Shown in pieces: positions 1 to 64,000 of a DNA stretch of 64,000 bases. Under the pieces are notes generated by a model, which ran no database searches, was not told where the DNA came from, and saw only the letters and a program-made list of their open reading frames with translations. Source of the DNA: Sunxiuqinia elliptica (GTDB lineage: Bacteria > Bacteroidota > Bacteroidia > Bacteroidales > Prolixibacteraceae); contig NZ_FONW01000011.1 of the NCBI RefSeq assembly GCF_900113005.1, forward strand, positions 1-64,000. The letters are read 5' to 3'. The translations under genes were made by a program, and so were the position numbers. Within the stretch, counting starts at the first letter, position 1. Each line of letters begins with the position of its first letter.

Positions 1-2
1 GA

Positions 3-71
3 TACCCTAATACAAAACCAGATAAACATTTAAAAGAAATGTCTAATTTAGAGCTGTCTGAAAAGAGGTAA
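3..71 (+). CDS. 3' end of an unidentified gene (partial)
   Basis: An open frame enters from the left edge and ends at the TAA at 69-71. It gives 22 residues ending in NLELSEKR, a hydrophilic tail that looks like a normal protein C-terminus. No family can be named from so little. The stop codon lies inside the first copy of a 17-bp tandem repeat, so this terminus may itself have been changed by the duplication. It may also be a chance frame. Confidence 0.3.
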   Translation, partial: YPNTKPDKHLKEMSNLELSEKR

Positions 72-97
72 GGCTACAAAAGAGGTAAGGCTACAAA
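64..97 (+). repeat. 17-bp perfect tandem duplication
   Basis: The unit AGAGGTAAGGCTACAAA occurs twice back to back (64-80 and 81-97). It sits between the end of the partial gene and the GIY-YIG gene, where that gene's start codon would be expected. It looks like a recent slippage duplication. Confidence 0.85.
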
Positions 98-150
98 ACG
101 ATATCCTAAAATTAGATAATCTGAGCAACGTAAAAATTAGATTCAATATA

Positions 151-894
151 ATGTTTGGCGGAAATTGGAATCCAATTGAAATGTTTAAAAATAACGAAAT
201 GGACACTATTCTATGTGGACATTATTGGAATTACGCAAAAAAAAAATCATACAAAGACGGACAAATTACAGTTGGATTTATTCGCATAAGAAGCAATGAA
301 AACCTTTGGTTATTAATTCACATCGGGAAAATCACCAAAGACTTGAACATCCAAGAGGCAGTTGGTTACGAATATGAGACATTAACAGAATACGAAAAAT
401 ATTTTGGAAGAATAATTGTTAGATTCAAGAACAAATCTCAAAATATGGTACGTAAAGCAGAGTCAGTAATTGATGATTGTGAAATTGCACAAATTCTACC
501 AGATGTTTTTGATAATGACATTTTCCCTGGTTATGACAAAGTGAATATTTCTTGGAGTGAACTTTCAAGAGTTATTACAAAAGACACTTGGAAAACAGCG
601 TTAAGAAATCAAAAAGGGGTTTACTTAATAACAGACACCTCAAATGGAAAAATGTACGTGGGTTCTGCTTATGGAGATGAAATGATATTAAATCGATGGA
701 AATCATATGCAATAACAGGAAATGGAGGTAATAAAGAGCTTAAGAAATTAGAATTTGAGCATATAAAAAACAATTTTAGATATTCCATTTTAGACATATT
801 TAAATCAACGACAGACGACAAAACAATAACTGAAAGAGAAAGTTGGTGGAAAGAAACTTTATTGAGTCGAAAATTTGGATACAATGCAAATTGA
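151..894 (+). CDS. GIY-YIG nuclease-domain protein, start possibly damaged
   Basis: The C-terminal third carries a GIY-YIG-like core: KGVYLITD, then KMYVGSAYG, then RW, with an E in TERESWWKE as a possible metal ligand. The N-terminal ~140 residues are not recognised. The first ATG is at 151, but the frame is open from 52, and the stretch before the ATG (NDILKLDNLSNVKIRFN) reads like genuine coding sequence. No ATG, GTG or TTG is found there. The ancestral start may have been lost when the 17-bp repeat formed; if so the protein is N-terminally truncated, or starts at a rare codon. The gene is A+T rich compared with what follows, so it may have been acquired. Nuclease activity is inferred from the fold only. 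Confidence 0.7.
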   Translation: MFGGNWNPIEMFKNNEMDTILCGHYWNYAKKKSYKDGQITVGFIRIRSNENLWLLIHIGKITKDLNIQEAVGYEYETLTEYEKYFGRIIVRFKNKSQNMVRKAESVIDDCEIAQILPDVFDNDIFPGYDKVNISWSELSRVITKDTWKTALRNQKGVYLITDTSNGKMYVGSAYGDEMILNRWKSYAITGNGGNKELKKLEFEHIKNNFRYSILDIFKSTTDDKTITERESWWKETLLSRKFGYNAN

Positions 895-1055
895 ATAAAA
901 AAGTACGACAAGCCATCATAAAATAGCCCAATCTTTGCCGAGATTAAGAAATTAAGCTCCCGTGCGAAATGAGGTAAAAACAAGGAGGCGAATATACTAC
1001 ATACAAACCGACACTTCATATAGCAGAACCATTCCCTCCCAAATACCCCCTAAAC

Positions 1056-1817
1056 ATGAAAATTATTGATTTATCCAAGCCGATTCAGTACAACGAGTCT
1101 GATCCGTGGTTTATGAAAGTAAAAATAAAGCATAAGCCACATCAAAAAGCCAAGTGGTTGCTTCGAATGTTGGGACTTCCTTTGCGACTATTTCCCAAAG
1201 GGTTTATCGGTTGGGCTGACGATACCATTCAAAAAATGGGCGTTCATTCGACCACTCATATCGATGCCCCCTGGCATTACTCCCCGACTGTTAAAGGAGA
1301 GAAAGCCAAAACCATTGACGAGATTCCTCTGGAATGGTGCTATGGCGATGGCCTTGTGATTGACATGAAGCACAAAGCCGACTTTGATCCAATTACGGTG
1401 GAAGACATTCAAGCTTTTCTGGAAACCAATGACCTGCAGTTAAAAGCGGGAATGATTGTTCTTATTAAAACCGGAAGAGACAAGCTGAACGGAACCAAAG
1501 ATTTCCATAAAACCGGAACAGGCATGAGTGCCCAAGCTACCGAGTGGCTTATCGACCAAGGCATAAAAGTGATGGGCATTGACGCATGGGGCTGGGATTT
1601 ACCCTTGCCTTACATGATTCAAAAAGCCAAAGAAACCAACGATCCAAACTTTTTTTGGGAAGCTCATTTGGTGGGTGCCAACAAAGAATATTGCCACATG
1701 GAGCAACTGGTTAACTTGGATCAACTTCCTTACCAAGGATTTAAACTGGCTGTTTTTCCCTTGAAAATAGTTGGTGCTTCCGCTGCCCCGGCAAGAGTTG
1801 TTGCGATGATTGAATAA
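1056..1817 (+). CDS. cyclase-family (kynurenine formamidase-like) metal hydrolase
   Basis: This 253-aa protein matches the cyclase/KynB-like hydrolase family. It has the family metal-binding signature as HSTTHIDAPWH, with His64, His68, Asp70 and His74 as expected ligands. The start MKIIDLSKPI fits the usual family N-terminus. Members hydrolyse amides or lactones (formylkynurenine, isatin and others); the substrate here cannot be read from sequence. There is no signal peptide, so it is cytoplasmic. It stands alone, with no kynurenine-pathway neighbour, so a KynB role is not supported by context. Confidence 0.85.
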   Translation: MKIIDLSKPIQYNESDPWFMKVKIKHKPHQKAKWLLRMLGLPLRLFPKGFIGWADDTIQKMGVHSTTHIDAPWHYSPTVKGEKAKTIDEIPLEWCYGDGLVIDMKHKADFDPITVEDIQAFLETNDLQLKAGMIVLIKTGRDKLNGTKDFHKTGTGMSAQATEWLIDQGIKVMGIDAWGWDLPLPYMIQKAKETNDPNFFWEAHLVGANKEYCHMEQLVNLDQLPYQGFKLAVFPLKIVGASAAPARVVAMIE

Positions 1818-1894
1818 TCCTGCCTGTGGCTTAGCAAGCCTTTAAACCATCAACACAAGGCGTTCTCAAAAAAAGGGAACAATAAAGGCAGCCA

Positions 1895-1925
1895 CTCAAC
1901 GGGTGCCTGTGAGTCATCCGTTGAG
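1895..1925. repeat. short inverted repeat (possible hairpin)
   Basis: CTCAACGG (1895-1902) and CCGTTGAG (1918-1925) are perfect 8-bp arms around a 15-nt loop, in the spacer after the cyclase gene. No T-run follows, so it is not a classical intrinsic terminator, though it may protect or end the cyclase transcript. Confidence 0.4.
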
Positions 1926-2031
1926 CATGAAACATCACATGTATTGCATTCAATAATATTTTTTAATATCTTTTTTGTTAAAACAAAAAGAGGACTGGCT
2001 GCTTTATTTAATCAACCTTCAACCACTGCTT

Positions 2032-3303
2032 ATGAAACGTAAAAAGAAAAAAAAGGGTATTCAGAATAAGCACGAGCTACGCCACCGCCAAAACGAGTTT
2101 TTTAAAAAGCTGAAACATACCATGGCTATCTTGGGGGATGATTCAGCCTTTGATTTGCTTGACAAAAAAAGACGTCTGATGATTTATTGCACCCGCATTC
2201 GCCCTTTTAAGGTTATTAACCCAGCCGAAGGTAAGCGGGCATCAAAAGCAGCCTTGCAGATGCTGAATGACAACTTAACCCAATTACTACAGCACACTTG
2301 GGTCGAGTTAAACAGTCAACAGATACGAATAAACCTATACGATTTTTCGATTTATGCCGAGACCCTGTTTCTTTTTTGGGATAATGTGGTAAACGAAGAA
2401 CCCGATATTGGAGAGAGGTTTCATGCCTGTTTTCCAATTTTCGAGAAAGACGAATTCAATGAGCAACGTTTAAAAATGCTTTGTATGGTTGAACGCCGCT
2501 TAGAGTTACTTAGCTGGCTATTTTCTGACTTCACAAGCAGTACAATTCGTTTTGCTAAGGAAAAGCTAAAAGAGAATCGTCCCCCCTTCGACCTATCTCC
2601 TTTCTTCAATAATTATATTGTAGAGCAGAAAAAGACCGAAACAGAATTGCTGGAAATTGACGGGCACCGGCGCACCATTTTCCGGGTATGTCTAAATGCG
2701 AAGCAAGCATTTATCCCTTTTACACTCACTCCCGAACAACTGGGGCTGCAAGGAATGATGCAAAAGCTTCCATTAAAAGTGTTTATTCAAAAGCATGTCA
2801 TCGTGCGTATGGAAGAACGGCTCGGAAAAACTTTCGTTCATTTAAGCTATTTGTATATTATCACGTCTCTTTTACAAGCACCTCTCCCGGCAGGTAAACC
2901 CAACAGCTTGCTGTTCCCAATGAATGAGGGCAACATACGCCTGGGATACCTGCAAGCCGATATCATTGGTGATAAACTAGTGGTTCGTACCTTCCTTTTT
3001 GTAACCAACAACGGAACACCCGAAGGGAAAAAACTTCAGAAACTAGCTGGTTTAGCCAAACTTGATAAAGCTTATTTGGGGATTGATCGTCTCAACACGT
3101 TTATTACATCCGATATTAAAGATCATCAGCAATTAAGAGCTCTTTTTAACCAAGCCGGATGTGGTGGATTGTTCCAACTAAATTATTCGTGGATGATTAA
3201 AGCGAATAAAAAACAAGGAGCTTGCGCCGATCGCCTGGCTTGTTACCTGGGCCTGCAGCAAGCTACAGGGAGGCAAACAGCAAACAAGCATGAAGCGGTC
3301 TGA
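2032..3303 (+). CDS. hypothetical protein, 423 aa
   Basis: I do not recognise this protein. The ATG at 2032 (MKRKKKKKG) is preferred over the TTG 57 nt upstream because it opens with a basic run typical of a soluble nucleic-acid-binding or chromosome-associated N-terminus. There is no signal peptide and no clear membrane segment. The middle is helix-rich and charged, and a later part contains FIQKHVIVRMEERLG. Cysteines cluster near the end (QAGCGGLF, QGACADRLACYLG). The last residues (HEAV) are encoded by the left arm of a palindromic element, so the C-terminus may have been replaced by an insertion. It has no operon partners. Confidence 0.6.
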   Translation: MKRKKKKKGIQNKHELRHRQNEFFKKLKHTMAILGDDSAFDLLDKKRRLMIYCTRIRPFKVINPAEGKRASKAALQMLNDNLTQLLQHTWVELNSQQIRINLYDFSIYAETLFLFWDNVVNEEPDIGERFHACFPIFEKDEFNEQRLKMLCMVERRLELLSWLFSDFTSSTIRFAKEKLKENRPPFDLSPFFNNYIVEQKKTETELLEIDGHRRTIFRVCLNAKQAFIPFTLTPEQLGLQGMMQKLPLKVFIQKHVIVRMEERLGKTFVHLSYLYIITSLLQAPLPAGKPNSLLFPMNEGNIRLGYLQADIIGDKLVVRTFLFVTNNGTPEGKKLQKLAGLAKLDKAYLGIDRLNTFITSDIKDHQQLRALFNQAGCGGLFQLNYSWMIKANKKQGACADRLACYLGLQQATGRQTANKHEAV

Positions 3304-3427
3304 AAAGTATCATTCTTCGTCATTGCGAAGGAGGAACGACTGAAGCAATCTTTTGAATAACAGATTGCTTCGTTTCACTCGCAATGACGGTTTTTCGTAC
3401 TCAAGGGACTTTTTAGACCGCTTCATG
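3289..3427. repeat. ~140-bp palindromic (MITE/REP-like) element
   Basis: Outer arms CATGAAGCGGTCTGAAAAGT (3289-3308) and its near-perfect complement (3408-3427, one mismatch) enclose a second, inner inverted repeat. That inner repeat runs from CGTCATTGCG (3318-3327) through GAAGCAATCT (3342-3351) to AGATTGCTTCG...CGCAATGACG (3362-3389). The inner CGTCATTGCGA...GAAGCAATCT sequence belongs to a type of dispersed repeat I know from many unrelated bacterial genomes. The left arm overlaps the end of the upstream ORF. The element separates two convergent genes and would fold into a long RNA hairpin. Confidence 0.75.
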
Positions 3428-3435
3428 GCAAGTAT

Positions 3436-3888
3436 TTAAACACTTACTTCCTCTGAAACCAAACTAAAGGTCAAAGGAGTAATATTGGCGAGGTTATCAT
3501 TAATTGGACAACGATCTTTGATTCGCTCAATCCATTGGCTTACTTGTTCGGGATCGGCATCCGTAATGGGCGAAAATTTGACATCAATTTGTTTAAATCC
3601 TGCCCGCTCGGCATCTGCTTGCCCCAACAAACGTTCCGGATTCAGGTTACCACTTACCTCAATTCCCAATTTCTCAACATGAATTCCCAATTCTTTGGCT
3701 GCAAGATGGGCAACAACATTGATACATCCTGCATAGCTGGCCAGGAGGTATTCAACGGGGTTTGCTCCAAGGTCATCTCCTCCAAGCGCCGGGGGTTCAT
3801 CAATTACAATCGAAAACTGCCGTGCACCGGCAACAAATCTCGCTCCTGTTTGAGCTTCACCTTCAATTTTAAAATTTAAATCTGCCAT
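3436..3888 (-). CDS. OsmC family protein
   Basis: This 150-aa OsmC/Ohr-superfamily protein has the two family cysteines, Cys55 (SYAGCINV) and Cys127 (KDRCPIND), which normally act as a peroxidatic/resolving or persulfide-reactive pair. Start MADLNFKIEG is chosen over an ATG 12 codons upstream, because that one lies inside a terminator hairpin. It is cytoplasmic. A Cys-rich leader ORF and an intrinsic terminator lie directly upstream, implying that expression rises when cysteine is scarce. This points to sulfur or thiol metabolism rather than general osmotic or peroxide stress; that functional reading is inference. Confidence 0.9.
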   Translation of the reverse strand: MADLNFKIEGEAQTGARFVAGARQFSIVIDEPPALGGDDLGANPVEYLLASYAGCINVVAHLAAKELGIHVEKLGIEVSGNLNPERLLGQADAERAGFKQIDVKFSPITDADPEQVSQWIERIKDRCPINDNLANITPLTFSLVSEEVSV

Positions 3889-3906
3889 TATTTTTGAATT
3901 TATAGT

Positions 3907-3940
3907 AAAAAAAAAGCCCTTCACAAAACTGTGAAGGGCT
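3907..3940 (-). terminator. attenuator terminator upstream of osmC
   Basis: On the minus strand, AGCCCTTCAC and GTGAAGGGCT form a perfect 10-bp stem around a 6-nt loop, followed by nine T (3915 down to 3907). It stands between the Cys-rich leader ORF (ends 3973) and the osmC start (3888). It therefore cannot be osmC's own terminator and is best read as an attenuator. Confidence 0.85.
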
Positions 3941-3972
3941 GAAACCTATTCTTATATTTAAGTATTCTAGAA

Positions 3973-4062
3973 TTATAGAAGCACAGCATCACCCTCCACA
4001 TGTTTGAAAAACATACAGCAACACATCGTTGTCATGTTGATGATGGAAAATGATAAATTCAT
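3973..4062 (-). CDS. cysteine-rich leader peptide of osmC
   Basis: A 29-codon ORF with three consecutive Cys codons (4023-4015) between Met codons: its centre reads NMTTMCCCMFFKHVEGD. The start is ATG at 4062, or the internal ATG at 4035, which would give 20 aa. It ends 32 nt before the attenuator terminator. The same layout, with the same 15-nt gap between the Cys run and the antiterminator, precedes cysK at 12092. The likely function is to sense charged tRNA-Cys by ribosome stalling; the peptide itself probably has no job. Confidence 0.7.
   Translation of the reverse strand: MNLSFSIINMTTMCCCMFFKHVEGDAVLL
3991..3999 (-). promoter_or_regulatory. candidate antiterminator segment of the osmC leader
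   Basis: GTGGAGGGT, covering the Val-Glu-Gly codons of the leader ORF, can pair over 9 bp (two of them G-U) with GCCCTTCAC, the left arm of the terminator at 3915-3940. It begins exactly 15 nt after the last Cys codon. A ribosome stalled at Cys would leave it free to block the terminator; one finishing at the stop codon would cover it. Confidence 0.65.
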
Positions 4063-4188
4063 TATTTCTTTTTGCGCTGTGCGATTAATAGCCTGCAATA
4101 ATACAACTTAAATAGCAAATTTGAAAATTCGTCCCTGCTCTCGTGCAAGACGTACTTGTCTCCGGATAAATCTGGATCCGCTCGCCTC

Positions 4189-5397
4189 TTAAAAATGATA
4201 ATCGCCCAATACAGTTCCGTCGTAACCAATCGCTTTTAGGTGTAAGGATTGATCGACTTTTTCCAGAATCATCACGGTGGCATTGTTGGCACTATAGCCC
4301 CCTCCAATCACCACGGGGTAATTATTGCCCAGACTTCCTGCTTCGTGGTAGGCATAGCTGTGGGTGTGCCCGTTAATGGCAACGGCAACCCGGCCTTTGT
4401 TTAAGGTTTCGCCCCACAGATCAGCACAGGGAAGGTAATATTTTTCATCCATGCCATACAAGGGAATGTGGTGAATCAACACCCGCTTAGCTGCTTTTTT
4501 GAAAGCCTTGCTTTTGGTTTCATCGCGGAGAAAATCCAGCTGGTCGTTTCGCAATTGCTCAAAACTGTTCAAGCCATAATAAACCGGATGCGAATCAGGC
4601 TTATCCTCTCCACAATCCAGCAAGACAAAACGGGTATTGCCCCAATTAAAGGCACCATAAGTTTTTCCGCCTACATAATCAAAAAGCTGGTTCAGCTCAA
4701 CCGAATAGGCTCCTCTTATCTCATGATTTCCGCGGATGTAAAACACCGGCTTCTCTTCGGCTTTCACCTGCTCATTCGAATAGCTCAAAAAGCTAAGCGC
4801 CTGGTCTTCGCTGCTTGGGTCGTCAATGCAATCGCCATTGTAGATAACAAAATCATAGTTCACCCCCTCTAGCTGAGTCATTAATTGCTGCAGGGTTTCC
4901 CGCTTCTGGTGCAAATCGTTAAAAATGATTGCGGTGAAATCAGCGCTTTTTGTGTCGGGCAGCGTAAACTCATAGACATCGCTGTATGCCACTTCGCCAA
5001 ACTCCTTTTTATACGCTCCATAAACCAAGACTTCCCTCGAACAAACCCGGTAATAATAAGATTGCCCCGGCTGAAGTCCGTCGAGCCGAACCTGATGCTG
5101 TTTTACATTGGCAACCACCTGCCCGGCAATCCGGGTTTCAGCTTTCGTCCCCAAGTTTTCATCCGTTCCAAATTCCACCCAGCCATGCGTTGGCACCTTG
5201 GTGAACCACGATATTGTTATTCCTCCGCCAATGGGATTTTGCAAGAAAGGCTTGGTTCGAAAAATGGACTCAGCCTCAAGCTGTGCTGTAGAATTTGCCT
5301 GCTCTGTATTAGTGGAACGCTCCAATCCAAAGGATACTTGAGCAACTAACAGCAATAAAAAAAACGGTAGTAAGTAGTGTTTCGATTTAATATTCAT
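4189..5397 (-). CDS. secreted metallophosphoesterase (purple acid phosphatase-like)
   Basis: The 402-aa protein begins with a signal peptide (hydrophobic LLPFFLLLLVAQVSFG). Residues ~45-150 resemble the fibronectin-III-like N-terminal domain of purple acid phosphatases (ISWFTKVPTHGWVEFG; YYYRVCS). The calcineurin-like catalytic domain follows, with the metal-ligand motifs in order: FNDLH, NGDCIDD, RGNHE, IHH and NGHTHSY. It is expected in the periplasm or outside the cell, hydrolysing phosphate esters; the substrate is unknown. It is a single-gene unit. Confidence 0.88.
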   Translation of the reverse strand: MNIKSKHYLLPFFLLLLVAQVSFGLERSTNTEQANSTAQLEAESIFRTKPFLQNPIGGGITISWFTKVPTHGWVEFGTDENLGTKAETRIAGQVVANVKQHQVRLDGLQPGQSYYYRVCSREVLVYGAYKKEFGEVAYSDVYEFTLPDTKSADFTAIIFNDLHQKRETLQQLMTQLEGVNYDFVIYNGDCIDDPSSEDQALSFLSYSNEQVKAEEKPVFYIRGNHEIRGAYSVELNQLFDYVGGKTYGAFNWGNTRFVLLDCGEDKPDSHPVYYGLNSFEQLRNDQLDFLRDETKSKAFKKAAKRVLIHHIPLYGMDEKYYLPCADLWGETLNKGRVAVAINGHTHSYAYHEAGSLGNNYPVVIGGGYSANNATVMILEKVDQSLHLKAIGYDGTVLGDYHF

Positions 5398-5635
5398 CAG
5401 TTTTAATTAAGTAGTGATTAATCAACGAATATAAAAAACCATCCGCTGCCCCTAAAATATTTGTTGAAAAAGGCTATCACGATCTTGTTAGCGTAATAGT
5501 TAAAACAAAGGATAGTAGTTATCCATTCAAGCAAATCCACCTTCGCGAAACAACAGTCAAACAGAAAAATGCTACTGTTATTTTACTGGCTCCATGATGT
5601 TTTGTATATTGAACATCGCTATTAACTCTTTTTAC

Positions 5636-6943
5636 ATGTATACCTCAACAAACTACTTACCCCTGTTATTCATTCTGCTACTGGCCTCTTGTCAAGAGGT
5701 TCCAACTAGCAAATTTCAGGAATCAACGCCTCAAGAAGCGGGATTTGATGAACAGCATCTATCGCAGATTGACAGCTTGGTTAGCCGTTATATGACTGAT
5801 CAACGACTTCCGGGAGGCGTATTTTTAGTAGCCCGGCACGGAAAAATAGCCTATCATAAAAGCTTTGGATATCACTCGCTCAACTTTTGGGAAGCCTATC
5901 AAAAAGACGACCTGTTTCGCATCGCATCGATGACCAAAGCGGTCACCACCGTGGCTATTATGCAGCTATACGAAAAAGGCTTATTGCGCTTGGATGATCC
6001 ACTCTCGGATTACCTTCCGGCTTATGCATCAACCGGTGTTTTGGATTCATTCAATCCCCAGGATTCAACGTTTACCACTATTCCTGCTGAGCGTGCCATC
6101 ACCATTCGGCATCTGCTCACCCACACATCCGGGATTGTTTACGGCGACTTTATGACGGGTCCCATTCGGGCGATCTATGAAAAGTTGGAGCTTCATGCCG
6201 TGGGGCTTTCCCATCCCAACTGGACCACCGAACAGTTTATCAATACGCTGGCCAAGGCACCTTTGCTCTTTCAGCCCGGCAGCCGTTATAACTATGGGCT
6301 GAATATGGATGTGCTGGGCCGGGTTGTTGAAGTGGCAAGTGGGCAAACGCTGGAAAATTATTTTAACGAGCACATTTTTGCTCCCCTAAACATGAAGGAC
6401 ACCTACTTTTACCTTCCAAAGGAGAAGCAACAACGACTCGTTCCAATTTATTCTCAAACAGACTCGGGCACCGTTATGCTGCAAACCGATCCCGTGGTTT
6501 ACACCATTGATTACCCCAAGCATCGGAACAACAGGCATTTTGCTGGTGGCGGCGGATTAACGTCGTCGGCTATGGACTATGCCCGGTTTTTGCAAGCGCT
6601 GCTGAATGGTGGAAGCCTGAATGGACAGCGAATTTTGGGACGCAAAACCATTGAGCTGATGACCTCTGATCAACTGGCTGGCTTAAATCAGGAGAAAAAA
6701 GGCTACAGTACAACACCCGGAAAAACCATGAGCCTCGGTTTTGGCTTATTGACAGAAGAAGCTGCCGGACTGGATGCCCATTCGCCTGGAACCTATTATT
6801 GGGGTGGCTACTTTAGCACCCAGTTTTTTATTGATCCAAAGGAAGATTTACTTTTTGTAGGAATGACTCAGGTAAGGCCTTTCCGCCATGGGAATTTCTA
6901 TGATCGGCTCACCGCAATTATCTATGGAGCAATCGAAGATTAA
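5636..6943 (+). CDS. serine hydrolase lipoprotein, class C beta-lactamase fold
   Basis: Start at 5636 (MYTSTNYLPL) gives a lipoprotein signal ending in LLASC, with Cys19 as the lipidation site. The family nucleophile motif is SMTK (Ser98, Lys101), with GSRYNYGLN as the second motif and HFAGGGGL as the third. This is the PF00144 family, whose members are esterases, D-amino-peptidases or transpeptidase relatives; true beta-lactamase activity is not implied. It is membrane-anchored and periplasm- or surface-facing. The longer start at 5594 would break the signal peptide and is disfavoured. Confidence 0.88.
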   Translation: MYTSTNYLPLLFILLLASCQEVPTSKFQESTPQEAGFDEQHLSQIDSLVSRYMTDQRLPGGVFLVARHGKIAYHKSFGYHSLNFWEAYQKDDLFRIASMTKAVTTVAIMQLYEKGLLRLDDPLSDYLPAYASTGVLDSFNPQDSTFTTIPAERAITIRHLLTHTSGIVYGDFMTGPIRAIYEKLELHAVGLSHPNWTTEQFINTLAKAPLLFQPGSRYNYGLNMDVLGRVVEVASGQTLENYFNEHIFAPLNMKDTYFYLPKEKQQRLVPIYSQTDSGTVMLQTDPVVYTIDYPKHRNNRHFAGGGGLTSSAMDYARFLQALLNGGSLNGQRILGRKTIELMTSDQLAGLNQEKKGYSTTPGKTMSLGFGLLTEEAAGLDAHSPGTYYWGGYFSTQFFIDPKEDLLFVGMTQVRPFRHGNFYDRLTAIIYGAIED

Positions 6944-7026
6944 TCAGAATTTAACCGTTTTTCCTGAACCTTAACTGTTAATTTTACGTTAACGGAATGT
7001 TAACACAAAAAACACGAATTGCTCTG

Positions 7027-7506
7027 ATGGAATCATTTACCTACATCTCTCCTATCGGCTTGCTTCAGTTCGATTGCTCTGAAGGTTATATCAACCAGAT
7101 TCACTTTGTTGAACATGAAACGAATACCGAACATTTTGATCCGGTTTTAAAAGAACAAATTGAAGAGCAGTTCGATGATTATTTTGCCGGAAGGTTGCAG
7201 CAGTTTCAGCTACCGCTTCGCCCGCATGGCACCGACTTTCAACAAAAGGTTTGGAAGCAGCTCAAACAAATTGATTACGGAACCCAAACAAGCTATTCGG
7301 AACTGGCCATTAGCCTGGGCGATAAAAACCTGGTTCGGGCTGTTGGTGGAGCCAATTCCAAAAATCCACTTCCAATTGTTATTCCCTGCCACCGGGTTGT
7401 AGGCGCTAACAACAAATTGGTTGGTTATGCCGGAGGATTGTGGCGCAAGAAATGGCTACTCCGCCATGAAATGGAATTCCGTTCCATCCCCGGACGTCTG
7501 TTTTAA
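7027..7506 (+). CDS. ogt: methylated-DNA-[protein]-cysteine S-methyltransferase
   Basis: Repairs O6-alkylguanine by transferring the alkyl group to its own cysteine, a one-use reaction. The active site is in IPCHRVVG (Cys121 from this start), preceded by the helix-turn-helix region (TSYSELAISLGDKNLVRAVG) and followed by GYAGGLWRKKWLLRHE. The start MESFTYISPIG matches the usual Ogt N-terminus; an ATG at 6997 would add ten residues. Length (159 aa) is normal for Ogt without an Ada domain. It stands alone, with a convergent hydE downstream. Confidence 0.92.
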   Translation: MESFTYISPIGLLQFDCSEGYINQIHFVEHETNTEHFDPVLKEQIEEQFDDYFAGRLQQFQLPLRPHGTDFQQKVWKQLKQIDYGTQTSYSELAISLGDKNLVRAVGGANSKNPLPIVIPCHRVVGANNKLVGYAGGLWRKKWLLRHEMEFRSIPGRLF

Positions 7507-7538
7507 AACAACGAATAACCAGAGGAACTTCAAGAAAC

Positions 7539-8660
7539 TTACTTTGTGACTTCTTGCCGACGATAGAAATGCTTGGAGTCGCCCCATTCGCCATAGCCAA
7601 TCTCACTTCCGGCCAGTTCAATACGTGCTTCCAGGCAATTGCGACACAAGGCAGCATCTTCATCCAAACAAGGCTTGTCCTCATACAATTGATACTCTTT
7701 CCGGAAATCACAAGGCGTTAAATTCGGCATAATCACGTTGGCACCAATCTTCAGAGCTTTTTCCCGCCCAACAGGATCAATGGCTTGCAAAGCCGTTGCC
7801 GCTGCAATATTTATGTCTGGCATGAGCAATCGCAGGCTGGCCACCATCTTCAAGGCCAAATCAAAACGTTCTTGCTTCGTTTTTAGCTGAGACCGATAGG
7901 CGTATAAGGGAGTATCTTCGTGCTCAATATAGGGGCCCATCCCCACCATATCCACATCCAGCTTTTTCAAAAACAATAAATCTTCTGCCAAATCTTCATC
8001 GGTTTGAAATGGCAGTCCAATCATCACTCCTGTTCCCACTTGGTAGCCACACTCTTTCAATAACTTCAAGCAATCCTGCCGCTTTTCATAGGCATGCAGG
8101 TCATTTTGGGGATGAATTTTATGATACAGGTCTGGAGTCGAACTTTCAATGCGCAACAAATAACGATGTGCCCCACTTTCGAACCAACGTTGGTATGTTT
8201 CTTTGGTTTGTTCGCCACAGGAAAGCGTAATGCCCAACTCCTTATTCGACATTTTCTTGATGGCTTGCAGCAAGCGGTCAACCCGCTTCACAAAAGCTGG
8301 CGACGAGAGCTCTCCCGACTGAAGAACCACTGAGCCAAAACGATTTTCCCAGGCAAAACGGCAAGCTCCCAGAATTTCATCATCGGTAGCTTCATAACGC
8401 AGCACCTTCTCATTGCTCTTTCGAATACCGCAATACAGGCAATCCTTCGCACAAATATTGGAGAACTCGACCAAGCCGCGAAAGAAAACCTTTTTCCCAA
8501 CCGTTGCTACCTTGCGAGCCTGTGCCGCTTCAAAAAGTAACTGACGCTCCTCCCTTTCTGCCTGCAACAGACAAACTAAATCCGCTTTTGAGAATTCCGT
8601 TTGAGCCAGTATTTCCTTTATTTTTTTCACCTTACGAAGATAATTATTTTGCACGTTCAA
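7539..8660 (-). CDS. hydE: [FeFe]-hydrogenase maturase HydE (radical SAM)
   Basis: This radical-SAM enzyme has the CX3CX2C cluster motif at Cys70, Cys74 and Cys77 (NICAKDCLYCG), with the typical HydE/BioB-like barrel (CGEQTKETY; GTGVMIGLPFQTDEDLAEDL). A second cysteine set near the C-terminus (PCLDEDAALCRNC) may hold the auxiliary cluster seen in some HydE proteins. HydE supplies part of the dithiolate ligand of the H-cluster. Neither hydF, hydG nor a hydrogenase gene is nearby, so partners must be elsewhere or this is an orphan HydE-like enzyme. Its start MNVQNNYLRK is the first in frame. Confidence 0.88.
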   Translation of the reverse strand: MNVQNNYLRKVKKIKEILAQTEFSKADLVCLLQAEREERQLLFEAAQARKVATVGKKVFFRGLVEFSNICAKDCLYCGIRKSNEKVLRYEATDDEILGACRFAWENRFGSVVLQSGELSSPAFVKRVDRLLQAIKKMSNKELGITLSCGEQTKETYQRWFESGAHRYLLRIESSTPDLYHKIHPQNDLHAYEKRQDCLKLLKECGYQVGTGVMIGLPFQTDEDLAEDLLFLKKLDVDMVGMGPYIEHEDTPLYAYRSQLKTKQERFDLALKMVASLRLLMPDINIAAATALQAIDPVGREKALKIGANVIMPNLTPCDFRKEYQLYEDKPCLDEDAALCRNCLEARIELAGSEIGYGEWGDSKHFYRRQEVTK

Positions 8661-8914
8661 ACACTATATGGGAAAAGGCTACAAAGAATAATACAAACGC
8701 CTGATATTTCTTCCACACTAAAATTCATACGGCACAAAATCGACTACAGATCAGAACACTAAGATTCACATAAGTCTCAAGACAAACACAATAATCACTA
8801 CTTTTCCCCTCTCTAAATCGAACAAAACGAATCCATTGAAATAAAGACTTTTTTGTACCTTTCCTGCCTAAAAGCAGCGAACAGCAATCGCTATTTAGAT
8901 CAAAAATTTATACG

Positions 8915-9484
8915 ATGAAACGATTATTGACCTATTTCATGCAAGGCCTGGTGCTTGTTGCTCCCATTGCCATCACGGCTTACATTGTCTTCTTGATTTT
9001 TGACTTTATTGATGGGCTTTTGCGCAATCAGCTCGATGATTGGTTTGGCTACAACATTCCGGGACTAGGCTTGGTCATTATTTTCCTGCTTTTAACTGTT
9101 CTGGGGTTTATCGGACAATTTATTGTAGCAAGCCCAATTAAAGCGCTTGGTGAGCGTTTACTGAAAAAAGCCCCGCTGTTAAAAGTGGTATACAGTTCGT
9201 TGGTTGATCTCTTCTCCGCTTTTGTCGGGAAAGAGAAAAAATTCAATCAGCCGGTTCTGGTCAAAATCAACAAGGAAAATAACTTGTGGAAGATTGGCTT
9301 CATCACGCAAAAAAGCATGACAGAGATTGGAATGGAAGGGCTCGTTGCGGTTTACTTTCCACATTCCTATAACTTCTCGGGCGAACTGTTTATGGTGGAC
9401 TCCAACGCTGTTCAACCGCTCGATATGCCGCCTTCCGAAGCGATGAAATTTGTTGTTTCGGGCGGCGTCACCAGAGTCAACTAA
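8915..9484 (+). CDS. DUF502 family membrane protein
   Basis: The 189-aa protein has two N-terminal membrane helices (about residues 8-30 and 50-72) and a C-terminal soluble part with GFITQ, VAVYFPHSYNFSGE and VSGGV, as in DUF502 proteins. The biochemical role is unknown. It is a single gene with 250-bp spacers on both sides in which I see no other gene. TACCTTTC at about 8856 is one base from the Bacteroidota -7 consensus. Confidence 0.85.
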   Translation: MKRLLTYFMQGLVLVAPIAITAYIVFLIFDFIDGLLRNQLDDWFGYNIPGLGLVIIFLLLTVLGFIGQFIVASPIKALGERLLKKAPLLKVVYSSLVDLFSAFVGKEKKFNQPVLVKINKENNLWKIGFITQKSMTEIGMEGLVAVYFPHSYNFSGELFMVDSNAVQPLDMPPSEAMKFVVSGGVTRVN

Positions 9485-9761
9485 GTTGTTTGTAGACTGA
9501 TTCCAAGATCTTCCAAACTCCCACGAATCAGCGACCGAACCGATATCGAATAAATCATGATGTCCTTGGCTATTCAATTGAATCGCTGAGTTTGATTTTT
9601 AAATCGTATAACCTTCAACACACTTTGACAGTTAAAAATCGATGGTTCACCGAAAAAATCCCCGATAAACTCTCATTTTTTTTAATTTCGTAGGCGTTAT
9701 GAATCATAAAAATTGCATTCACCAGTGCAACTCCTAATTTCAAAAATCAAAAACTCAATTC

Positions 9762-10688
9762 ATGGAACTTATCAAAGCGACCAATGTTGTCAAGGATTAC
9801 GCCGGACATCGGGCCTTGGACGAGGTTAGTCTTGCTGTTAAAGAGCAAAGCATTTTTGGACTACTCGGGCCAAATGGAGCCGGAAAAACAACACTGATCC
9901 GAATTATTAACCAAATAACAGCCCCCGACCAAGGCGAGATTCAGTTATTTGGCAGACGCTTGAAACCAGAGGATATTCATCAAATTGGTTACCTCCCCGA
10001 AGAACGCGGCCTGTACAAAAAAATGAAGGTTGGCGAGCAGGCTTTATACCTGGCCCAATTAAAAGGAATGAGTCGTCATGATGCGCTAAAAGGGCTAAAG
10101 CATTGGTTTGAAAAGTTTGAGATTCAACCTTGGTGGAATAAAAAAATTGAAGAGTTGTCTAAAGGAATGCAGCAAAAGATTCAGTTTGTGACCACCGTTG
10201 TTCACCAACCGAAATTGTTGATTTTTGACGAACCCTTCAGTGGCTTTGATCCCATCAACGCCAATCTGTTGAAAAACGAAATTCTTCAGTTGAAAGAAAA
10301 TGGGGCAACCATCATTTTTTCAACCCACAACATGGCTTCGGTTGAAGAGGTTTGTGACCACATTGCCTTGATTAACCGGTCGAAGAAAATATTGGATGGT
10401 CCCATTGACACCATCAAAGAGCAATACAAAAACGATATTTTTGAGGTAGAAACCACGGCTCAGCACGATGTAACCCATCATTTTAGCCGAAATGGATTTA
10501 AGCTGATTGAATACGAACTTCAGGGAAGTATTCAACGAGTTAAATTTCAAATGGAACATCAAATGCCTTCCAATGAGCTGATCAAAAACCTGATCGAAAA
10601 AATGGAAATCCGTTCATTCCGCGAAGTGATTCCATCCATGAATGAAGTATTTATTCAAGTCGTTGAACAAGCCAACCCTAAAAAATAA
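9762..10688 (+). CDS. ABC transporter ATP-binding protein (NatA-like)
   Basis: The 308-aa ATPase has Walker A GPNGAGKTT (36-44), signature LSKGM, Walker B LLIFDEPFSGFDP and the switch His in STHN. The C-terminal ~80 residues after the ATPase core match the DUF4162 extension of NatA-type exporters. It is paired with the permease that begins 4 nt after its stop, so the two form one exporter. The cargo is unknown; NatAB relatives export Na+ or amphiphilic compounds. Confidence 0.9.
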   Translation: MELIKATNVVKDYAGHRALDEVSLAVKEQSIFGLLGPNGAGKTTLIRIINQITAPDQGEIQLFGRRLKPEDIHQIGYLPEERGLYKKMKVGEQALYLAQLKGMSRHDALKGLKHWFEKFEIQPWWNKKIEELSKGMQQKIQFVTTVVHQPKLLIFDEPFSGFDPINANLLKNEILQLKENGATIIFSTHNMASVEEVCDHIALINRSKKILDGPIDTIKEQYKNDIFEVETTAQHDVTHHFSRNGFKLIEYELQGSIQRVKFQMEHQMPSNELIKNLIEKMEIRSFREVIPSMNEVFIQVVEQANPKK

Positions 10689-10692
10689 GCCC

Positions 10693-12015
10693 ATGAACAA
10701 GTCACTGTTAATCTTAAAAAGAGAGTACTTAACCCGGGTACGAAAAAAATCATTCATTATCCTGACCCTTTTGGTTCCGTTTCTGTTTGCCGGCTTTACC
10801 GTTTTACCCGCTTGGTTGGCTATGCAAGACGATGAGGAACAGCGAACCATCGGTGTTTACGATGCCTCCGACCTTTTCGAAAGTCGATTAACCGATACGG
10901 AATTCACTCATTTCAATTTTATTGACAAAGCTGAGTTTCAAGTGATCGAACAAGATATTAGTACCAGCAGGTTTTATGCTGTTCTGCACGTTCCCGAAGA
11001 TATTTTAACTTCCAACAAAGCACGCTTGCTTTCCGGCAAGCAAGTCACTTTTGATGTTAAAAATATGATTGGAAACAAGCTGGAAGACATCATCGAAAAA
11101 GATAAGAAGGCTGTTGTTATTGAGGAATCCGGGATTCCTGATCTTGAGCAAAAGCTGGCTTCCACACGTACCAACATTCAACTGGAAACCATTAAAATTG
11201 GGCAAACAGGAGAAGCCGTAAAGAGTTCAACCGAGCTGGCAATGGGAGTTGGTTATGCTGCTGGCTTTATCATCTACATGTTTGTCTTTATCTATGGTGC
11301 GATGGTTATGCGCGGCGTGATGGAAGAAAAGTCAAGCCGAATTGTGGAAGTGATCATCTCATCAGTAAAACCAACCCAACTGATGTTTGGGAAAATTGTA
11401 GGGATTGGCTTGGTTGGCCTGACCCAACTGGTCTTCTGGGTTGTTCTGATTTTCCTCATTGCAACAGGGCTCCAGTTTTTTCTGACGCCCGATCAGGCCG
11501 AAATGATTCAACAGTCGCAGGGCATGATGGGACAAGCACCTCAAATTGAACAGAATGCTGTTTTGAATGCCATTGAACTCGTTGGCAACCTTAACATCCC
11601 ATTAATACTAGGCTCCTTCTTGTTTTATTTCCTCGGTGGATTCCTGATGTACTCCTCGTTGATGGGTGCCGTTGGTGCCGCCGTTGACCACGAAGAAGAA
11701 GCCCAACAACTGATGCTTCCGGTTACCATTCCACTGATCTTCTCAATCATCATTTTATTTCCAGTTGTAAAAAACCCCGAAGGTTCGCTGGCATTTTGGG
11801 CTTCCATGTTCCCATTTACCTCTCCGGTAATCATGATGGTTCGTGTTCCTTACGGGCTTCCGATGTGGGAATTGCTCTTATCCATGGGAATTTTAGTCGC
11901 TTCGATTTATGGGACTATTTGGGTTGCCGGTAAAATCTACCGAACTGGTATTCTGATGTATGGAAAGAAAGTTAATTTTAAAGAAATCGTTAAATGGCTT
12001 TTTTATCGCAATTAA
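10693..12015 (+). CDS. ABC transporter permease (NatB-like, ABC-2 family)
   Basis: Start ATG at 10693, 4 nt after the ATPase stop, gives 440 aa. Layout is typical of ABC-2/NatB: one N-terminal helix (~20-40), a ~150-aa extracytoplasmic domain, then five or six helices in the C-terminal half (for example GYAAGFIIYMFVFIYGAMVM). The motif RGVMEEKSSRIVEVIISSVK is strongly conserved in this family. It works with the preceding ATPase as an exporter. The next feature downstream is the cysteine leader of cysK, which has its own regulation. Confidence 0.9.
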   Translation: MNKSLLILKREYLTRVRKKSFIILTLLVPFLFAGFTVLPAWLAMQDDEEQRTIGVYDASDLFESRLTDTEFTHFNFIDKAEFQVIEQDISTSRFYAVLHVPEDILTSNKARLLSGKQVTFDVKNMIGNKLEDIIEKDKKAVVIEESGIPDLEQKLASTRTNIQLETIKIGQTGEAVKSSTELAMGVGYAAGFIIYMFVFIYGAMVMRGVMEEKSSRIVEVIISSVKPTQLMFGKIVGIGLVGLTQLVFWVVLIFLIATGLQFFLTPDQAEMIQQSQGMMGQAPQIEQNAVLNAIELVGNLNIPLILGSFLFYFLGGFLMYSSLMGAVGAAVDHEEEAQQLMLPVTIPLIFSIIILFPVVKNPEGSLAFWASMFPFTSPVIMMVRVPYGLPMWELLLSMGILVASIYGTIWVAGKIYRTGILMYGKKVNFKEIVKWLFYRN

Positions 12016-12091
12016 AATCAGATAAAGTTGTATGATTTTAGATTTTTTTATTTATAATTGTTTCAGATAACGCGAAAGCAATCTAACAAAA

Positions 12092-12163
12092 ATGAAAAAT
12101 ACCTTCTTAAATATGTGTTACTGCTGTTGTATGATTACAACACGGGGAAGGTATGTCGAGTAG
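12092..12163 (+). CDS. cysteine-rich leader peptide of cysK
   Basis: A 23-residue ORF containing four Cys codons in five (12116-12130, TGT TAC TGC TGT TGT) flanked by Met; the centre reads NMCYCCCMITTRG. It is followed by an intrinsic terminator (12193-12224) and then cysK at 12250. This is the classical arrangement of amino-acid leader attenuation: ribosome stalling at Cys codons when Cys-tRNA is scarce lets the gene be read. An equivalent leader precedes osmC at 4062 on the other strand. Confidence 0.78.
   Translation: MKNTFLNMCYCCCMITTRGRYVE
12146..12152 (+). promoter_or_regulatory. candidate antiterminator segment of the cysK leader
   Basis: GGAAGG (12146-12151) is complementary to CCTTCC (12196-12201), the left arm of the attenuator terminator; T12152 can add a G-U pair. 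It starts exactly 15 nt after the last Cys codon and ends 9 nt before the leader stop codon, so a terminating ribosome would mask it while a Cys-stalled one would not. Confidence 0.65.
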
Positions 12164-12192
12164 ATAAGTAAATATATTACAAGAATATGTGC

Positions 12193-12224
12193 AGGCCTTC
12201 CAATCATTTGGGAGGCCTTTTTTT
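12193..12224 (+). terminator. attenuator terminator upstream of cysK
   Basis: AGGCCTTCC (12193-12201) and GGGAGGCCT (12210-12218) form a 9-bp stem with one G-U pair and an 8-nt loop, followed by seven T. It lies 29 nt after the leader ORF stop and 25 nt before the cysK ATG, so it must act on cysK transcription rather than end a preceding gene. Confidence 0.85.
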
Positions 12225-12249
12225 GTATAACCCTTTAAAAACAATTGAT

Positions 12250-13161
12250 ATGAAATTTAACAACATCCTGGAAACCATCGGGAATTCCCCACTGGTTCGA
12301 ATCAACAACCTGTATCCTAAAGGATACGAAGTGTACGTAAAACTGGAAAAAACCAACCCAGGTGGTAGCATCAAAGACCGTATTGCCTTGAAAATGGTTG
12401 AAAAAGCCGAAGCCGATGGGGTTTTAAAACCAGACAGCCTGATTGTGGAGCCAACATCAGGAAACACCGGAATTGGCTTGGCTTTGGTAGCCGCTGTAAA
12501 AAAATACAAACTGATCTTGGTGATGCCAGAATCCATGTCATTGGAGCGCCGTCGTATTTTGACTGCTCATGGAGCCAAGTTGGTGCTTACCCCAAAAGAA
12601 AAGGGCATGAAAGGAGCCATCGAAAAAGCTCAGGAGATTGCTGCTGAGAACCCAAATTCTTGGATTCCATCGCAGTTTGATAATGAAGCCAACATCACTG
12701 CTCACCGCGAACATACCGCTCAAGAAATCCTGACTGATTTTCCTGAAGGCTTTGACTACCTGATTACCGGCGTTGGAACAGGAGGACATATTTCGGGGGT
12801 TAGCGAAGTATTGAAAAAAAGCTTTCCAAACTTGCAAACCCTAGCTGTTGAGCCAGAAGCTTCTCCGGTGATTAGCGGCGGAAATCCAGGGCCTCATCCA
12901 ATTCAAGGGATTGGCGCAGGTTTCATCCCTGAAAACCTAAAAACCAACCTTCTTGATGGCACCGTTCAGGTTAGTAAAGATGAAGCCTTTGAATATGCGC
13001 AAAGAGCTGCCCGCGAAGAAGGTTTGTTTGTTGGAATTTCGTCTGGAGCATCGTTAGCTGCCGTTGCCAAAAAAATAAAAGAGCTGCCTAAAGGCTCGAA
13101 AATTTTGACTTTCTCCTACGATACCGGAGAACGCTACCTCTCTGTTGAAGGTTTGTTTTAA
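12250..13161 (+). CDS. cysK: cysteine synthase A
   Basis: PLP enzyme making L-cysteine from O-acetylserine and sulfide in the cytoplasm. The PLP lysine is Lys42 in [11 protein letters not shown]; the substrate loop is [11 protein letters not shown] (68-78); [10 protein letters not shown] binds the cofactor phosphate. Length (303 aa) is normal. The start ATG at 12250 ([16 protein letters not shown]) is chosen because an upstream in-frame ATG at 12187 lies before and reads through the terminator hairpin. The Cys-leader attenuator directly upstream gives end-product control. A strong terminator follows the gene. Confidence 0.96.
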
Positions 13162-13174
13162 CAAACAGTCAAAG

Positions 13175-13226
13175 AAAAACCACAACAAGTAGTCAGTGTC
13201 CTGATTACGGTTGTGGTTTTCTTTAT
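13175..13226 (+). terminator. intrinsic terminator after cysK
   Basis: AAAACCACAAC (13176-13186) pairs with GTTGTGGTTTT (13210-13220). The intervening GTAGTCAG/CTGATTAC extends the hairpin with one G-U pair, and a T-rich tail follows. It lies 14 nt after the cysK stop. Confidence 0.85.
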
Positions 13227-13343
13227 TTAAAAGGATTCAACTAATCTTTCATTTCCGGAATAAAAATTAAGAAAACCTGCTAAGAAATTTGCTAAAAGAT
13301 CATTAGCTTTACCCAAACGATAAACCAATCCTAATAAAACCTT

Positions 13344-14216
13344 ATGAAAAAGATATCTGTCCTTTTCCTTACTCTTCTTGCGTTTGTTTTAACAACTTAT
13401 TCTCAAGAAAAAATTAATGTTGTTGTTATTGGTGCTCATCCCGACGATTGCGATATTGACGCGGGAGGAACTGCGTTGAAATATGCCCAACTAGGGCATC
13501 GGGTGCTTTTTGTTTCCTTAACCAATGGTGATGCCGGACATCATGAAAAAGGTGGAGGTGCCCTTGCCCGCATTAGACGAGCCGAATCCCAGGAGGCTGG
13601 CAAGCGTTTTGGCGTAAGCTATAAGGTACTTGACAACCACGATGCCGAATTGATGCCTACCTTGGAAAACCGCCACGAAATTATCCGCATCATTCGCGAA
13701 TGGGAAGCAGATATCGTAATCAGTCACCGCCCTTACGATTATCACCCTGATCATCGTAATGCTGCACTTCTGGTCCAGGATGCCGCTTTTTTGGTTGTTG
13801 TTCCCAACGTGGTTTCTGACGTTCCAGCTCTAAAGAAAAACCCGATTTTTTTATACTCGCACGATGGCTTTCAAAAGCCCTCGCCTTTCAAACCGGATAT
13901 TGCGGTGGATATTACTGACGTTTTCGACCAAAAGATTTATGCGATGGCCGCCCACGAATCTCAATTTTTCGAATGGCTTCCCTGGCTTTATGGCACACTG
14001 GATCAAGTTCCTGACACTGACGAGCAACGTGTAAAATGGTTGGCTGGTTTTCGACGCGCCCCCATTGGTGATGAACTTCGTCAATCACTGGTAAAATGGT
14101 ATGGTTCAGAAAAAGGAAAACAAGTGAAGATTGCCGAATCTTTCGAAATTTGCGAATATGGACGTCGCCCTTCCGAAGATGAAATCAGGCGGCTATTCCC
14201 AATGATTGGTAACTAA
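13344..14216 (+). CDS. secreted PIG-L/LmbE family deacetylase
   Basis: The 290-aa protein starts with a signal peptide (MKKISVLFLTLLAFVLTTYS), followed at once by the PIG-L core. The zinc motif AHPDD is at 31-35 and the third ligand lies in HPDHRNA. Family members remove N-acetyl groups from GlcNAc-type sugars. Because it is exported it is unlikely to be the bacillithiol enzyme BshB, which is cytoplasmic; an extracellular glycan substrate is more likely. It is a single gene behind the cysK terminator. Confidence 0.85.
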   Translation: MKKISVLFLTLLAFVLTTYSQEKINVVVIGAHPDDCDIDAGGTALKYAQLGHRVLFVSLTNGDAGHHEKGGGALARIRRAESQEAGKRFGVSYKVLDNHDAELMPTLENRHEIIRIIREWEADIVISHRPYDYHPDHRNAALLVQDAAFLVVVPNVVSDVPALKKNPIFLYSHDGFQKPSPFKPDIAVDITDVFDQKIYAMAAHESQFFEWLPWLYGTLDQVPDTDEQRVKWLAGFRRAPIGDELRQSLVKWYGSEKGKQVKIAESFEICEYGRRPSEDEIRRLFPMIGN

Positions 14217-14478
14217 TGCATTACAGATGAATTGTACGAATCAAGGGCCTTTACAGCAGCAATGTTCCCCTTGGTTCGTATAATTTATTTAGCGCATCAA
14301 AAACAACTTCCCTGCTTAAACTTTCTCGACATAATACACGAACGTTCAATAAAGATCACTCCAATCCCTATTCACTCCAAATCACGATTGGATAAATTCC
14401 CCCTTGACGATCTAAAATCCTGATTTAATTATTTTTCGAGGAAAGTCGTTTTTCGTATACAATACATCAGAATATTTT

Positions 14479-14486
14479 TATTTTTG
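14479..14486 (+). promoter_or_regulatory. Bacteroidota -7 promoter element (TATTTTTG)
   Basis: Exact TAnnTTTG match 20 nt before the MscS-like gene. The rest of the 290-bp spacer before it (14217-14478) holds no other gene that I can support; a 63-codon frame there has no coding character. Confidence 0.45.
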
Positions 14487-14506
14487 CCTGAAACATGTAT
14501 TGATAT

Positions 14507-15067
14507 ATGGAAACTTACAGACTGCAAATTGTTGAGACCATCGTTGTTTTGATCCTGATTATTGCCATTCGGTTTCTAATCAGGCATTCCATTAACAAGA
14601 CGCTCAAGAAGTTTCATTTTTCGCTACAACGACGTCGGTTGACCACCAAAATAATGAACCTGTTTATTATCATCATGGGAATCGTTGCTCTAACAGCTAT
14701 TTGGAGCATCGAAAAACAAAAGCTCATGATCTTTATTTCGTCTGTACTCACCATACTGGGGATCGCTTTTGTGGCGCAATGGTCAATCCTGGCAAACATT
14801 ACTTCTGGACTTATCCTGTTTTTTAATCACCCTATGAAAATTGGGGATCACATTAAAGTACTTGAAAAAGATTTTATAATTGAAGGAAAAATCAATGATA
14901 TCACCTTCTTTTTTGTCCACCTGCTTACTTCGGAAGGGGAACAAATTACCATTCCAAATTCCATTGTGCTACAAAAGAACATTGCAGTGAGTCATCCTGA
15001 AAAAATACCGGACAAAAAAACAAAGCCCGGGACTTCAAAAACTAAAAAGCCCTCAGAAGTCCAATAG
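14507..15067 (+). CDS. small MscS-type mechanosensitive channel protein
   Basis: 186 aa. Two or three membrane helices (about 9-27, 47-65, 70-90) lead into the MscS pore/beta region: AQWSILANITSGLILFF, then HPMKIGDHIKV, and ITIPNSIVLQKNI. The C-terminus is a short Lys/Pro-rich tail, so the large cytoplasmic vestibule of full-length MscS is mostly missing. It probably forms a tension-gated channel in the inner membrane, though such short forms are poorly characterised. Confidence 0.82.
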   Translation: METYRLQIVETIVVLILIIAIRFLIRHSINKTLKKFHFSLQRRRLTTKIMNLFIIIMGIVALTAIWSIEKQKLMIFISSVLTILGIAFVAQWSILANITSGLILFFNHPMKIGDHIKVLEKDFIIEGKINDITFFFVHLLTSEGEQITIPNSIVLQKNIAVSHPEKIPDKKTKPGTSKTKKPSEVQ

Positions 15068-15252
15068 GAGCATTCCTTTTCAGTTTCGTTTTCTAAATGG
15101 GCCCATGACGATTCCGGCATGTACCCCGAAACACAAAACCTGAAAAAACAGATTACACATTAACGACAAGGTTTTGGGTCGCAATTTTACAGTAACAACT
15201 GATTTTTACAACCCAAAGCCTTCTAAATAACAACAGAATAAAGACAAACACT

Positions 15253-16773
15253 ATGCTGCAAAAATTACGACGTTTTAGTTTTTTAGGATGGGTTGAAAAA
15301 GCCGGAAATAAACTCCCTCATCCTGCAACCTTGTTTGCCTTGATGGCCCTGCTAGCCATCCTTTTTTCATGGGTTGCTGCTTTGCTCGACTGGAAGGCTA
15401 TACACCCCGCAACCAACGAAGTAATCCATCCTTTCAACTTACTTTCAAAAGATGGTATTCACCGTATTTTGGAAGATATGGTTACCAACTTCACAAGCTT
15501 TGCCCCGCTGGGAATTGTTTTGGTTGCCATGCTTGGAATTGGAATAGCCGAAAGTTCAGGTTTAATTGGTGCTTTAATTCGTTTACTGGTCATGAAATCG
15601 CCCAAACGCATCATCACCTTTGTGCTGGTGTTGGCCGGCGTGCTTAGTAACACCGCCAGCGATATTGGTTATGTGTTGCTTATTCCTTTGGCCGGTGCCA
15701 TTTTTCATTCCTTTGGTCGCCACCCAATTGCCGGGATGGCCGCTGCTTTTGCCGGAGTTTCCGGTGGATTCAGCGCGAACCTATTGTTAGGAACCATTGA
15801 TCCGCTATTGGCTGGCCTTTCAACAGAGGCAGCCCACATCATAGATGCCGACTACCAGGTACTTCCAACGGCAAACTATTATTTCATGGTTATTTCAACC
15901 ATTATGATTGCAGGGATCGGCACATGGGTTACCGAGCGAATGGTGGTTCCAAGGCTTGGGGCTTATAAAGGTGAAGTTGAAGCAGAAGCCATTCAGCGTT
16001 TAGCTCCCAACGAACGGCGGGGCCTAAAGTTTGCCTTATTGTTTATGGCTGTTTTTACCGGATTAATCCTCATTGGAATTATTCCTGAGAATGGACTACT
16101 CCGCCCAGAAGACGGCAATCTTCTTCACTCTCCGGTTTTACACGCCATCATCGCCTTCCTGTTTCTTGGCGCAGGCGGCATGGGCGTTGCTTACGGCTTT
16201 GGCTGTGGTGCCTATAAAAACGATGCCGATGTGATGAATGGAATGGGAGACTCATTGAAAGGACTTGCCGGCTACATGGTGCTGGTGTTTTTTGCAGCGC
16301 AATTTGTTGCCTATTTCAAGTGGTCTAACTTAGGGGTTATTCTGGCTGTTCAGGGTGCCGATGTGTTGGCTACCTCTCAAATTGGCCCAATCCCACTAAT
16401 GATTCTGTTTATTCTCTTGGCAGCTTCCATCAATATGCTTATGGGAAGTGCTTCAGCCAAGTGGGCTATTCTGGCTCCAGTGTTTATTCCCATGTTTATG
16501 TTGTTGGGATACAGTCCCGAACTTTCACAAGCAATCTACCGGATTGGCGATTCTGTCACCAACATTGTTTCGCCGATGATGAGCTTTTTTGCCCTTATCA
16601 TCGCTTATTTCCAAAAGTATGATCGAGGAGCCGGAATTGGGACAATCATCGCGACGATGCTCCCTTATTCCATTGCCTTCTTTATTGGCTGGACTATCCT
16701 GCTAATCATCTGGTTTAGCTTAGGAATTCCTTTGGGACCAGGAGCAGGCTTGTTCTACGAAATGGGCAACTAG
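15253..16773 (+). CDS. AbgT family transporter
   Basis: The 506-aa inner membrane protein has about eleven helices and matches the AbgT family (GWVEKAGNKLPHP at the N-terminus; VLSNTASDIGYVLLIPL; SGGFSANLLLGTIDPLL; GSASAKWAILAPVF). Known members take up p-aminobenzoyl-glutamate or export sulfonamides. No abgAB hydrolase genes are next to it, so an efflux or free-standing import role is possible. A bidirectional terminator separates it from the convergent sulfatase. Confidence 0.9.
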   Translation: MLQKLRRFSFLGWVEKAGNKLPHPATLFALMALLAILFSWVAALLDWKAIHPATNEVIHPFNLLSKDGIHRILEDMVTNFTSFAPLGIVLVAMLGIGIAESSGLIGALIRLLVMKSPKRIITFVLVLAGVLSNTASDIGYVLLIPLAGAIFHSFGRHPIAGMAAAFAGVSGGFSANLLLGTIDPLLAGLSTEAAHIIDADYQVLPTANYYFMVISTIMIAGIGTWVTERMVVPRLGAYKGEVEAEAIQRLAPNERRGLKFALLFMAVFTGLILIGIIPENGLLRPEDGNLLHSPVLHAIIAFLFLGAGGMGVAYGFGCGAYKNDADVMNGMGDSLKGLAGYMVLVFFAAQFVAYFKWSNLGVILAVQGADVLATSQIGPIPLMILFILLAASINMLMGSASAKWAILAPVFIPMFMLLGYSPELSQAIYRIGDSVTNIVSPMMSFFALIIAYFQKYDRGAGIGTIIATMLPYSIAFFIGWTILLIIWFSLGIPLGPGAGLFYEMGN

Positions 16774-16842
16774 GGCATTAATGATATAAAAACGACATCA
16801 GGGGAACGGATTTTCAAATCAGCAAAATCCCAGACACTCTTA

Positions 16843-16890
16843 TTAAAAAGCAAAAGCCAGCTATTGAAATAGCTGGCTTTTGCTTTTTAA
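16843..16890. terminator. bidirectional terminator between abgT-like gene and sulfatase
   Basis: A near-perfect long hairpin (TTAAAAAGCAAAAGCCAGCT at 16843-16862 and its complement at 16871-16890, stem extended to ATT/AAT) is A-rich on the left and T-rich on the right. It can therefore stop transcription from both convergent genes. Confidence 0.88.
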
Positions 16891-16901
16891 ATCCCTTAAT
16901 A

Positions 16902-18407
16902 TTAATGAGTACTTTTTTGCTTCGATTTCACTCCTTTGAAATACCTTTTCAAAACATATTCCGGTTGATGCACATCCGGAACCTGTACAAATGATTCTGG
17001 ATCATATTCCATTGGTAAAACAACTGGCGTAGTCCACGAAGCAGTATCATCTGTTTCAACCTGCCAATCGAGGATCATCTGTTTCAATTCTTCTTGTTTT
17101 GATTGATAGGCAGGATCACCAGCCAAGTTATTCAACTCCAATGGATCGTCCTTCAAATTAAATAACTGGGTATAATCCCGTTCCGGATAGCGGATCAACT
17201 TCCATTCATCCGTACGCACAGCTCTCACGGTATGGCGATAAGCCGTAAACAACGAAGTACGAACATGATCAGTTTCTCCCTGAATGACCGGTACTAAACT
17301 TTTGCCATCGACGCCTTCCGGTGCAGGCAGATTACACAAACCAGCCAAGGTGGGGAAAACATCATACAGGTAAACCAATGCCTCGCTTACTTTATCCGAT
17401 GGCACCCCCGGCCCACTGATAATTAATGGCACCTTCATGCTGTGCTCATACAAACTTTGCTTTCCAAGAAGTCCGTGACTTCCAACGGCCAAACCATTGT
17501 CGGCAGCATAAACGATGATGGTATTATCGTATAAACCTTGTTCTTTCAATGTTTCAATAAGATCACCCACGCGCTCGTCAACATGACTGATTAAAGCATA
17601 ATAATCAGCAAGCGAGGCTTGAATAATCTCAGGAGTTCTTGGCCACGGAGCCAAATTCTCATCCCGAATTGTCATGTGGTCAAACTCAAAAGGATGGTAT
17701 TTCTTAAAGTTTCCGGGCAAAGGCATTGTTTCATCCGGATACATTCCAATGTAGTCAGGACGCGGCGAACGAGGGTCGTGTGGTGCTGTAAAAGCCACAT
17801 AACAGAAGAATGGATTTGCGCGATCTCCCTGAGCATAATCTTCCAGAAACTCATTCGCAACATCGGCAAATAAATCTGTAGAGAAACCTTTCCGAACAGG
17901 TTCCGTCAACTTGCCATCAACCAACTCCCGGCATGGAACATTAAAATGGTCACTCATTCCCCCGATAAATACGTTTCTCCCTTGCTGGAAAGATGCTTCA
18001 AAGCTAGCCTTGCTGTTGTGCCACTTTCCTGTGCCAAACGTCTGATAGCCTTGTTTCGCGAAATGCATAGGCATGGTACTTACGCCGTCCAGCACATCAT
18101 ACACATGAAACAAGCTTTTCCCGCTCATCAGCATAGCCCGGCTTGGAGCACAAATAGCCCCATGGTGACCGCCCATAACATAGTTATTACTGAAACGGAC
18201 TCCTTGATTAGCCAACTCATCAATATTCGGCGTTTTAATGTAAGGATTCCCAGAGCATCCAAGTGCATCGGCTCGCTGATCATCAGCAAACAAAAATAAC
18301 ACATTGGGCTTTTCTGAATTGGTTGATTGGTCTTTCGCCGTTTGTTCCCCGGGGACACAGCTTCCCAACAGCAGGATGGATAGTAACGAGGTAGTAGTTC
18401 TTTGCAT
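16902..18407 (-). CDS. sulfatase lipoprotein (family S1)
   Basis: The 501-aa sulfatase has a lipoprotein signal with Cys17 (ILLLGSC). The maturation motif is CAPSR (Cys86, Pro88, Arg90), where Cys is converted to formylglycine by a separate enzyme. Metal ligands are seen in FLFADDQRAD and YAADNGLAVGSHG, with GTGKWH as a further conserved site. It is exported and removes sulfate esters from a glycan or small molecule; the substrate is not readable. No polysaccharide-utilisation genes (SusC/D) or maturase lie nearby. Confidence 0.9.
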   Translation of the reverse strand: MQRTTTSLLSILLLGSCVPGEQTAKDQSTNSEKPNVLFLFADDQRADALGCSGNPYIKTPNIDELANQGVRFSNNYVMGGHHGAICAPSRAMLMSGKSLFHVYDVLDGVSTMPMHFAKQGYQTFGTGKWHNSKASFEASFQQGRNVFIGGMSDHFNVPCRELVDGKLTEPVRKGFSTDLFADVANEFLEDYAQGDRANPFFCYVAFTAPHDPRSPRPDYIGMYPDETMPLPGNFKKYHPFEFDHMTIRDENLAPWPRTPEIIQASLADYYALISHVDERVGDLIETLKEQGLYDNTIIVYAADNGLAVGSHGLLGKQSLYEHSMKVPLIISGPGVPSDKVSEALVYLYDVFPTLAGLCNLPAPEGVDGKSLVPVIQGETDHVRTSLFTAYRHTVRAVRTDEWKLIRYPERDYTQLFNLKDDPLELNNLAGDPAYQSKQEELKQMILDWQVETDDTASWTTPVVLPMEYDPESFVQVPDVHQPEYVLKRYFKGVKSKQKSTH

Positions 18408-18520
18408 ATCTCTATTCTAAAAAGTTAGTAGTCTTCTAGTTTTTTAAGGCAGCTTAATCCCTTCAAGCAAATTTGTTAAAATTATGTGACGAGCTTTAAA
18501 TTCAACTTAATTAACACGCC

Positions 18521-18877
18521 TTACTTCCTTTTATCTCCCTTTCTCGCCTCTTCTTTTTGTTTTTTCAAAGCCCTAATCTTTCTTCCGTGTTTTAAACGGT
18601 TATCGTAAATGGCGTTAACAAATCCCAAGATAATTCCAATTCCGGTAAGGATGTAAAGTGTGGTAAATAGTTTTCCAAAGTCAGTTTGAGGACTAAAATC
18701 TCCATACCCCACTGTGGTTAGCGTTATCACCGAAAAATAGAAGGAATCAAGCCATCGCCACCCTTCTACAAAATGATAAACCAAGGTTCCATTCAGCAAG
18801 GTAACTAAGGTAGAAATTACCAAATTCCGATATGATTTTTCTTTGAGAAAGAGTATGATCGCTCTAAACATCCCCAT
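18521..18877 (-). CDS. two-TM potassium channel subunit
   Basis: 118 aa with a first helix (~18-36), a pore loop carrying the selectivity filter TVGYGD (55-60), and a second helix (~68-88), then a basic tail. This is the minimal KcsA-like channel without an RCK or other regulatory domain. A tetramer in the inner membrane passing K+ is expected. It lies 113 bp upstream of nothing else on its strand; the sulfatase next to it is unrelated. Confidence 0.9.
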   Translation of the reverse strand: MGMFRAIILFLKEKSYRNLVISTLVTLLNGTLVYHFVEGWRWLDSFYFSVITLTTVGYGDFSPQTDFGKLFTTLYILTGIGIILGFVNAIYDNRLKHGRKIRALKKQKEEARKGDKRK

Positions 18878-19104
18878 GCTTATCCAAAAATTTCAGGATT
18901 TTAAACTGCTTGAACAAAAGTACGACATATTTCAAAACGACAAGATATCTGTCTCTGAATAAATCAGGTGAACAGAAATAAGATGAAAGAGCTTAACCAT
19001 TCTGCTCTCCATCAGAAAACTTCGAGCCATAATAATTTATCATTATGAATACCGTTATTCCTCTACAACAAAGCTTACAATTTTTTTAGTTCCCCTTTCA
19101 AACT

Positions 19105-19112
19105 TAATTTTG
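19105..19112 (+). promoter_or_regulatory. Bacteroidota -7 promoter element (TAATTTTG)
   Basis: Exact TAnnTTTG match 20 nt before the start of the outer-membrane-type protein at 19133. Confidence 0.45.
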
Positions 19113-19132
19113 CGCCCTTTGTTAAGCAAACA

Positions 19133-20047
19133 ATGATGAAACAGATTACCCTCTTCCTGATTGCCTTTTTAATAGGAAACCAGCTATTGGCACAACGTCC
19201 TTCTACCAATGATTTTATCCATTATTACGAAGGAAATAAAAACTACAGTACCCTACTTATTGCACCCGGAACACTGGGACCAAACGCTCTGCCTGTACCA
19301 GCCACACTGAATGGGCGTGTTGGCACCGACTCCCAATTTAAAGTGTCGATAGACAATTATTTCAGAGATGGAGGAGGTGACAATGGGCACACCCTTCGTT
19401 TTGATTTTCGTTTTCCGGTCGTTCAAAATTTTATGGCTTTTGGTTTGGAATGGAATGTGGTTGATTATTTCCGAACGACCAATGCTGTTCGCGACTATAT
19501 TCAGTTGTATGAAGATGACCAAGGATGGACCAATGATTTAGGAGATATTATTTTGAATACCTACATCCAAGTGTTGTATGATCGGGAATACTGGCCCGAT
19601 ATCATGCTGGTATCTTCATTGAAAACCACTAGCGGAAGTATTCACGATGGTCGATATACCGACCTGCCAGCTCATTGGCATTACTTTAGCATGGGTAAAA
19701 ACCTTATTTCGTCGAGAAAAGTGAACTGGCGACTAAATGGAATGGCCGGCTACTATTTTTGGCAAACCAACCAAACCGATTTAGAGCAAAACGAAGGCCC
19801 ACTTTGGGGACTGGAAGCCGAGTTGGATCATCAAAACTTCAGCTTTTCTGTAGGAACCAGAGGCTACAACGGATGGAAATATTATGGGAAAGACCGCCCA
19901 GCATTGCTCGACAGCCGATTGGTTATCAAATCAAAAAAGTGGAACTATTTTGCTGAATTTAAAACCGGACTTCGCGATTACCTCTACAGCTCTTTTAATA
20001 TCGGTGTTAATTGGCACCCCGAATCACCGTTCAAATTGAAAAAGTAG
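19133..20047 (+). CDS. hypothetical exported beta-barrel-like protein
   Basis: Not recognised beyond general character. A signal peptide (ITLFLIAFLIGNQLLAQ) is followed by alternating aromatic-rich strands, for example LRFDFRFPVV, FMAFGLEWNVVDYF, KWNYFAEFKTG and SFNIGVNWHP, suggesting a small outer-membrane barrel or barrel-like exported protein. It lacks cysteines and lipobox. ATG at 19133 or 19136 are both possible. No partner genes indicate a cargo. Confidence 0.65.
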   Translation: MMKQITLFLIAFLIGNQLLAQRPSTNDFIHYYEGNKNYSTLLIAPGTLGPNALPVPATLNGRVGTDSQFKVSIDNYFRDGGGDNGHTLRFDFRFPVVQNFMAFGLEWNVVDYFRTTNAVRDYIQLYEDDQGWTNDLGDIILNTYIQVLYDREYWPDIMLVSSLKTTSGSIHDGRYTDLPAHWHYFSMGKNLISSRKVNWRLNGMAGYYFWQTNQTDLEQNEGPLWGLEAELDHQNFSFSVGTRGYNGWKYYGKDRPALLDSRLVIKSKKWNYFAEFKTGLRDYLYSSFNIGVNWHPESPFKLKK

Positions 20048-20086
20048 GCGACCTTCAACAGTTCCCTTCCGGCTTTTACAAATGGT

Positions 20087-20094
20087 TATCTTTG
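20087..20094 (+). promoter_or_regulatory. Bacteroidota -7 promoter element (TATCTTTG)
   Basis: Exact TAnnTTTG match 28 nt before the Ppx/GppA start. Confidence 0.45.
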
Positions 20095-20122
20095 CTTTCA
20101 TTAAAACTGAAATACAATTTGA

Positions 20123-21037
20123 ATGAAACTGGCTGTAATTGATTTGGGAACCAACACCTGCAACTTACTCATTGCACAAATACAGGAAAGAGACTTTCAG
20201 GTTTTACAACAAAGTAAATTAGGCGTAAAGCTTGGGAAGGGAGGAATAAACAAGCGACATCTGACTCCGGAAGCTTTTAACCGGGCCAAAGAAGCATTGC
20301 TCAGCCATCAACAGACCATAAAGCCTTTTCAGGTTGATCAGGTTATTGCAATTGCCACCTCTGCTGTTCGAGATGCCGCTAATCAACTTGAATTTGAAAC
20401 CTTTCTACTTCAGGAAACCGGAATTCAGCTTCAAACAATAAGTGGCGAAAAAGAAGCACAATTGATTTTTAAAGGAGTCCAGCTCGCCATGCAAGCAATT
20501 CCTGACGAAGCACTTATTCTGGATATTGGAGGGGGAAGCAATGAATTTATTGAAATCAGAAATGGCCAAATGAACTGGAAGTCCAGCTTTCCACTGGGAA
20601 TGGCACGGATTATTGACCAGTTCTCACTTTCCGACCCCATTACAAAGGAAGAATTAGCCATTATTGAAAAGCATTTTGAAGAAGGGCTTGCCCCTTTGTG
20701 GAGTCAATTACAAAACCTTCCGGTACCTGTTCTAGTTGGGTGCTCCGGAGCTTTCGACACGCTAGCTGATCTACTTGACGGAACAGCTCCAGGAAGCAAA
20801 GCTCGCCAATTGCAGGATATTCCCTTGGCTGATTTTGATCGTATTTCAGCGCAAATTATCCACTCAACGAAACAAGAACGAGAAGGAATGACCGGCATGG
20901 AACCACTTCGAGTAGAAATGATTGTTCCGGCTTTTATTCTGATGCGCTTAGTCGTAAGCCGGTTGAAAATTCAGCAACTTAAGCAAACTGACTTTGCCTT
21001 ACGCGAAGGAGTTTTGTTCCAAGCGATTTATGACTAA
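20123..21037 (+). CDS. Ppx/GppA family phosphatase
   Basis: 304 aa, the short form with only the two actin-like ASKHA domains. Phosphate-binding motifs are IDLGTNTCNLLIA (N-terminus) and ILDIGGGSNEF; LVGCSGAFDTLA is the adenosine/phosphate region of the second domain. It hydrolyses polyphosphate and/or pppGpp in the cytoplasm. The E. coli-type C-terminal HD-like domain is absent. A polyphosphate polymerase (VTC domain) is encoded 17 kb away, so a degradative polyP role is plausible. Confidence 0.9.
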   Translation: MKLAVIDLGTNTCNLLIAQIQERDFQVLQQSKLGVKLGKGGINKRHLTPEAFNRAKEALLSHQQTIKPFQVDQVIAIATSAVRDAANQLEFETFLLQETGIQLQTISGEKEAQLIFKGVQLAMQAIPDEALILDIGGGSNEFIEIRNGQMNWKSSFPLGMARIIDQFSLSDPITKEELAIIEKHFEEGLAPLWSQLQNLPVPVLVGCSGAFDTLADLLDGTAPGSKARQLQDIPLADFDRISAQIIHSTKQEREGMTGMEPLRVEMIVPAFILMRLVVSRLKIQQLKQTDFALREGVLFQAIYD

Positions 21038-21087
21038 TTTTGATTTCAATTTAGATTATTAAGGCAAACACCTCAAACAAAATAGCC

Positions 21088-22251
21088 ATGTCAAAAATAT
21101 TAGTAATTGATGATGAACGCAGCATACGTAACACGCTGAAAGATATTTTAGAGTACGAAAAATACCAGGTTGATCTGGCTGAAGATGGGCAGCAAGGCAT
21201 CGAGTTGATTCGGAAAAATGAATACGACACGGTGCTGTGCGATATTAAAATGCCTGGGATGGATGGTATTGAAGTCTTGCAAAAGATACAGATCCTGGTT
21301 CCTGATGTCCCTGTAATTATGATTTCAGGACACGGCAATATCGATACTGCCGTTGAATCAATAAAGAAAGGAGCTTTCGACTACATTGAGAAACCATTGG
21401 ACTTGAACCGCCTTTTGATTACCATTCGCAATGCGATGGACAAATCAAACCTGATTACCGAAACCAAAGTTCTAAAGAAAAAGGTCAACAAGAAGTACGA
21501 AATTGTTGGTAGCTCCGAAGCCATGCAAAAGATCATTGAAATGGCGGACAAGGTTGCTCCAACTGATGCACGAGTATTAATTACCGGAGCAAACGGAACC
21601 GGGAAAGAGCTGGTAGCACGTCGTCTGCACGATCAAAGTAACCGGGCTTCCGGTCCATTCATCGAAGTTAACTGTGCCGCCATTCCTGCTGACCTGATCG
21701 AAAGTGAGTTGTTCGGCCACGAGAAGGGAGCATTTACCTCGGCGGTAAAACAACGGAAAGGAAAATTTGAGCAAGCCAACGGAGGTACCCTTTTTCTCGA
21801 TGAAATTGGCGACATGAGTTTGTCAGCGCAAGCTAAAGTTTTGCGAGCCCTGCAAGAAAATATCATCACCCGGGTTGGAGGAGACAAGCCCATCAAAGTG
21901 GATGTGCGCGTTGTGGCTGCAACCAACAAAAATCTGAGCGAAGAAATTGAGCAGAACAATTTTCGGGAAGACCTTTACCACCGCTTAAGCGTGATTCTTA
22001 TCAAAGTTCCAACCTTAAACGAACGCACCGAAGATATTCCAGAACTGGCCAATCACTTTATTCGACAAATATGTAACGAGTATGGAATGCCAGAGAAGAC
22101 CATCACCAACGAAGCCATCCAGAAACTTCAACAATTGAGCTGGACCGGCAATATCCGCGAATTCCGAAATGTTATTGAACGTTTAATCATCCTCGGAAAC
22201 AAAACCATATCGGACACTGATGTAGAGACATTTGCAGCGCCGATAAAATAA
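21088..22251 (+). CDS. sigma-54-dependent response regulator lacking a DNA-binding domain
   Basis: 387 aa. The receiver domain (1-120) has the phospho-acceptor Asp52 (CDIKMPG), acidic pair DDE (8-10) and Lys102 (IEKPLD). The AAA+ domain (from ~140) has Walker A GANGTGKE, the sigma-54 contact GAFTSA (214-219) and LFLDEIGDM. The protein ends straight after the AAA+ lid (WTGNIREFRNVIERLIILG), so the usual Fis helix-turn-helix is absent. It should activate RNA polymerase-sigma54 without sequence-specific DNA binding of its own, or act with a partner. No sensor kinase gene is adjacent. Confidence 0.9.
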   Translation: MSKILVIDDERSIRNTLKDILEYEKYQVDLAEDGQQGIELIRKNEYDTVLCDIKMPGMDGIEVLQKIQILVPDVPVIMISGHGNIDTAVESIKKGAFDYIEKPLDLNRLLITIRNAMDKSNLITETKVLKKKVNKKYEIVGSSEAMQKIIEMADKVAPTDARVLITGANGTGKELVARRLHDQSNRASGPFIEVNCAAIPADLIESELFGHEKGAFTSAVKQRKGKFEQANGGTLFLDEIGDMSLSAQAKVLRALQENIITRVGGDKPIKVDVRVVAATNKNLSEEIEQNNFREDLYHRLSVILIKVPTLNERTEDIPELANHFIRQICNEYGMPEKTITNEAIQKLQQLSWTGNIREFRNVIERLIILGNKTISDTDVETFAAPIK

Positions 22252-22364
22252 ACAACATGAACTTTAAATATGTTTTTCAAGCATTTTCAAACAACTTTTA
22301 ACATTTGTTGTTATAACAAGACGAAAGATTGACCGAGAAGGTTAAAAGACATAGTAAAGAAATT

Positions 22365-22479
22365 GGAACTCCCCCTGAAGCCGGAAAGTTTTTGTTGTTG
22401 TCATGGCGTATTTAAACACTTCACCCCGGGGTTTATTGTTACCCGGGGAACGGACCGCATTTCAGGGGGTTCCTTTTTT
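22365..22479 (+). ncRNA. candidate structured small RNA with terminator end
   Basis: In the 419-bp gap between the sigma-54 activator and a glycosyltransferase, GGAA-CCCCCTGAA (22365-22379, with a 2-nt bulge) pairs with TTCAGGGGGTTCC (22461-22473), followed by six T. Inside is a second hairpin, CCCCGGGG/ACCCGGGG (about 22424-22448), flanked by long unpaired sides. A closing stem, a large internal bubble and an apical stem resemble 6S-type RNA (a 6S-Flavo group is known in Bacteroidota), but identity is not proved. The rest of the gap shows no gene. Confidence 0.5.
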
Positions 22480-22598
22480 AAAAATTTCGGAATCCCCACC
22501 TCAAATCTAGAATCGCCCTCGCTTTTTGCATTAGCCTATCCGTTGTAACCCTCCGTCTCAACTGAAGCTTTCTTCATTCATATTATCATTAATTTAGT

Positions 22599-22606
22599 TA
22601 TTTTTG
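22599..22606 (+). promoter_or_regulatory. Bacteroidota -7 promoter element (TATTTTTG)
   Basis: Exact TAnnTTTG match 64 nt before the GT2 gene, likely the promoter of the glycosyltransferase/DUF2079 pair. Confidence 0.45.
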
Positions 22607-22670
22607 AAATTCACAGAAACAGCGCGTAACCATACGACTGATTGCGCCAAGTTCCAATAAAACCTAAACG

Positions 22671-23417
22671 ATGATCGTAAATCAAAAAGTCATTGTAGTT
22701 CTTCCTGCTTACAATGCATCAAAGACACTAAAAGTCACCTATGACGAAATCGACTTTTCAATTGTCGATGATGTCATCCTTGTTGATGACCACAGCAATG
22801 ACGACACCATTGAGGTTGGCCGCCAACTCGGGATCAAACACATTGTCCGTCATGATCAGAACAAAGGTTATGGAGGAAATCAGAAAAGTTGTTACAACAA
22901 AGCACTCGAATTAGGGGCTGATATTGTCATTATGCTTCATCCCGATTACCAATATACTCCGATGTTGATTCCGGCAATGAGCCATCTCATTGGCAGTGGA
23001 CTGTATCATGCCGTGCTTGGATCAAGAATACTGGGACGCGGGGCATTAAAAGGCGGTATGCCACTAATAAAATATTTGGCTAACCGCGGATTAACTACAT
23101 TCCAGAATTTATTTATGCATGCTCATTTATCGGAATACCATACCGGCTATCGTGCTTTTTCGCGTGAGGTTTTAGAAAAAGTCAACTTCAATGCAAACTC
23201 GGATAATTTTGTTTTCGACAACCAAATGCTGGCACAGATTTGGTATGCCGGTTACGAAATTGCTGAAATCACCTGCCCCACCAAGTATTTTGACGATGCC
23301 TCAAGCATCAACCTAAAAAACAGTACAATTTATGCCTTTGGAGTTCTTAGAACTTCGATTCAGTACCGGCTCCATAAGTGGGGAATCGTGAAGAATGAGC
23401 TGTTTCGCAAAATTTAA
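22671..23417 (+). CDS. glycosyltransferase family 2 (polyprenyl-phosphate sugar synthase-like)
   Basis: 248 aa with a GT-A fold: VVLPAYNASKTL, the nucleotide-binding VDDHSNDDT, and an acceptor-side motif HPDYQYTP. A later LGSRIL and HTGYRAFSREVL match the dolichol/undecaprenyl-phosphate mannosyl- or glucosyltransferase-like group. There are no C-terminal membrane helices. It probably loads a sugar onto a lipid carrier for the membrane GT-C-type proteins encoded just downstream; the next gene begins 7 nt after its stop. Confidence 0.88.
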   Translation: MIVNQKVIVVLPAYNASKTLKVTYDEIDFSIVDDVILVDDHSNDDTIEVGRQLGIKHIVRHDQNKGYGGNQKSCYNKALELGADIVIMLHPDYQYTPMLIPAMSHLIGSGLYHAVLGSRILGRGALKGGMPLIKYLANRGLTTFQNLFMHAHLSEYHTGYRAFSREVLEKVNFNANSDNFVFDNQMLAQIWYAGYEIAEITCPTKYFDDASSINLKNSTIYAFGVLRTSIQYRLHKWGIVKNELFRKI

Positions 23418-23424
23418 TTGACAC

Positions 23425-25404
23425 ATGGTAAAAAGCAGAAAAAAATATACTCCTTTACTAATTCTAGGATTTTTTGGTTTGCTCATGTTTTATATGGGGA
23501 TAATTAACCATTATTACTTTCGCACTTTTGTTTTTGATTACGGTAATTATAATTTTGCGTTCTGGGATTATTCTCACCTAAGAATAAGTTCTATCCCCAC
23601 TTATCCCGGCAACTTTCTTCAAGACCATTATTCTTATACCCTTTTCTATTTTGTGCCAATATACTGGCTGTTTAACTGGCTTACCGGAACCTACACGTTA
23701 ATATTGATACAAAATACATTAATCATACTAGCAGGATGGTATTCTTATAAAATCATACAATCAAAAACAGATAATTATTATTTATCAATTGGAGCTCTAT
23801 TATACTATTTCCTACTTCTTGGACGATACACAACTTTTGCTTGCGATGTTAATCTAGCTGTTATTTCAGCTTGCTTTATTCCAATATTTCTTTATTATTT
23901 TCAACAAAAACAATATTTACTATCATTCATAATCCTAATCTTATCCCTATTCTCTAGAGAGAATATTCCAATCTGGTTTATCTTTATTTTTATTGTCCTT
24001 ATTCTTCAGCACCGCAAGGACAAGAAAGCAGTTCTATTGAGTGTAGGAGGGATTGCAATCTCACTTTTGTATTTTATTATATTATTCAAGGTGCTAATTC
24101 CATCGGTTGAAACTGAAGAGAAACAATTCACTCTTTTTAACTATTCTGCTTTGGGGGCAGATCCTGCGGAAGCATTAAAATATGTCATAAAAAATCCTAT
24201 AGAAACTATCAAGTTGTTTTTCATCAACCACCTCCATAATCCTCAGTTTGATGGAATAAAAACTGAATTTTATTGGGTTTACCTGACTTCAGGAGGCATT
24301 TTACTCCTCTTTCGCCCACAATTTTTAATTTGGTTTATCCCAATTGTTGCACAGAAAGTACTTAATGATGCTCCTATTCGTTGGGGAATTTTAACTTACT
24401 ATTCAATAGAAGTTGTAACACTCCTCCCCATTTCTGTTTTCTTGACGATCTCATCTTTTAAATCAGATAAACTACAAAAAATTTTGACCTGGGTTGTTTG
24501 CCTCACGGCATTCTCTATGACAATTCATAAAATGGACCGAAGTAACCGCGTTGTTCCTGGATCTTTTGTCCCTCAAAAGGAAAAATTTTTTTATAAAGGA
24601 TTTTATCAATCACCCTATCGCCTGAGAGCAACACACAAGCTTCTAGAACAAATTCCACCCGATGCGAAAGTGAGTGCCTCTGAAGATTTTTTTACTCATC
24701 TTTCCCAGCGTTTCCATATCTACTTCTTTCCTGAAGTTAGAGATGCAGAGTATATTGTATTTTCAGTTTATGACAATTATTTTTTGAAATCACACACGGA
24801 AAATGAGGCAGCAAGAAACGATTATCTTCTAAACCCCGATTGGGAACTAATCGATAGCGAGTTTCCTGTATTCCTAATGCGAAAGCGTAAAGACTCTGGT
24901 CAAAATCAACAAAAAGCAACTACACCTTTAACAGCAGCTCCTCCTGAAAGCTCATTCTGCAATTTTGAGCATATCGATTTATTGACAAACTCCGTACGTT
25001 TTAACAATGGGCTCATTATTTCAACAAAGGAAGCACTTACAAAAGACATCCAAAGAAGTGGGAATAATAGTCTAAAGTTAACCCAAAATAACCGCTTTAG
25101 TAAAGCAATCACTCCTAAAAACCTGGCAAGGTTCAACTACCTTGAAGCGATGGTTTGGGTTTATGGAGAAAACATCAAAGATGCTCACATTGTTACAAAA
25201 TCAAAAGGCTATTTCTATTTCCAAAGTAACACAGTTCAACAAAAGGATAATCTTGGCTGGAAACAAATTAGGATAAGCTGTTGGATTCCTGAAAACACAG
25301 CAAAACAGAATTTTCAACTTTACCTATGGAATGCCGGGAACAGTCCACTTTATTTTGACGATTTTGAGCTATCGATAAAAAAAATCAATCTAAAAAAACA
25401 TTAA
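23425..25404 (+). CDS. DUF2079 membrane protein (GT-C-like) with C-terminal beta domain
   Basis: 659 aa. About ten membrane helices occupy residues ~12-360. The N-terminal loop FDYGNYNFAFWDYSH matches the DUF2079 signature, a family with the look of GT-C glycosyltransferases. A soluble stretch follows (~370-490), and the last ~150 residues resemble a carbohydrate-binding jelly-roll (ending LYFDDFELSIKK). It lies 7 nt after the GT2 gene, so the two probably work together on a lipid-linked sugar. The gene looks clearly more A+T rich than its neighbours, which may mean foreign origin. Confidence 0.78.
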   Translation: MVKSRKKYTPLLILGFFGLLMFYMGIINHYYFRTFVFDYGNYNFAFWDYSHLRISSIPTYPGNFLQDHYSYTLFYFVPIYWLFNWLTGTYTLILIQNTLIILAGWYSYKIIQSKTDNYYLSIGALLYYFLLLGRYTTFACDVNLAVISACFIPIFLYYFQQKQYLLSFIILILSLFSRENIPIWFIFIFIVLILQHRKDKKAVLLSVGGIAISLLYFIILFKVLIPSVETEEKQFTLFNYSALGADPAEALKYVIKNPIETIKLFFINHLHNPQFDGIKTEFYWVYLTSGGILLLFRPQFLIWFIPIVAQKVLNDAPIRWGILTYYSIEVVTLLPISVFLTISSFKSDKLQKILTWVVCLTAFSMTIHKMDRSNRVVPGSFVPQKEKFFYKGFYQSPYRLRATHKLLEQIPPDAKVSASEDFFTHLSQRFHIYFFPEVRDAEYIVFSVYDNYFLKSHTENEAARNDYLLNPDWELIDSEFPVFLMRKRKDSGQNQQKATTPLTAAPPESSFCNFEHIDLLTNSVRFNNGLIISTKEALTKDIQRSGNNSLKLTQNNRFSKAITPKNLARFNYLEAMVWVYGENIKDAHIVTKSKGYFYFQSNTVQQKDNLGWKQIRISCWIPENTAKQNFQLYLWNAGNSPLYFDDFELSIKKINLKKH

Positions 25405-25405
25405 C

Positions 25406-26881
25406 TCATTTCAAGTCAACATCCCATTCCTTATATGCTTCTTCGGATAATCCAAAGTATCGTTGATTAAACTGAGTGTAGTTAAAAGAAGTATGAAAAT
25501 GGGTTACCAGAAAGTTCTCCGGGTCATCTTGCTTTCCCTCAAGTTTTTCATGGCCTTGAATACAATACACTGTTAAAGGATCCATCGTCTTATCTATGGT
25601 AGAAAGCATAAGGGTTTCCATCCCCATCCCCCAAGTGAATACCATTTTTCGGTCAACTTGCTCTGACTTTATTAAAAGTTTTTTGCCAGACTCCTGATTT
25701 GCTTGATGAACAATCTCTTTTAAATAATCAATTCGTCCGTGGTAAAGCCCCCTGACATCCCCTATTCTCTCCAAGCCCACAAGCATAACAATCAGGGTTG
25801 TACCTGCCAGTAAAACGCCCTTTATACGATTACGCTTCAAAGCTGAAACTCCCTCAGCAAAAGCAATCCCTGAAAAAAATACCATTGGTAGAAATATTTT
25901 TTCCATCTGCATGTTGGCATCTCCCTTTTTAAAAGAGGTGCAAGCCACAATAAAATAAACCACCACAGAAACAACTATAAGTAGACTACTCATCCAGCCT
26001 CGCTTTCGAAGAGCAAGAAGAATTACTGCGGCAATAAAGAGCAAGCTCGCTATCAGGTATAATCGCTCAAAATGATTTGAAAAGAATTTGTATGGATAAT
26101 AATCACTTAACTCCTGCAGTATCAAAAATGGAGAGCTCAAAAGATTGCCATATAAACTACTATGGTGCGTACTGTTTTCGCCCAATAGAACTTTCTGGCC
26201 AAAAGTTACAAGAACAATTACTAGCGCAAAAACCGGATACCAAGAAAACTTTGATTGATGAAAAACTGAAAAGAAAAGTACCACAAACACAAGCGAAAAA
26301 AGAGCAATGGGATGCGTGTAATACCCAAAAGCAACAAGTAAGAGTGTCACTAAGAGTTGCAGAACAAGCTTCTTTTTACCCGCCATTTTCATCTCAAAAA
26401 ATACCAAAGATGCGTACAATAAGCTACTGTTTAAAAGCGCAATTGTACTTTCTGACGTTGGCCTAAAATAACTTTCGGCAACACCAAGTAGCGTAAAGGC
26501 AATAATCGCAAATCCGGCAGGGATGTTTTTCAACAACTTAACAACAATAAGGAAATAGCTATATCGTATTAATACAAATGAAACCGAATACAACGAAATC
26601 AAAAGCTTTAATGATACTCCGAGCTTAACACCCAAGACAACCAGCACTTGATTAATCACAGTCGTATATCTTGGCCCCGCAATAAAAAAATTTTCTTTAT
26701 TTATAATATTGAAAAGATAATAAGCCGGATCTGTTATTAAAACCCGACTACTTGCATCAATTAGACTCCATATAGCAAAGACCAAAAAAAACAAATGCCC
26801 TACATTTTCAAAGCTAAAATAGGGAATGATATCTTTCCAAACTTTTCTATTAGAGTTCTCCTCAGATTCTTTTGTGTTCAT
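25406..26881 (-). CDS. polytopic membrane protein, possible GT-C type
   Basis: 491 aa with about ten hydrophobic helices, starting after a ~20-residue polar N-terminus (MNTKESEENSNRK). A long loop between the first helices (residues ~45-75) and a soluble C-terminus (~390-491) fit a GT-C-like layout, but I see no diagnostic motif. It is convergent with the DUF2079 gene (1-nt gap) and divergent from the 755-aa membrane protein. Function unknown; cell-surface glycan or lipid work is inferred from neighbours. Confidence 0.6.
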   Translation of the reverse strand: MNTKESEENSNRKVWKDIIPYFSFENVGHLFFLVFAIWSLIDASSRVLITDPAYYLFNIINKENFFIAGPRYTTVINQVLVVLGVKLGVSLKLLISLYSVSFVLIRYSYFLIVVKLLKNIPAGFAIIAFTLLGVAESYFRPTSESTIALLNSSLLYASLVFFEMKMAGKKKLVLQLLVTLLLVAFGYYTHPIALFSLVFVVLFFSVFHQSKFSWYPVFALVIVLVTFGQKVLLGENSTHHSSLYGNLLSSPFLILQELSDYYPYKFFSNHFERLYLIASLLFIAAVILLALRKRGWMSSLLIVVSVVVYFIVACTSFKKGDANMQMEKIFLPMVFFSGIAFAEGVSALKRNRIKGVLLAGTTLIVMLVGLERIGDVRGLYHGRIDYLKEIVHQANQESGKKLLIKSEQVDRKMVFTWGMGMETLMLSTIDKTMDPLTVYCIQGHEKLEGKQDDPENFLVTHFHTSFNYTQFNQRYFGLSEEAYKEWDVDLK

Positions 26882-27018
26882 TTTCTTTTGTGTTTATCCT
26901 AATGTAGCATCTCAGCCAACACAAAGATGTTTGATTATTTACTAAAAACAATATTTTCATTTATGATGACTTCCCGAAAATTCGTTTCTTTAATGTTTAA
27001 TATTCAACTTAAGATATA

Positions 27019-29286
27019 ATGAAAAAGGACTGGTTAGGTAGTATTTTACTTATTGCAATAACTGCATCCATTATTTTCCTTCTGTTTTCTCCCGTCTTAA
27101 AACATCCGAATGGTTTTTTATTTTCAAAATCGGTTGACCCCTTAAAAAGCTATTACAATTTTTCCTACTACCTAAAGTACGATTCAGGTATCCGCCATGA
27201 TGGCATCAACTACCCTTACGGTGATCATTTACAATACATCAATTCGCACCCCATTTATGTCACGGTCCTTAAATTCGTCGATAAGCACATTTATCCGATT
27301 GCTGATTATGGAGTTGGCATTTTGAACTTAACAATGATCCTTTCATTTTTGATTGGAATGCCCCTACTGTACCTGATTTTAAGACGTTTTAAGCTACCAG
27401 CCTGGTACGCGTTTATAACAGCCCTGCTCATCGGTTTTCTAACACCTCAGTTTGACCGAATACATGGGCATTTTGAAATGGTTTATTGGTTTTTTATTCC
27501 CTTGTTTTGGTACTTGCTCATCCGCTACCGGGAGCAAAAGAAGCCCGTTTTATGGGGAATTTGCTTGCTCCTTTCGGGAATTATCGGAGGATTCATCAGT
27601 GCTTATTTTGTCGCATTTTATGCGATCCTATTAATCGGCGTTCTTATAGCAGATCTGTGGTTTGCCCGAAAACACTTAAAACCTCAGCTAAAATCATTTG
27701 CTTACTTATTTGCTTTGGCTGTCATTCCCATTTTGGCCGTGAAAGGCCTAGTGGGACTAACCGACTGGGTTAGTGATCGGCCAACTAATCCCTACGGATT
27801 CTATGTCTATCATGCCAATGTCTTCAGTATATTTTTACCATCAGAATTTCCATTGAAGGGATTTTTATCCAAGTATCTGGACTTAAGCTTCCAGTGGGAA
27901 GGCCGAGCTTTTGTTGGCACTCCCGCCACCATTATTGCCTGCATCCTGATCCTTATCGCCCCCATTGCCTGGCTAAGTCGCAAAAAACCTGACTGGAGTT
28001 TTTTCTTTCAGGACAAGAGTTACCAACCATACCTCCTCGCCGGAACATTAATTCTACTTTTTTCCATGTGTTTCCCGTTTAAATGGGGCTTTGGTTTTTT
28101 ACTGGATCTGCTTCCTCCGGTTAAGCAATTCCGCGCGTTGGGACGTTTTTCATGGCTCTTTTATTACATTTTCACTGTTTATTCAGCATTGATCATTTTC
28201 CATTTTTTTAAGAACCTAAAGGCCCAAAAACGACGAATTTTGGCCTATTCCGTTTTAGTCGCCGTGTTTTTATCCTGGGGATTCAGTGCAAAATACAATG
28301 TCGATCGAGGAACTCGAGGCTTATTCAATGTAAATGATAAATTGAGTTCCAATCATGACGATTTTTTAAATCGTTTTGTTGAAACGAAGGTTGATGTAAA
28401 CCAATTTCAGGCGATTTTTGCCCTCCCCTTTGCCAGTACCTGTGGCGATAAACTTCTTTTTGAGCATGGCATGACCGCTTTAGGTGAAGCGATGAAATGC
28501 TCCTACCACACGGGCATTCCTTTGGTACAAAGTTTCTCTCCCCGCTTATCATTTACTCAAGCTTTAAGCAGCATTCAATTATTAGCTGACTCGGCAATAC
28601 AAAAAAGCCGCCTGGATGATATGAATGATAAGCCCCTTCTACTGATAACCACCAAACAGGAACTAAATGAACAGGAAAACTGGCTGGTTTCTCAGGCGAC
28701 CAAGTTTTGGGAAGACCAATACATTACCATGAGTATTCTTCCAGTTCAGGTTTTAAAAACAAGCCATCAAAACTGGAAAAAACATGCCCTTGAGCTAAGT
28801 CATAAACTGGATTGCCCTCAAGAGCTTTGTACTGATACGCTGTCGGACTTAATCTACTACAATGGATTTGAGCAATTACCAGCAAAAAATACCTTCACCG
28901 GAGAAGGGGCAATGTATCAGCGTCGAGGCACGATGGAAGTGCTGAACCAAACATTGCCGATAAATTCTGGCCTTGCAGACTTGTCCTTTTGGCTCTACTT
29001 TGACACCCGGCATTATGATATGCCTCAACCGACCCTTACGATATGGGACCAAGCAGGAAATCAAATTTTGAAACAAAAACTGAATAACCGCCAAAACCAT
29101 AATGTTTACCACAATTGGGTGCGCATTTCAACGCAATTCGAAGCTCATCCCAACTATCGGTACCAGCTCACGGTAAAAGGGAAATATACCTGTATTGATG
29201 ATCTTTTAATAAAACCACTAAAATCAAATGTTCTCATCAAGAAAGAGAATCAGCAGAACTTAGTCAACAACTTCATTTTGCAATAA
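27019..29286 (+). CDS. large membrane protein (GT-C/YfhO-like) with C-terminal jelly-roll
   Basis: 755 aa. The first ~430 residues carry about eleven membrane helices. The loop after helix 1 includes DPLKSYYNF, RHDGINYPYGD and NSHP, typical of GT-C or YfhO-like proteins, where such acidic residues are catalytic or lipid-phosphate binding. After residue ~620 a soluble beta-rich domain ends in YTCIDDLLIKPLK, similar in style to the end of the DUF2079 protein at 25404. A role in surface polysaccharide or protein glycosylation is inferred. Confidence 0.65.
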   Translation: MKKDWLGSILLIAITASIIFLLFSPVLKHPNGFLFSKSVDPLKSYYNFSYYLKYDSGIRHDGINYPYGDHLQYINSHPIYVTVLKFVDKHIYPIADYGVGILNLTMILSFLIGMPLLYLILRRFKLPAWYAFITALLIGFLTPQFDRIHGHFEMVYWFFIPLFWYLLIRYREQKKPVLWGICLLLSGIIGGFISAYFVAFYAILLIGVLIADLWFARKHLKPQLKSFAYLFALAVIPILAVKGLVGLTDWVSDRPTNPYGFYVYHANVFSIFLPSEFPLKGFLSKYLDLSFQWEGRAFVGTPATIIACILILIAPIAWLSRKKPDWSFFFQDKSYQPYLLAGTLILLFSMCFPFKWGFGFLLDLLPPVKQFRALGRFSWLFYYIFTVYSALIIFHFFKNLKAQKRRILAYSVLVAVFLSWGFSAKYNVDRGTRGLFNVNDKLSSNHDDFLNRFVETKVDVNQFQAIFALPFASTCGDKLLFEHGMTALGEAMKCSYHTGIPLVQSFSPRLSFTQALSSIQLLADSAIQKSRLDDMNDKPLLLITTKQELNEQENWLVSQATKFWEDQYITMSILPVQVLKTSHQNWKKHALELSHKLDCPQELCTDTLSDLIYYNGFEQLPAKNTFTGEGAMYQRRGTMEVLNQTLPINSGLADLSFWLYFDTRHYDMPQPTLTIWDQAGNQILKQKLNNRQNHNVYHNWVRISTQFEAHPNYRYQLTVKGKYTCIDDLLIKPLKSNVLIKKENQQNLVNNFILQ

Positions 29287-29352
29287 CTATTCGCATTCAA
29301 ACTAAAAAGCGAAAACACTTGTTTAAACAAGCTTTACCTGTATGATTAAGGT

Positions 29353-29382
29353 TTTGAAATTTCAACTGATCGGTTAACTTTG
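29353..29382 (+). promoter_or_regulatory. Bacteroidota promoter, TTTG (-33) and TAACTTTG (-7)
   Basis: TTTG at 29353-29356 and TAACTTTG at 29375-29382 are spaced by 18 nt, matching the Bacteroidota sigma-ABfr consensus. Because a TTG at 29380 overlaps the -7 box, translation of the downstream gene more likely starts at the ATG at 29398. Confidence 0.6.
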
Positions 29383-29397
29383 AAAAAAAACGACTCA

Positions 29398-31617
29398 ATG
29401 GCTAAATCGCTTGTAAATTCGAATGCTAAGTTTGGGACTATGCCGGTTTTTCTAACGGCTTTATCCACTATTTTGGGAGCTATTTTGTTTCTTCGTTTTG
29501 GCTGGGCTGTTGGTCAGGTTGGCTTCTGGGGAGTGATTGGCATCATCATAATAGGGCACATCATAACTATTCCGACAGCTTTTGCTGTTGCCGAAATAGC
29601 CACCAACCAACGCGTACAGGGCGGTGGAGCTTATTACATCATATCGCGATCATTCGGATTAAATATTGGCGGAGCTATTGGGCTTGCGCTTTTCTTTTCG
29701 CAGGCAATTTCAGTAGCCTTCTATGTCATTGCCTTTGGCGAAGCATTTGAGCCACTCATCAACTATCTTAACGATCATTACCAGTTAGGGATTGAAGATC
29801 GGCGTTGGATTTCCTTACCATCTATGGGGATTCTTTCGTTGATCATTCTGACCAAGGGAGCCAACATGGGCATGAAAGCCCTTTACCTGGTGGTAACTAT
29901 TTTGCTATTTTCATTGCTGTTTTTCTTTGCCGGCGATTCTCCCATCAAGCCTCATGAGGTTCATTTTCATTCTCATGTTCCCGACAACCTGAATTTCTTC
30001 TTTGTTTTTACCATTATCTTTCCTGCTTTTACCGGGCTCGCGGCAGGACTAGGTCTTTCAGGAGATTTAAAAGACCCCAAAAAATCAATTCCGCGGGGAA
30101 CCTTGTGGGCAACCATTGCCGGTATGTTGGTTTATATTGCTGCTGCTTATAAGTTTACCATCTCGGCAAGCCCCGAAGACTTGGTTGCCGACCAACTCAT
30201 TATGCAACGTATTTCGGCTTGGGGCCCCATTATCCCAATTGGGCTGGCTGCTGCTTCATTAAGCTCTGCGCTCGGGTCAATCATGGTGGCACCACGCACC
30301 TTGCAAGCGATTGGCTACGATGACATTTTCCCCCAGAAATGGCTTAACCGATGGTTTGCCAAGGGAACTAAAACAAATAACGAGCCCATCAACGGCTCCA
30401 TCGTCACCATTATCATCGCCTTTTTCTTTATCCTTATTGGCGATATTAACTTTGTGGCGCAAATCATCTCCATGTTTTTCATGGTAACCTATGCCGCTAT
30501 TTGTATGGTTTCTTTTCTGGAGCACTTTGCAGCCGATCCTGCTTACCGGCCTACATTTCGCAGCAAATGGTACATTTCGTTAATTGGAGCCATCTTTTCC
30601 TTCTGGATCATGTTTCAGATGAACGCCATTTATGCCGCCTTTTCTATCATCATCATGGCAATGATCTACTTTGCAATCACTTATCACAGTAATGAAAGGC
30701 GAGGATTAAACAAATTGTTTCGGGGCGTAGTTTTTCAGATGAGCCGTCAATTACAGATTTTTGCTCAGCGAGCCGACAAAGAAGATCGCGAAGTAAGCTG
30801 GCGTCCTTTTGGAGTCTGCATTTCGCACGACACCTTCAAACGACGGAGCGCTTTTGACGTTATGCGATGGATCTCTTACAAGTATGGCTTTGGCACTTAC
30901 ATTCACTTCATCAAAGGTTATTTGAATGAAGGAACAACTGAAGCCTCCAAAGAATCGCTAAAAAGATTAATCAACCTGGCACATGGCAGTAAAAACAGGG
31001 TTTACCTGGATACCATCATATCTCCCTCCTACACTTCAGCCATTGCGCAGGTCGTCCAGTTATCAGGCATTTCCGGAAAAGGAAATAACCTAATCCTTTT
31101 TGAGTTTTCACGCACAGAGCCGGAAACCCTGCAAGAGATTCTGCCCAACTATAAGATGATCGAATCGGCTGGCTTCGATGTATGTATTCTGAATACTTCC
31201 TACAAAAGCTTTGGCTATAAGCGGGAGCTGCATATTTGGATTAGACCGGATGATTTCGAGAATGCCAACCTCATGATTTTGCTGGGCTATATCATTCTGG
31301 GACATCCGGACTGGAAAAAAGGACTGATCAAAATTTTTGCTCTTTTTCCTGAAGAACATGTCGTTGATAAGCGACAACAATTGCTGGATCTGGTAAAAGA
31401 AGGAAGGCTTCCGATTAGCCCATCCAATATCGAAATGGTTCCCTACGAAAAGCACACGCAAAAGCAAGTTGTATCCTCTTATTCACAAGATGCAGACCTC
31501 ACTCTTATTGGGTTTAGAAATGAGATGCTTAAAGGTAGTCTGGAGTTCTTTGAAGGCTACAACGACCTTGGTAATATTTTGTTTGTTAGTGCCAATAAGG
31601 CTAAGGATATCGAATAA
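29398..31617 (+). CDS. SLC12-like amino acid/cation-chloride carrier
   Basis: 739 aa. The APC-superfamily core of about twelve helices spans residues ~15-430 (FGTMPVFLTALSTILGAILFLRFGW; QGGGAYYIISRSFG). The start and helix pattern resemble bacterial members of the cation-chloride cotransporter group. The final ~280 residues are a cytoplasmic domain with alternating alpha/beta segments (RPFGVCISHDTF; NLILFEFSRTEPETL; DADLTLIGFRNE), as in the CCC regulatory C-terminus. It probably moves K+, Na+ and/or Cl-, or amino acids; the ions cannot be read. The ATG at 29398 is preferred on promoter grounds. Confidence 0.82.
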   Translation: MAKSLVNSNAKFGTMPVFLTALSTILGAILFLRFGWAVGQVGFWGVIGIIIIGHIITIPTAFAVAEIATNQRVQGGGAYYIISRSFGLNIGGAIGLALFFSQAISVAFYVIAFGEAFEPLINYLNDHYQLGIEDRRWISLPSMGILSLIILTKGANMGMKALYLVVTILLFSLLFFFAGDSPIKPHEVHFHSHVPDNLNFFFVFTIIFPAFTGLAAGLGLSGDLKDPKKSIPRGTLWATIAGMLVYIAAAYKFTISASPEDLVADQLIMQRISAWGPIIPIGLAAASLSSALGSIMVAPRTLQAIGYDDIFPQKWLNRWFAKGTKTNNEPINGSIVTIIIAFFFILIGDINFVAQIISMFFMVTYAAICMVSFLEHFAADPAYRPTFRSKWYISLIGAIFSFWIMFQMNAIYAAFSIIIMAMIYFAITYHSNERRGLNKLFRGVVFQMSRQLQIFAQRADKEDREVSWRPFGVCISHDTFKRRSAFDVMRWISYKYGFGTYIHFIKGYLNEGTTEASKESLKRLINLAHGSKNRVYLDTIISPSYTSAIAQVVQLSGISGKGNNLILFEFSRTEPETLQEILPNYKMIESAGFDVCILNTSYKSFGYKRELHIWIRPDDFENANLMILLGYIILGHPDWKKGLIKIFALFPEEHVVDKRQQLLDLVKEGRLPISPSNIEMVPYEKHTQKQVVSSYSQDADLTLIGFRNEMLKGSLEFFEGYNDLGNILFVSANKAKDIE

Positions 31618-31634
31618 TTCCAAAGAATTCCTTT

Positions 31635-31642
31635 TATATTTG
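31635..31642 (+). promoter_or_regulatory. Bacteroidota -7 promoter element (TATATTTG)
   Basis: Exact TAnnTTTG match 26 nt before coaD; a purine-rich GAAGGA directly precedes the ATG. Confidence 0.45.
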
Positions 31643-31667
31643 GAGGTTTAAACAAAACCACGAAGGA

Positions 31668-32153
31668 ATGACAAAACGTATCGCTATATTTCCAGGGTCA
31701 TTTGATCCGTTTACAATTGGCCATGAAAGTATTGTTCGCCGGGCACTTCCTATGTTTGATAAAATCATCATCATGATTGGTTTTAATTCTAACAAGCAAT
31801 CTTTCTTTCCATTAGAAAAACGCTTGAAATGGATTAACCAGATTTTTGAAGATGAACCTAAAGTGGAAATTCAAAGTCATGAGGGACTAACGGTTGATTT
31901 CTGCAAGCAAGTTAATGCGAATTACATTTTAAGGGGATTACGTACCTCTGCAGATTTCGAATACGAGCGTGCCATCGCCCAGGTCAATAAAAAAATGCAC
32001 CCTGAACTGGAGACCGTTTTCCTTCTGACAATGCCAGAGCACACTCCTGTCAATTCATCAATCGTTCGCGATATTATTTTGCACGGAGGAGATGCCAGCA
32101 TGTTTTTACCCCAAAAACTAAACATGGATGAATTTAAAAAAGATGAAGCTTAA
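31668..32153 (+). CDS. coaD: phosphopantetheine adenylyltransferase
   Basis: 161 aa, the fourth enzyme of CoA synthesis, adenylating 4'-phosphopantetheine with ATP. The nucleotidyltransferase motif is FPGSFDPFTIGHE (TxGH with His19), with LRGLRTSADFEYE and the C-terminal NSSIVRDI also typical. Full length for the family. The next gene begins within its last 11 nt, so the two are co-transcribed. Confidence 0.96.
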   Translation: MTKRIAIFPGSFDPFTIGHESIVRRALPMFDKIIIMIGFNSNKQSFFPLEKRLKWINQIFEDEPKVEIQSHEGLTVDFCKQVNANYILRGLRTSADFEYERAIAQVNKKMHPELETVFLLTMPEHTPVNSSIVRDIILHGGDASMFLPQKLNMDEFKKDEA

Positions 32154-33567
32154 AACCCTCCTTCTTTTTTTTGTTGTAGCATTATCGCTTCAAGTCATTG
32201 CTCAGTCACCACAGTCGGTAATCATAACCGGGACAGCTCCTGACTACCGCAATTACGAAATTCAGCTTTACCGCTACGCTGACGCTATTTCCAAAACAAA
32301 AAAACTTGTTAGCACGATAAACATTGATGCTGAAGGCTACTTTCATTCCACAGCCAAACTAAGTGCGACGACCTATTGTTTTGCAGATTTTGATGCTTAC
32401 CGAGCGTTTATCTACCTTGAACCAGGCAAAGAATATGAGTTGGTTTTTCCGCCGTTGAAACAAATACCTGCCAGCCAAAAACGAAATCCTTTCTTTCAGG
32501 CCGAGGAAACAGCCTTTGCGTTAAAAAACAGTTCTGCTGATGATTTAAATCGGCAAATTCAACAATTTGAACTGGCTTATTTGAAAGAAGAAAGTCGCTA
32601 TTTCAACCAAATTTTCAACCTACAATCCAAAGCGGCGGTCGATTCATTAAAGGCAAACCTGTCTAAACAATTTTCGCAATCCAACAATACTTATTTTAAC
32701 CAATACCTATTTTACCGGACGGCATTTGCTGAATATGCGCTGCATCAAGGGCAATCTGAATCATTTGTCCGGAACTATTTTATTGGCCATCAGCCCGACT
32801 TGCTCATTCCGTCCTGCCACCGGCTGTTTCACCAGCTTTTTAATGACTATTTCACTTTTGAAAGTAACCAAATTCGAGGAACAGAGTTTAAACGGCTCGT
32901 TGCCCGGGCAGATTTGAATGGCATTGAGGCCTATTTTGCAAACAAAAAGCAATGGAATACCAACTTGAGTCAGCTCGTTATTCTTCAATCCATCCACGAT
33001 GCGTATTCTCAAGGCCAGTTTTCGCAGGGAAGTTTACTTCGCCTACTCGACACCATTGGAGCAAGCACTTGGCCCACGGATAAAAAACAGATTGCCAAAC
33101 GATTGAAGGAAAGACTTACTTATCTTAAAGCAGGAAGTGACGCTCCAACCATTAAGCTCACTGATTTTTCAGGAGTAAGCCAACCACTAAGCAGTTTCAA
33201 AGGCAAATACATTTACCTGAATTTCACACGGGTGGCCAATCCGATTTGTCGCCAACACCTTGATCAGCTTAAACAAGCAGGTGACCTTCTGAAACAACAG
33301 GTTCAAATATTAAACTTGATTTTACCCGAAGAAGCCAGCAAAAAAGAACTGATCCTACAACAAAACTGGCCTGGTGAGTTCTTCATCATCGACGAGCAAG
33401 CTGCGGATACCTATCGGGTAACCACACTTCCAATGGCCTACCTGATTGATCCATCGGGTAAACTAGCCATGTCTCCGGCTCCCAATCCGCTTGATGGCTT
33501 CGAGCAACAGTTTTTAAACCTGCTGAAGCAAAACCGACTTAACGAATTGCGCCAGCAAGGAAAGTAA
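32143..33567 (+). CDS. TlpA-like thioredoxin-fold exported protein without CXXC
   Basis: Start ATG at 32143 (MKLKTLLLFFVVALSLQV) gives a signal peptide and 474 aa; it overlaps coaD by 11 nt. The first ~320 residues are a helical region common in Bacteroidota TlpA-like proteins. The C-terminal thioredoxin-like domain begins GSDAPTIKLTDFSG and contains FKGKYIYLNF. Where CXXC is expected the sequence is ANPICRQH, with a single Cys, so disulfide reductase activity is unlikely. The cis-Pro loop is kept (VTTLPMAYLIDPSG). It may be a binding or scaffolding protein of the periplasm. Confidence 0.8.
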   Translation: MKLKTLLLFFVVALSLQVIAQSPQSVIITGTAPDYRNYEIQLYRYADAISKTKKLVSTINIDAEGYFHSTAKLSATTYCFADFDAYRAFIYLEPGKEYELVFPPLKQIPASQKRNPFFQAEETAFALKNSSADDLNRQIQQFELAYLKEESRYFNQIFNLQSKAAVDSLKANLSKQFSQSNNTYFNQYLFYRTAFAEYALHQGQSESFVRNYFIGHQPDLLIPSCHRLFHQLFNDYFTFESNQIRGTEFKRLVARADLNGIEAYFANKKQWNTNLSQLVILQSIHDAYSQGQFSQGSLLRLLDTIGASTWPTDKKQIAKRLKERLTYLKAGSDAPTIKLTDFSGVSQPLSSFKGKYIYLNFTRVANPICRQHLDQLKQAGDLLKQQVQILNLILPEEASKKELILQQNWPGEFFIIDEQAADTYRVTTLPMAYLIDPSGKLAMSPAPNPLDGFEQQFLNLLKQNRLNELRQQGK

Positions 33568-33615
33568 AATTGGACTTTTGATTTTTGGATAACAGACGCT
33601 CAGATCTTCAGACGA

Positions 33616-33655
33616 TTTGAAACAAGTTCAAACTATTTCAAACAACTTCGAACAG
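33616..33655. repeat. four 10-bp degenerate tandem repeats
   Basis: TTTGAAACAA, GTTCAAACTA, TTTCAAACAA and CTTCGAACAG follow each other with an exact 10-bp period. They lie in the spacer between the convergent TlpA-like and Nudix genes. A helical-period repeat could curve DNA, or may simply be a decayed minisatellite. Confidence 0.5.
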
Positions 33656-33714
33656 CTAAAACAAACCGATAGAAACAACAGGAACCGCAGAAACCCAATT
33701 GATACATTTCGAGT

Positions 33715-34359
33715 TCAGGAACTAATTTCAATAGCTTGTCCCATATAATGACCCAGAAGCTCTTTCAAGTTCCCGAAAGTGTTCCTATAAACCATTTCTA
33801 GTTGACTTGGCGTAAGCCAGCAAACCTCCTCGATTTGCTCTTCGGTTTGCGGAGCAAGCTTTTCATTGCCTGCATAGCTCATCTCAAACCAATGTGTTTC
33901 CTTCAACACCCAATTGTTCGTCTCTTTAATGTATGGAGACCGATAGATATGAAAAGTTGAAGGAAGCTTTTTAACCACCTGCAAAGCATGAATTCCACAT
34001 TCTTCTTCCACCTCACGAACGGCAGCCAAGTCAGGAGTCTCTCCTTGCTCTATTTTGCCCTTTGGAAGATCCCACTTACCAAACCGTTTGATAAAAAGTA
34101 ATTTACCATTGGCATTTCGAACAATTCCCCCAGCTGCATCAATTCGCGTTAACTGCTCCCGCAAAAAGCTCAGCAAATCGACTTTTTTTGAGCTAAGAAA
34201 CAGTTTTACAACACATTCAGTTTTTTCAAGTTTTGAAAGCATCAAAAAAAGCGTTTCAACATCTTCTATTTCAACGAATTGATCAATGTTATCTTTTAAT
34301 GAATTCTTAATTTTAGGGTTCCAAAGTAGCTGGTGGTCATTGAAAAAAACTTTGTACAT
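33715..34359 (-). CDS. Nudix hydrolase
   Basis: 214 aa. The Nudix box runs from Gly101 to Ile123 (GKIEQGETPDLAAV then REVEEECGI), matching Gx5Ex7REUxEExGU. The first ~75 residues are a family-specific N-terminal extension. It hydrolyses a nucleoside diphosphate linked to another group; the substrate is unknown. Its start codon overlaps the pyrE promoter, so the divergent pair shares 34 bp between starts. Confidence 0.9.
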   Translation of the reverse strand: MYKVFFNDHQLLWNPKIKNSLKDNIDQFVEIEDVETLFLMLSKLEKTECVVKLFLSSKKVDLLSFLREQLTRIDAAGGIVRNANGKLLFIKRFGKWDLPKGKIEQGETPDLAAVREVEEECGIHALQVVKKLPSTFHIYRSPYIKETNNWVLKETHWFEMSYAGNEKLAPQTEEQIEEVCWLTPSQLEMVYRNTFGNLKELLGHYMGQAIEISS

Positions 34360-34362
34360 TTG
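34355..34362 (+). promoter_or_regulatory. Bacteroidota -7 promoter element of pyrE (TACATTTG)
   Basis: Exact TAnnTTTG match 31 nt before the pyrE ATG; it includes the start codon of the divergent Nudix gene. Confidence 0.5.
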
Positions 34363-34393
34363 TCGTTAAATTCAGTTATAAACTTTTAAGATT

Positions 34394-35026
34394 ATGCAAG
34401 ACATTCATGTTGAGGTAACCAAAAAACTCGTACAAATAAACACAATAAAAATCCAACCATCAAACCCATTCACCTGGGCTTCAGGATGGAAAGCTCCTAT
34501 TTATTGTGACAACAGGAAGTTGTTATCCTACCCGGAAGCTCGTACGTACGTGCGTGATCAGTTTGTCAAGCTGATTCGTGAAAAATATCCCGAAGCAGAA
34601 GTGATTGCCGGAGTTGCAACAGGAGCCATCGCTCATGGAATGTTGGTTGCGCAAGAATTGGGATTGCCGTTCATCTACGTTCGTTCAAAACCGAAAGATC
34701 ACGGTTTAGAAAACCTAATTGAAGGTGATTTGAAAGCTTCTCAAAAGGTTGTTATTATTGAAGACCTCGTTTCAACAGGAGTGAGCAGTTTAAAAGCTGC
34801 CGAAGCTATTGCCAACTTTGGAGGTGATATTTTAGGAATGATGGCTATTTTCACTTACAACTTCCCAGTTGCGAAAGAGAACTTTGAAAAAGCTGGTATT
34901 GAGCTAACAACACTTAGCCGCTACAAAACGTTGATTCAAGTAGCACTTGAGTCGGGTGAAGTTCAAGAGTCGCAAGTAGAGTCATTAAACAAATGGCGTG
35001 AAGACCCAGCAAACTGGGGAAAATAA
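34394..35026 (+). CDS. pyrE: orotate phosphoribosyltransferase
   Basis: 210 aa, joining orotate and PRPP to make OMP in pyrimidine synthesis. The PRPP-binding motif is VVIIEDLVSTGVSS (119-132), and the catalytic loop is RSKPKDHG. The substrate region FTWASGWKAPIYCDNR is diagnostic for PyrE. It is followed by an intrinsic terminator. Confidence 0.96.
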   Translation: MQDIHVEVTKKLVQINTIKIQPSNPFTWASGWKAPIYCDNRKLLSYPEARTYVRDQFVKLIREKYPEAEVIAGVATGAIAHGMLVAQELGLPFIYVRSKPKDHGLENLIEGDLKASQKVVIIEDLVSTGVSSLKAAEAIANFGGDILGMMAIFTYNFPVAKENFEKAGIELTTLSRYKTLIQVALESGEVQESQVESLNKWREDPANWGK

Positions 35027-35056
35027 TTTGATTATTTTTGTACCACATATTTTCAT

Positions 35057-35086
35057 TCCCCGGAGCTTTTCCGGGGATTTTTTTTG
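35057..35086 (+). terminator. intrinsic terminator after pyrE
   Basis: TCCCCGGA (35057-35064) pairs with TCCGGGGA (35070-35077) around a 5-nt loop, followed by eight T. It ends 15 nt before the SRPBCC gene start. Confidence 0.85.
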
Positions 35087-35100
35087 ATTAAACAAACTTT

Positions 35101-35550
35101 ATGGGACTAAGCAAATACACCAGCGATATTCATTATATCGAACAAAATCAGGAAGTCGTTTTCAATTTCCTTTCAAATTTCGAGAACCTTTCGCAATACG
35201 TTAATGAAAGCTTACTTGAACAGGTCACCAAACAGGTACCTCAAATAAAAGTTTCTGATTTTGAATCTGACGCTGACTCCTGCCGGTTTAACATCAGTGG
35301 TTTGGGCGAAGCTGAAATACGGATTGTCGAACGGGAACCGCATAAAACCATCAAAGTAACCAGCAGCGGCAAACTTCCAATGGAATTTACCTTCTGGATT
35401 CAACTCTTGCCTGTCACTCCCTATCAAACTAAAATGAAGTTGACCTTGCATGCAGAAATGGGAATGATGATTAAAATGATGGTTGGAAACAAACTGGAGA
35501 AAGGCGTTAACCAATTGGCCGAGATGCTGACGAAGCTTCCTTACCGCTAG
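35101..35550 (+). CDS. SRPBCC-fold protein
   Basis: 149 aa with the START/SRPBCC (Bet v1-like) pattern: an initial strand, two helices (VVFNFLSNFENLSQYVN), a curved sheet and a long C-terminal helix (GNKLEKGVNQLAEMLTKL). Such proteins bind hydrophobic ligands in a cavity. No ligand can be named. It follows pyrE behind a terminator and so must have its own promoter or rely on read-through. Confidence 0.8.
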   Translation: MGLSKYTSDIHYIEQNQEVVFNFLSNFENLSQYVNESLLEQVTKQVPQIKVSDFESDADSCRFNISGLGEAEIRIVEREPHKTIKVTSSGKLPMEFTFWIQLLPVTPYQTKMKLTLHAEMGMMIKMMVGNKLEKGVNQLAEMLTKLPYR

Positions 35551-35643
35551 TAGCAAATACAATTTCAAAAAAAAATTAGGTTAATCCAGAAACCCAAAGG
35601 CCTGCTATTCTGTTTACAATAACAATTAGCAAAATAAACAGTC

Positions 35644-36342
35644 ATGGAATTATTCAGCCAAGAAGATAAAATGTCCTCCTTAATTAGTCGGAACTACACG
35701 TTGCTGCCGGTCATTAACCGCTTTGGTATTCGACTAGGATTTAAGGAAAAAACAATAGCCGAGGTCTGTCGTGAAAATGACATTAATACCGACTTTTTTC
35801 TGGCTATCGTCAACACTTACACCGATGAAAATTATTTTCCCGAAGCTGAGCTACTTTCCTTTTCGCCAGTTCTGCTGATTGACTATTTGAAAAATACACA
35901 TCGCTATTACATTGAGTACGTATTGCCCAAAATTGAGCAGCTCCTGAACCAGGTGCTTTTGAGCTGCAAAGACAATTGTTCGAGCCTAAAAATGATTAGC
36001 ACCTTCTATCAAAAATACAAAGCAGAGTTGCTTTTACATTTACAGTTGGAAGATGAAAAAGTATTCCCTTACATCATCGATTTGTATAAGCATAAAAAGC
36101 TAAACACAAATGGCTCATCCATTGAAGTAATCGAAAATGAGCACACTAATGTCGAAGTAAAGCTAAGCGACCTGAAAAGTCTCATCATTCGTCATATGCC
36201 TCCAAATTATGACGACAATACCATGAATGAGTTCTTAACAGCCTTGTTTCAGTTTGAAAATGATTTGAACGACCACGCCCGCATCGAAGATCACATCCTG
36301 ATTACCCAAGTGCTGGAATTTGAAAAGGAGTTAAGAAAATGA
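35644..36342 (+). CDS. hemerythrin-like (RIC/ScdA-type) protein
   Basis: 232 aa. The N-terminal ~65 residues (LPVINRFGIRLGFKEKTIAEVC) resemble the ScdA-N domain of di-iron repair proteins. The rest is a four-helix hemerythrin-type bundle with His/Glu iron ligands in THRYYIEYVLPKIE, LLHLQLEDEKVFPYI, ENEHTNVE and HARIEDHIL. It is probably a non-haem di-iron protein that binds O2 or NO or moves iron. Its stop overlaps the LuxR regulator start (ATGA), so the two are translationally coupled and likely form a sensor-regulator pair. Confidence 0.82.
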   Translation: MELFSQEDKMSSLISRNYTLLPVINRFGIRLGFKEKTIAEVCRENDINTDFFLAIVNTYTDENYFPEAELLSFSPVLLIDYLKNTHRYYIEYVLPKIEQLLNQVLLSCKDNCSSLKMISTFYQKYKAELLLHLQLEDEKVFPYIIDLYKHKKLNTNGSSIEVIENEHTNVEVKLSDLKSLIIRHMPPNYDDNTMNEFLTALFQFENDLNDHARIEDHILITQVLEFEKELRK

Positions 36343-36941
36343 AAGAGAACGTTTTCATAATTCACCGGTCAGAAATTATCCGCAAAGGACTAGCGCTTAT
36401 TCTTCAGGAATATTTCAAAATGGAAATTACCCAATTGAATTCCGCCAAAGACCTTAGTTCATTTGCTGGAATTTCAAACAGCACCACCATCCTGATTCTT
36501 GAAGCTGGCGTTGAGCAAAATACCAAAGCCATTGAACAACTTCAGAAGAACAACGATGTGTTCCTTGTTGGATTCTTTTCCGAAACAATCAATGAATCAG
36601 CTGGAGTACAGTACGACTATCACTTGACGCAATATTCATCCGCTATTCAAATTCAGAAACTGATTCAGGTTATTCGTCAAGCAGGCAGCAAGCAGAAAAA
36701 TCACTTACTTGAAAACGGCGAACTAACATCGCGAGAGAAAGATGTAATCAAGTTAATTGCCTTAGGATTAGCGAATAAAGAAATTGCCGACAAACTATTC
36801 ATTAGTATCCACACCGTTATTTCTCACCGGAAAAACATTACCGAAAAGTTAGGCATCAAATCCATATCGGGGCTAACCGTTTATGCCATTATGAACAACC
36901 TGCTCGACATTCAGGATATCAACCCGGAAGAGCTCATCTAA
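36339..36941 (+). CDS. LuxR-family regulator with degenerate receiver domain
   Basis: 200 aa. The N-terminal ~120 residues have a receiver-like fold (VFIIHRSEIIRKGLALIL), but the phospho-acceptor position reads LILEAG with Glu in place of Asp, so phosphorylation is unlikely. The C-terminal LuxR helix-turn-helix is intact (LTSREKDVIKLIALGLANKEIADKL, then ISIHTVISHRKNI). It overlaps the hemerythrin gene by 4 nt. The likely role is transcription control set by the iron protein or by constitutive activity. Confidence 0.85.
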   Translation: MKENVFIIHRSEIIRKGLALILQEYFKMEITQLNSAKDLSSFAGISNSTTILILEAGVEQNTKAIEQLQKNNDVFLVGFFSETINESAGVQYDYHLTQYSSAIQIQKLIQVIRQAGSKQKNHLLENGELTSREKDVIKLIALGLANKEIADKLFISIHTVISHRKNITEKLGIKSISGLTVYAIMNNLLDIQDINPEELI

Positions 36942-37022
36942 GTCAACGAAAATCCCAACAACTGGGGATGGACATGCCCGCTTTTTCTTTTCAACTTTGT
37001 CAACACACACAAAGTATGGCAA

Positions 37023-37391
37023 ATGATGAAAAAGAGCTGTCCAAACGGACAAATATATCGATGCAACGCCTGTAAAAAGTTACATCTTGAATACGGCAAT
37101 CTCGGCTTGGACTTTCCATCTCCCGAAAAGCTCGTTGAATTTAAAAGCTACCTAAAAACCGTTCATGCAAATCATTTCGAACATGAAGTTAAAAGCAATA
37201 ACCAACGTCGGAAACTTCTGATTCCGTTTGCCAATATGCCGGTGAAACTACTGCTTTCTGACACGGAAATTGTAGAGCTCATTGATTTACTAAATGACTT
37301 TATGGACTTACTCTCACGATCTGAATATACAGGCAGTAATTTTAAAAACAGCCAACTTGCCTGGGATCTGAGTAAATTCACCTTAAATTAG
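37023..37391 (+). CDS. small conserved protein with zinc-ribbon-like Cys (DUF6686-like)
   Basis: 122 aa. The N-terminus has CPNG then CNACKKLHLEYGNL, a Cys pattern that could bind one metal or be a small ribbon; the rest is helical (LLSDTEIVELIDLLNDFMDLL). The general look matches a Bacteroidota family I associate with DUF6686. Function unknown. ATG at 37023 or 37026 are both possible. Confidence 0.65.
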   Translation: MMKKSCPNGQIYRCNACKKLHLEYGNLGLDFPSPEKLVEFKSYLKTVHANHFEHEVKSNNQRRKLLIPFANMPVKLLLSDTEIVELIDLLNDFMDLLSRSEYTGSNFKNSQLAWDLSKFTLN

Positions 37392-37512
37392 GGACGCCAA
37401 GAATTTACAGGAGACCATTCGCAATTTTTTTTTCCAATCATTTCAACTTAATTTGCAAGCAAGCAGGAAAATGAGCAATTTATTTCCTGTTATCAATTAA
37501 GTTGTGTGCCGG

Positions 37513-38259
37513 ATGAAGACTCCAATTATTTCTTCTTTTGATTCGATTGATCTGTGCCAGCTATCCCAAGCCCGGCTTACCAACCGCATGGATGAGAAGT
37601 TTCTCATTCCTATGGATTGGCTGCCTTCGCTTTTACAAGCTGTTAGCACCGATTACTTCATGCTTGAAGTAAATCAGCAGCGACTTTTGAACTACCACAC
37701 GCTGTATTTCGACACTCCCGATAATCAGCTTTACCTCTCCCATCATAACGGCAAACTAAATCGTTTCAAAATTAGAAAACGAAGCTACACAGAAACAGCA
37801 AGCCGCTACCTGGAAATAAAACAAAAAACAAATAAAGGTCGAACAATCAAGAAACGGATACCGAGTCATTCCGAACTCCACCAACTAAGTGTAGAGGAAA
37901 GGTCTTTTTTGCGAAAACTAGTTCCGCTTGCCCCCGATTTATTGGAAGCAAAAACAGCCAATCGGTTTCAACGCATCACCTTGGTTTGTAAAAACATGAC
38001 CGAACGATGCACCATCGATCTAAATTTACAGTTTGAAAATCACCGTAGTCAAGTTGGTCATGATGCTGTTGCCATTATTGAAATCAAGCACCGGCAGCAT
38101 ATTCGTTCTTCAAAATTATTTCATCAGTTAGCGCAACAAGGCATTAATTCCACAAGTTTTAGTAAATATTGCATAGGCAGGGTACTCACCGAGCCCATGC
38201 TCAAAGCGAATGCTTTTAAACCTAAAATCAAACAATTGAGTAAACTAATTCAAAACTGA
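37513..38259 (+). CDS. VTC-domain polyphosphate polymerase
   Basis: Start ATG at 37513 (a GTG sits 9 nt earlier). 248 aa forming the VTC tunnel fold: RLTNRMDEKFLIP, YHTLYFDTPDNQLYLSHHNGK, KIRKRSY, YLEIKQKTNKGRTIKKR and a C-terminal IIEIKHRQ. The alternating Lys/Arg and acidic residues are those that bind ATP, metal and the polyP chain in eukaryotic Vtc4. It is followed 2 nt later by a DUF4956 membrane protein, the usual bacterial partner. Confidence 0.9.
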   Translation: MKTPIISSFDSIDLCQLSQARLTNRMDEKFLIPMDWLPSLLQAVSTDYFMLEVNQQRLLNYHTLYFDTPDNQLYLSHHNGKLNRFKIRKRSYTETASRYLEIKQKTNKGRTIKKRIPSHSELHQLSVEERSFLRKLVPLAPDLLEAKTANRFQRITLVCKNMTERCTIDLNLQFENHRSQVGHDAVAIIEIKHRQHIRSSKLFHQLAQQGINSTSFSKYCIGRVLTEPMLKANAFKPKIKQLSKLIQN

Positions 38260-38261
38260 GT

Positions 38262-38945
38262 ATGCTTAACATCTTATCATCAATACCGTTTTTTGAATGG
38301 ATTGAGGAGATTCGATTCCTCGATATCAAGCTGATTAATATTGAAGACTTTGCGGAGCTCTTGATTCGCTTCTGCTTCAACAGCCTCATCTTACTTTTTA
38401 TCATTCGCTACCTCTATGCACGCAACAGTCGACGTAAAGACTTCTTTTTTAGCTATTTTGCTGTAGGCATTACCGTCTTTTTACTTTGCTTTTTACTCGA
38501 AAGTGTCAAGCTAGAACTGGGATTTGCGTTGGGGCTTTTCGCCATCTTTGGCATCATCCGCTACCGAACAGATCCCATTCCAATCAAAGAGATGACCTAC
38601 TTATTTGTAGTGATTGGCGTTTCGGTAATTAATGCACTGGCCAGCGAAAAAGTAAGCTACCTGGAACTGGTGGTCACCAATGCATTCATCGTTGGAGGGC
38701 TTTATTTGCTTGAGCGCATCCTGCGGCTTCGTCAGGAAAACGAGCTAGAAATCCGCTATGAGCGCATTGAAAACATTCATCGGATGAAAGAAAAAGAACT
38801 GTTGGACGATTTACGAACCAGAACCGGAATTGACATCAAGCGGTACGAAATTAAACGAATTGACTTTTTAAGAGACGTAGCCAACATTTCAGTGTTTTTT
38901 GATCCGACCGAACAAGCTCCACCAAAACCTACAAATAAAGAATAA
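38262..38945 (+). CDS. DUF4956 membrane protein, partner of VTC polymerase
   Basis: 227 aa with four or five N-terminal membrane helices (~20-140), including GFALGLFAIFGIIRYRTDPIPIKEM, the hallmark of DUF4956. The C-terminal ~75 residues are cytoplasmic and charged. By analogy with the yeast VTC complex, where soluble catalytic and membrane parts act together, it may form a pore or anchor for polyP transfer; that is inference from its constant pairing with VTC-domain proteins. Confidence 0.85.
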   Translation: MLNILSSIPFFEWIEEIRFLDIKLINIEDFAELLIRFCFNSLILLFIIRYLYARNSRRKDFFFSYFAVGITVFLLCFLLESVKLELGFALGLFAIFGIIRYRTDPIPIKEMTYLFVVIGVSVINALASEKVSYLELVVTNAFIVGGLYLLERILRLRQENELEIRYERIENIHRMKEKELLDDLRTRTGIDIKRYEIKRIDFLRDVANISVFFDPTEQAPPKPTNKE

Positions 38946-38967
38946 AAGGCTAGCGATTGAGTAGTGA

Positions 38968-40323
38968 TCAAACAAAATAACTAAGTAAAAGTACCAGCGA
39001 AAAGCCAACCAACGACACAATCGTCTCCATAACGGTCCACGAACGCAGGGTTTGCTTTTCGTCCATTCCCAGGTATTTTCCAACCAGCCAGAATCCGCTG
39101 TCATTAACATGCGATAAAATGGTCGATCCGGCAGCAATAGCCAAAACCAACAAGGCTTTATCAGCTTGCCCCAAATCAAAAAGACCAATTAAAGGAGCCA
39201 TAATTCCTGCGGCAGTAATCATCGACACCGTAGCCGACCCTTGCACTACACGAACAACTGCAGCAATAATAAAGGCCAAAACAATGGGAGGCATGGCCGA
39301 ATTAGCCAACTGCTCTGCCAACATGTCCCCCACTCCACTATCAATTAATATTTGTTTAAAAACCCCGCCGGCTCCCGTAACCAAGATAATTAAACCAGCA
39401 GGCCCCAAAGCTTTATTGGCCAACTGCATCAACTCATCTTTTTTGAAACCTCTTCGAATCCCTAAAACATACATTGCCAGCAGCGTAGAAAGAATGAGGG
39501 CAGTAAACGGATGGCCAAGCAAACGAACGATTTGATAAACGGACTCATTCTGAAGCAAGCCTTTATCGAAAAGCACTTCAGCAACAGAACTGGCTACAAT
39601 TAATAACAAAGGCAAAAGAATAATCAAAATGATTGTCCGAAAGGAAGGCAGTCCCTCCTGCTCCTGATCAACAGGAGCGTCTGCAAAATAGTCAGGAGCA
39701 CCCAACTTGATCTTTCCACTAATGTAACGACCAAAAACAGGGCCAGCGATAATGGCAGTGGGGATGCCAACAATAAAGCCCATAATGATAATCCAACCTA
39801 GCTGCACATCCAAAATTTCGGCAACAGCAACCGGCCCGGGGGTTGGTGGGATAAAAGCATGGGTAACCACCAAACCTGCCAATAATGGAATAGCATAGTA
39901 CAAAATTGATCGTTTGGCTTGCTTGGTCAACTCATAAATAATCGGAATGAGAATAATCAAACCAACATCAAAAAAAACAGGAATCGCGACAATAAACCCA
40001 GTAAGCACCAACGCCCAGGATGCCCGCTTCTCGCCAAAGTGTTTAAGCAAGCTCTTTGCAATCGTTTGGGCACCTCCCGAAGCTTCCAACATTTGCCCAA
40101 ATATTGCGCCCAGCCCAACAACAGTCGCAACAAAGCCTAAGGTATTGCCCATGCCGTCCTGCATGCTTTTCATGATTTTCGAAAAGTCCATGCCCGTAAC
40201 AATGCCCACAACAATACTTACAATTAGTAAGGAAAGAAAAGCGTGAATTTTCAATTTCAGTACCAGGAAAAGTAACAGGAGAATGGCAAAGCCAATTCCT
40301 GCCAACAGAAGAATTTCGTTCAT
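38968..40323 (-). CDS. gntP: gluconate:H+ symporter (GntP family)
   Basis: 451 aa, about twelve membrane helices. Family motifs include GNTLGFVATVVGLGAIFGQMLEASGG, FVVTHAFIPPTPGP-type sequence near the centre, VRVVQGSATVSMITAAGIMAP and LSHVNDSGFWLV near the C-terminus. It imports gluconate or a related sugar acid with protons. No gluconate kinase gene is adjacent. It is transcribed toward the DUF4956 gene. Confidence 0.92.
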   Translation of the reverse strand: MNEILLLAGIGFAILLLLFLVLKLKIHAFLSLLIVSIVVGIVTGMDFSKIMKSMQDGMGNTLGFVATVVGLGAIFGQMLEASGGAQTIAKSLLKHFGEKRASWALVLTGFIVAIPVFFDVGLIILIPIIYELTKQAKRSILYYAIPLLAGLVVTHAFIPPTPGPVAVAEILDVQLGWIIIMGFIVGIPTAIIAGPVFGRYISGKIKLGAPDYFADAPVDQEQEGLPSFRTIILIILLPLLLIVASSVAEVLFDKGLLQNESVYQIVRLLGHPFTALILSTLLAMYVLGIRRGFKKDELMQLANKALGPAGLIILVTGAGGVFKQILIDSGVGDMLAEQLANSAMPPIVLAFIIAAVVRVVQGSATVSMITAAGIMAPLIGLFDLGQADKALLVLAIAAGSTILSHVNDSGFWLVGKYLGMDEKQTLRSWTVMETIVSLVGFSLVLLLSYFV

Positions 40324-40435
40324 TATTTTCGTGCGTTTAGTTTGGTTATCAGTTGTTAGTCCTTCCCTGCTCTATTCCAACCGGTGCAGTCTGCTCTCTA
40401 AAAATAAGAAATGAAACCCACGAAATAAAATCTCC

Positions 40436-41203
40436 CTACAAATAGCTCACTTCCTTAAAATGATATTCATGCAAAGTACCATCACGTTCTTCTACTTTCA
40501 ACTGGCCAATACCATTAACTCCTGTAATCTTTCCAGTATAGCGATGAGTTTCATCCCTGTAAGCATGCCATTCATTCAACCGGTACATCCTCTCATAAAA
40601 TAACTGATCAAGCTTTTCGAACTCGCCGGCCTCCAGATAAGCATAAAACTCGTTCATTGCTGCTAAAATTCCCTGAAGCATCTGCTCCAAATCAAAATCA
40701 CATCCCGTAAGCATTTTTAGCGAAACCGGATTTGGCGCATCTGAATAAAACTGTGCCTGATTGACATTCAGCCCAATCCCAATGATCGACTGGCTAATTT
40801 GCCCGTTCATAATTGCATTTTCAATTAGTACACCAGCGATTTTCTGATCACCAACATAAATATCATTGGGCCATTTGATTTTCACATCATCAACCAGCTG
40901 ACTCAGTACCTGTTCCAAGCTCAGGCAAACAACCTTCGATAAAAGGTACTGACGATGAATATCGAGAAAAAAAGGTCTCAGCAAAATTGAAAAGCTGAGG
41001 TTCTTTCCTGGCGCGCTTTCCCAGCTATTTCCTACCTGGCCTCTGCCAGCTGTCTGCTTATATGTCAAAAAGACAGTACCCTCTTTAACTTCATTTTCAC
41101 GCACTTGACGGGTGGCATAATTATTGGTACTTTCTGTACTCTCAATAAAAACAATGGGTTGACCGATAAAATGACACATTAGTTTTTTAATTTTATTGCC
41201 CAT
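40436..41203 (-). CDS. birA: biotin--[acetyl-CoA-carboxylase] ligase (no HTH)
   Basis: 255 aa, class I BirA consisting of the catalytic and C-terminal domains only. STESTNNYA starts the catalytic fold; GRGQVGNSWESAPGKNLSFS is the biotin/adenylate loop; KWPNDIYVGDQKIAGVLIE follows. No N-terminal repressor domain is present, so it does not regulate transcription. The start is either MGNKIKKLM at 41203 or the Met eight codons later. It is divergent from rsfS. Confidence 0.94.
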   Translation of the reverse strand: MGNKIKKLMCHFIGQPIVFIESTESTNNYATRQVRENEVKEGTVFLTYKQTAGRGQVGNSWESAPGKNLSFSILLRPFFLDIHRQYLLSKVVCLSLEQVLSQLVDDVKIKWPNDIYVGDQKIAGVLIENAIMNGQISQSIIGIGLNVNQAQFYSDAPNPVSLKMLTGCDFDLEQMLQGILAAMNEFYAYLEAGEFEKLDQLFYERMYRLNEWHAYRDETHRYTGKITGVNGIGQLKVEERDGTLHEYHFKEVSYL

Positions 41204-41369
41204 TAGTTAAACTATTTTTTTAAATTTCATGTGTTTAACTAGTAGCAAGTTAACGGAACATCTACAGAAATTGCGAAAAACAATAATTTATCTTTAATGT
41301 TATTGTAGTTCATGCTTCATTCGGGATGATCCTACAGTAAGTAAAAATGTCAAAATAAGTGAAAAAATT

Positions 41370-41377
41370 TATCTTTG
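41370..41377 (+). promoter_or_regulatory. Bacteroidota -7 promoter element (TATCTTTG)
   Basis: Exact TAnnTTTG match 18 nt before rsfS; the probable promoter of the rsfS-ftsH-cdsA operon. Confidence 0.5.
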
Positions 41378-41395
41378 TAGATCTAAAATAAATCT

Positions 41396-41773
41396 ATGCA
41401 ACAAACACCACAAGGAAAAGATAGGGACCAATTAATTGAGGCGATTCTGGAGGGGATTCAAAGAATTAAAGGATTAGATATTGTAAAAATAGATTTAACA
41501 AAAATCAATCACTCAGAATGCAACTACTTCATCATTTGCCACGGAAACTCGACCACCCAAGTTGATGCAATAGCCCACTCCGTTGAAAACACTGTGGAAG
41601 AAATGATTGGAGAAAGCGCCTGGCACAAAGACGGATACCAAAACTCGTTATGGGTGTTACTGGATTATGCCGATGTAATGGTACACGTCTTTCAACATGA
41701 AACACGCAAATTTTACGATTTAGAAAATCTTTGGGCTGATGCAGCCATCGAAAAAATACAAACAGAAAACTAG
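41396..41773 (+). CDS. rsfS: ribosomal silencing factor RsfS
   Basis: 125 aa. It binds ribosomal protein uL14 and blocks subunit joining in starvation. Family features: GLDIVKIDLTKINHSECNYFIICHGNSTTQVDAIA and DYADVMVHVFQHETRKFYDLENLWADA. It starts an operon with ftsH 5 nt downstream, a common gene order in Bacteroidota. Confidence 0.94.
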   Translation: MQQTPQGKDRDQLIEAILEGIQRIKGLDIVKIDLTKINHSECNYFIICHGNSTTQVDAIAHSVENTVEEMIGESAWHKDGYQNSLWVLLDYADVMVHVFQHETRKFYDLENLWADAAIEKIQTEN

Positions 41774-41778
41774 AAGAA

Positions 41779-43806
41779 ATGGCAGAGAAGAACAACAAGA
41801 ATAAACAACGCTCCAACTTGGGGAATTTAAAGCCAGGAGGAAAGCCTCCCAAATTTAATCCCTACTGGATTTACGGAATTGTCATCGTCATCTTTTTGGC
41901 AATTCAATACTTCAGTTTTGGAGGTGGTCCGGTAAAAACCACTTGGAATGAAGTAAGAACAACCATGCTGACGCAGCATGATATTGCTCGGATAGTCGTT
42001 GTTAACCGAGATGAAGCGCAGATATACCTAAAAGAAGACAGTTACGAGAAATATGCAGATAAGTTGAATACTGGTTTTGGAGCCCCTTCGAAATTTGGTC
42101 CTCACTTTATTTTTACCATCGGAACGGTTGAAACCTTTGAAAACAATTTAGATGAAGCTCAGGAGAACTTCGCCGAAGATCAAAAAGTAACTCCTGAATA
42201 CAACAATGTCACCAACTATTTTGGAGAAATCATCAGCTGGATCCTTCCCTTCCTAATTATCATTGCCATTTGGTGGTGGATTTTCAGAAGAATGAGTAAA
42301 GGCGCTGGCGGTGCTGGTGGAGCTGGAAATATTTTTAATGTTGGAAAATCACAAGCTAAAGTTTTTGATAAAGATTCGCGCGTAAGCACAACCTTCAAAG
42401 ATGTTGCCGGTCTTGCTGAAGCGAAACAAGAAGTTGAAGAAGTGGTTTCGTTTTTGAAAAGCCCTGCCAAATACACCAAATTGGGAGGTAAAATTCCGAA
42501 AGGAGCCTTGTTGGTCGGTCCTCCGGGAACGGGAAAAACGCTTCTTGCGAAAGCCGTTGCAGGCGAAGCTAACGTACCATTTTTCTCGATGTCAGGTTCT
42601 GACTTTGTTGAAATGTTTGTCGGTGTAGGAGCTTCACGTGTCCGTGACCTGTTTAAACAAGCCAAAGAAAAAGCACCATGTATCGTCTTTATTGATGAGA
42701 TTGATGCAATTGGTCGTGCAAGGGGCCGGAACCCGAATATGGGCTCAAATGATGAGCGCGAAAATACACTGAACCAGCTGCTTACCGAGATGGATGGTTT
42801 CGACACCAATTCCGGAGTCATCATTTTAGCAGCAACCAACCGAGCTGATATGCTGGACCGTGCGTTGATGCGGGCAGGACGTTTTGACCGCCAAATTCAT
42901 GTGGAACTGCCAGACTTGAATGAACGTGGTGAAATTTTTAAGGTTCACCTTCGTCCGATTAAACTATCAGATGAGGTTGATGCCAGCTTCTTAGCCAAAC
43001 AGACTCCAGGATTCTCTGGAGCCGATATTGCCAACGTTTGTAATGAGGCAGCCCTGATTGCTGCTCGTAAAAACCGTGATAAAGTTGGTCGTCAAGACTT
43101 CCTGGATGCCGTAGATCGGATCATTGGAGGATTGGAAAAGAAAAACAAAATTATTTCCAGAGACGAGAAGAAACGCATTGCTTATCACGAGGCTGGGCAC
43201 GCCACAATCAGCTGGCTACTTGAGCATGCTCACCCGCTGGTTAAGGTAACCATCGTTCCCCGCGGGAAAGCACTTGGCGCAGCCTGGTATCTTCCCGAAG
43301 AACGCTCAATTACAACCAAAGAACAGCTACTGGATGAAATGTGCTCCGCTTTAGGAGGACGTGCTGCCGAAGAAATTATCTTTAGCTCAATTTCATCCGG
43401 GGCTCAAAATGACTTGGAAAAAGTAACCAAACAGGCTTATGCCATGATCAGCATTTTCGGAATGAGTCCGAAAGTTGGAAATGTAAGTTTCTATGATTCA
43501 ACCGGCCAATCTGACTTTGGATTTACAAAGCCTTATAGTGAAAAAACAGCAGAGTTAATTGACTCAGAATCTAAAGGTTTAATTGACTCTCAATATGAAC
43601 GTGCCCTTCAAGTGTTAAAAGAACATAGCGAAGGTCATAAAAAGTTAGCTGAGCGTTTACTCGAAAAAGAAGTTATCTTTGGTGAAGATTTAGAAGAAAT
43701 CTTTGGTAAACGACCATGGGTTAAAGACGAACTGACTGCCGAAAATCAGACAATAATGGACCCAAAACCGGAAACAGAAACTCCGGATAAGACGACTTCT
43801 GCTTAA
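41779..43806 (+). CDS. ftsH: ATP-dependent zinc metalloprotease FtsH
   Basis: 675 aa. Two membrane helices (~31-48 and ~150-170) flank a periplasmic domain. The AAA+ domain has Walker A GPPGTGKT (247-254), Walker [11 protein letters not shown] (301-310) and the arginine-finger region [11 protein letters not shown]. The zinc protease motif is HEAGH (470-474). It degrades membrane and unfolded proteins at the inner membrane. Glycine-rich GAGGAGGAGN follows the second helix. The tail is acidic. Confidence 0.97.
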
Positions 43807-43816
43807 ATATTTTTAA

Positions 43817-44452
43817 ATGAGTTCAGCAAAAGAAAACATATTAAAACGACTTCAACAAGCACAAAATACTCGGGGTAGGCAAACTGTTGCCCGCCCCGAT
43901 TTTGATGCTCCAATTTATTTACCACAAGACGAAAACTTAGCGGAAAATTTCAAGACGAACCTGGAATTGGTTGGAGGTCATGTTATCCAAGTAAAAGACC
44001 AGCAAGAAATTCAATCAAACTTAAAAGAGCTGATTCAACAGGAACAATTGGATAATCTGGTATGCTTGGAACCAAAGCTACAAGAGCTTTTGGGAGATGA
44101 ATTTTCGACAGCTGATTCCTTGAAAAAACTGGATAAAATTGGCACAGGAATCACCTCTTGTGAATTTTTGGTTGCCCACTTAGGATCAGTGATGGTAAGC
44201 TCGGCATCGTCTTCAGGTCGAAGAGCGCATGTTTTCCCAGAAACTCATATTGTTATCGCTCATTCAAAACAAATCGTCAATTTCCTGGACGAAGCACTGG
44301 AACAGCTTGAGAATAAATACCAAGAGGCTCTTCCTAGCATGATTACGAATATTACAGGCCCCAGCAGAACTGCCGATATTGAAAAAACATTGGTCATGGG
44401 GATGCATGGACCCAAAAAATTATTCGTACTTTTAGCTAACGAACCCTTTTAA
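43817..44452 (+). CDS. LUD-domain (LutC-like) protein
   Basis: 211 aa with the LUD fold typical of LutC: KENILKRLQQA at the start, VCLEPKL, ITSCEFLVAHLGSVMVSSAS and HIVIAHSKQIV, then MHGPKKLFVLLANE. LutC belongs to the lactate-oxidising LutABC complex, but lutA and lutB are absent here. Its place between ftsH and cdsA suggests a separate, perhaps housekeeping role; the gene is 10 nt from ftsH. Confidence 0.88.
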   Translation: MSSAKENILKRLQQAQNTRGRQTVARPDFDAPIYLPQDENLAENFKTNLELVGGHVIQVKDQQEIQSNLKELIQQEQLDNLVCLEPKLQELLGDEFSTADSLKKLDKIGTGITSCEFLVAHLGSVMVSSASSSGRRAHVFPETHIVIAHSKQIVNFLDEALEQLENKYQEALPSMITNITGPSRTADIEKTLVMGMHGPKKLFVLLANEPF

Positions 44453-44461
44453 CACCCGACT

Positions 44462-44668
44462 ATGGAAAAAGACTTAGTAGCTGTTTATTCTTCCGACCAA
44501 GAATATCAAATCCAAATTGCCCGGGAGCTTTTAGACGAAAATGGCATCGAATCATTCAGCTTGAATCAACACGATTCTGTGATCCCAAGTATTGGGCAAA
44601 TTGAGCTTTACGTTCACCAAAAAAATCAACAACAAGCTGAGAAAATCTTAAAAAAGCTCAAGCATTGA
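44462..44668 (+). CDS. DUF2007 small signal-transducing-like protein
   Basis: 68 aa matching DUF2007: LVAVYSSDQEYQIQIARELLDENGIES at the N-terminus and IELYVHQKNQQQAEKIL toward the end, an alpha/beta fold related to PII-like domains. Biochemical role unknown. Its TGA stop overlaps the TTG start of cdsA by 3 nt, so the two are translationally coupled. Confidence 0.85.
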   Translation: MEKDLVAVYSSDQEYQIQIARELLDENGIESFSLNQHDSVIPSIGQIELYVHQKNQQQAEKILKKLKH

Positions 44669-45477
44669 AAAATTTCTTCGTCAGAACACTTACAGGAATC
44701 GCTTTTACAGGGGTTGTTGTTGGCAGCCTTTTGCTTAATGAATACACTTTTGGTATTCTTTTTTTATTTGTGCTTTTAGCTGGATTGCATGAATTTTTTA
44801 ACTTTTTCAAGAATGCTGAAATTAAGCCCAACCGGATTTTAGCCTCTGTAATCGGAGGAGTCATCTTTATTGCTTTCTTTTTAATCGGGAAAGGTATTCT
44901 TCCGGAAACGACTTATTTCAGTCTAATTCCTGTTTTCCTCTTGGTTTTTATTGCAGAGCTATACCGAGGCCGTAATTTCCCTTTCGAAAATATTGCGGCA
45001 GGTGTTTTAGGGCTCATCTACATTGCGCTCCCCTTAAGCATGATCAGCCTGTTGGTTTTCTCTAACAACACCTATAGCCCTGCCCTATTGCTAGCTCTTT
45101 TTGTCATTATTTGGTCATACGATTCGGGGGCCTACCTGTTTGGGGTCACCTTAGGCAAACATCGCCTTTTTAAGCGGATCTCACCCAAAAAATCATGGGA
45201 AGGAGCAATCGGAGGAGCACTATTAGCAATCGCTGCAGCAAGCCTCATTTCGTCCTATTTTGTTCCTGAAGTTGATCTTATTCATTGGATTATTCTGGCA
45301 GTCATCACCGTAATTTCAGCAACCTATGGCGACCTGACAGAATCCCTGTTTAAAAGACAATTTAACCTGAAGGACAGCAGTAACTTTTTACCGGGACATG
45401 GGGGAATTCTAGACCGTTTTGACAGCCTATTTTTTGCAGTGCCAACCATGGTACTTTACTGGCGTATTTTCGTTTAG
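44665..45477 (+). CDS. cdsA: phosphatidate cytidylyltransferase
   Basis: 270 aa, making CDP-diacylglycerol from phosphatidate and CTP in the inner membrane. About eight helices; the signature is SPKKSWEGAIGG ... YGDLTESLFKRQFNLKDSS ... GHGGILDRFDSLFF. The start is TTG at 44665 within the stop of DUF2007 (TTGA); no ATG fits the family N-terminus. It supplies the substrate for pssA, which lies two genes downstream with psd. Confidence 0.94.
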   Translation: MKNFFVRTLTGIAFTGVVVGSLLLNEYTFGILFLFVLLAGLHEFFNFFKNAEIKPNRILASVIGGVIFIAFFLIGKGILPETTYFSLIPVFLLVFIAELYRGRNFPFENIAAGVLGLIYIALPLSMISLLVFSNNTYSPALLLALFVIIWSYDSGAYLFGVTLGKHRLFKRISPKKSWEGAIGGALLAIAAASLISSYFVPEVDLIHWIILAVITVISATYGDLTESLFKRQFNLKDSSNFLPGHGGILDRFDSLFFAVPTMVLYWRIFV

Positions 45478-45579
45478 GCGAAAAATAAACAGGACTGGGA
45501 ACGCCCTGCACAGTGTCAAGCTTTCTATAAAAATCGATGCAAAGATCTCTTTCCTTTCAAAGATCATGGATTTATTTCC

Positions 45580-45587
45580 TACTTTTG
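45580..45587 (+). promoter_or_regulatory. Bacteroidota -7 promoter element (TACTTTTG)
   Basis: Exact TAnnTTTG match 69 nt before psd, in the 178-bp gap after cdsA, which holds no convincing gene. psd-pssA therefore may have its own promoter. Confidence 0.5.
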
Positions 45588-45655
45588 CACTACAGATAAA
45601 TTCGCTCTGCCCGCTTGCTGGCGAGCGTATTGTTATACATTTCACATAGCAAATT

Positions 45656-46312
45656 ATGAAATTTCATCCAGCAGGAAAATCGATTATTCGAAATACCTTA
45701 CTCTTCATTATTTTAATCAATGTATTGGCTTGGTTACTGATCCCAATCAGTATTCTCAATGCCGTTATTTCCATAGCTTCACTTGTAGTATTGGTTTTAG
45801 TCTTACAATTTTTTCGTTACCCCAGTCGCCAAGTGACAGCCAACGAAAAGCATGTCATCGCCCCTGCTGATGGGAAAATTTGTGTTATTGAAGAAGTTCA
45901 TGAAAACGAATACCTCAACACCACGTGCACCAAGGTTTCTATTTTCATGTCGCCTTTCAACGTCCATATCAATTGGGTTCCGGTTCCTGGACAAGTCAGT
46001 TTTTTGAAACACAAAAAAGGACATTTCTACGCTGCATTTAAGGATAAGTCAGCCGATGAAAACGAGCGCACTTGCACCGCTTTCCGAATGAAAGATGGCC
46101 GTGAAATTATGGCTAACCAAGTTGCAGGAGCCATGGCTCGACGGATACTTAATTTCTTAAAAGAAGGACAAAAAGTTACGCAAGACATGGAAATGGGCTT
46201 TATCCGATTCGGAAGTCGTGTTGATCTCTACTTACCAACCGACACCGAGCTTAAAATAAAACTGGGAGATAAGGTTACCGGATCACAAACAATCATCGGA
46301 AAATTGAGCTAA
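45656..46312 (+). CDS. psd: phosphatidylserine decarboxylase proenzyme (short type)
   Basis: 218 aa, the short PSD-A form common in Bacteroidota. Two N-terminal helices (~12-50), then APADGKICVIEE, MSPFNVHINWVPVPG and the self-cleavage site in RFGSRVD (Gly186-Ser187), which creates the pyruvoyl cofactor. It converts phosphatidylserine to phosphatidylethanolamine. Its stop overlaps the pssA start by one nucleotide (TAATG). Confidence 0.95.
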   Translation: MKFHPAGKSIIRNTLLFIILINVLAWLLIPISILNAVISIASLVVLVLVLQFFRYPSRQVTANEKHVIAPADGKICVIEEVHENEYLNTTCTKVSIFMSPFNVHINWVPVPGQVSFLKHKKGHFYAAFKDKSADENERTCTAFRMKDGREIMANQVAGAMARRILNFLKEGQKVTQDMEMGFIRFGSRVDLYLPTDTELKIKLGDKVTGSQTIIGKLS

Positions 46313-47061
46313 TGCGACGAATCAGTGAATTATTCTTTTGGGTTCCGAATACCATTACAGCGCTGAACCTGGCTTCTGGTAGTATGGCTGTATTTTTAGG
46401 TATTGAAGGAGAACTAGGTTTGGCTGCCATTTTTATTTTGGCTGCTGCTGTTTTTGACTTTTTTGATGGAATGGCAGCCCGTCTGCTAGGGGCCTACTCC
46501 GAAATTGGGAAACAACTGGATTCACTGGCTGATCTCGTATCATTTGGGTTAGCTCCGGCAGCTATTTTATTCACGATGCTGCAACTGGCCATGTTTGGTC
46601 AAAATCAGGCGATCACATCCATTGATGCCAGTATTTTAGAATGGATTTTCCTATTATCAGCCCTTTTGGTTCCGGTTGCAGGAGCTTTCCGGTTGGCCAA
46701 GTTCAACCTGGATACCCGCCAAAGCGAAAACTTCTTGGGACTCCCAATTCCAGCCAATGCTATTTTCTATGCCTCCTTGGCACTTATTCTGCAATGGGGA
46801 AATGCTCCCGTTGTAACAAACCTCATTTTGAACCGCTTCAATTTACTCACGGCAATCGCTTTGCTCTCAGCTTTGATGATTTCAGAACTTCCCATGTTCT
46901 CGCTCAAGTTCAAACACCTGAAATGGCTAGGAAACCAAATTCGCTTTTTGTTTATTGGCCTTTGCTTGATTCTAGTCATCAGCTTAAAGCTATACGCGGT
47001 TCCATTGATCATTATTAGCTACATTTTAATATCAGCGGTTTTAAAATTGACTAATCGCTAA
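46312..47061 (+). CDS. pssA: CDP-diacylglycerol-serine O-phosphatidyltransferase
   Basis: 249 aa with about eight helices. The CDP-alcohol phosphatidyltransferase motif is FFDGMAARLLGA followed by GKQLDSLADLVSFG, i.e. DGx2ARx8Gx3Dx3D. It makes phosphatidylserine, the substrate of Psd, from CDP-diacylglycerol made by CdsA. The three enzymes are encoded together, giving the full phosphatidylethanolamine route. Confidence 0.95.
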   Translation: MRRISELFFWVPNTITALNLASGSMAVFLGIEGELGLAAIFILAAAVFDFFDGMAARLLGAYSEIGKQLDSLADLVSFGLAPAAILFTMLQLAMFGQNQAITSIDASILEWIFLLSALLVPVAGAFRLAKFNLDTRQSENFLGLPIPANAIFYASLALILQWGNAPVVTNLILNRFNLLTAIALLSALMISELPMFSLKFKHLKWLGNQIRFLFIGLCLILVISLKLYAVPLIIISYILISAVLKLTNR

Positions 47062-47100
47062 AGACCGAATATCAAATCATTCGCATAACAATCTGAGGCA

Positions 47101-47134
47101 AGTGTATTGATCAATTTGAATTGCTCAATACACT
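47101..47134. repeat. long palindrome downstream of pssA
   Basis: AGTGTATTGATCAATT and AATTGCTCAATACACT form a 16-bp stem with one mismatch and a 2-nt loop. No T-run follows. It may be a transcript-end stabiliser for psd-pssA or a protein-binding palindrome between the convergent operons. Confidence 0.55.
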
Positions 47135-47166
47135 CATGCTATAAGCTGAATAACGGCAATTACAAT

Positions 47167-47196
47167 AAAAAAGGCACGCCTAATTGGCATGCCTTC
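47167..47196 (-). terminator. intrinsic terminator of the cyd operon
   Basis: On the minus strand AAGGCATGCC and GGCGTGCCTT form a stem (one G-U pair, 5-nt loop) followed by a run of T (47172 down to 47167). It lies 25 nt after the 39-aa membrane peptide gene, which it therefore includes in the operon. Confidence 0.85.
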
Positions 47197-47220
47197 TGTT
47201 AGAATTATTTTAGGACTACT

Positions 47221-47340
47221 TTAGTCTTCAATTTTTTCAAAAACTGTGGTATATTTTTTCACCACAAATTTGACCAGGTGGTAAGAAGCAATTACCAAAA
47301 CCGGCCATGTCAATAAATATAAAATAGAACTCCAATACAT
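47221..47340 (-). CDS. 39-aa single-TM membrane peptide (CydX-like)
   Basis: A 39-codon ORF, MYWSSILYLLTWPVL... with one helix (~5-27) and a basic then acidic tail (KKYTTVFEKIED). It starts 35 nt after the cydB stop and is followed by the operon terminator. Size, single helix, an early aromatic/Trp pair and position match CydX/CydS-type accessory subunits of cytochrome bd, although sequence identity to known CydX is not obvious. Probably a small subunit of the oxidase. Confidence 0.7.
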   Translation of the reverse strand: MYWSSILYLLTWPVLVIASYHLVKFVVKKYTTVFEKIED

Positions 47341-47375
47341 TTCAAAACAATTTAAGTGTTACGGTAAAATCTTCT

Positions 47376-48503
47376 CTAGTAGGCGTGAGAATCCTCTTCC
47401 AGAATCTCGTCCTCATCAATTTTCTTTGCATTCATCGCTTTCCATACCCACCAAATGTAGCCCACTACAACAGGAACTCCTAAGGATACGTAACTCATTG
47501 CAGTCAGCGTATAGTGGCTGGATGAAGAATTTTCGATTGTCAGCGAATCCTGCAAGCTAAAGTTCGAAGGATAGAATGAAGTTCCGTTTAAGCCAGCAAT
47601 CAAGAACAAGGCCATTACGGCAAGCACTGTTCCTGCTCCGGAAAACCAAATACCAGAACCACTTCCTTTCAGCAAGGTAATGCCAATGCCGTATAAAACC
47701 CCCACCACACCGAGCAACAAGATAATTGCCACAACTGGCATTTGGATCAAATTATTCAGGTATTTGTAAGGTTCCATAACAACGCCATTCTCACCATAAG
47801 CATAGCCGTCCTTCAGCAATAACCAAATCAGGAAATACAAAAAGAAAACCAGGAATGGGATCGTATTGTAAAGCACCTGTTTTTTTGAACGCTCAAAAAT
47901 GGCGGGACTATCTACTGAATTCATGAAATACAAAGCTCCGAGAATCCGTGCCAGGAAAAAGACGGACAAACCAAGTGCAACATTGTGGAAAGTCAGAACC
48001 GCTTCCAAACCACGATAAGGGGTTTCCCAGCTTACATTGTTCAAATCATTCAAACTAAACATGGCCCCATTAAAGAACGTGCCAACAGCTATTCCAATCA
48101 GGATAGTTCCAAAAGCTCCATTCAAAAATAAAAATACTTCATAGGTTCTGGCTCCCAAAAAATTGGAAGGTTTAGTCCGAAACTCGTAGGATACGGCCTG
48201 AATAACAAAGAAAAATAAGATTGCAAACCAAACCCAATAAGCACCACCAAACGAAGTGGCATAAAACAAGGGAAAGGATGCAAAAAAGGCGCCACCAAAA
48301 GTAACCAAGGTCGTAAAAGTGAACTCCCATTTTCGGCCCAAGGTATTGACCAGCATGGTCCGCTCATTCTCCGTTTTACCAATCGTATAAATTAAAGTTT
48401 GTCCTCCCTGAACAAAGGTTAGAAAAACAAACAGTGCTCCCAGCAGTGAAATGATCACCCACCAATACTGTTGCAATGCCAAATGTGATAAACTTTCAAA
48501 CAT
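47376..48503 (-). CDS. cydB: cytochrome bd ubiquinol oxidase subunit II
   Basis: 375 aa with eight to nine helices. The N-terminus ALQQYWWVIISLLGALFVFLTFVQGGQTL is a typical CydB start, with FGGAYWVWFAILFF and later ILGALYFMN as further helices. With CydA it forms the high-affinity, copper-free bd oxidase of the inner membrane. Its ATG overlaps the cydA stop by one nucleotide (TAATG on the minus strand). Confidence 0.94.
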   Translation of the reverse strand: MFESLSHLALQQYWWVIISLLGALFVFLTFVQGGQTLIYTIGKTENERTMLVNTLGRKWEFTFTTLVTFGGAFFASFPLFYATSFGGAYWVWFAILFFFVIQAVSYEFRTKPSNFLGARTYEVFLFLNGAFGTILIGIAVGTFFNGAMFSLNDLNNVSWETPYRGLEAVLTFHNVALGLSVFFLARILGALYFMNSVDSPAIFERSKKQVLYNTIPFLVFFLYFLIWLLLKDGYAYGENGVVMEPYKYLNNLIQMPVVAIILLLGVVGVLYGIGITLLKGSGSGIWFSGAGTVLAVMALFLIAGLNGTSFYPSNFSLQDSLTIENSSSSHYTLTAMSYVSLGVPVVVGYIWWVWKAMNAKKIDEDEILEEDSHAY

Positions 48504-50074
48504 TAGTTCTGCCCTCCTTCCATTTTAGGTCCAATTTTAATTTGACGCAGCATGATTTTAATTTCAGCGATAAGCAGAAGCGTGAAAATACCAAAGAACA
48601 ACCAGAAAGTCACCTGTACGGCACTCGTGCTAATTTGCGTAACGGCCGCAACCGTTGGCATCAAATCTTGAATGACCCAAGGTTGGCGCCCAACTTCTGC
48701 CACAACCCAGCCTGCTTGCGAAGCAATATAAGCCAGCGGAATGGTCCAGATCGCCAATCGTAAAAAGCCACGCTTTTGTTCCAGCTTACCTTTAATGACA
48801 TACATCAAAGCCAAGAAGAAAAACAAGATAAAGTAGAATCCTAAGCCAACCATAATATGAAAACTATAGAATGACAGAGGAACACTTGGAATTAGCATAG
48901 CCGTATCGGTAATGTAGCCATACCCGAAATAATTAAAGTAGTTTTCCTGGAAATCAGGCGACATAAACTCCGTTTTCAACTGTTCAGCCAACTGCTCATC
49001 ACCTGCTTTCTTGGCTTCTTTGAAATCCTTCAATTTAGCCATGGCGATTTTTCCACGCTCAATTTTTTCGTCAGCCGACATGTAACCGTAAGCCTCATTA
49101 CCATCAATCAAATCGTTGATTCCTGGCACAAAGGCATTCCAGTCCATGTAAGCCATGTAAGATAAAACATTGGGGATCTCAATTTTCATATTGAAATCAA
49201 GCAAGTTTTCATTCGATGGGTCAGTCTCCGAAGTCGACATAAACCCCAAAGCAATAAGTCCTGCCCCTTCGCTTCCGTTGTACAAACCTTCGAAAGCGGC
49301 AAACTTCATGGGTTGCTTCTGAGCCACATCCCTGGCTGAGCTATCGCCTGTAAAGGCCAGATAAACCGACGAAAGAAGCCCAAAAACGGCAGCGACCGCA
49401 ATACTTTTCCGGGCAAAAACCAAATGACGCTTTTTCAGGATAAACCAGGCCGAAATCCCAATCACAAAAATGGAGGCCAGCACAAAGCCTGAGGAGGTTG
49501 TGTGTGTGAATTTATAAATTGCTGTTGGCGAAAACAGGACATCCCAAAAGCTGACCATTTCATTACGAGCCGTTTCCGGGTTAAACTGCATCCCCACCGG
49601 ATTTTGCATCCAGGCGTTGGCCACCAAAATCCAAAGTGCTGATAAACTGGCGCCAATGGCTGTAAACCACGTAGCCAGCAAGTGCACTTTCTTGCTCACT
49701 TTATTCCAGCCAAAAAACATCACAGCAATAAAAGTCGACTCCATGAAAAAGGCAAAAATACCTTCAATAGCAAGAGGAGCCCCAAAAATATCGCCCACAA
49801 ACCAGGAATAATTGGACCAATTGGTTCCAAACTCAAACTCCAGAATAATTCCGGTAGCCACACCGATGGCAAAATTGATCCCAAATAATACCATCCAAAA
49901 CTTGGTGATTTTCTTCCATTCCACATTTCCGGTTTTGACGTACAGTGTCTCCATAATGGCGATAATCACCGTCAATCCCAATGTTAAAGGAACAAAAACC
50001 CAATGATACATGGCTGTTAACGCAAACTGCGCGCGCGACCAATTGACTAAAGATAAGTCGATAGCTTCTAACAT
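48503..50074 (-). CDS. cydA: cytochrome bd ubiquinol oxidase subunit I
   Basis: 523 aa carrying the haems b558, b595 and d. Diagnostic sequences are SRAQFALTAMYHWVFVPLTLG (haem His), GWVVAEVGRQPW and the quinol-loop region before it. The loop between helices 6 and 7 (residues ~255-350) includes KQPMKFAAFEG. Oxidises quinol and reduces O2 at low oxygen tension. The operon order is DUF4492-cydA-cydB-39-aa peptide, divergent from the cbb3 genes. Confidence 0.96.
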   Translation of the reverse strand: MLEAIDLSLVNWSRAQFALTAMYHWVFVPLTLGLTVIIAIMETLYVKTGNVEWKKITKFWMVLFGINFAIGVATGIILEFEFGTNWSNYSWFVGDIFGAPLAIEGIFAFFMESTFIAVMFFGWNKVSKKVHLLATWFTAIGASLSALWILVANAWMQNPVGMQFNPETARNEMVSFWDVLFSPTAIYKFTHTTSSGFVLASIFVIGISAWFILKKRHLVFARKSIAVAAVFGLLSSVYLAFTGDSSARDVAQKQPMKFAAFEGLYNGSEGAGLIALGFMSTSETDPSNENLLDFNMKIEIPNVLSYMAYMDWNAFVPGINDLIDGNEAYGYMSADEKIERGKIAMAKLKDFKEAKKAGDEQLAEQLKTEFMSPDFQENYFNYFGYGYITDTAMLIPSVPLSFYSFHIMVGLGFYFILFFFLALMYVIKGKLEQKRGFLRLAIWTIPLAYIASQAGWVVAEVGRQPWVIQDLMPTVAAVTQISTSAVQVTFWLFFGIFTLLLIAEIKIMLRQIKIGPKMEGGQN

Positions 50075-50081
50075 TGATTTT

Positions 50082-50306
50082 TTATTTAATTGGTTCTACT
50101 AAATTTTCCAGCACATGATTGCCTCGTTCTTCATCGGTCTCAAAATTGGTTTTCAAAAAATTGGGGAAGAAAAACAACTTCAAAACAAAAAACATAATGA
50201 ACAACTTAATAAAGATGATCAACCATACTTGTCGCCCCCATTTACCCATATTGCGAAATCCATCGTAATACAAACTCCAAACCCGTGAAAACAATCCTTT
50301 CTTCAT
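50082..50306 (-). CDS. DUF4492 small membrane protein, first gene of the cyd operon
   Basis: Start at 50306 (MKKGLFSRVWSLYYDGFRNM) gives 74 aa with one helix (WLIIFIKLFIMFFVLKLFFF) and a short acidic tail. DUF4492 proteins are found next to cydAB in Bacteroidota; function unknown, presumably assembly or a structural part of cytochrome bd. The gap to cydA is 7 nt. An ATG 12 codons upstream is disfavoured because the family starts at MKKG. Confidence 0.8.
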   Translation of the reverse strand: MKKGLFSRVWSLYYDGFRNMGKWGRQVWLIIFIKLFIMFFVLKLFFFPNFLKTNFETDEERGNHVLENLVEPIK

Positions 50307-50409
50307 CTTGAATAACTTTACAATTTCATGAAACAAGACCAATTATTACAGTTAAAAATCGGTCTTCTCATACAAAATCATCGAATCAAATTTCGTCATC
50401 AATTCCATA

Positions 50410-50431
50410 TAAACAAATTTTATTTTGTTTA
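50410..50431. promoter_or_regulatory. 22-bp palindrome in the cyd/cbb3 divergent region
   Basis: TAAACAAA-N6-TTTGTTTA is a perfect 8-bp inverted repeat, about 105 nt upstream of the DUF4492 start. The 430-bp spacer 50307-50736 between the divergent cyd and ccoI genes holds no gene; this is its only clear symmetric site. It may be an operator for an oxygen- or redox-responsive regulator. Confidence 0.4.
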
Positions 50432-50736
50432 ATTCATAGAATTGACGAACAAATTAATAAATTCCAAAACAACATACTAATCTTGATTGTTGATGAATTT
50501 TAGCAGAATCTATTTGCGAAATAAATACCTTTTTATCGTTAATCAGATAAAACTTACTGAGCCTTTTCTTGTTAATCGTTGTTCGTGCTGCTGATTTTTT
50601 TTCAAGCTGGTTGCTTCCTAAAATCAATAGCCAAATTTTGAATTCAAGAAAAGATCGATATCCGGCTTTTTTTGCAACCTTTAAACGTCCAAAGTGTTCT
50701 AGTCAGAAAAATCAATCAACCTAAAAATTTCTGATT

Positions 50737-53136
50737 TTGAAAAAAGAAGAGCAAGCCTGCATTCATTGCGGTGAAAATTGTGGTCCTGTTCCAATTATTT
50801 GGAACCAGAAACCTTTTTGTTGCCAGGGATGTCAAACCGTTTACCAGCTGTTGAACGAAAATCAGATGACGCAATATTATTCGATTGCGGATGCCCCAGG
50901 CATCAAGCTGGAGAATGACCAGATTCCGTCGGAAGACAAATACGCTTTCCTCGAATTGGACGAGATCCGAACCCGTTTACTCGACTTTTCAGATGGAGGA
51001 ATTTCCAAAGTGCGTTTTTTCATTCCTACGATTCACTGCGCTTCTTGCATTTGGCTGCTCGAAAACTTGCATACGCTGCACAAGGGTGTCATTCAATCTT
51101 CAGTTAACTTCCCTAAAAAAGAAGTTAGCATTACGTTCCGCGAAGAAGAGCTAAACTTGCGCAAATTGGTCGAACTGCTGGCTTCGATTCATTATGTCCC
51201 CGAAATCAGTCAGCAAACATTGGAGAAAGCCCCCAAAAGCAAGTCGAGTAAAACCTTGCTCATTAAAATTGGCATTGCCGGCTTTAGCTTTTTAAATGCC
51301 ATGCTTTACCACTTTCCCCAATACCTTCCAGGAAGTGAACACCTTGAAGCAAATTTCCGCTTGGTATTTGGTTGGTTGAGCTTTTTACTGAGTCTTCCGG
51401 TGCTGTTCTATTGTGCCAGCGACTACTTTTTATCGGCTTACAAAAGCCTTCGAAAAAAGATTATCAGTATTGATTTGCCCATTGCACTGGGTCTGATCAC
51501 CTTATTTCTGCAGAGTACGCTTGAGCTGATTACCGATCAAGGCATTGGCTATTTTGACTCGCTCACTGGCTTGGTATTTTTCCTGTTAATTGGAAAATGG
51601 TATCAGAGCATCACTTACGAAGCGCTGACTTTTGAACGAAACTACAAATCCTATTTCCCCGTGGCTGTTACCAAGCTGACGGAGGCGGGCAATACCACCA
51701 TCCCCCTGGATCAGCTAAAAGCCGGCGACCGCATTCTGGTTCGGAACCAGGAACTCATTCCGGCCGATGCCACCCTTGAAAAAGGCAATGCCAGTATCGA
51801 CTACAGTTTCGTTACCGGCGAGTCGGTACCCGTTGGGAAAAATGTGGGCGATTTTGTTTTTGCCGGAGGACGCCAGATGGGAAGTGCGATTGAGTTGTTG
51901 GTTCAAAAAGAAGTTGAACAAAGTTACCTCACCCAGCTTTGGAACCAAGATTATGAAAACACTAATAACTCGGCTCCCATGTCAAGCGTTATCAACAAGG
52001 TCAGCCAATACTTTACGGCAACCATCATTACCATCGCTTTGGGAGCTGCGTTGTACTGGAATTTCAACGACTCATCCAAAGCTCTCTTTGCTTTCACTTC
52101 GGTTTTAATTATTGCTTGTCCGTGTGCTTTGGCGCTAACGATCCCTTTTACTTTTGGGAGTACCATGCGCCAATTTGGACGACGAGGCTTTTACCTTAAA
52201 AATGCTGATGTCATTGAACAGCTCTATAAAATAAAAACCATTGTTTTTGACAAAACAGGAACCATTACCCACGCCCAATCTTCTCGCATTGATTTTAAGG
52301 GCGAACAACTTACCGAGGAACAACTCAAACTAATTCGCTCGCTGGTGTTCCATTCGACCCACCCACTCAGTAAAACCATTAGCACAACACTTGAAGCAAG
52401 CGGACGCTATGAAGTCGCTAATTTCAAAGAGTTACCTTCGCTTGGAATTACAGGCGAAGTCAATAATTCGAAACTCAATATCGGCTCCAAATATTTTGTC
52501 ACCGGAGACCAGTCCGACTCCAAAGAGTTGAAAACACAGGTTTGGGTTTCCATCAACCAGCATATTTTGGGCTACTTCCAGTTCGAAAATAGCTACCGAA
52601 AAGGGCTGCAGGAAACCATTGCCCAACTAAGTTCGAATTATGAACTTCACTTAATTAGTGGCGATAACGAGTCAGAACGAAAAAACCTACTCCCGCTCTT
52701 TAAACAGGAAGCACATTTAAATTTTAACCAATCACCAACCGACAAGTTAAATTACATCAACAAGCTGCAGCAAGATGGTTCGCCTTCGTTAATGATTGGT
52801 GATGGTTTAAATGATGCTGGAGCTTTAAATGAAAGCAAGGTTGGGGTTGTTATTGCCGATAACATTTACAATTTTACGCCAGCTTGCGACGCCATTTTGC
52901 AAGCCGATAAGTTTGCATCTTTGCATCGCTTTATTCGTTTTGCCCGAAGCAGTATGAGCATCGTCCGGCAGTCGTTTCTAATTTCATTCCTTTACAATGT
53001 GGTTGGTATTTCTTTTGCTGTGCAGGGAAATCTATCACCGATCATTGCGGCCATCCTAATGCCGCTCAGTTCGGTTACGGTTGTAGCATTTGCCACATTC
53101 TCAGTCAATTTGAAAGCCAGAAAAAAACTGCTGTAA
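50737..53136 (+). CDS. ccoI: cation-transporting P-type ATPase, CcoI/FixI type
   Basis: 799 aa copper exporter needed for cbb3 assembly. The N-terminus has CIHCGENCG and CCQGCQTVYQLL, followed by a HMA-like domain with HCASCIW. Then eight helices with CPC (Cys461, Cys463) in CPCALALTIP, the phosphorylation site DKTGT (Asp505) and GDGLNDAGAL. The start is TTG at 50737 (MKKEEQACIHC); I find no in-frame ATG before it. It supplies copper for the CuB site of the oxidase encoded downstream. Confidence 0.94.
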   Translation: MKKEEQACIHCGENCGPVPIIWNQKPFCCQGCQTVYQLLNENQMTQYYSIADAPGIKLENDQIPSEDKYAFLELDEIRTRLLDFSDGGISKVRFFIPTIHCASCIWLLENLHTLHKGVIQSSVNFPKKEVSITFREEELNLRKLVELLASIHYVPEISQQTLEKAPKSKSSKTLLIKIGIAGFSFLNAMLYHFPQYLPGSEHLEANFRLVFGWLSFLLSLPVLFYCASDYFLSAYKSLRKKIISIDLPIALGLITLFLQSTLELITDQGIGYFDSLTGLVFFLLIGKWYQSITYEALTFERNYKSYFPVAVTKLTEAGNTTIPLDQLKAGDRILVRNQELIPADATLEKGNASIDYSFVTGESVPVGKNVGDFVFAGGRQMGSAIELLVQKEVEQSYLTQLWNQDYENTNNSAPMSSVINKVSQYFTATIITIALGAALYWNFNDSSKALFAFTSVLIIACPCALALTIPFTFGSTMRQFGRRGFYLKNADVIEQLYKIKTIVFDKTGTITHAQSSRIDFKGEQLTEEQLKLIRSLVFHSTHPLSKTISTTLEASGRYEVANFKELPSLGITGEVNNSKLNIGSKYFVTGDQSDSKELKTQVWVSINQHILGYFQFENSYRKGLQETIAQLSSNYELHLISGDNESERKNLLPLFKQEAHLNFNQSPTDKLNYINKLQQDGSPSLMIGDGLNDAGALNESKVGVVIADNIYNFTPACDAILQADKFASLHRFIRFARSSMSIVRQSFLISFLYNVVGISFAVQGNLSPIIAAILMPLSSVTVVAFATFSVNLKARKKLL

Positions 53137-53290
53137 AGCTGAATCTTAAGGAGTCCCGAAAATTTTAGCTAAATTGGAAAACAAAGTTCAATCATTCTTG
53201 TTGTTTCAAATTGATTTAAGGATAAATGTTGTGACCCGCAACCTTAGTCTTTAACGAGAAAAAACTAAATCTTTAACTAAAACGAGAAAC

Positions 53291-53500
53291 ATGTCGGTAG
53301 TATTTGTATTGATCATTATTGGAATATTAGTGGCATCTGTTTTTCTCATCGCTTTCATTTGGGCTGTAAGAAACGGCCAGTTCGAAGATTCCTACACTCC
53401 TTCAGTTCGCATTTTATTCGACGATCCTATTTCTACAGAAGAAAACGACGATACATCAGAACAAGACAATAAGCACGAGAAGAAATCTATTAAATCATAA
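53291..53500 (+). CDS. ccoS: cbb3 oxidase maturation protein CcoS
   Basis: 69 aa: one helix (VVFVLIIIGILVASVFLIAFIWA), then WAVRNGQFEDSYTPSVRILFDD, the conserved CcoS tail. It is needed for cofactor insertion into cbb3 oxidase. The ccoNO gene begins 5 nt after the stop. Confidence 0.93.
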   Translation: MSVVFVLIIIGILVASVFLIAFIWAVRNGQFEDSYTPSVRILFDDPISTEENDDTSEQDNKHEKKSIKS

Positions 53501-53505
53501 GCTAT

Positions 53506-55662
53506 ATGGAACTACAGAAGTTTACCTATGACAACAAGATTACCCGAAATTTTGCTGTTGCAACAATTGTTTGGGGGGTTGTAGGTTTATTAGCAGGCTT
53601 GCTGGTAGCCTTGCAGATTTTTATTCCCGAAATGAATTTCAGCCTGGAGTACACCACCTTTGGACGAACAAGGCCGGTGCATACCAATGCAGTAATCTTT
53701 GCATTTGTAGGAAATGCCATTTTCACGGCTGTTTACTACTCCATGCAACGCCTCCTTAAAACCCGAATGTATAGCGACCTGCTGGGAAAAATTCATTTTT
53801 GGGGATGGCAGTTAATCATTGTTTCGGCAGCCGTAACCCTGCTTGCCGGATTTACTTCAGGAAAAGAGTATGCCGAACTTGAATGGCCTATTGACATTGC
53901 CATCACGATCGTTTGGGTCATCTTCGGGATTAACATGTTCGGAACCATTTTACAACGGCGCACAAGCCACATCTATGTAGCCATTTGGTTTTTTATTGCC
54001 ACCTGGGTTACGGTTGCTGTGCTCCATGTTGTCAACTCCATCGGAATTCCATATAGCGCTTTGAAAAGTTACCCGATTTATGCCGGCGTTCAGGATGCCT
54101 TGGTACAATGGTGGTATGGGCACAACGCTGTTGCCTTCTTCTTAACAACTCCGTTTTTGGGACTGATGTATTACTTTGTGCCGAAAGCTGCCAACCGGCC
54201 TGTCTATTCCTATAAATTATCGATTGTCCACTTTTGGTCTTTGATTTTTATATACATCTGGGCTGGTCCTCACCACCTGTTGTACACCTCGCTGCCGGAC
54301 TGGTTGCAAGCACTGGGAACCACGTTTTCCATCATGCTGATTGCTCCTAGCTGGGGAGGGATGTTTAACGGCTTACTCACCCTGCGTGGTGCATGGGATA
54401 AGGTTCGCAAAGACCCTATTTTGAAAATGTTTGTCGTCGGAATTACAGCCTACGGAATGTCAACCTTTGAAGGCCCGATGCTCTCACTAAAAACAGTAAA
54501 CGCGATCAGTCACTACACGGACTGGACTGTTGGACACGTACATATTGGAGCCTTAGGCTGGAATGGCTTGTTGACATTTGGAATGCTTTACTGGCTGATT
54601 CCTCGTATCTACAATACCAAATTGTATTCGGTGAAGTTGGCCAACGTCCACTTCTGGTTGGCCACGCTAGCCATTATCTTTTATGCCGTTCCGCTATATA
54701 TCGGAGGAATTACCCAAGCCTTAATGTGGAAAGAGTTTACGCCGGAAGGCTTCCTGGCTTATCCGAACTTCCTGGAAACCGTTACTCAGCTTATTCCGAT
54801 GTATGCTATTCGTGCATTTGGTGGAGGCTTGTATGTTGTTGGAATGCTTCTGTTGGTTTTCAATGTGATTAAAACTGCGAAACAAGGTAGCCTGGTAAAA
54901 GAAGAAGCTGCTGAAGCTCCGGCTTTAAGGCCTCAACCAGTAGAGAAAACAAAATCAGAAAGCTGGCACAGCTTCCTGGAACGTAAACCCATTCGTTTTC
55001 TGATCATTGCAACCATTGCTATTTCCATTGGAGGTATTTTTGAGATTATTCCAACTTACCTGATCAATTCAAACGTGCCCATTATTTCAAGTGTAAAACC
55101 ATACACACCATTAGAACTCCATGGACGCGACATCTACGTAAAAGAAGGCTGCTACAACTGCCATTCGCAGATGATTCGTCCATTCCGATCAGAAACAGAG
55201 CGCTATGGCGAATACTCCAAAGCCGGTGAATTTATTTATGACCGTCCGTTCCAGTTCGGATCTAAACGTACCGGTCCTGATTTGGCTCGTGAAGGGGTAA
55301 AAACAGGCCGTATCTACAAGCCGAATGCCTGGCATTACAATCACTTCATCGATCCGCAAAAGATGAATGAAGAATCCATTATGCCTAAGTATCCATGGTT
55401 GGCTGAGAAAGATATTGACTTGAAATCAACCGCTCCAAAAATTAGGGTCATGAAAAAATTAGGCGTCCCCTACCCTGACAACTATGAGCATAAAGCCAAT
55501 GACGACCTAAAAAAACAGGCCGAAGAGATTGCACAAAACCTGCGTGAAGCAGGAATTGAGACTGAAAGCACTAAAGAAATCATTGCCCTAATTGCCTACA
55601 TGCAACGCTTAGGAACTGATATTATGACACCCCAAACAGACGAAGACACTGAAGAAGAATAA
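53506..55662 (+). CDS. ccoN: cbb3 oxidase subunits I and II fused (CcoNO)
   Basis: 718 aa. Residues 1-470 are CcoN: about twelve helices with the haem and CuB histidines (for example VHTNAVIFAFVGN, WWYGHNAVAFFLTTP, YIWAGPHHLLYTS, DWTVGHVHIGALGWNG). After a linker, one helix (~495-515) leads into CcoO with its haem c site CYNCH (Cys549, Cys552, His553) and QMIRPFRSETERYG. The fusion is usual in Bacteroidota. It is the high-affinity O2-reducing core of cbb3 oxidase. Confidence 0.96.
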   Translation: MELQKFTYDNKITRNFAVATIVWGVVGLLAGLLVALQIFIPEMNFSLEYTTFGRTRPVHTNAVIFAFVGNAIFTAVYYSMQRLLKTRMYSDLLGKIHFWGWQLIIVSAAVTLLAGFTSGKEYAELEWPIDIAITIVWVIFGINMFGTILQRRTSHIYVAIWFFIATWVTVAVLHVVNSIGIPYSALKSYPIYAGVQDALVQWWYGHNAVAFFLTTPFLGLMYYFVPKAANRPVYSYKLSIVHFWSLIFIYIWAGPHHLLYTSLPDWLQALGTTFSIMLIAPSWGGMFNGLLTLRGAWDKVRKDPILKMFVVGITAYGMSTFEGPMLSLKTVNAISHYTDWTVGHVHIGALGWNGLLTFGMLYWLIPRIYNTKLYSVKLANVHFWLATLAIIFYAVPLYIGGITQALMWKEFTPEGFLAYPNFLETVTQLIPMYAIRAFGGGLYVVGMLLLVFNVIKTAKQGSLVKEEAAEAPALRPQPVEKTKSESWHSFLERKPIRFLIIATIAISIGGIFEIIPTYLINSNVPIISSVKPYTPLELHGRDIYVKEGCYNCHSQMIRPFRSETERYGEYSKAGEFIYDRPFQFGSKRTGPDLAREGVKTGRIYKPNAWHYNHFIDPQKMNEESIMPKYPWLAEKDIDLKSTAPKIRVMKKLGVPYPDNYEHKANDDLKKQAEEIAQNLREAGIETESTKEIIALIAYMQRLGTDIMTPQTDEDTEEE

Positions 55663-55665
55663 GCT

Positions 55666-55845
55666 ATGATTAAAGAACACTTACAAAGTATTATTGGAGT
55701 AGAACTCTATGCCATTGTAGGCTTTCTCATCTTTTTTGTTTTTTTCATCCTAGTTACTATTCATACAATTCGGATGGATAAATCACGAGTAAAACGACTG
55801 AGTGAAATCCCGTTAGATGATGATCTGCAAACCAATCTTCACTAG
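55666..55845 (+). CDS. ccoQ: small cbb3 oxidase subunit CcoQ-like
   Basis: 59 aa: a single helix (LYAIVGFLIFFVFFILVTI) between a short N-terminus and a polar tail (KRLSEIPLDDD). Its place directly between ccoNO (3-nt gap) and ccoP (18-nt gap), and the pattern of a membrane anchor with an acidic tail, match CcoQ, which stabilises the oxidase. Identification rests on position and topology. Confidence 0.82.
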   Translation: MIKEHLQSIIGVELYAIVGFLIFFVFFILVTIHTIRMDKSRVKRLSEIPLDDDLQTNLH

Positions 55846-55863
55846 CCTTTAAAACTGATCCTT

Positions 55864-56511
55864 ATGAGTACAATAGAAGATAAAAACCAAGATAGCTCGA
55901 AAAAACAGGTTGAAATTGATGAAGCAACCAATGTCAAATTATTGGGAGGCCACGAATTTGATGGAATCCGGGAGTTGGATAACCGACTTCCTCCCTTCCT
56001 GAAATACCTTTTTTATGCGAGTATTGTTTTTTCGGCCGCTTACCTGATGCTTGTTTTCGTTTTTGAACACGACAGTGTCATTCAAGAAAAAGAGTACCGC
56101 AATGAAATGATGGCTGCTATGCATCAGGAGGAGCCGACTCCTTCAGATGGAACAGAAACGGCAGCACCGGTGCAGCGTACCCAAGAAGACATGTTGGCCA
56201 GCGGTGCTGAAACATATGGCAAGATTTGCTCCGTTTGCCACGGTAAATTTGGAGAAGGCCTAGTTGGCCCAAACTTTACCGACGAGTACTGGATTCATGG
56301 AGGTTCGCGCGAAGATATGCATGCGGTGATTGTCAATGGCGTCATTGAAAAGGGAATGATTTCGTATAAAAATCAGCTGACGGAAACCCAAATTCAGGAT
56401 GTTATTACCTACATTCAAAGTCTTAAGGGCACCAATCCTCCTAATCAAAAAGCTCCAGAAGGAGAAAAGTACGTTCCACAACAGCAAGAAGAGAAACAAC
56501 CCCAAAGCTAA
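55864..56511 (+). CDS. ccoP: cbb3 oxidase subunit III (CcoP), mono-haem
   Basis: 215 aa. N-terminal FixP-like region with HEFDGIRELDNRLPPFLKYLF and one helix (LFYASIVFSAAYLMLVF). One cytochrome c domain with CSVCH (Cys122, Cys125, His126) and a Met ligand probably in KGMISYK. Proteobacterial CcoP has two haem c domains; this one has only one. It delivers electrons from periplasmic donors to CcoNO. Confidence 0.92.
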   Translation: MSTIEDKNQDSSKKQVEIDEATNVKLLGGHEFDGIRELDNRLPPFLKYLFYASIVFSAAYLMLVFVFEHDSVIQEKEYRNEMMAAMHQEEPTPSDGTETAAPVQRTQEDMLASGAETYGKICSVCHGKFGEGLVGPNFTDEYWIHGGSREDMHAVIVNGVIEKGMISYKNQLTETQIQDVITYIQSLKGTNPPNQKAPEGEKYVPQQQEEKQPQS

Positions 56512-56543
56512 CAAGGAGCAATTGGTTTAATTGAAACGTTGAA

Positions 56544-57956
56544 ATGGCCGCAGAAGAAAAAACAAGCGATTATCAGAAGGTTACTTTTCGAGACCGAATG
56601 TCAACCGTTGATAATGAAGGAAAACGCGTATGGGTATTTCCACAAATGCCCAAAGGTAAACTTTACAACTACCGCCGGGTGGTAGCCTACACGTTATTGG
56701 CTTTTTTCTACCTGGCACCACACCTTAAAATAAAGGGAGAACAATTGGTTTTCCTCAATTTCCTGGAACGAAAATTTGTCTTGTTTGGAAACACGTTTTA
56801 CCCGCAGGACTTTCACCTGTTGGTGCTGGCTTTCATAACACTGCTGGTCTTCATTATTCTGTTTACCGTTGTTTATGGTCGTATTTTCTGTGGCTGGACC
56901 TGTCCGCAAACAGTCTTTCTGGAGTTCCTGTATCGGCCCATCGAATATTTGATTGATGGCAACCGCCGCAAGCAACAAGTACTTGCTCAACAGCCAATGA
57001 ACCTGAAAAAATTATCGAAACGACTGTTGAAGCATGGTATTTATCTGGCCATTTCCTTTGGGACCATCATCACGTTTTGGTCTTACCTTATTGGCTATCC
57101 CAATGTTTTAGCAAACATGTCGGGTTGGCCGGGAAGTAACTTCTCGTCCCTACTGGTTGTCTTGGCATTCACCGCAGCTCATTACTATGTGTTTGCCTGG
57201 TTTCGGGAGCAAGTATGCTCCTTGGTATGTCCATACGGTCGTTTGCAGGGCGTTATGCTCGACCAAAACTCGATTGTTGTTGCGTACGACTATGTTCGAG
57301 GAGAACCAAGAGGACGGGGTCGAAACGAAGACAAAGGGGATTGTATTGATTGCAAACGTTGTGTCGATGTTTGCCCCACGGGAATTGATATTCGGAACGG
57401 CACCCAGCTCGAGTGCATCAACTGCACCGCCTGTATTGATGCCTGTAACTCGGTTATGTATGCCGTAAATAAACCCAAAGGACTGATTCGCTATGCTTCA
57501 GAACGATCAATCTCGGAAAGCAAAAAGCATGTTCTGAATACGCGTGCGATTGCCTACTCGGTTGTTTTGGTCATTCTTTTGGCTGTTGTTAGCTACTCGT
57601 TCATGAATCGAGGTGATGTTGAAACAACCATTATTCGAGCACAGGGAACCCTTTTTCAGGAATATGGAGCAGATGCATACAGCAACCTGTATAACCTCCA
57701 GATGGTTAATAAAACAAGCGACGCTGTTCAAATGGAACTCAAGCTGCTAACCCCTGATGGTGAAATTAAATTGATGGGAGATGAACTGAACCTGGAAGTA
57801 GGCAAAGTTGCCAAACGCAACCTGCTCATCATTCTACCCAAAAACACACTTAGCCAATCAAATACGCATTTGGTCATCGGAGTTTATGAAGATGGTGAAT
57901 TACTGGAAGAAATAAAGTCAACTTTTGTTGGTCCCAACTCGTTGGACAACGAATAA
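56544..57956 (+). CDS. ccoG: cbb3 oxidase accessory protein CcoG (FixG/RdxA)
   Basis: 470 aa with four or five helices. Iron-sulfur motifs: GRIFCGWTCPQTVFLEFLYR near the membrane, then two ferredoxin-like clusters CIDCKRCVDVCPTG and CINCTACIDACN. The C-terminal domain after ~390 is an Ig-like periplasmic part. It reduces Cu2+ for oxidase assembly in known cases. It lies 32 nt after ccoP. Confidence 0.94.
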   Translation: MAAEEKTSDYQKVTFRDRMSTVDNEGKRVWVFPQMPKGKLYNYRRVVAYTLLAFFYLAPHLKIKGEQLVFLNFLERKFVLFGNTFYPQDFHLLVLAFITLLVFIILFTVVYGRIFCGWTCPQTVFLEFLYRPIEYLIDGNRRKQQVLAQQPMNLKKLSKRLLKHGIYLAISFGTIITFWSYLIGYPNVLANMSGWPGSNFSSLLVVLAFTAAHYYVFAWFREQVCSLVCPYGRLQGVMLDQNSIVVAYDYVRGEPRGRGRNEDKGDCIDCKRCVDVCPTGIDIRNGTQLECINCTACIDACNSVMYAVNKPKGLIRYASERSISESKKHVLNTRAIAYSVVLVILLAVVSYSFMNRGDVETTIIRAQGTLFQEYGADAYSNLYNLQMVNKTSDAVQMELKLLTPDGEIKLMGDELNLEVGKVAKRNLLIILPKNTLSQSNTHLVIGVYEDGELLEEIKSTFVGPNSLDNE

Positions 57957-57968
57957 AGAATTTGTGCT

Positions 57969-58418
57969 ATGAAAATAAAATTTAACTGGGGAACCGGCAT
58001 TGCAATTGCCATTGTTTTAATGGTCTCAGGGATGCTTTACCTGGTTTCGATTGCCACCAGTCAAGATTATTACCTGGTTGAAGACGATTACTATCAGAAA
58101 TCAATTAATTACCAACAAAAGATTGATAAAATAAAAAATGTCAATCTCCTGGAAGAAAAGGTCCAGTTGACTCAGCTCGGAAGCAACCTTCAGTTGTCAT
58201 TTCCGGCTTTGTTTAAACACGACCTACTGGAAGGAACAATCCAGGTTTACAGTCCCGTTAGCGAAAGAAACGATCTCAACATTCCGCTTCAGCTTGATTC
58301 AACGCTGCAGCAACTTGTTGAAGTGAGTCGACTTCCTAAAGGACGATACAAAATAAAGCTGGACTGGACTGCCGATGAGAAACCATTTTTTCAGGAATTG
58401 GAAATAATGCTAGAATGA
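57969..58418 (+). CDS. ccoH: FixH/CcoH family protein
   Basis: 149 aa: one N-terminal helix (GIAIAIVLMVSGMLYLVSIA) and a periplasmic beta domain with VEDDYYQKSINYQQKI, a motif of FixH proteins. It helps assemble cbb3 oxidase, probably with CcoI and CcoG. It overlaps the next gene by 4 nt (ATGA). Confidence 0.9.
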   Translation: MKIKFNWGTGIAIAIVLMVSGMLYLVSIATSQDYYLVEDDYYQKSINYQQKIDKIKNVNLLEEKVQLTQLGSNLQLSFPALFKHDLLEGTIQVYSPVSERNDLNIPLQLDSTLQQLVEVSRLPKGRYKIKLDWTADEKPFFQELEIMLE

Positions 58419-59137
58419 TGTTTGATCTAATTACGCCTTTAACAATCGGTCTGGTAGGTAGCTTTCACTGCATTGGCATGTGTGGTCCAATTGCAGTTGC
58501 CCTGCCGCTAAAAAATCACAGTTATGCAGCCAAGATTGCCGGTGGGCTCCTTTACAACATTGGACGCACATTGACCTACGCTGTTTTGGGGCTTCTTTTC
58601 GGATTGCTGGGCCAAGGAATTCAGTTAGCTGGCTTTCAACAATGGACTTCAATCTTATTGGGAGTCATTATGATTTTGGGCGTGTTATTTCCCTATTTAT
58701 TCAAGCAAAAAATCAACTTAAACACGCTTTTCACCGGTTATGCCGGACGTTTAATCAACAACCTTCGGAAACTTTTTGGCAACCGTTCCTATCGTTCGCT
58801 GTTGGGCATTGGCCTGCTCAATGGCTTGTTACCTTGCGGCTTGGTTTATGTTGCCATTGCCGGAGCGATCAACACCAATCATATATGGGGAGGAGCCGGG
58901 TTTATGATTCTATTTGGTTTGGGCACCATTCCAATGATGTTGTTGCTTTCACTCACCGGAAGCCTGATCAATTTGCGCCTGCGTTCGCTCATGCGGAAAG
59001 TGGTTCCCTACTTCATCGTTCTTCTGGGCGTGTTGTTTATTCTCAGAGGCTTATCTTTAGGTATTCCCTATGTAAGCCCTAAGGCCGAAAAACTAATTCC
59101 GGTGGAAAGGACCATGGAAGATAGCTGTTGTCATTAA
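58415..59137 (+). CDS. SafE/TauE-like (DsbD_2 family) membrane protein
   Basis: 240 aa with six helices. Conserved GSFHCIGMCGPIAVALP near the N-terminus and LNGLLPCGLVYVAIAGA define the sulfite exporter TauE/SafE-DsbD_2-type group often found in cbb3 clusters. Paired Cys in these helices suggest copper or thiol transfer rather than sulfite export. It ends with an unusual DSCCH tail, which might bind copper. It is translationally coupled to ccoH and closes the cbb3 operon. Confidence 0.88.
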   Translation: MMFDLITPLTIGLVGSFHCIGMCGPIAVALPLKNHSYAAKIAGGLLYNIGRTLTYAVLGLLFGLLGQGIQLAGFQQWTSILLGVIMILGVLFPYLFKQKINLNTLFTGYAGRLINNLRKLFGNRSYRSLLGIGLLNGLLPCGLVYVAIAGAINTNHIWGGAGFMILFGLGTIPMMLLLSLTGSLINLRLRSLMRKVVPYFIVLLGVLFILRGLSLGIPYVSPKAEKLIPVERTMEDSCCH

Positions 59138-59321
59138 TTTTAAACAATAGCTTGTTTAATACTGAAAAATAACCAGTTAGCAATTCCCCAGAATCCGACG
59201 AATCATCAGGGGAAAAGTGCTCTTCCACTGAAATTCAAAAAAATATCGGTTTTATTCTCTTTTTTATAAACATTCAGTGGTGGTTTTGGGTTTCTTATGG
59301 TGATAAAGTGAATCGGTCTAT

Positions 59322-59338
59322 TTGATCATGTAGATCAA
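59322..59338. promoter_or_regulatory. TTGATC-N5-GATCAA palindrome upstream of sco
   Basis: A perfect 6-bp inverted repeat ending 23 nt before the sco start. The half-site TTGAT is that of FNR/CRP-like regulators, but the spacing (N5 between 6-mers, or N7 between TTGAT and ATCAA) is longer than the N4 of classical FNR sites. It may be an operator for the caa3 genes. Confidence 0.4.
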
Positions 59339-59361
59339 CGAAAATCAATAGGACAAAATCT

Positions 59362-60162
59362 ATGAGACTAGGTCCCAAATTATTACTTGTACTAATCATT
59401 CTTTTGTTCCAGTATAGTTCGTTTGGACAAAGTTCCCTTTTCAATTATGAAACATCGAACGATCCAGAGATTGGAGTTGTTGAGCACCTTGATGAGTTCC
59501 TTCCTGAGAACATCTACATAACGGGGCTTGATTCGCAACGGGTTCGACTGCTAGACTTAATTGACAAACCTACAATTCTGAACTTTGTTTATTACCGGTG
59601 TCCTGGAATATGCAGTCCGCTTATGGAAGGACTTGCAGAAGTCATGGATAAATCTGATCTGATTCCCGATCAGGATTACCAAGTTCTTACTATCAGTTTT
59701 GATCCAACGGAAACCTTGGAATTGGCTGAACGCAAAAAGACCAATTATCTGAATTTGGTTAATAAAAAAGAAGCCATTGCTCAAGGCTGGAAATTTTATG
59801 TATCAGATAGTGTCAGCATTGCTAAAAGCACGCAAGCAGTAGGATTTAAATACAAACGCACCGGGAATGATTTTCTCCATGCGGCATCAGTCATGGTAAT
59901 CAGCCCCAAAGGAAAGATTACCCGTTACTTAAACGGTGTTTACTTTCTGCCTTTCGAATTTAAAATGGCGATTATCGAAGCCAACAAAGGGCAATCCGGC
60001 CCAACCATCAATAAAATATTACAGTTTTGTTATTCATATGATCCGAAAGGACAAACTTATGTATTAAACGTTACCAAGGTTGCAGGAACCATCATCTTGT
60101 TTTTTGCAATCGTAATTTTCTTGTACTTGATTTTAAAACCTAAAAGAAAAAAAGTTTACTAA
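59362..60162 (+). CDS. SCO1/SenC copper chaperone
   Basis: 266 aa: N-terminal signal anchor (LLLVLIILLFQYSSFG), thioredoxin-like SCO domain with the copper pair CPGIC (Cys80, Cys84) and conserved His173 (FLHAASVM), and a C-terminal helix (VAGTIILFFAIVIFLYLIL). It loads the CuA site of cytochrome oxidase subunit II, encoded four genes on. It opens the caa3 operon. Confidence 0.93.
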   Translation: MRLGPKLLLVLIILLFQYSSFGQSSLFNYETSNDPEIGVVEHLDEFLPENIYITGLDSQRVRLLDLIDKPTILNFVYYRCPGICSPLMEGLAEVMDKSDLIPDQDYQVLTISFDPTETLELAERKKTNYLNLVNKKEAIAQGWKFYVSDSVSIAKSTQAVGFKYKRTGNDFLHAASVMVISPKGKITRYLNGVYFLPFEFKMAIIEANKGQSGPTINKILQFCYSYDPKGQTYVLNVTKVAGTIILFFAIVIFLYLILKPKRKKVY

Positions 60163-60174
60163 ACGAACACTAAT

Positions 60175-61791
60175 ATGCAAGCAAGTTCTAAAATCCCCAC
60201 TGATGTAAGTTATTTAGAATACAAAGGCAAGCATAAAGGGCTGCTTAGTTGGATTTTATCGACTGACCACAAGCGCATTGGCCTGCTGTACATGTATTCA
60301 ATGATGACCTTGTTTTTAATTGGCGTTGTTCTTGGGTTGGCCATGAAATTTGAGTTAATCGCCCCCGGGAAAACCATTATGGAAGCCAAGGATTACAATG
60401 CTGTTTTCACGGTTCATGGTGTGATCATGATTTTCATGATCGTCGTTCCGGGACTTCCAGCAGTATTTGGAAACTTTCTACTGCCAATTATGATTGGTGC
60501 AAAGGATGTTGCCTTTCCAAAACTAAATCTGGCTTCTTGGTATGTTTACATAGCTGGAGCATTCTTAGTAATTGCCTCGGTCTTGTTTGGAGACGGCTCC
60601 CCGGATACCGGATGGACCTTTTATGCTCCCTACAGTTTTAAAACGGGAACCAATATGCTCCCGGCTATTTTCGGAGCTTTCGTACTCGGGTTTTCATCCA
60701 TTCTTACCGGGCTAAACTTTATTGTAACCATTCACCGGCTTAGGGCACCAGGAATGACCTGGACAAAGATGCCGCTCTTTCCATGGACTTTATACGGAAC
60801 AGCTTGGATTCAGCTTCTAGCTACGCCAATCGTTGGAATTACGTTGGTTTTGGTTTCGCTTGAACGAATTTTCGGAATTGGAGTCTTTGATCCCGCTTTA
60901 GGTGGCGACCCCATTCTTTATCAGCACTTGTTCTGGATTTATTCACATCCAGCGGTGTATATTATGATCCTCCCCGCGATGGGAGCTATTTCTGAGATTA
61001 TCCCTACCTTCTCTCAAAAGCACGTTTTTGGTTATAAAGCCATTGTCGCTTCAACCTTAGCCATTGCTTTTGTTGGCTATTTTGTATGGGGACACCACAT
61101 GTTTACTTCGGGTATGAGTGGAACCGCTCAATATACCTTTTCAATATTAACCTTTTTGGTTGCTATCCCTAGTGCCATTAAGGTTTTCAACTGGATCTCC
61201 ACGATGTATAAAGGATCCATCAACGTACAAACGCCTTTCTACTGGGCGGTATCGTTTATTTTTGTATTCATGATTGGAGGTTTATCCGGACTGGTTTTAG
61301 GAGCTTTAGCCACCAATGTTTATGTTCATGATACAGCCTTTGTTGTTGCACACTTCCACTTCATTGTATTTGGAGGCGTTGGTTTTGCCTTCTTCGGAGC
61401 CATTCACTACTGGTTCCCTAAAATGTTTGGCCGGATGTACGACAGCACCTGGGCTAATGCTGGTTGGCTCATTTTCACCATCGGATTCCTAACCTTATAC
61501 TCTCCGATGTTTTACTTGGGAATGCAAGGAATGCCCAGACGGTATTACGACTACCTGGAAGAATTTCATGCCGCAAATATTTTATCAACAATGGGAAGCT
61601 GGGTAATGACCCTCGGACTGGTGATCATTCTGATCAACCTTTTCCGATCGGCCAAAAGTGGAGCAATTGCTCCTAAAGACCCGTGGAATGGAAAAACCCT
61701 GGAATGGACAGTTCCATCACCTCCCCCTGTTGAAAACTATGAAGAAATCCCGGTATACGGAGAAAAAGACGGACCTTACGAATACAAATAA
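60175..61791 (+). CDS. ctaD: cytochrome c oxidase subunit I
   Basis: 538 aa, twelve helices. The haem/copper core is recognisable in HGVIMIFMIVVPGLPA, FWIYSHPAVYIMILPAMG (CuB His and cross-linked Tyr region), FVWGHHMFTSGM (CuB His pair) and VAHFHFIVFGG (haem ligands). STDHKRIGLLYM is the standard N-terminus. Proton-pumping A-type oxidase of the inner membrane, for higher oxygen levels than cbb3 and bd. Confidence 0.96.
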   Translation: MQASSKIPTDVSYLEYKGKHKGLLSWILSTDHKRIGLLYMYSMMTLFLIGVVLGLAMKFELIAPGKTIMEAKDYNAVFTVHGVIMIFMIVVPGLPAVFGNFLLPIMIGAKDVAFPKLNLASWYVYIAGAFLVIASVLFGDGSPDTGWTFYAPYSFKTGTNMLPAIFGAFVLGFSSILTGLNFIVTIHRLRAPGMTWTKMPLFPWTLYGTAWIQLLATPIVGITLVLVSLERIFGIGVFDPALGGDPILYQHLFWIYSHPAVYIMILPAMGAISEIIPTFSQKHVFGYKAIVASTLAIAFVGYFVWGHHMFTSGMSGTAQYTFSILTFLVAIPSAIKVFNWISTMYKGSINVQTPFYWAVSFIFVFMIGGLSGLVLGALATNVYVHDTAFVVAHFHFIVFGGVGFAFFGAIHYWFPKMFGRMYDSTWANAGWLIFTIGFLTLYSPMFYLGMQGMPRRYYDYLEEFHAANILSTMGSWVMTLGLVIILINLFRSAKSGAIAPKDPWNGKTLEWTVPSPPPVENYEEIPVYGEKDGPYEYK

Positions 61792-61808
61792 ACTCAATAC
61801 CTACACCT

Positions 61809-62426
61809 ATGTCACAAGTTATTCATCATGATGAGCACTATGACCCGGAAGGATCGAAGATCGGGATGTGGCTTTTCATTTTTACTGAATTGCTTCTTTT
61901 TGGAGGACTTTTCATTGTTTATTCAGTTTATCGCTATCTAAATCAGGATGCCTTTCATTTGGCAGCTGAAGAGCTGAATACAACAGTTGGAGCCATAAAC
62001 ACTGTCATCCTGCTGATTAGTAGTATGACCATAGCCATGTCAACCACGGCACTCCAGAAAAAGCAAAAAGCAACAACCATTGTTTTGTTGGAAATCACCT
62101 TCATGCTAGCCTTAGTATTTTTGATTAACAAATATTTCGAATGGGGTATTAAGTTCGATCACGGCATTTTCCCCGGATCAGAATACATGAAAGAAGAAAT
62201 GAGCCAGGGAGAGATTTTATTCTTTGGCTTGTACTTCGTCATGACTGGCTTACATGCTCTTCACATCATTGTAGGAATGGTTATTATGGGATTTGCTTTG
62301 GCCCGAATTAAGAACGGAACAGTACATGAGAATCGTCCCTCATTACTCGAGAATGCAGGACTTTACTGGCACTTAGTCGACCTAATTTGGATTTTCCTCT
62401 TCCCATTATTTTACTTAATTCACTAA
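61809..62426 (+). CDS. ctaE: cytochrome c oxidase subunit III
   Basis: 205 aa with five helices: KIGMWLFIFTELLLFGGLFIVY, NTVILLISSMTIAMS, GLYFVMTGLHALHIIVGM and LYWHLVDLIWIFLFPLFY. These are typical of bacterial five-helix subunit III. It lies 17 nt after ctaD and helps keep the proton pathway stable. Confidence 0.94.
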   Translation: MSQVIHHDEHYDPEGSKIGMWLFIFTELLLFGGLFIVYSVYRYLNQDAFHLAAEELNTTVGAINTVILLISSMTIAMSTTALQKKQKATTIVLLEITFMLALVFLINKYFEWGIKFDHGIFPGSEYMKEEMSQGEILFFGLYFVMTGLHALHIIVGMVIMGFALARIKNGTVHENRPSLLENAGLYWHLVDLIWIFLFPLFYLIH

Positions 62427-62437
62427 ACTGCAAAATC

Positions 62438-62725
62438 ATGGAAAATAACGAAAAACACCATATTGTTTCCTATCGAAGCTACTTTGTTATCTTGTTGTTG
62501 TTGCTATTGTTTACCTTCATATCAATAGCCATCACCCAGATTGAATTAGGCAGCTACAATGTTGCCGGGGCTTTATTGCTTGCAACAATAAAATCAGGAC
62601 TGGTGCTTTATTTTTTTATGCACCTAAAATTTGACAAACCCTACCTCAAGCTTATGGTGGGATTTGTTATGGCAGTTTTTATTGCAGTGATTGTTATTAC
62701 ATTTTTTGACTACTATTACCGATAG
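62438..62725 (+). CDS. ctaF: cytochrome c oxidase subunit IV (CtaF-like)
   Basis: Start ATG at 62438 (MENNEKHHIVSYRSYF) gives 95 aa with three helices: VILLLLLLFTFISIAIT, ATIKSGLVLYFFMHLKFDKP and LMVGFVMAVFIAVIVITFF. The pattern matches prokaryotic COX4. It lies between ctaE and ctaC. Confidence 0.9.
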   Translation: MENNEKHHIVSYRSYFVILLLLLLFTFISIAITQIELGSYNVAGALLLATIKSGLVLYFFMHLKFDKPYLKLMVGFVMAVFIAVIVITFFDYYYR

Positions 62726-62730
62726 AAATC

Positions 62731-63675
62731 ATGTATATTTTAGCATCAACACAAGCCTCTAACTTTGTTTCCGGTGTCGATAAGGCATTCATCATTATTC
62801 TGGCCATCTGCTTTTTCTTTTTGATTGCACTGACAGCAGTAATGATCTATTTCATGTTTAAGTACAACAAGAAGAAACATCCAAAGGCAACTCAAATAAA
62901 AGGAAGTAATACCCTGGAAGTCGTATGGACTGTCATTCCAACAATTTTGGTTTTGATCATGTTCTACTACGGATGGGCAGGCTGGAAACCCATGAGAGAA
63001 GCTCCCGAGGACAGCTTTGAGATTACTGTCAACAGCCGGATGTGGAATTTCACCTTCCAATATGACAACGGCCGACGTACGGACACCTTGTTTATTCCGA
63101 AAGACAGACCTGTGAAATTAAACCTAAGATCGATGGATGTTATCCACTCCGTGTATATCCCAGCTTTCCGGGTTAAAGAAGATGTTGTTCCGGGCTCCGA
63201 CAAATTCATGTGGTTTACGGCTCAGAACGAAGGAATTTACGAACTCTTCTGTACTGAATATTGTGGCTTACAACACTCGTACATGTACAATTGGGTAAAA
63301 GTAATGCCCGAAGAAGAATTTAATACGTGGTACACCGATACGACACAGCAATTAGCAAGTGCACAGGTTGAATCACCTACGGCTGCAGGGAAGCGCATTA
63401 TGACGAATATTGGCTGCCTGGCTTGCCACTCACTGGATGGCTCTCGCTTGGTCGGTCCTTCATTTAAAGGATTATACGGACACGAAGCCACAGTTAAAAC
63501 AGGAGGAGAAACCCGAACCGTAATGGTCGATGACGAATACATTAAGCGATCAATTTTTGATCCAAATGCCGATATCGTTGAAGGATTTAATAAAGGTTTG
63601 ATGGTTTCATACGAAGGTCAACTCACAGAAACTGAAGTTGAACAAATTATTGAGTATCTGAAAACATTGAAATGA
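62731..63675 (+). CDS. ctaC: cytochrome c oxidase subunit II with fused cytochrome c (caa3 type)
   Basis: 314 aa. Two N-terminal helices (~15-44, ~62-85) anchor the CuA domain, whose ligands are His139, Cys174, Cys178, His182 and Met185 (FCTEYCGLQHSYM). A C-terminal cytochrome c domain carries CLACH (Cys229, Cys232, His233), giving a caa3 oxidase that takes electrons directly. There is no obvious cleavable signal. The stop overlaps the ctaB start (ATGA). Confidence 0.95.
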   Translation: MYILASTQASNFVSGVDKAFIIILAICFFFLIALTAVMIYFMFKYNKKKHPKATQIKGSNTLEVVWTVIPTILVLIMFYYGWAGWKPMREAPEDSFEITVNSRMWNFTFQYDNGRRTDTLFIPKDRPVKLNLRSMDVIHSVYIPAFRVKEDVVPGSDKFMWFTAQNEGIYELFCTEYCGLQHSYMYNWVKVMPEEEFNTWYTDTTQQLASAQVESPTAAGKRIMTNIGCLACHSLDGSRLVGPSFKGLYGHEATVKTGGETRTVMVDDEYIKRSIFDPNADIVEGFNKGLMVSYEGQLTETEVEQIIEYLKTLK

Positions 63676-64000
63676 GCAAACAAAGCATTGGCAATACCAT
63701 AAAGATTATTCTGCAATTGGGCAAAGCACGTATTTCTTTGCCCATTGCTTTATCAGCCTTAACAGGTTATGCGATGTACACTGGGCATATCGGGGAGGCA
63801 GGTCTTTACCTTTCTCTGGGTGTTTTTTTGATGTCGTGCAGCTCCAGTGCCATCAACCACTGGCAAGAGCATGCCATTGATGCCAAAATGCCACGAACCA
63901 AGGACCGCCCAATTCCATCAGGCAAAATAACACCTGGATTTGCGTTGGCCGTTGCCTTGGCCTATTTTACTGGCGGAGCCATTGTGCTCACACTTCATTT
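63672..64000 (+). CDS. ctaB: protohaem IX farnesyltransferase (partial, runs off the window)
   Basis: The first 109 residues are present. The UbiA-family prenyl-acceptor motif is INHWQEHAIDAKMPRTKDRP, and hydrophobic helices flank it. It makes haem O, the precursor of haem A, for the oxidase encoded upstream. It overlaps ctaC by 4 nt, so it belongs to the same operon. The 3' end lies beyond position 64000. Confidence 0.92.
   Translation, partial: MSKQSIGNTIKIILQLGKARISLPIALSALTGYAMYTGHIGEAGLYLSLGVFLMSCSSSAINHWQEHAIDAKMPRTKDRPIPSGKITPGFALAVALAYFTGGAIVLTLH

Follow-up and report, generated by a model that had tools for sequence, protein, structure and literature searches.

Organization of the osmC locus

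The window, that is, the whole 64,000-nucleotide stretch of DNA analysed here, carries a gene for an OsmC-like protein on its minus strand, which is preceded by a short Cys-rich ORF and a hairpin with a T run. A second element of the same kind lies before cysK on the plus strand (Table 1). The osmC product matches the OsmC/Ohr superfamily model PF02566 with 65.4 bits (cut-off 27.5, E = 6.6e-18). It scores below the cut-offs of TIGR03562 (19.4 versus 85.8 bits) and TIGR03561 (20.7 versus 88.85 bits), which describe OsmC or Ohr peroxiredoxin subfamilies, and of NF041052 (72.5 versus 95 bits). C55 and C127 are invariant across 8 aligned relatives; we take them to be the usual OsmC Cys positions and candidate catalytic residues. 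No sulfur gene adjoins osmC in this genome. An inverted repeat with the arms CGTCATTGCGAG and CGTCATTGCGAA lies 3' of osmC at 3318-3389; it is perhaps a small mobile-type intergenic repeat, and with up to 1 mismatch allowed the two arms are the sole matches in the window. The window also holds a HydE-type maturase gene for [FeFe] hydrogenase at 7539-8660 (TIGR03956, above cut-off).

Table 1. Coordinates of the osmC and cysK elements in the window
Feature	Position	Strand	Evidence or remark
osmC-like gene, 150 aa, presumed controlled gene	3888-3436 (ATG at 3888)	-	PF02566
Leader ORF of osmC, 29 codons, peptide MNLSFSIINMTTMCCCMFFKHVEGDAVLL (contains ...MCCCMFFKHVEG...)	4062-3973	-	read from sequence
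Putative sensor codons, three Cys codons TGT TGC TGT with Met codons on both sides	4023-4015	-	
Segment 1, CATCATC, able to pair with 3993-3987 and mask the antiterminator	4045-4039	-	minimum-energy fold, window leader
Segment 2, antiterminator TGTGGAGGGT, within the leader ORF	4000-3991	-	pairs with 3939-3930
Intrinsic terminator, perfect 11-bp stem, 4-nt loop, T run	3940-3907	-	
Candidate promoter, TTTC (4126-4123) and TATTATTG (4103-4096)	4096..4126	-	weak
cysK leader ORF MKNTFLNMCYCCCMITTRGRYVE, second element of the same kind	12092..12163	+	
Terminator of the cysK leader	12193..12218	+	
cysK, cysteine synthase A	12253..13161	+	TIGR01139, 407 bits, cut-off 351

Leader, antiterminator and terminator

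The leader ORF runs from an ATG at 4062-4060 to a TAA at 3975-3973, and the run of three Cys codons that the initial annotation had placed at 4023-4015 is found exactly there. The antiterminator TGTGGAGGGT and GCCCTTCACA of the left terminator arm form 10 bp, two of them G-U. A pairing with this arm had been described before as 9 bp long; the pairing itself stands, but its length becomes 10 bp when the T at 4000 is counted. The distance of 15 nt from the last Cys codon to the antiterminator holds for GTGGAGGGT at 3999-3991, and it is 14 nt with the pairing T at 4000 included. The terminator, AGCCCTTCACA-GTTT-TGTGAAGGGCT at 3940-3915 followed by a T run that reaches 3907, has a perfect stem as annotated, of 11 bp rather than 10. 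Only 18 nt separate it from osmC. A promoter in this gap would have made the terminator irrelevant, and no match to the Bacteroidota promoter consensus, which we assumed to be TTTG/TAnnTTTG for scoring, is present there. The candidate promoter upstream of the leader matches 8 of the 10 positions of this consensus and is weak. No Rfam 15 family matched the window at gathering score.

The full window leader folded alone gives the terminator together with a helix between segment 1 and segment 2 (4045-4039 with 3993-3987), with an energy of -35.2 kcal/mol (z = -2.4). The stretch 4010-3926, from which the right terminator arm is absent, folds as the antiterminator (-22.4 kcal/mol, z = -3.0). These two folds are the alternatives of a trp-type attenuator. 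When the stretch from the last Cys codon to the terminator was dinucleotide-shuffled 500 times, no shuffle equalled the observed pairing with the left arm; the same test gave equally good pairing in 13 of 500 shuffles for the cysK leader and in 8 of 500 for the cysJI leader.

Conservation of the element in relatives

A first set consisted of 61 genomes, the window's own and 60 relatives. OsmC relatives were found in 21 of them, with 37 matches in total, of which 30 were taken as loci. Close orthologues lacking the element would have spoken against the initial annotation and were looked for. Among 23 of these loci that were inspected, all six intact orthologues of at least 68% identity (the window's included) had a Cys-rich leader with a terminator, and the remaining 17 had no such pair in the 350 nt scanned upstream. 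One of these 17 is an osmC broken by a stop and a frame change (G015:C63, loci L009/L024; 67% identity in its best piece), which has no Cys leader.

The best 80 of 566 confirmed osmC loci in a larger genome collection were also examined. Among these 80, the Cys-rich leader with terminator was present at 16 of the 17 loci whose osmC has at least 63% identity; the element-bearing loci L083-L098 range from 63 to 79%. Four of the 16 overlap with the 61-genome set, and a single metagenome-assembled genome supplied both L084 and L091. Conservation in close orthologues thus stands for 6/6 and 16/17 loci, and against it are L099 (63%), L100 (62%), L101 (60%) and the broken G015 gene, where no Cys leader lies within 350 nt of osmC. 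At two more distant loci, L103 and L122, osmC is likewise preceded by a Cys-rich leader and a terminator. Two Prolixibacteraceae loci, L141 (6387-6971) and L160 (from 6384), have them before a carbonic anhydrase gene adjoining osmC, which in L141 is assigned to Pfam Pro_CA. With these four, the element was found at 20 of the best 80 of 566 loci. Within 350 nt upstream, 62 of the 80 had none directly before osmC, including the two with the leader before the neighbouring carbonic anhydrase.

The leader and terminator are kept in relatives despite differing upstream genes, some of which lie on the opposite strand. When 875 genes (the window and L073-L162, some genomes being present twice) were scanned with lax criteria, 31 matches were obtained: 20 at osmC, 2 at cysK, 2 at the osmC-linked carbonic anhydrases and 7 elsewhere, one of which is an implausible leader at a cysK paralogue. 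At L095, osmC and the next, cysK-like gene each have their own leader.

Coding frame, spacing and covariation

The alignment contained 17 of 18 osmC leaders; L086, whose leader peptide equals that of L084, was omitted, and L103 and L122 were outside it. All 17 keep the Cys-rich cluster and the reading frame. The Cys triplet and the antiterminator are 24 nt apart in 16 leaders and 27 nt apart in one, so that their distance is in frame in 17/17, and the only coding gaps are two insertion columns of 3 and 6 nt. The non-coding spacer between the antiterminator and the terminator occurs in all three phases (6, 7 and 4 leaders). The Cys codons of the aligned leaders are 43 TGT and 19 TGC. In 15 of the 17, a Met codon comes immediately after a Cys codon where the cluster ends, and in the other two it comes after an Arg codon; Cys-Met-Cys occurs in 14, the window's own leader not being among them.

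The gap between the last Cys codon and the antiterminator was measured by script in 20 leaders and was 14 nt in 13 of them and 13-18 nt in five (L090, L093, L094, L098 and L122). L089 gave 7 nt, from a wrong-frame ORF picked by the script, and no credible antiterminator was found by this search in L103. The antiterminators of L088 and L090 are short, with 8 and 7 bp.

Base pairing is kept in 98.2% of the alignment cells of the antiterminator, and 2 sequences show one double change, from G-C to A-U. One double-change pair was also reached in 106 of 500 shuffles, and the covariation score in 2 of 500. For the terminator, 98.4% of cells are paired in the 17 sequences, and its two double-change pairs were reached in 33 of 500 shuffles. 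Covariation is supportive of the element but modest.

Related leaders before cysK, the sulfite reductase operon and other genes

Two covariance models were built, R1 from 17 osmC leaders and R2 from 11 of the 24 cysK leaders found, and the training sets included the window's own leaders (osmC in R1, cysK in R2). On the 5.1-Mb genome, both models gave the same three top elements: osmC, cysK and an element at C6:158036-158171. The E-values with R1 were 1.2e-29, 2.1e-7 and 9.8e-10, respectively, the next match having 0.0016, and those with R2 were 4.3e-4, 3.2e-18 and 3.3e-6, the next having 0.09. About 2,500-3,000 first-look candidates were obtained in the genome searches, and scoring covered 150 of them, which may have left weaker members undetected.

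The third element has a leader, ...MTLACTMMCMCCNLFMQKGERE, and a terminator, and a sequence upstream of it matches 10/10 positions of the Bacteroidota promoter consensus used above. Behind it lie genes for a DUF2061 protein, a siroheme synthase N-terminal domain protein (cysG), CysJ (TIGR01931, above cut-off) and CysI (TIGR02041, above cut-off), then a HemD-like protein, an unassigned protein and a uroporphyrinogen-III methyltransferase. The same element precedes the same genes in the relatives G005 and G006, and the copy in G001 was found by R1 and missed by the leader script. A gapless Cys-Cys-Cys-Met codon pattern occurs at 12 places in the genome, and the leaders among these are just the ones at osmC and cysK. 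With CMCC and no CCC, the third leader escaped the codon pattern and was found only with the covariance models. From the gene context of the third element, the sulfite reductase operon, cysK and osmC would be under one type of switch. This strengthens the earlier prediction that osmC takes part in a cysteine response, and osmC genes that lie inside cysteine or homocysteine synthesis operons in some relatives point the same way.

The initial annotation had taken the osmC and cysK leaders as two independent copies that argue against chance. Chance is indeed opposed by 16/17 loci and by frames kept in 17/17 leaders, but independence is uncertain: R1 finds the cysK element (E = 2.1e-7) and R2 the osmC element (4.3e-4), so the two may share ancestry.

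A leader with terminator was present at 24 of 30 cysK loci (the best from 52 genomes with matches), and one of the six loci without leader is cut by a contig end. Three further genomes of the order have a Cys leader before a gene for serine O-acetyltransferase (cysE); the TIGR01172 matches of these cysE products are below the equivalog cut-off, and one product is above the cut-off of NF041874. G034, a genome without a close osmC, has an osmC-type leader directly before cysK2 and a sulfite reductase gene. An order-wide search with R2 gave matches in 13 of 393 genomes, in which true leaders are mixed with plain hairpins: among the 13 loci outside the own genome, a Cys leader was found in five (cysK 2, cysE 3) and not in eight. 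The family-wide covariance tally of 131 of 140 genomes at E 0.01 is not counted as evidence, since many weak matches may be plain terminators; 20 of the 140 genomes have a match below E 1e-20.

Sulfur-gene neighbourhoods and SAM riboswitches

Some relatives carry osmC among sulfur genes. The leader of Sunxiuqinia dokdonensis (L096/G006) stands before osmC and genes for a ThiS-like carrier, a MetY-like sulfhydrylase, a ThiF/MoeB-like enzyme and a siroheme reductase-TusA fusion, a ThiS-MetY-ThiF-SiR set that we take to resemble the Wolinella thiocarboxylate homocysteine pathway. That of S. indica (L087/G004) is followed by osmC, cysK2, a siroheme reductase-rhodanese domain fusion and a second OsmC. 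A run without osmC is found in G010 (L169 4004-11423): behind an Rrf2-type regulator gene, whose product matches CymR and IscR below cut-off, lie cysK2-thiS-metY-thiF-TusA-JAMM-SiR, and neither osmC nor a Cys leader was found in this run. Among the best 80 of 566 loci, osmC lies on the same strand within 300 nt of a metY-like, cysK or thiS gene in 33/80, versus 32/699 for other genes there, a comparison that ignores relatedness and counts matches of about 30% identity as MetY-like. Fused sulfite reductases occur in 5 of the 61 genomes at E 1e-40. The window's own genome has none at this threshold and has CysJ-CysI, so the role of OsmC cannot depend on the fused enzyme.

Most flavobacterial loci have a metY-like gene followed by osmC, the exceptions being Lutibacter (L147 and L154). 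SAM-I riboswitches were searched for in 20 hand-chosen loci, namely 19 of the 23 metY-adjacent loci without Cys leader and L104. One was present upstream in 15 of these 20 metY-linked, mostly flavobacterial loci (10/10 and 5/10); none was found in L104, L105, L108, L127 and L148, the last of which has little upstream DNA. Ten other loci, eight with a Cys leader and two with neither device, had no SAM-I match. In L102, L106, L107, L110, L113 and L114, SAM-II riboswitches were seen some hundreds of bases before the metY-osmC SAM-I, on the other strand. Together, the Cys leaders and the SAM-I matches indicate that two unrelated sulfur-sensing RNA devices stand before osmC in different lineages.

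Proposed mechanism and alternative explanations

From the leader ORF, the possible pairings, the terminator, their conservation and the set of genes behind the leaders, we infer that the element is very probably a ribosome-mediated transcription attenuator, which responds to charged Cys-tRNA, perhaps to Met-tRNA as well, and has osmC under its control in a small cysteine regulon. With ample cysteine, the ribosome translating the leader would pass the Cys codons and cover the antiterminator segment, the terminator would form, and transcription would end before osmC. When cysteine is low, the ribosome would stall at 4023-4015 with its downstream edge short of 4000-3991; assuming the usual ribosome footprint, the antiterminator presumably lies just past this edge. 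The freed 4000-3991 would then pair with the left terminator arm, and RNA polymerase would continue into osmC. When the leader is not translated, segment 1 (4045-4039) would mask the antiterminator, making termination the default. The cysK gene and the cysG-cysJ-cysI operon would be under the same device.

Other explanations of the hairpin and the leader were weighed against this attenuator. The phosphoesterase gene at 5397-4189 is on the same strand, and the hairpin could be its terminator with the Cys-rich ORF being accidental, but the hairpin lies about 250 nt beyond the phosphoesterase stop, relatives with other upstream genes, some of them on the opposite strand, keep both leader and terminator, and the frame of the leader ORF is conserved, which makes this origin most improbable. 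Hardly more credible is a sensor of general translation stress, or one in which the Cys-rich nascent peptide is itself reactive and reports redox or metal stress. OsmC/Ohr proteins are best known for thiol peroxidase activity, and the candidate catalytic Cys pair, invariant in 8 relatives, fits such a sensor; however, the other genes behind these leaders are for cysteine and siroheme synthesis, and the antiterminator presumably starts just past the end of a ribosome stalled at the Cys codons. A leader that senses methionine, or the sulfur amino acids together, and not just cysteine, is rather unlikely but deserves more weight. It is favoured by the Met codon after Cys at the cluster end (15/17), by Cys-Met-Cys in 14/17 leaders, from which the window's differs, and by the metY genes and SAM riboswitches linked to osmC elsewhere. 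In contrast, Cys codons are what the osmC, cysK, cysJI and cysE leaders have in common, and Met is absent from the cluster of some cysK and cysE leaders.

The job of OsmC is a separate question from the switch. It may be a peroxidase that protects sulfide, cysteine or siroheme enzymes instead of carrying out a sulfur-transfer step, a reading that we hold to be little short of evenly balanced. The conserved Cys pair is consistent with it, and the sulfur-induced OsmC of Pelagibacter was interpreted as a peroxidase (PMC5069961). Against such a guard role stands the location of osmC beside metY-like, cysK or thiS genes (33/80 loci versus 32/699 other genes, relatedness ignored), and the TusA- or rhodanese-fused sulfite reductases in some osmC operons fit sulfur handling at least as well. 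We tentatively propose, with some doubt, that this OsmC branch is a dedicated sulfur-assimilation protein that takes the sulfur set free by sulfite reductase, in the form of persulfide or S0, on towards cysteine or homocysteine synthases. Such a role would explain why osmC shares operons with genes for ThiS, MetY, CysK2, a ThiF/MoeB-like protein and sulfite reductase fused to TusA or rhodanese. It would also explain the cysteine attenuator in Prolixibacteraceae-type genomes and the SAM-I riboswitch in many flavobacterial ones. S0 was reported in 2026 to be a direct product of assimilatory sulfite reductase and a substrate of cysteine synthase (PMC13188885), which makes a persulfide-handling OsmC attractive as a hypothesis.

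Comparison with known systems

The attenuators of trp, his and ilv operons have a leader ORF with a run of regulatory codons and a mutually exclusive antiterminator and intrinsic terminator. The osmC element is alike in these features and differs in being cysteine-specific, as proposed, and in having as its target an OsmC-like protein, not a known biosynthetic enzyme. The class of attenuators is thus already known, cysteine included. For Actinobacteria, leader peptides with Cys runs were predicted upstream of cys operons, with no obvious terminators described and Rho suggested (PMC1262725, 2005), and the mycobacterial polycysteine leaders are cysteine-responsive according to the title of Canestrari 2020 (cited in PMC13236596 and PMC9094748). 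The short Cys-run ORF is common to them and the osmC element; unlike them, the latter has a canonical intrinsic terminator and an antiterminator, and occurs in Bacteroidota.

Within this phylum, "strong clues" for leader-peptide attenuation before amino-acid biosynthesis operons were reported in Flavobacterium psychrophilum, and the one mention of cysteine in the accessible text of that report concerns a protease (PMC9723704). Leader-like short ORFs were described in Bacteroides (PMC7366714). In the main text of a broad survey of terminators, Bacteroid-, cysK and OsmC do not occur (PMC2965389). No report of Cys attenuators in Bacteroidota was found in the open-access literature searched, subscription papers being mostly outside that search. 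The elements described here would define, by sequence, a cysteine attenuation regulon in Bacteroidota, comprising osmC, cysK and cysG-cysJ-cysI in this genome and cysE, cysK2 and carbonic anhydrase in others.

The osmC target also has a precedent. Sulfur limitation raised osmC more than any other gene in "Candidatus Pelagibacter ubique", where osmC was described behind SAM riboswitches and its product was read as a peroxidase by the authors (PMC5069961). The initial annotation had called a cysteine-starvation role unusual for the OsmC family, which is fair with this exception. In the open-access literature searched, only the Pelagibacter papers were relevant to OsmC and sulfur. Pelagibacter and the metY-osmC loci are like the osmC element in having an RNA that responds to sulfur amino acids before osmC. 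In contrast, the SAM riboswitch binds its ligand and senses SAM, whereas the osmC element is proposed to sense charged Cys-tRNA through a leader ORF. The leader layout would tie a poorly understood OsmC branch to sulfur assimilation, and the two unrelated sulfur-sensing RNA devices before osmC in different lineages offer a handle on its role.
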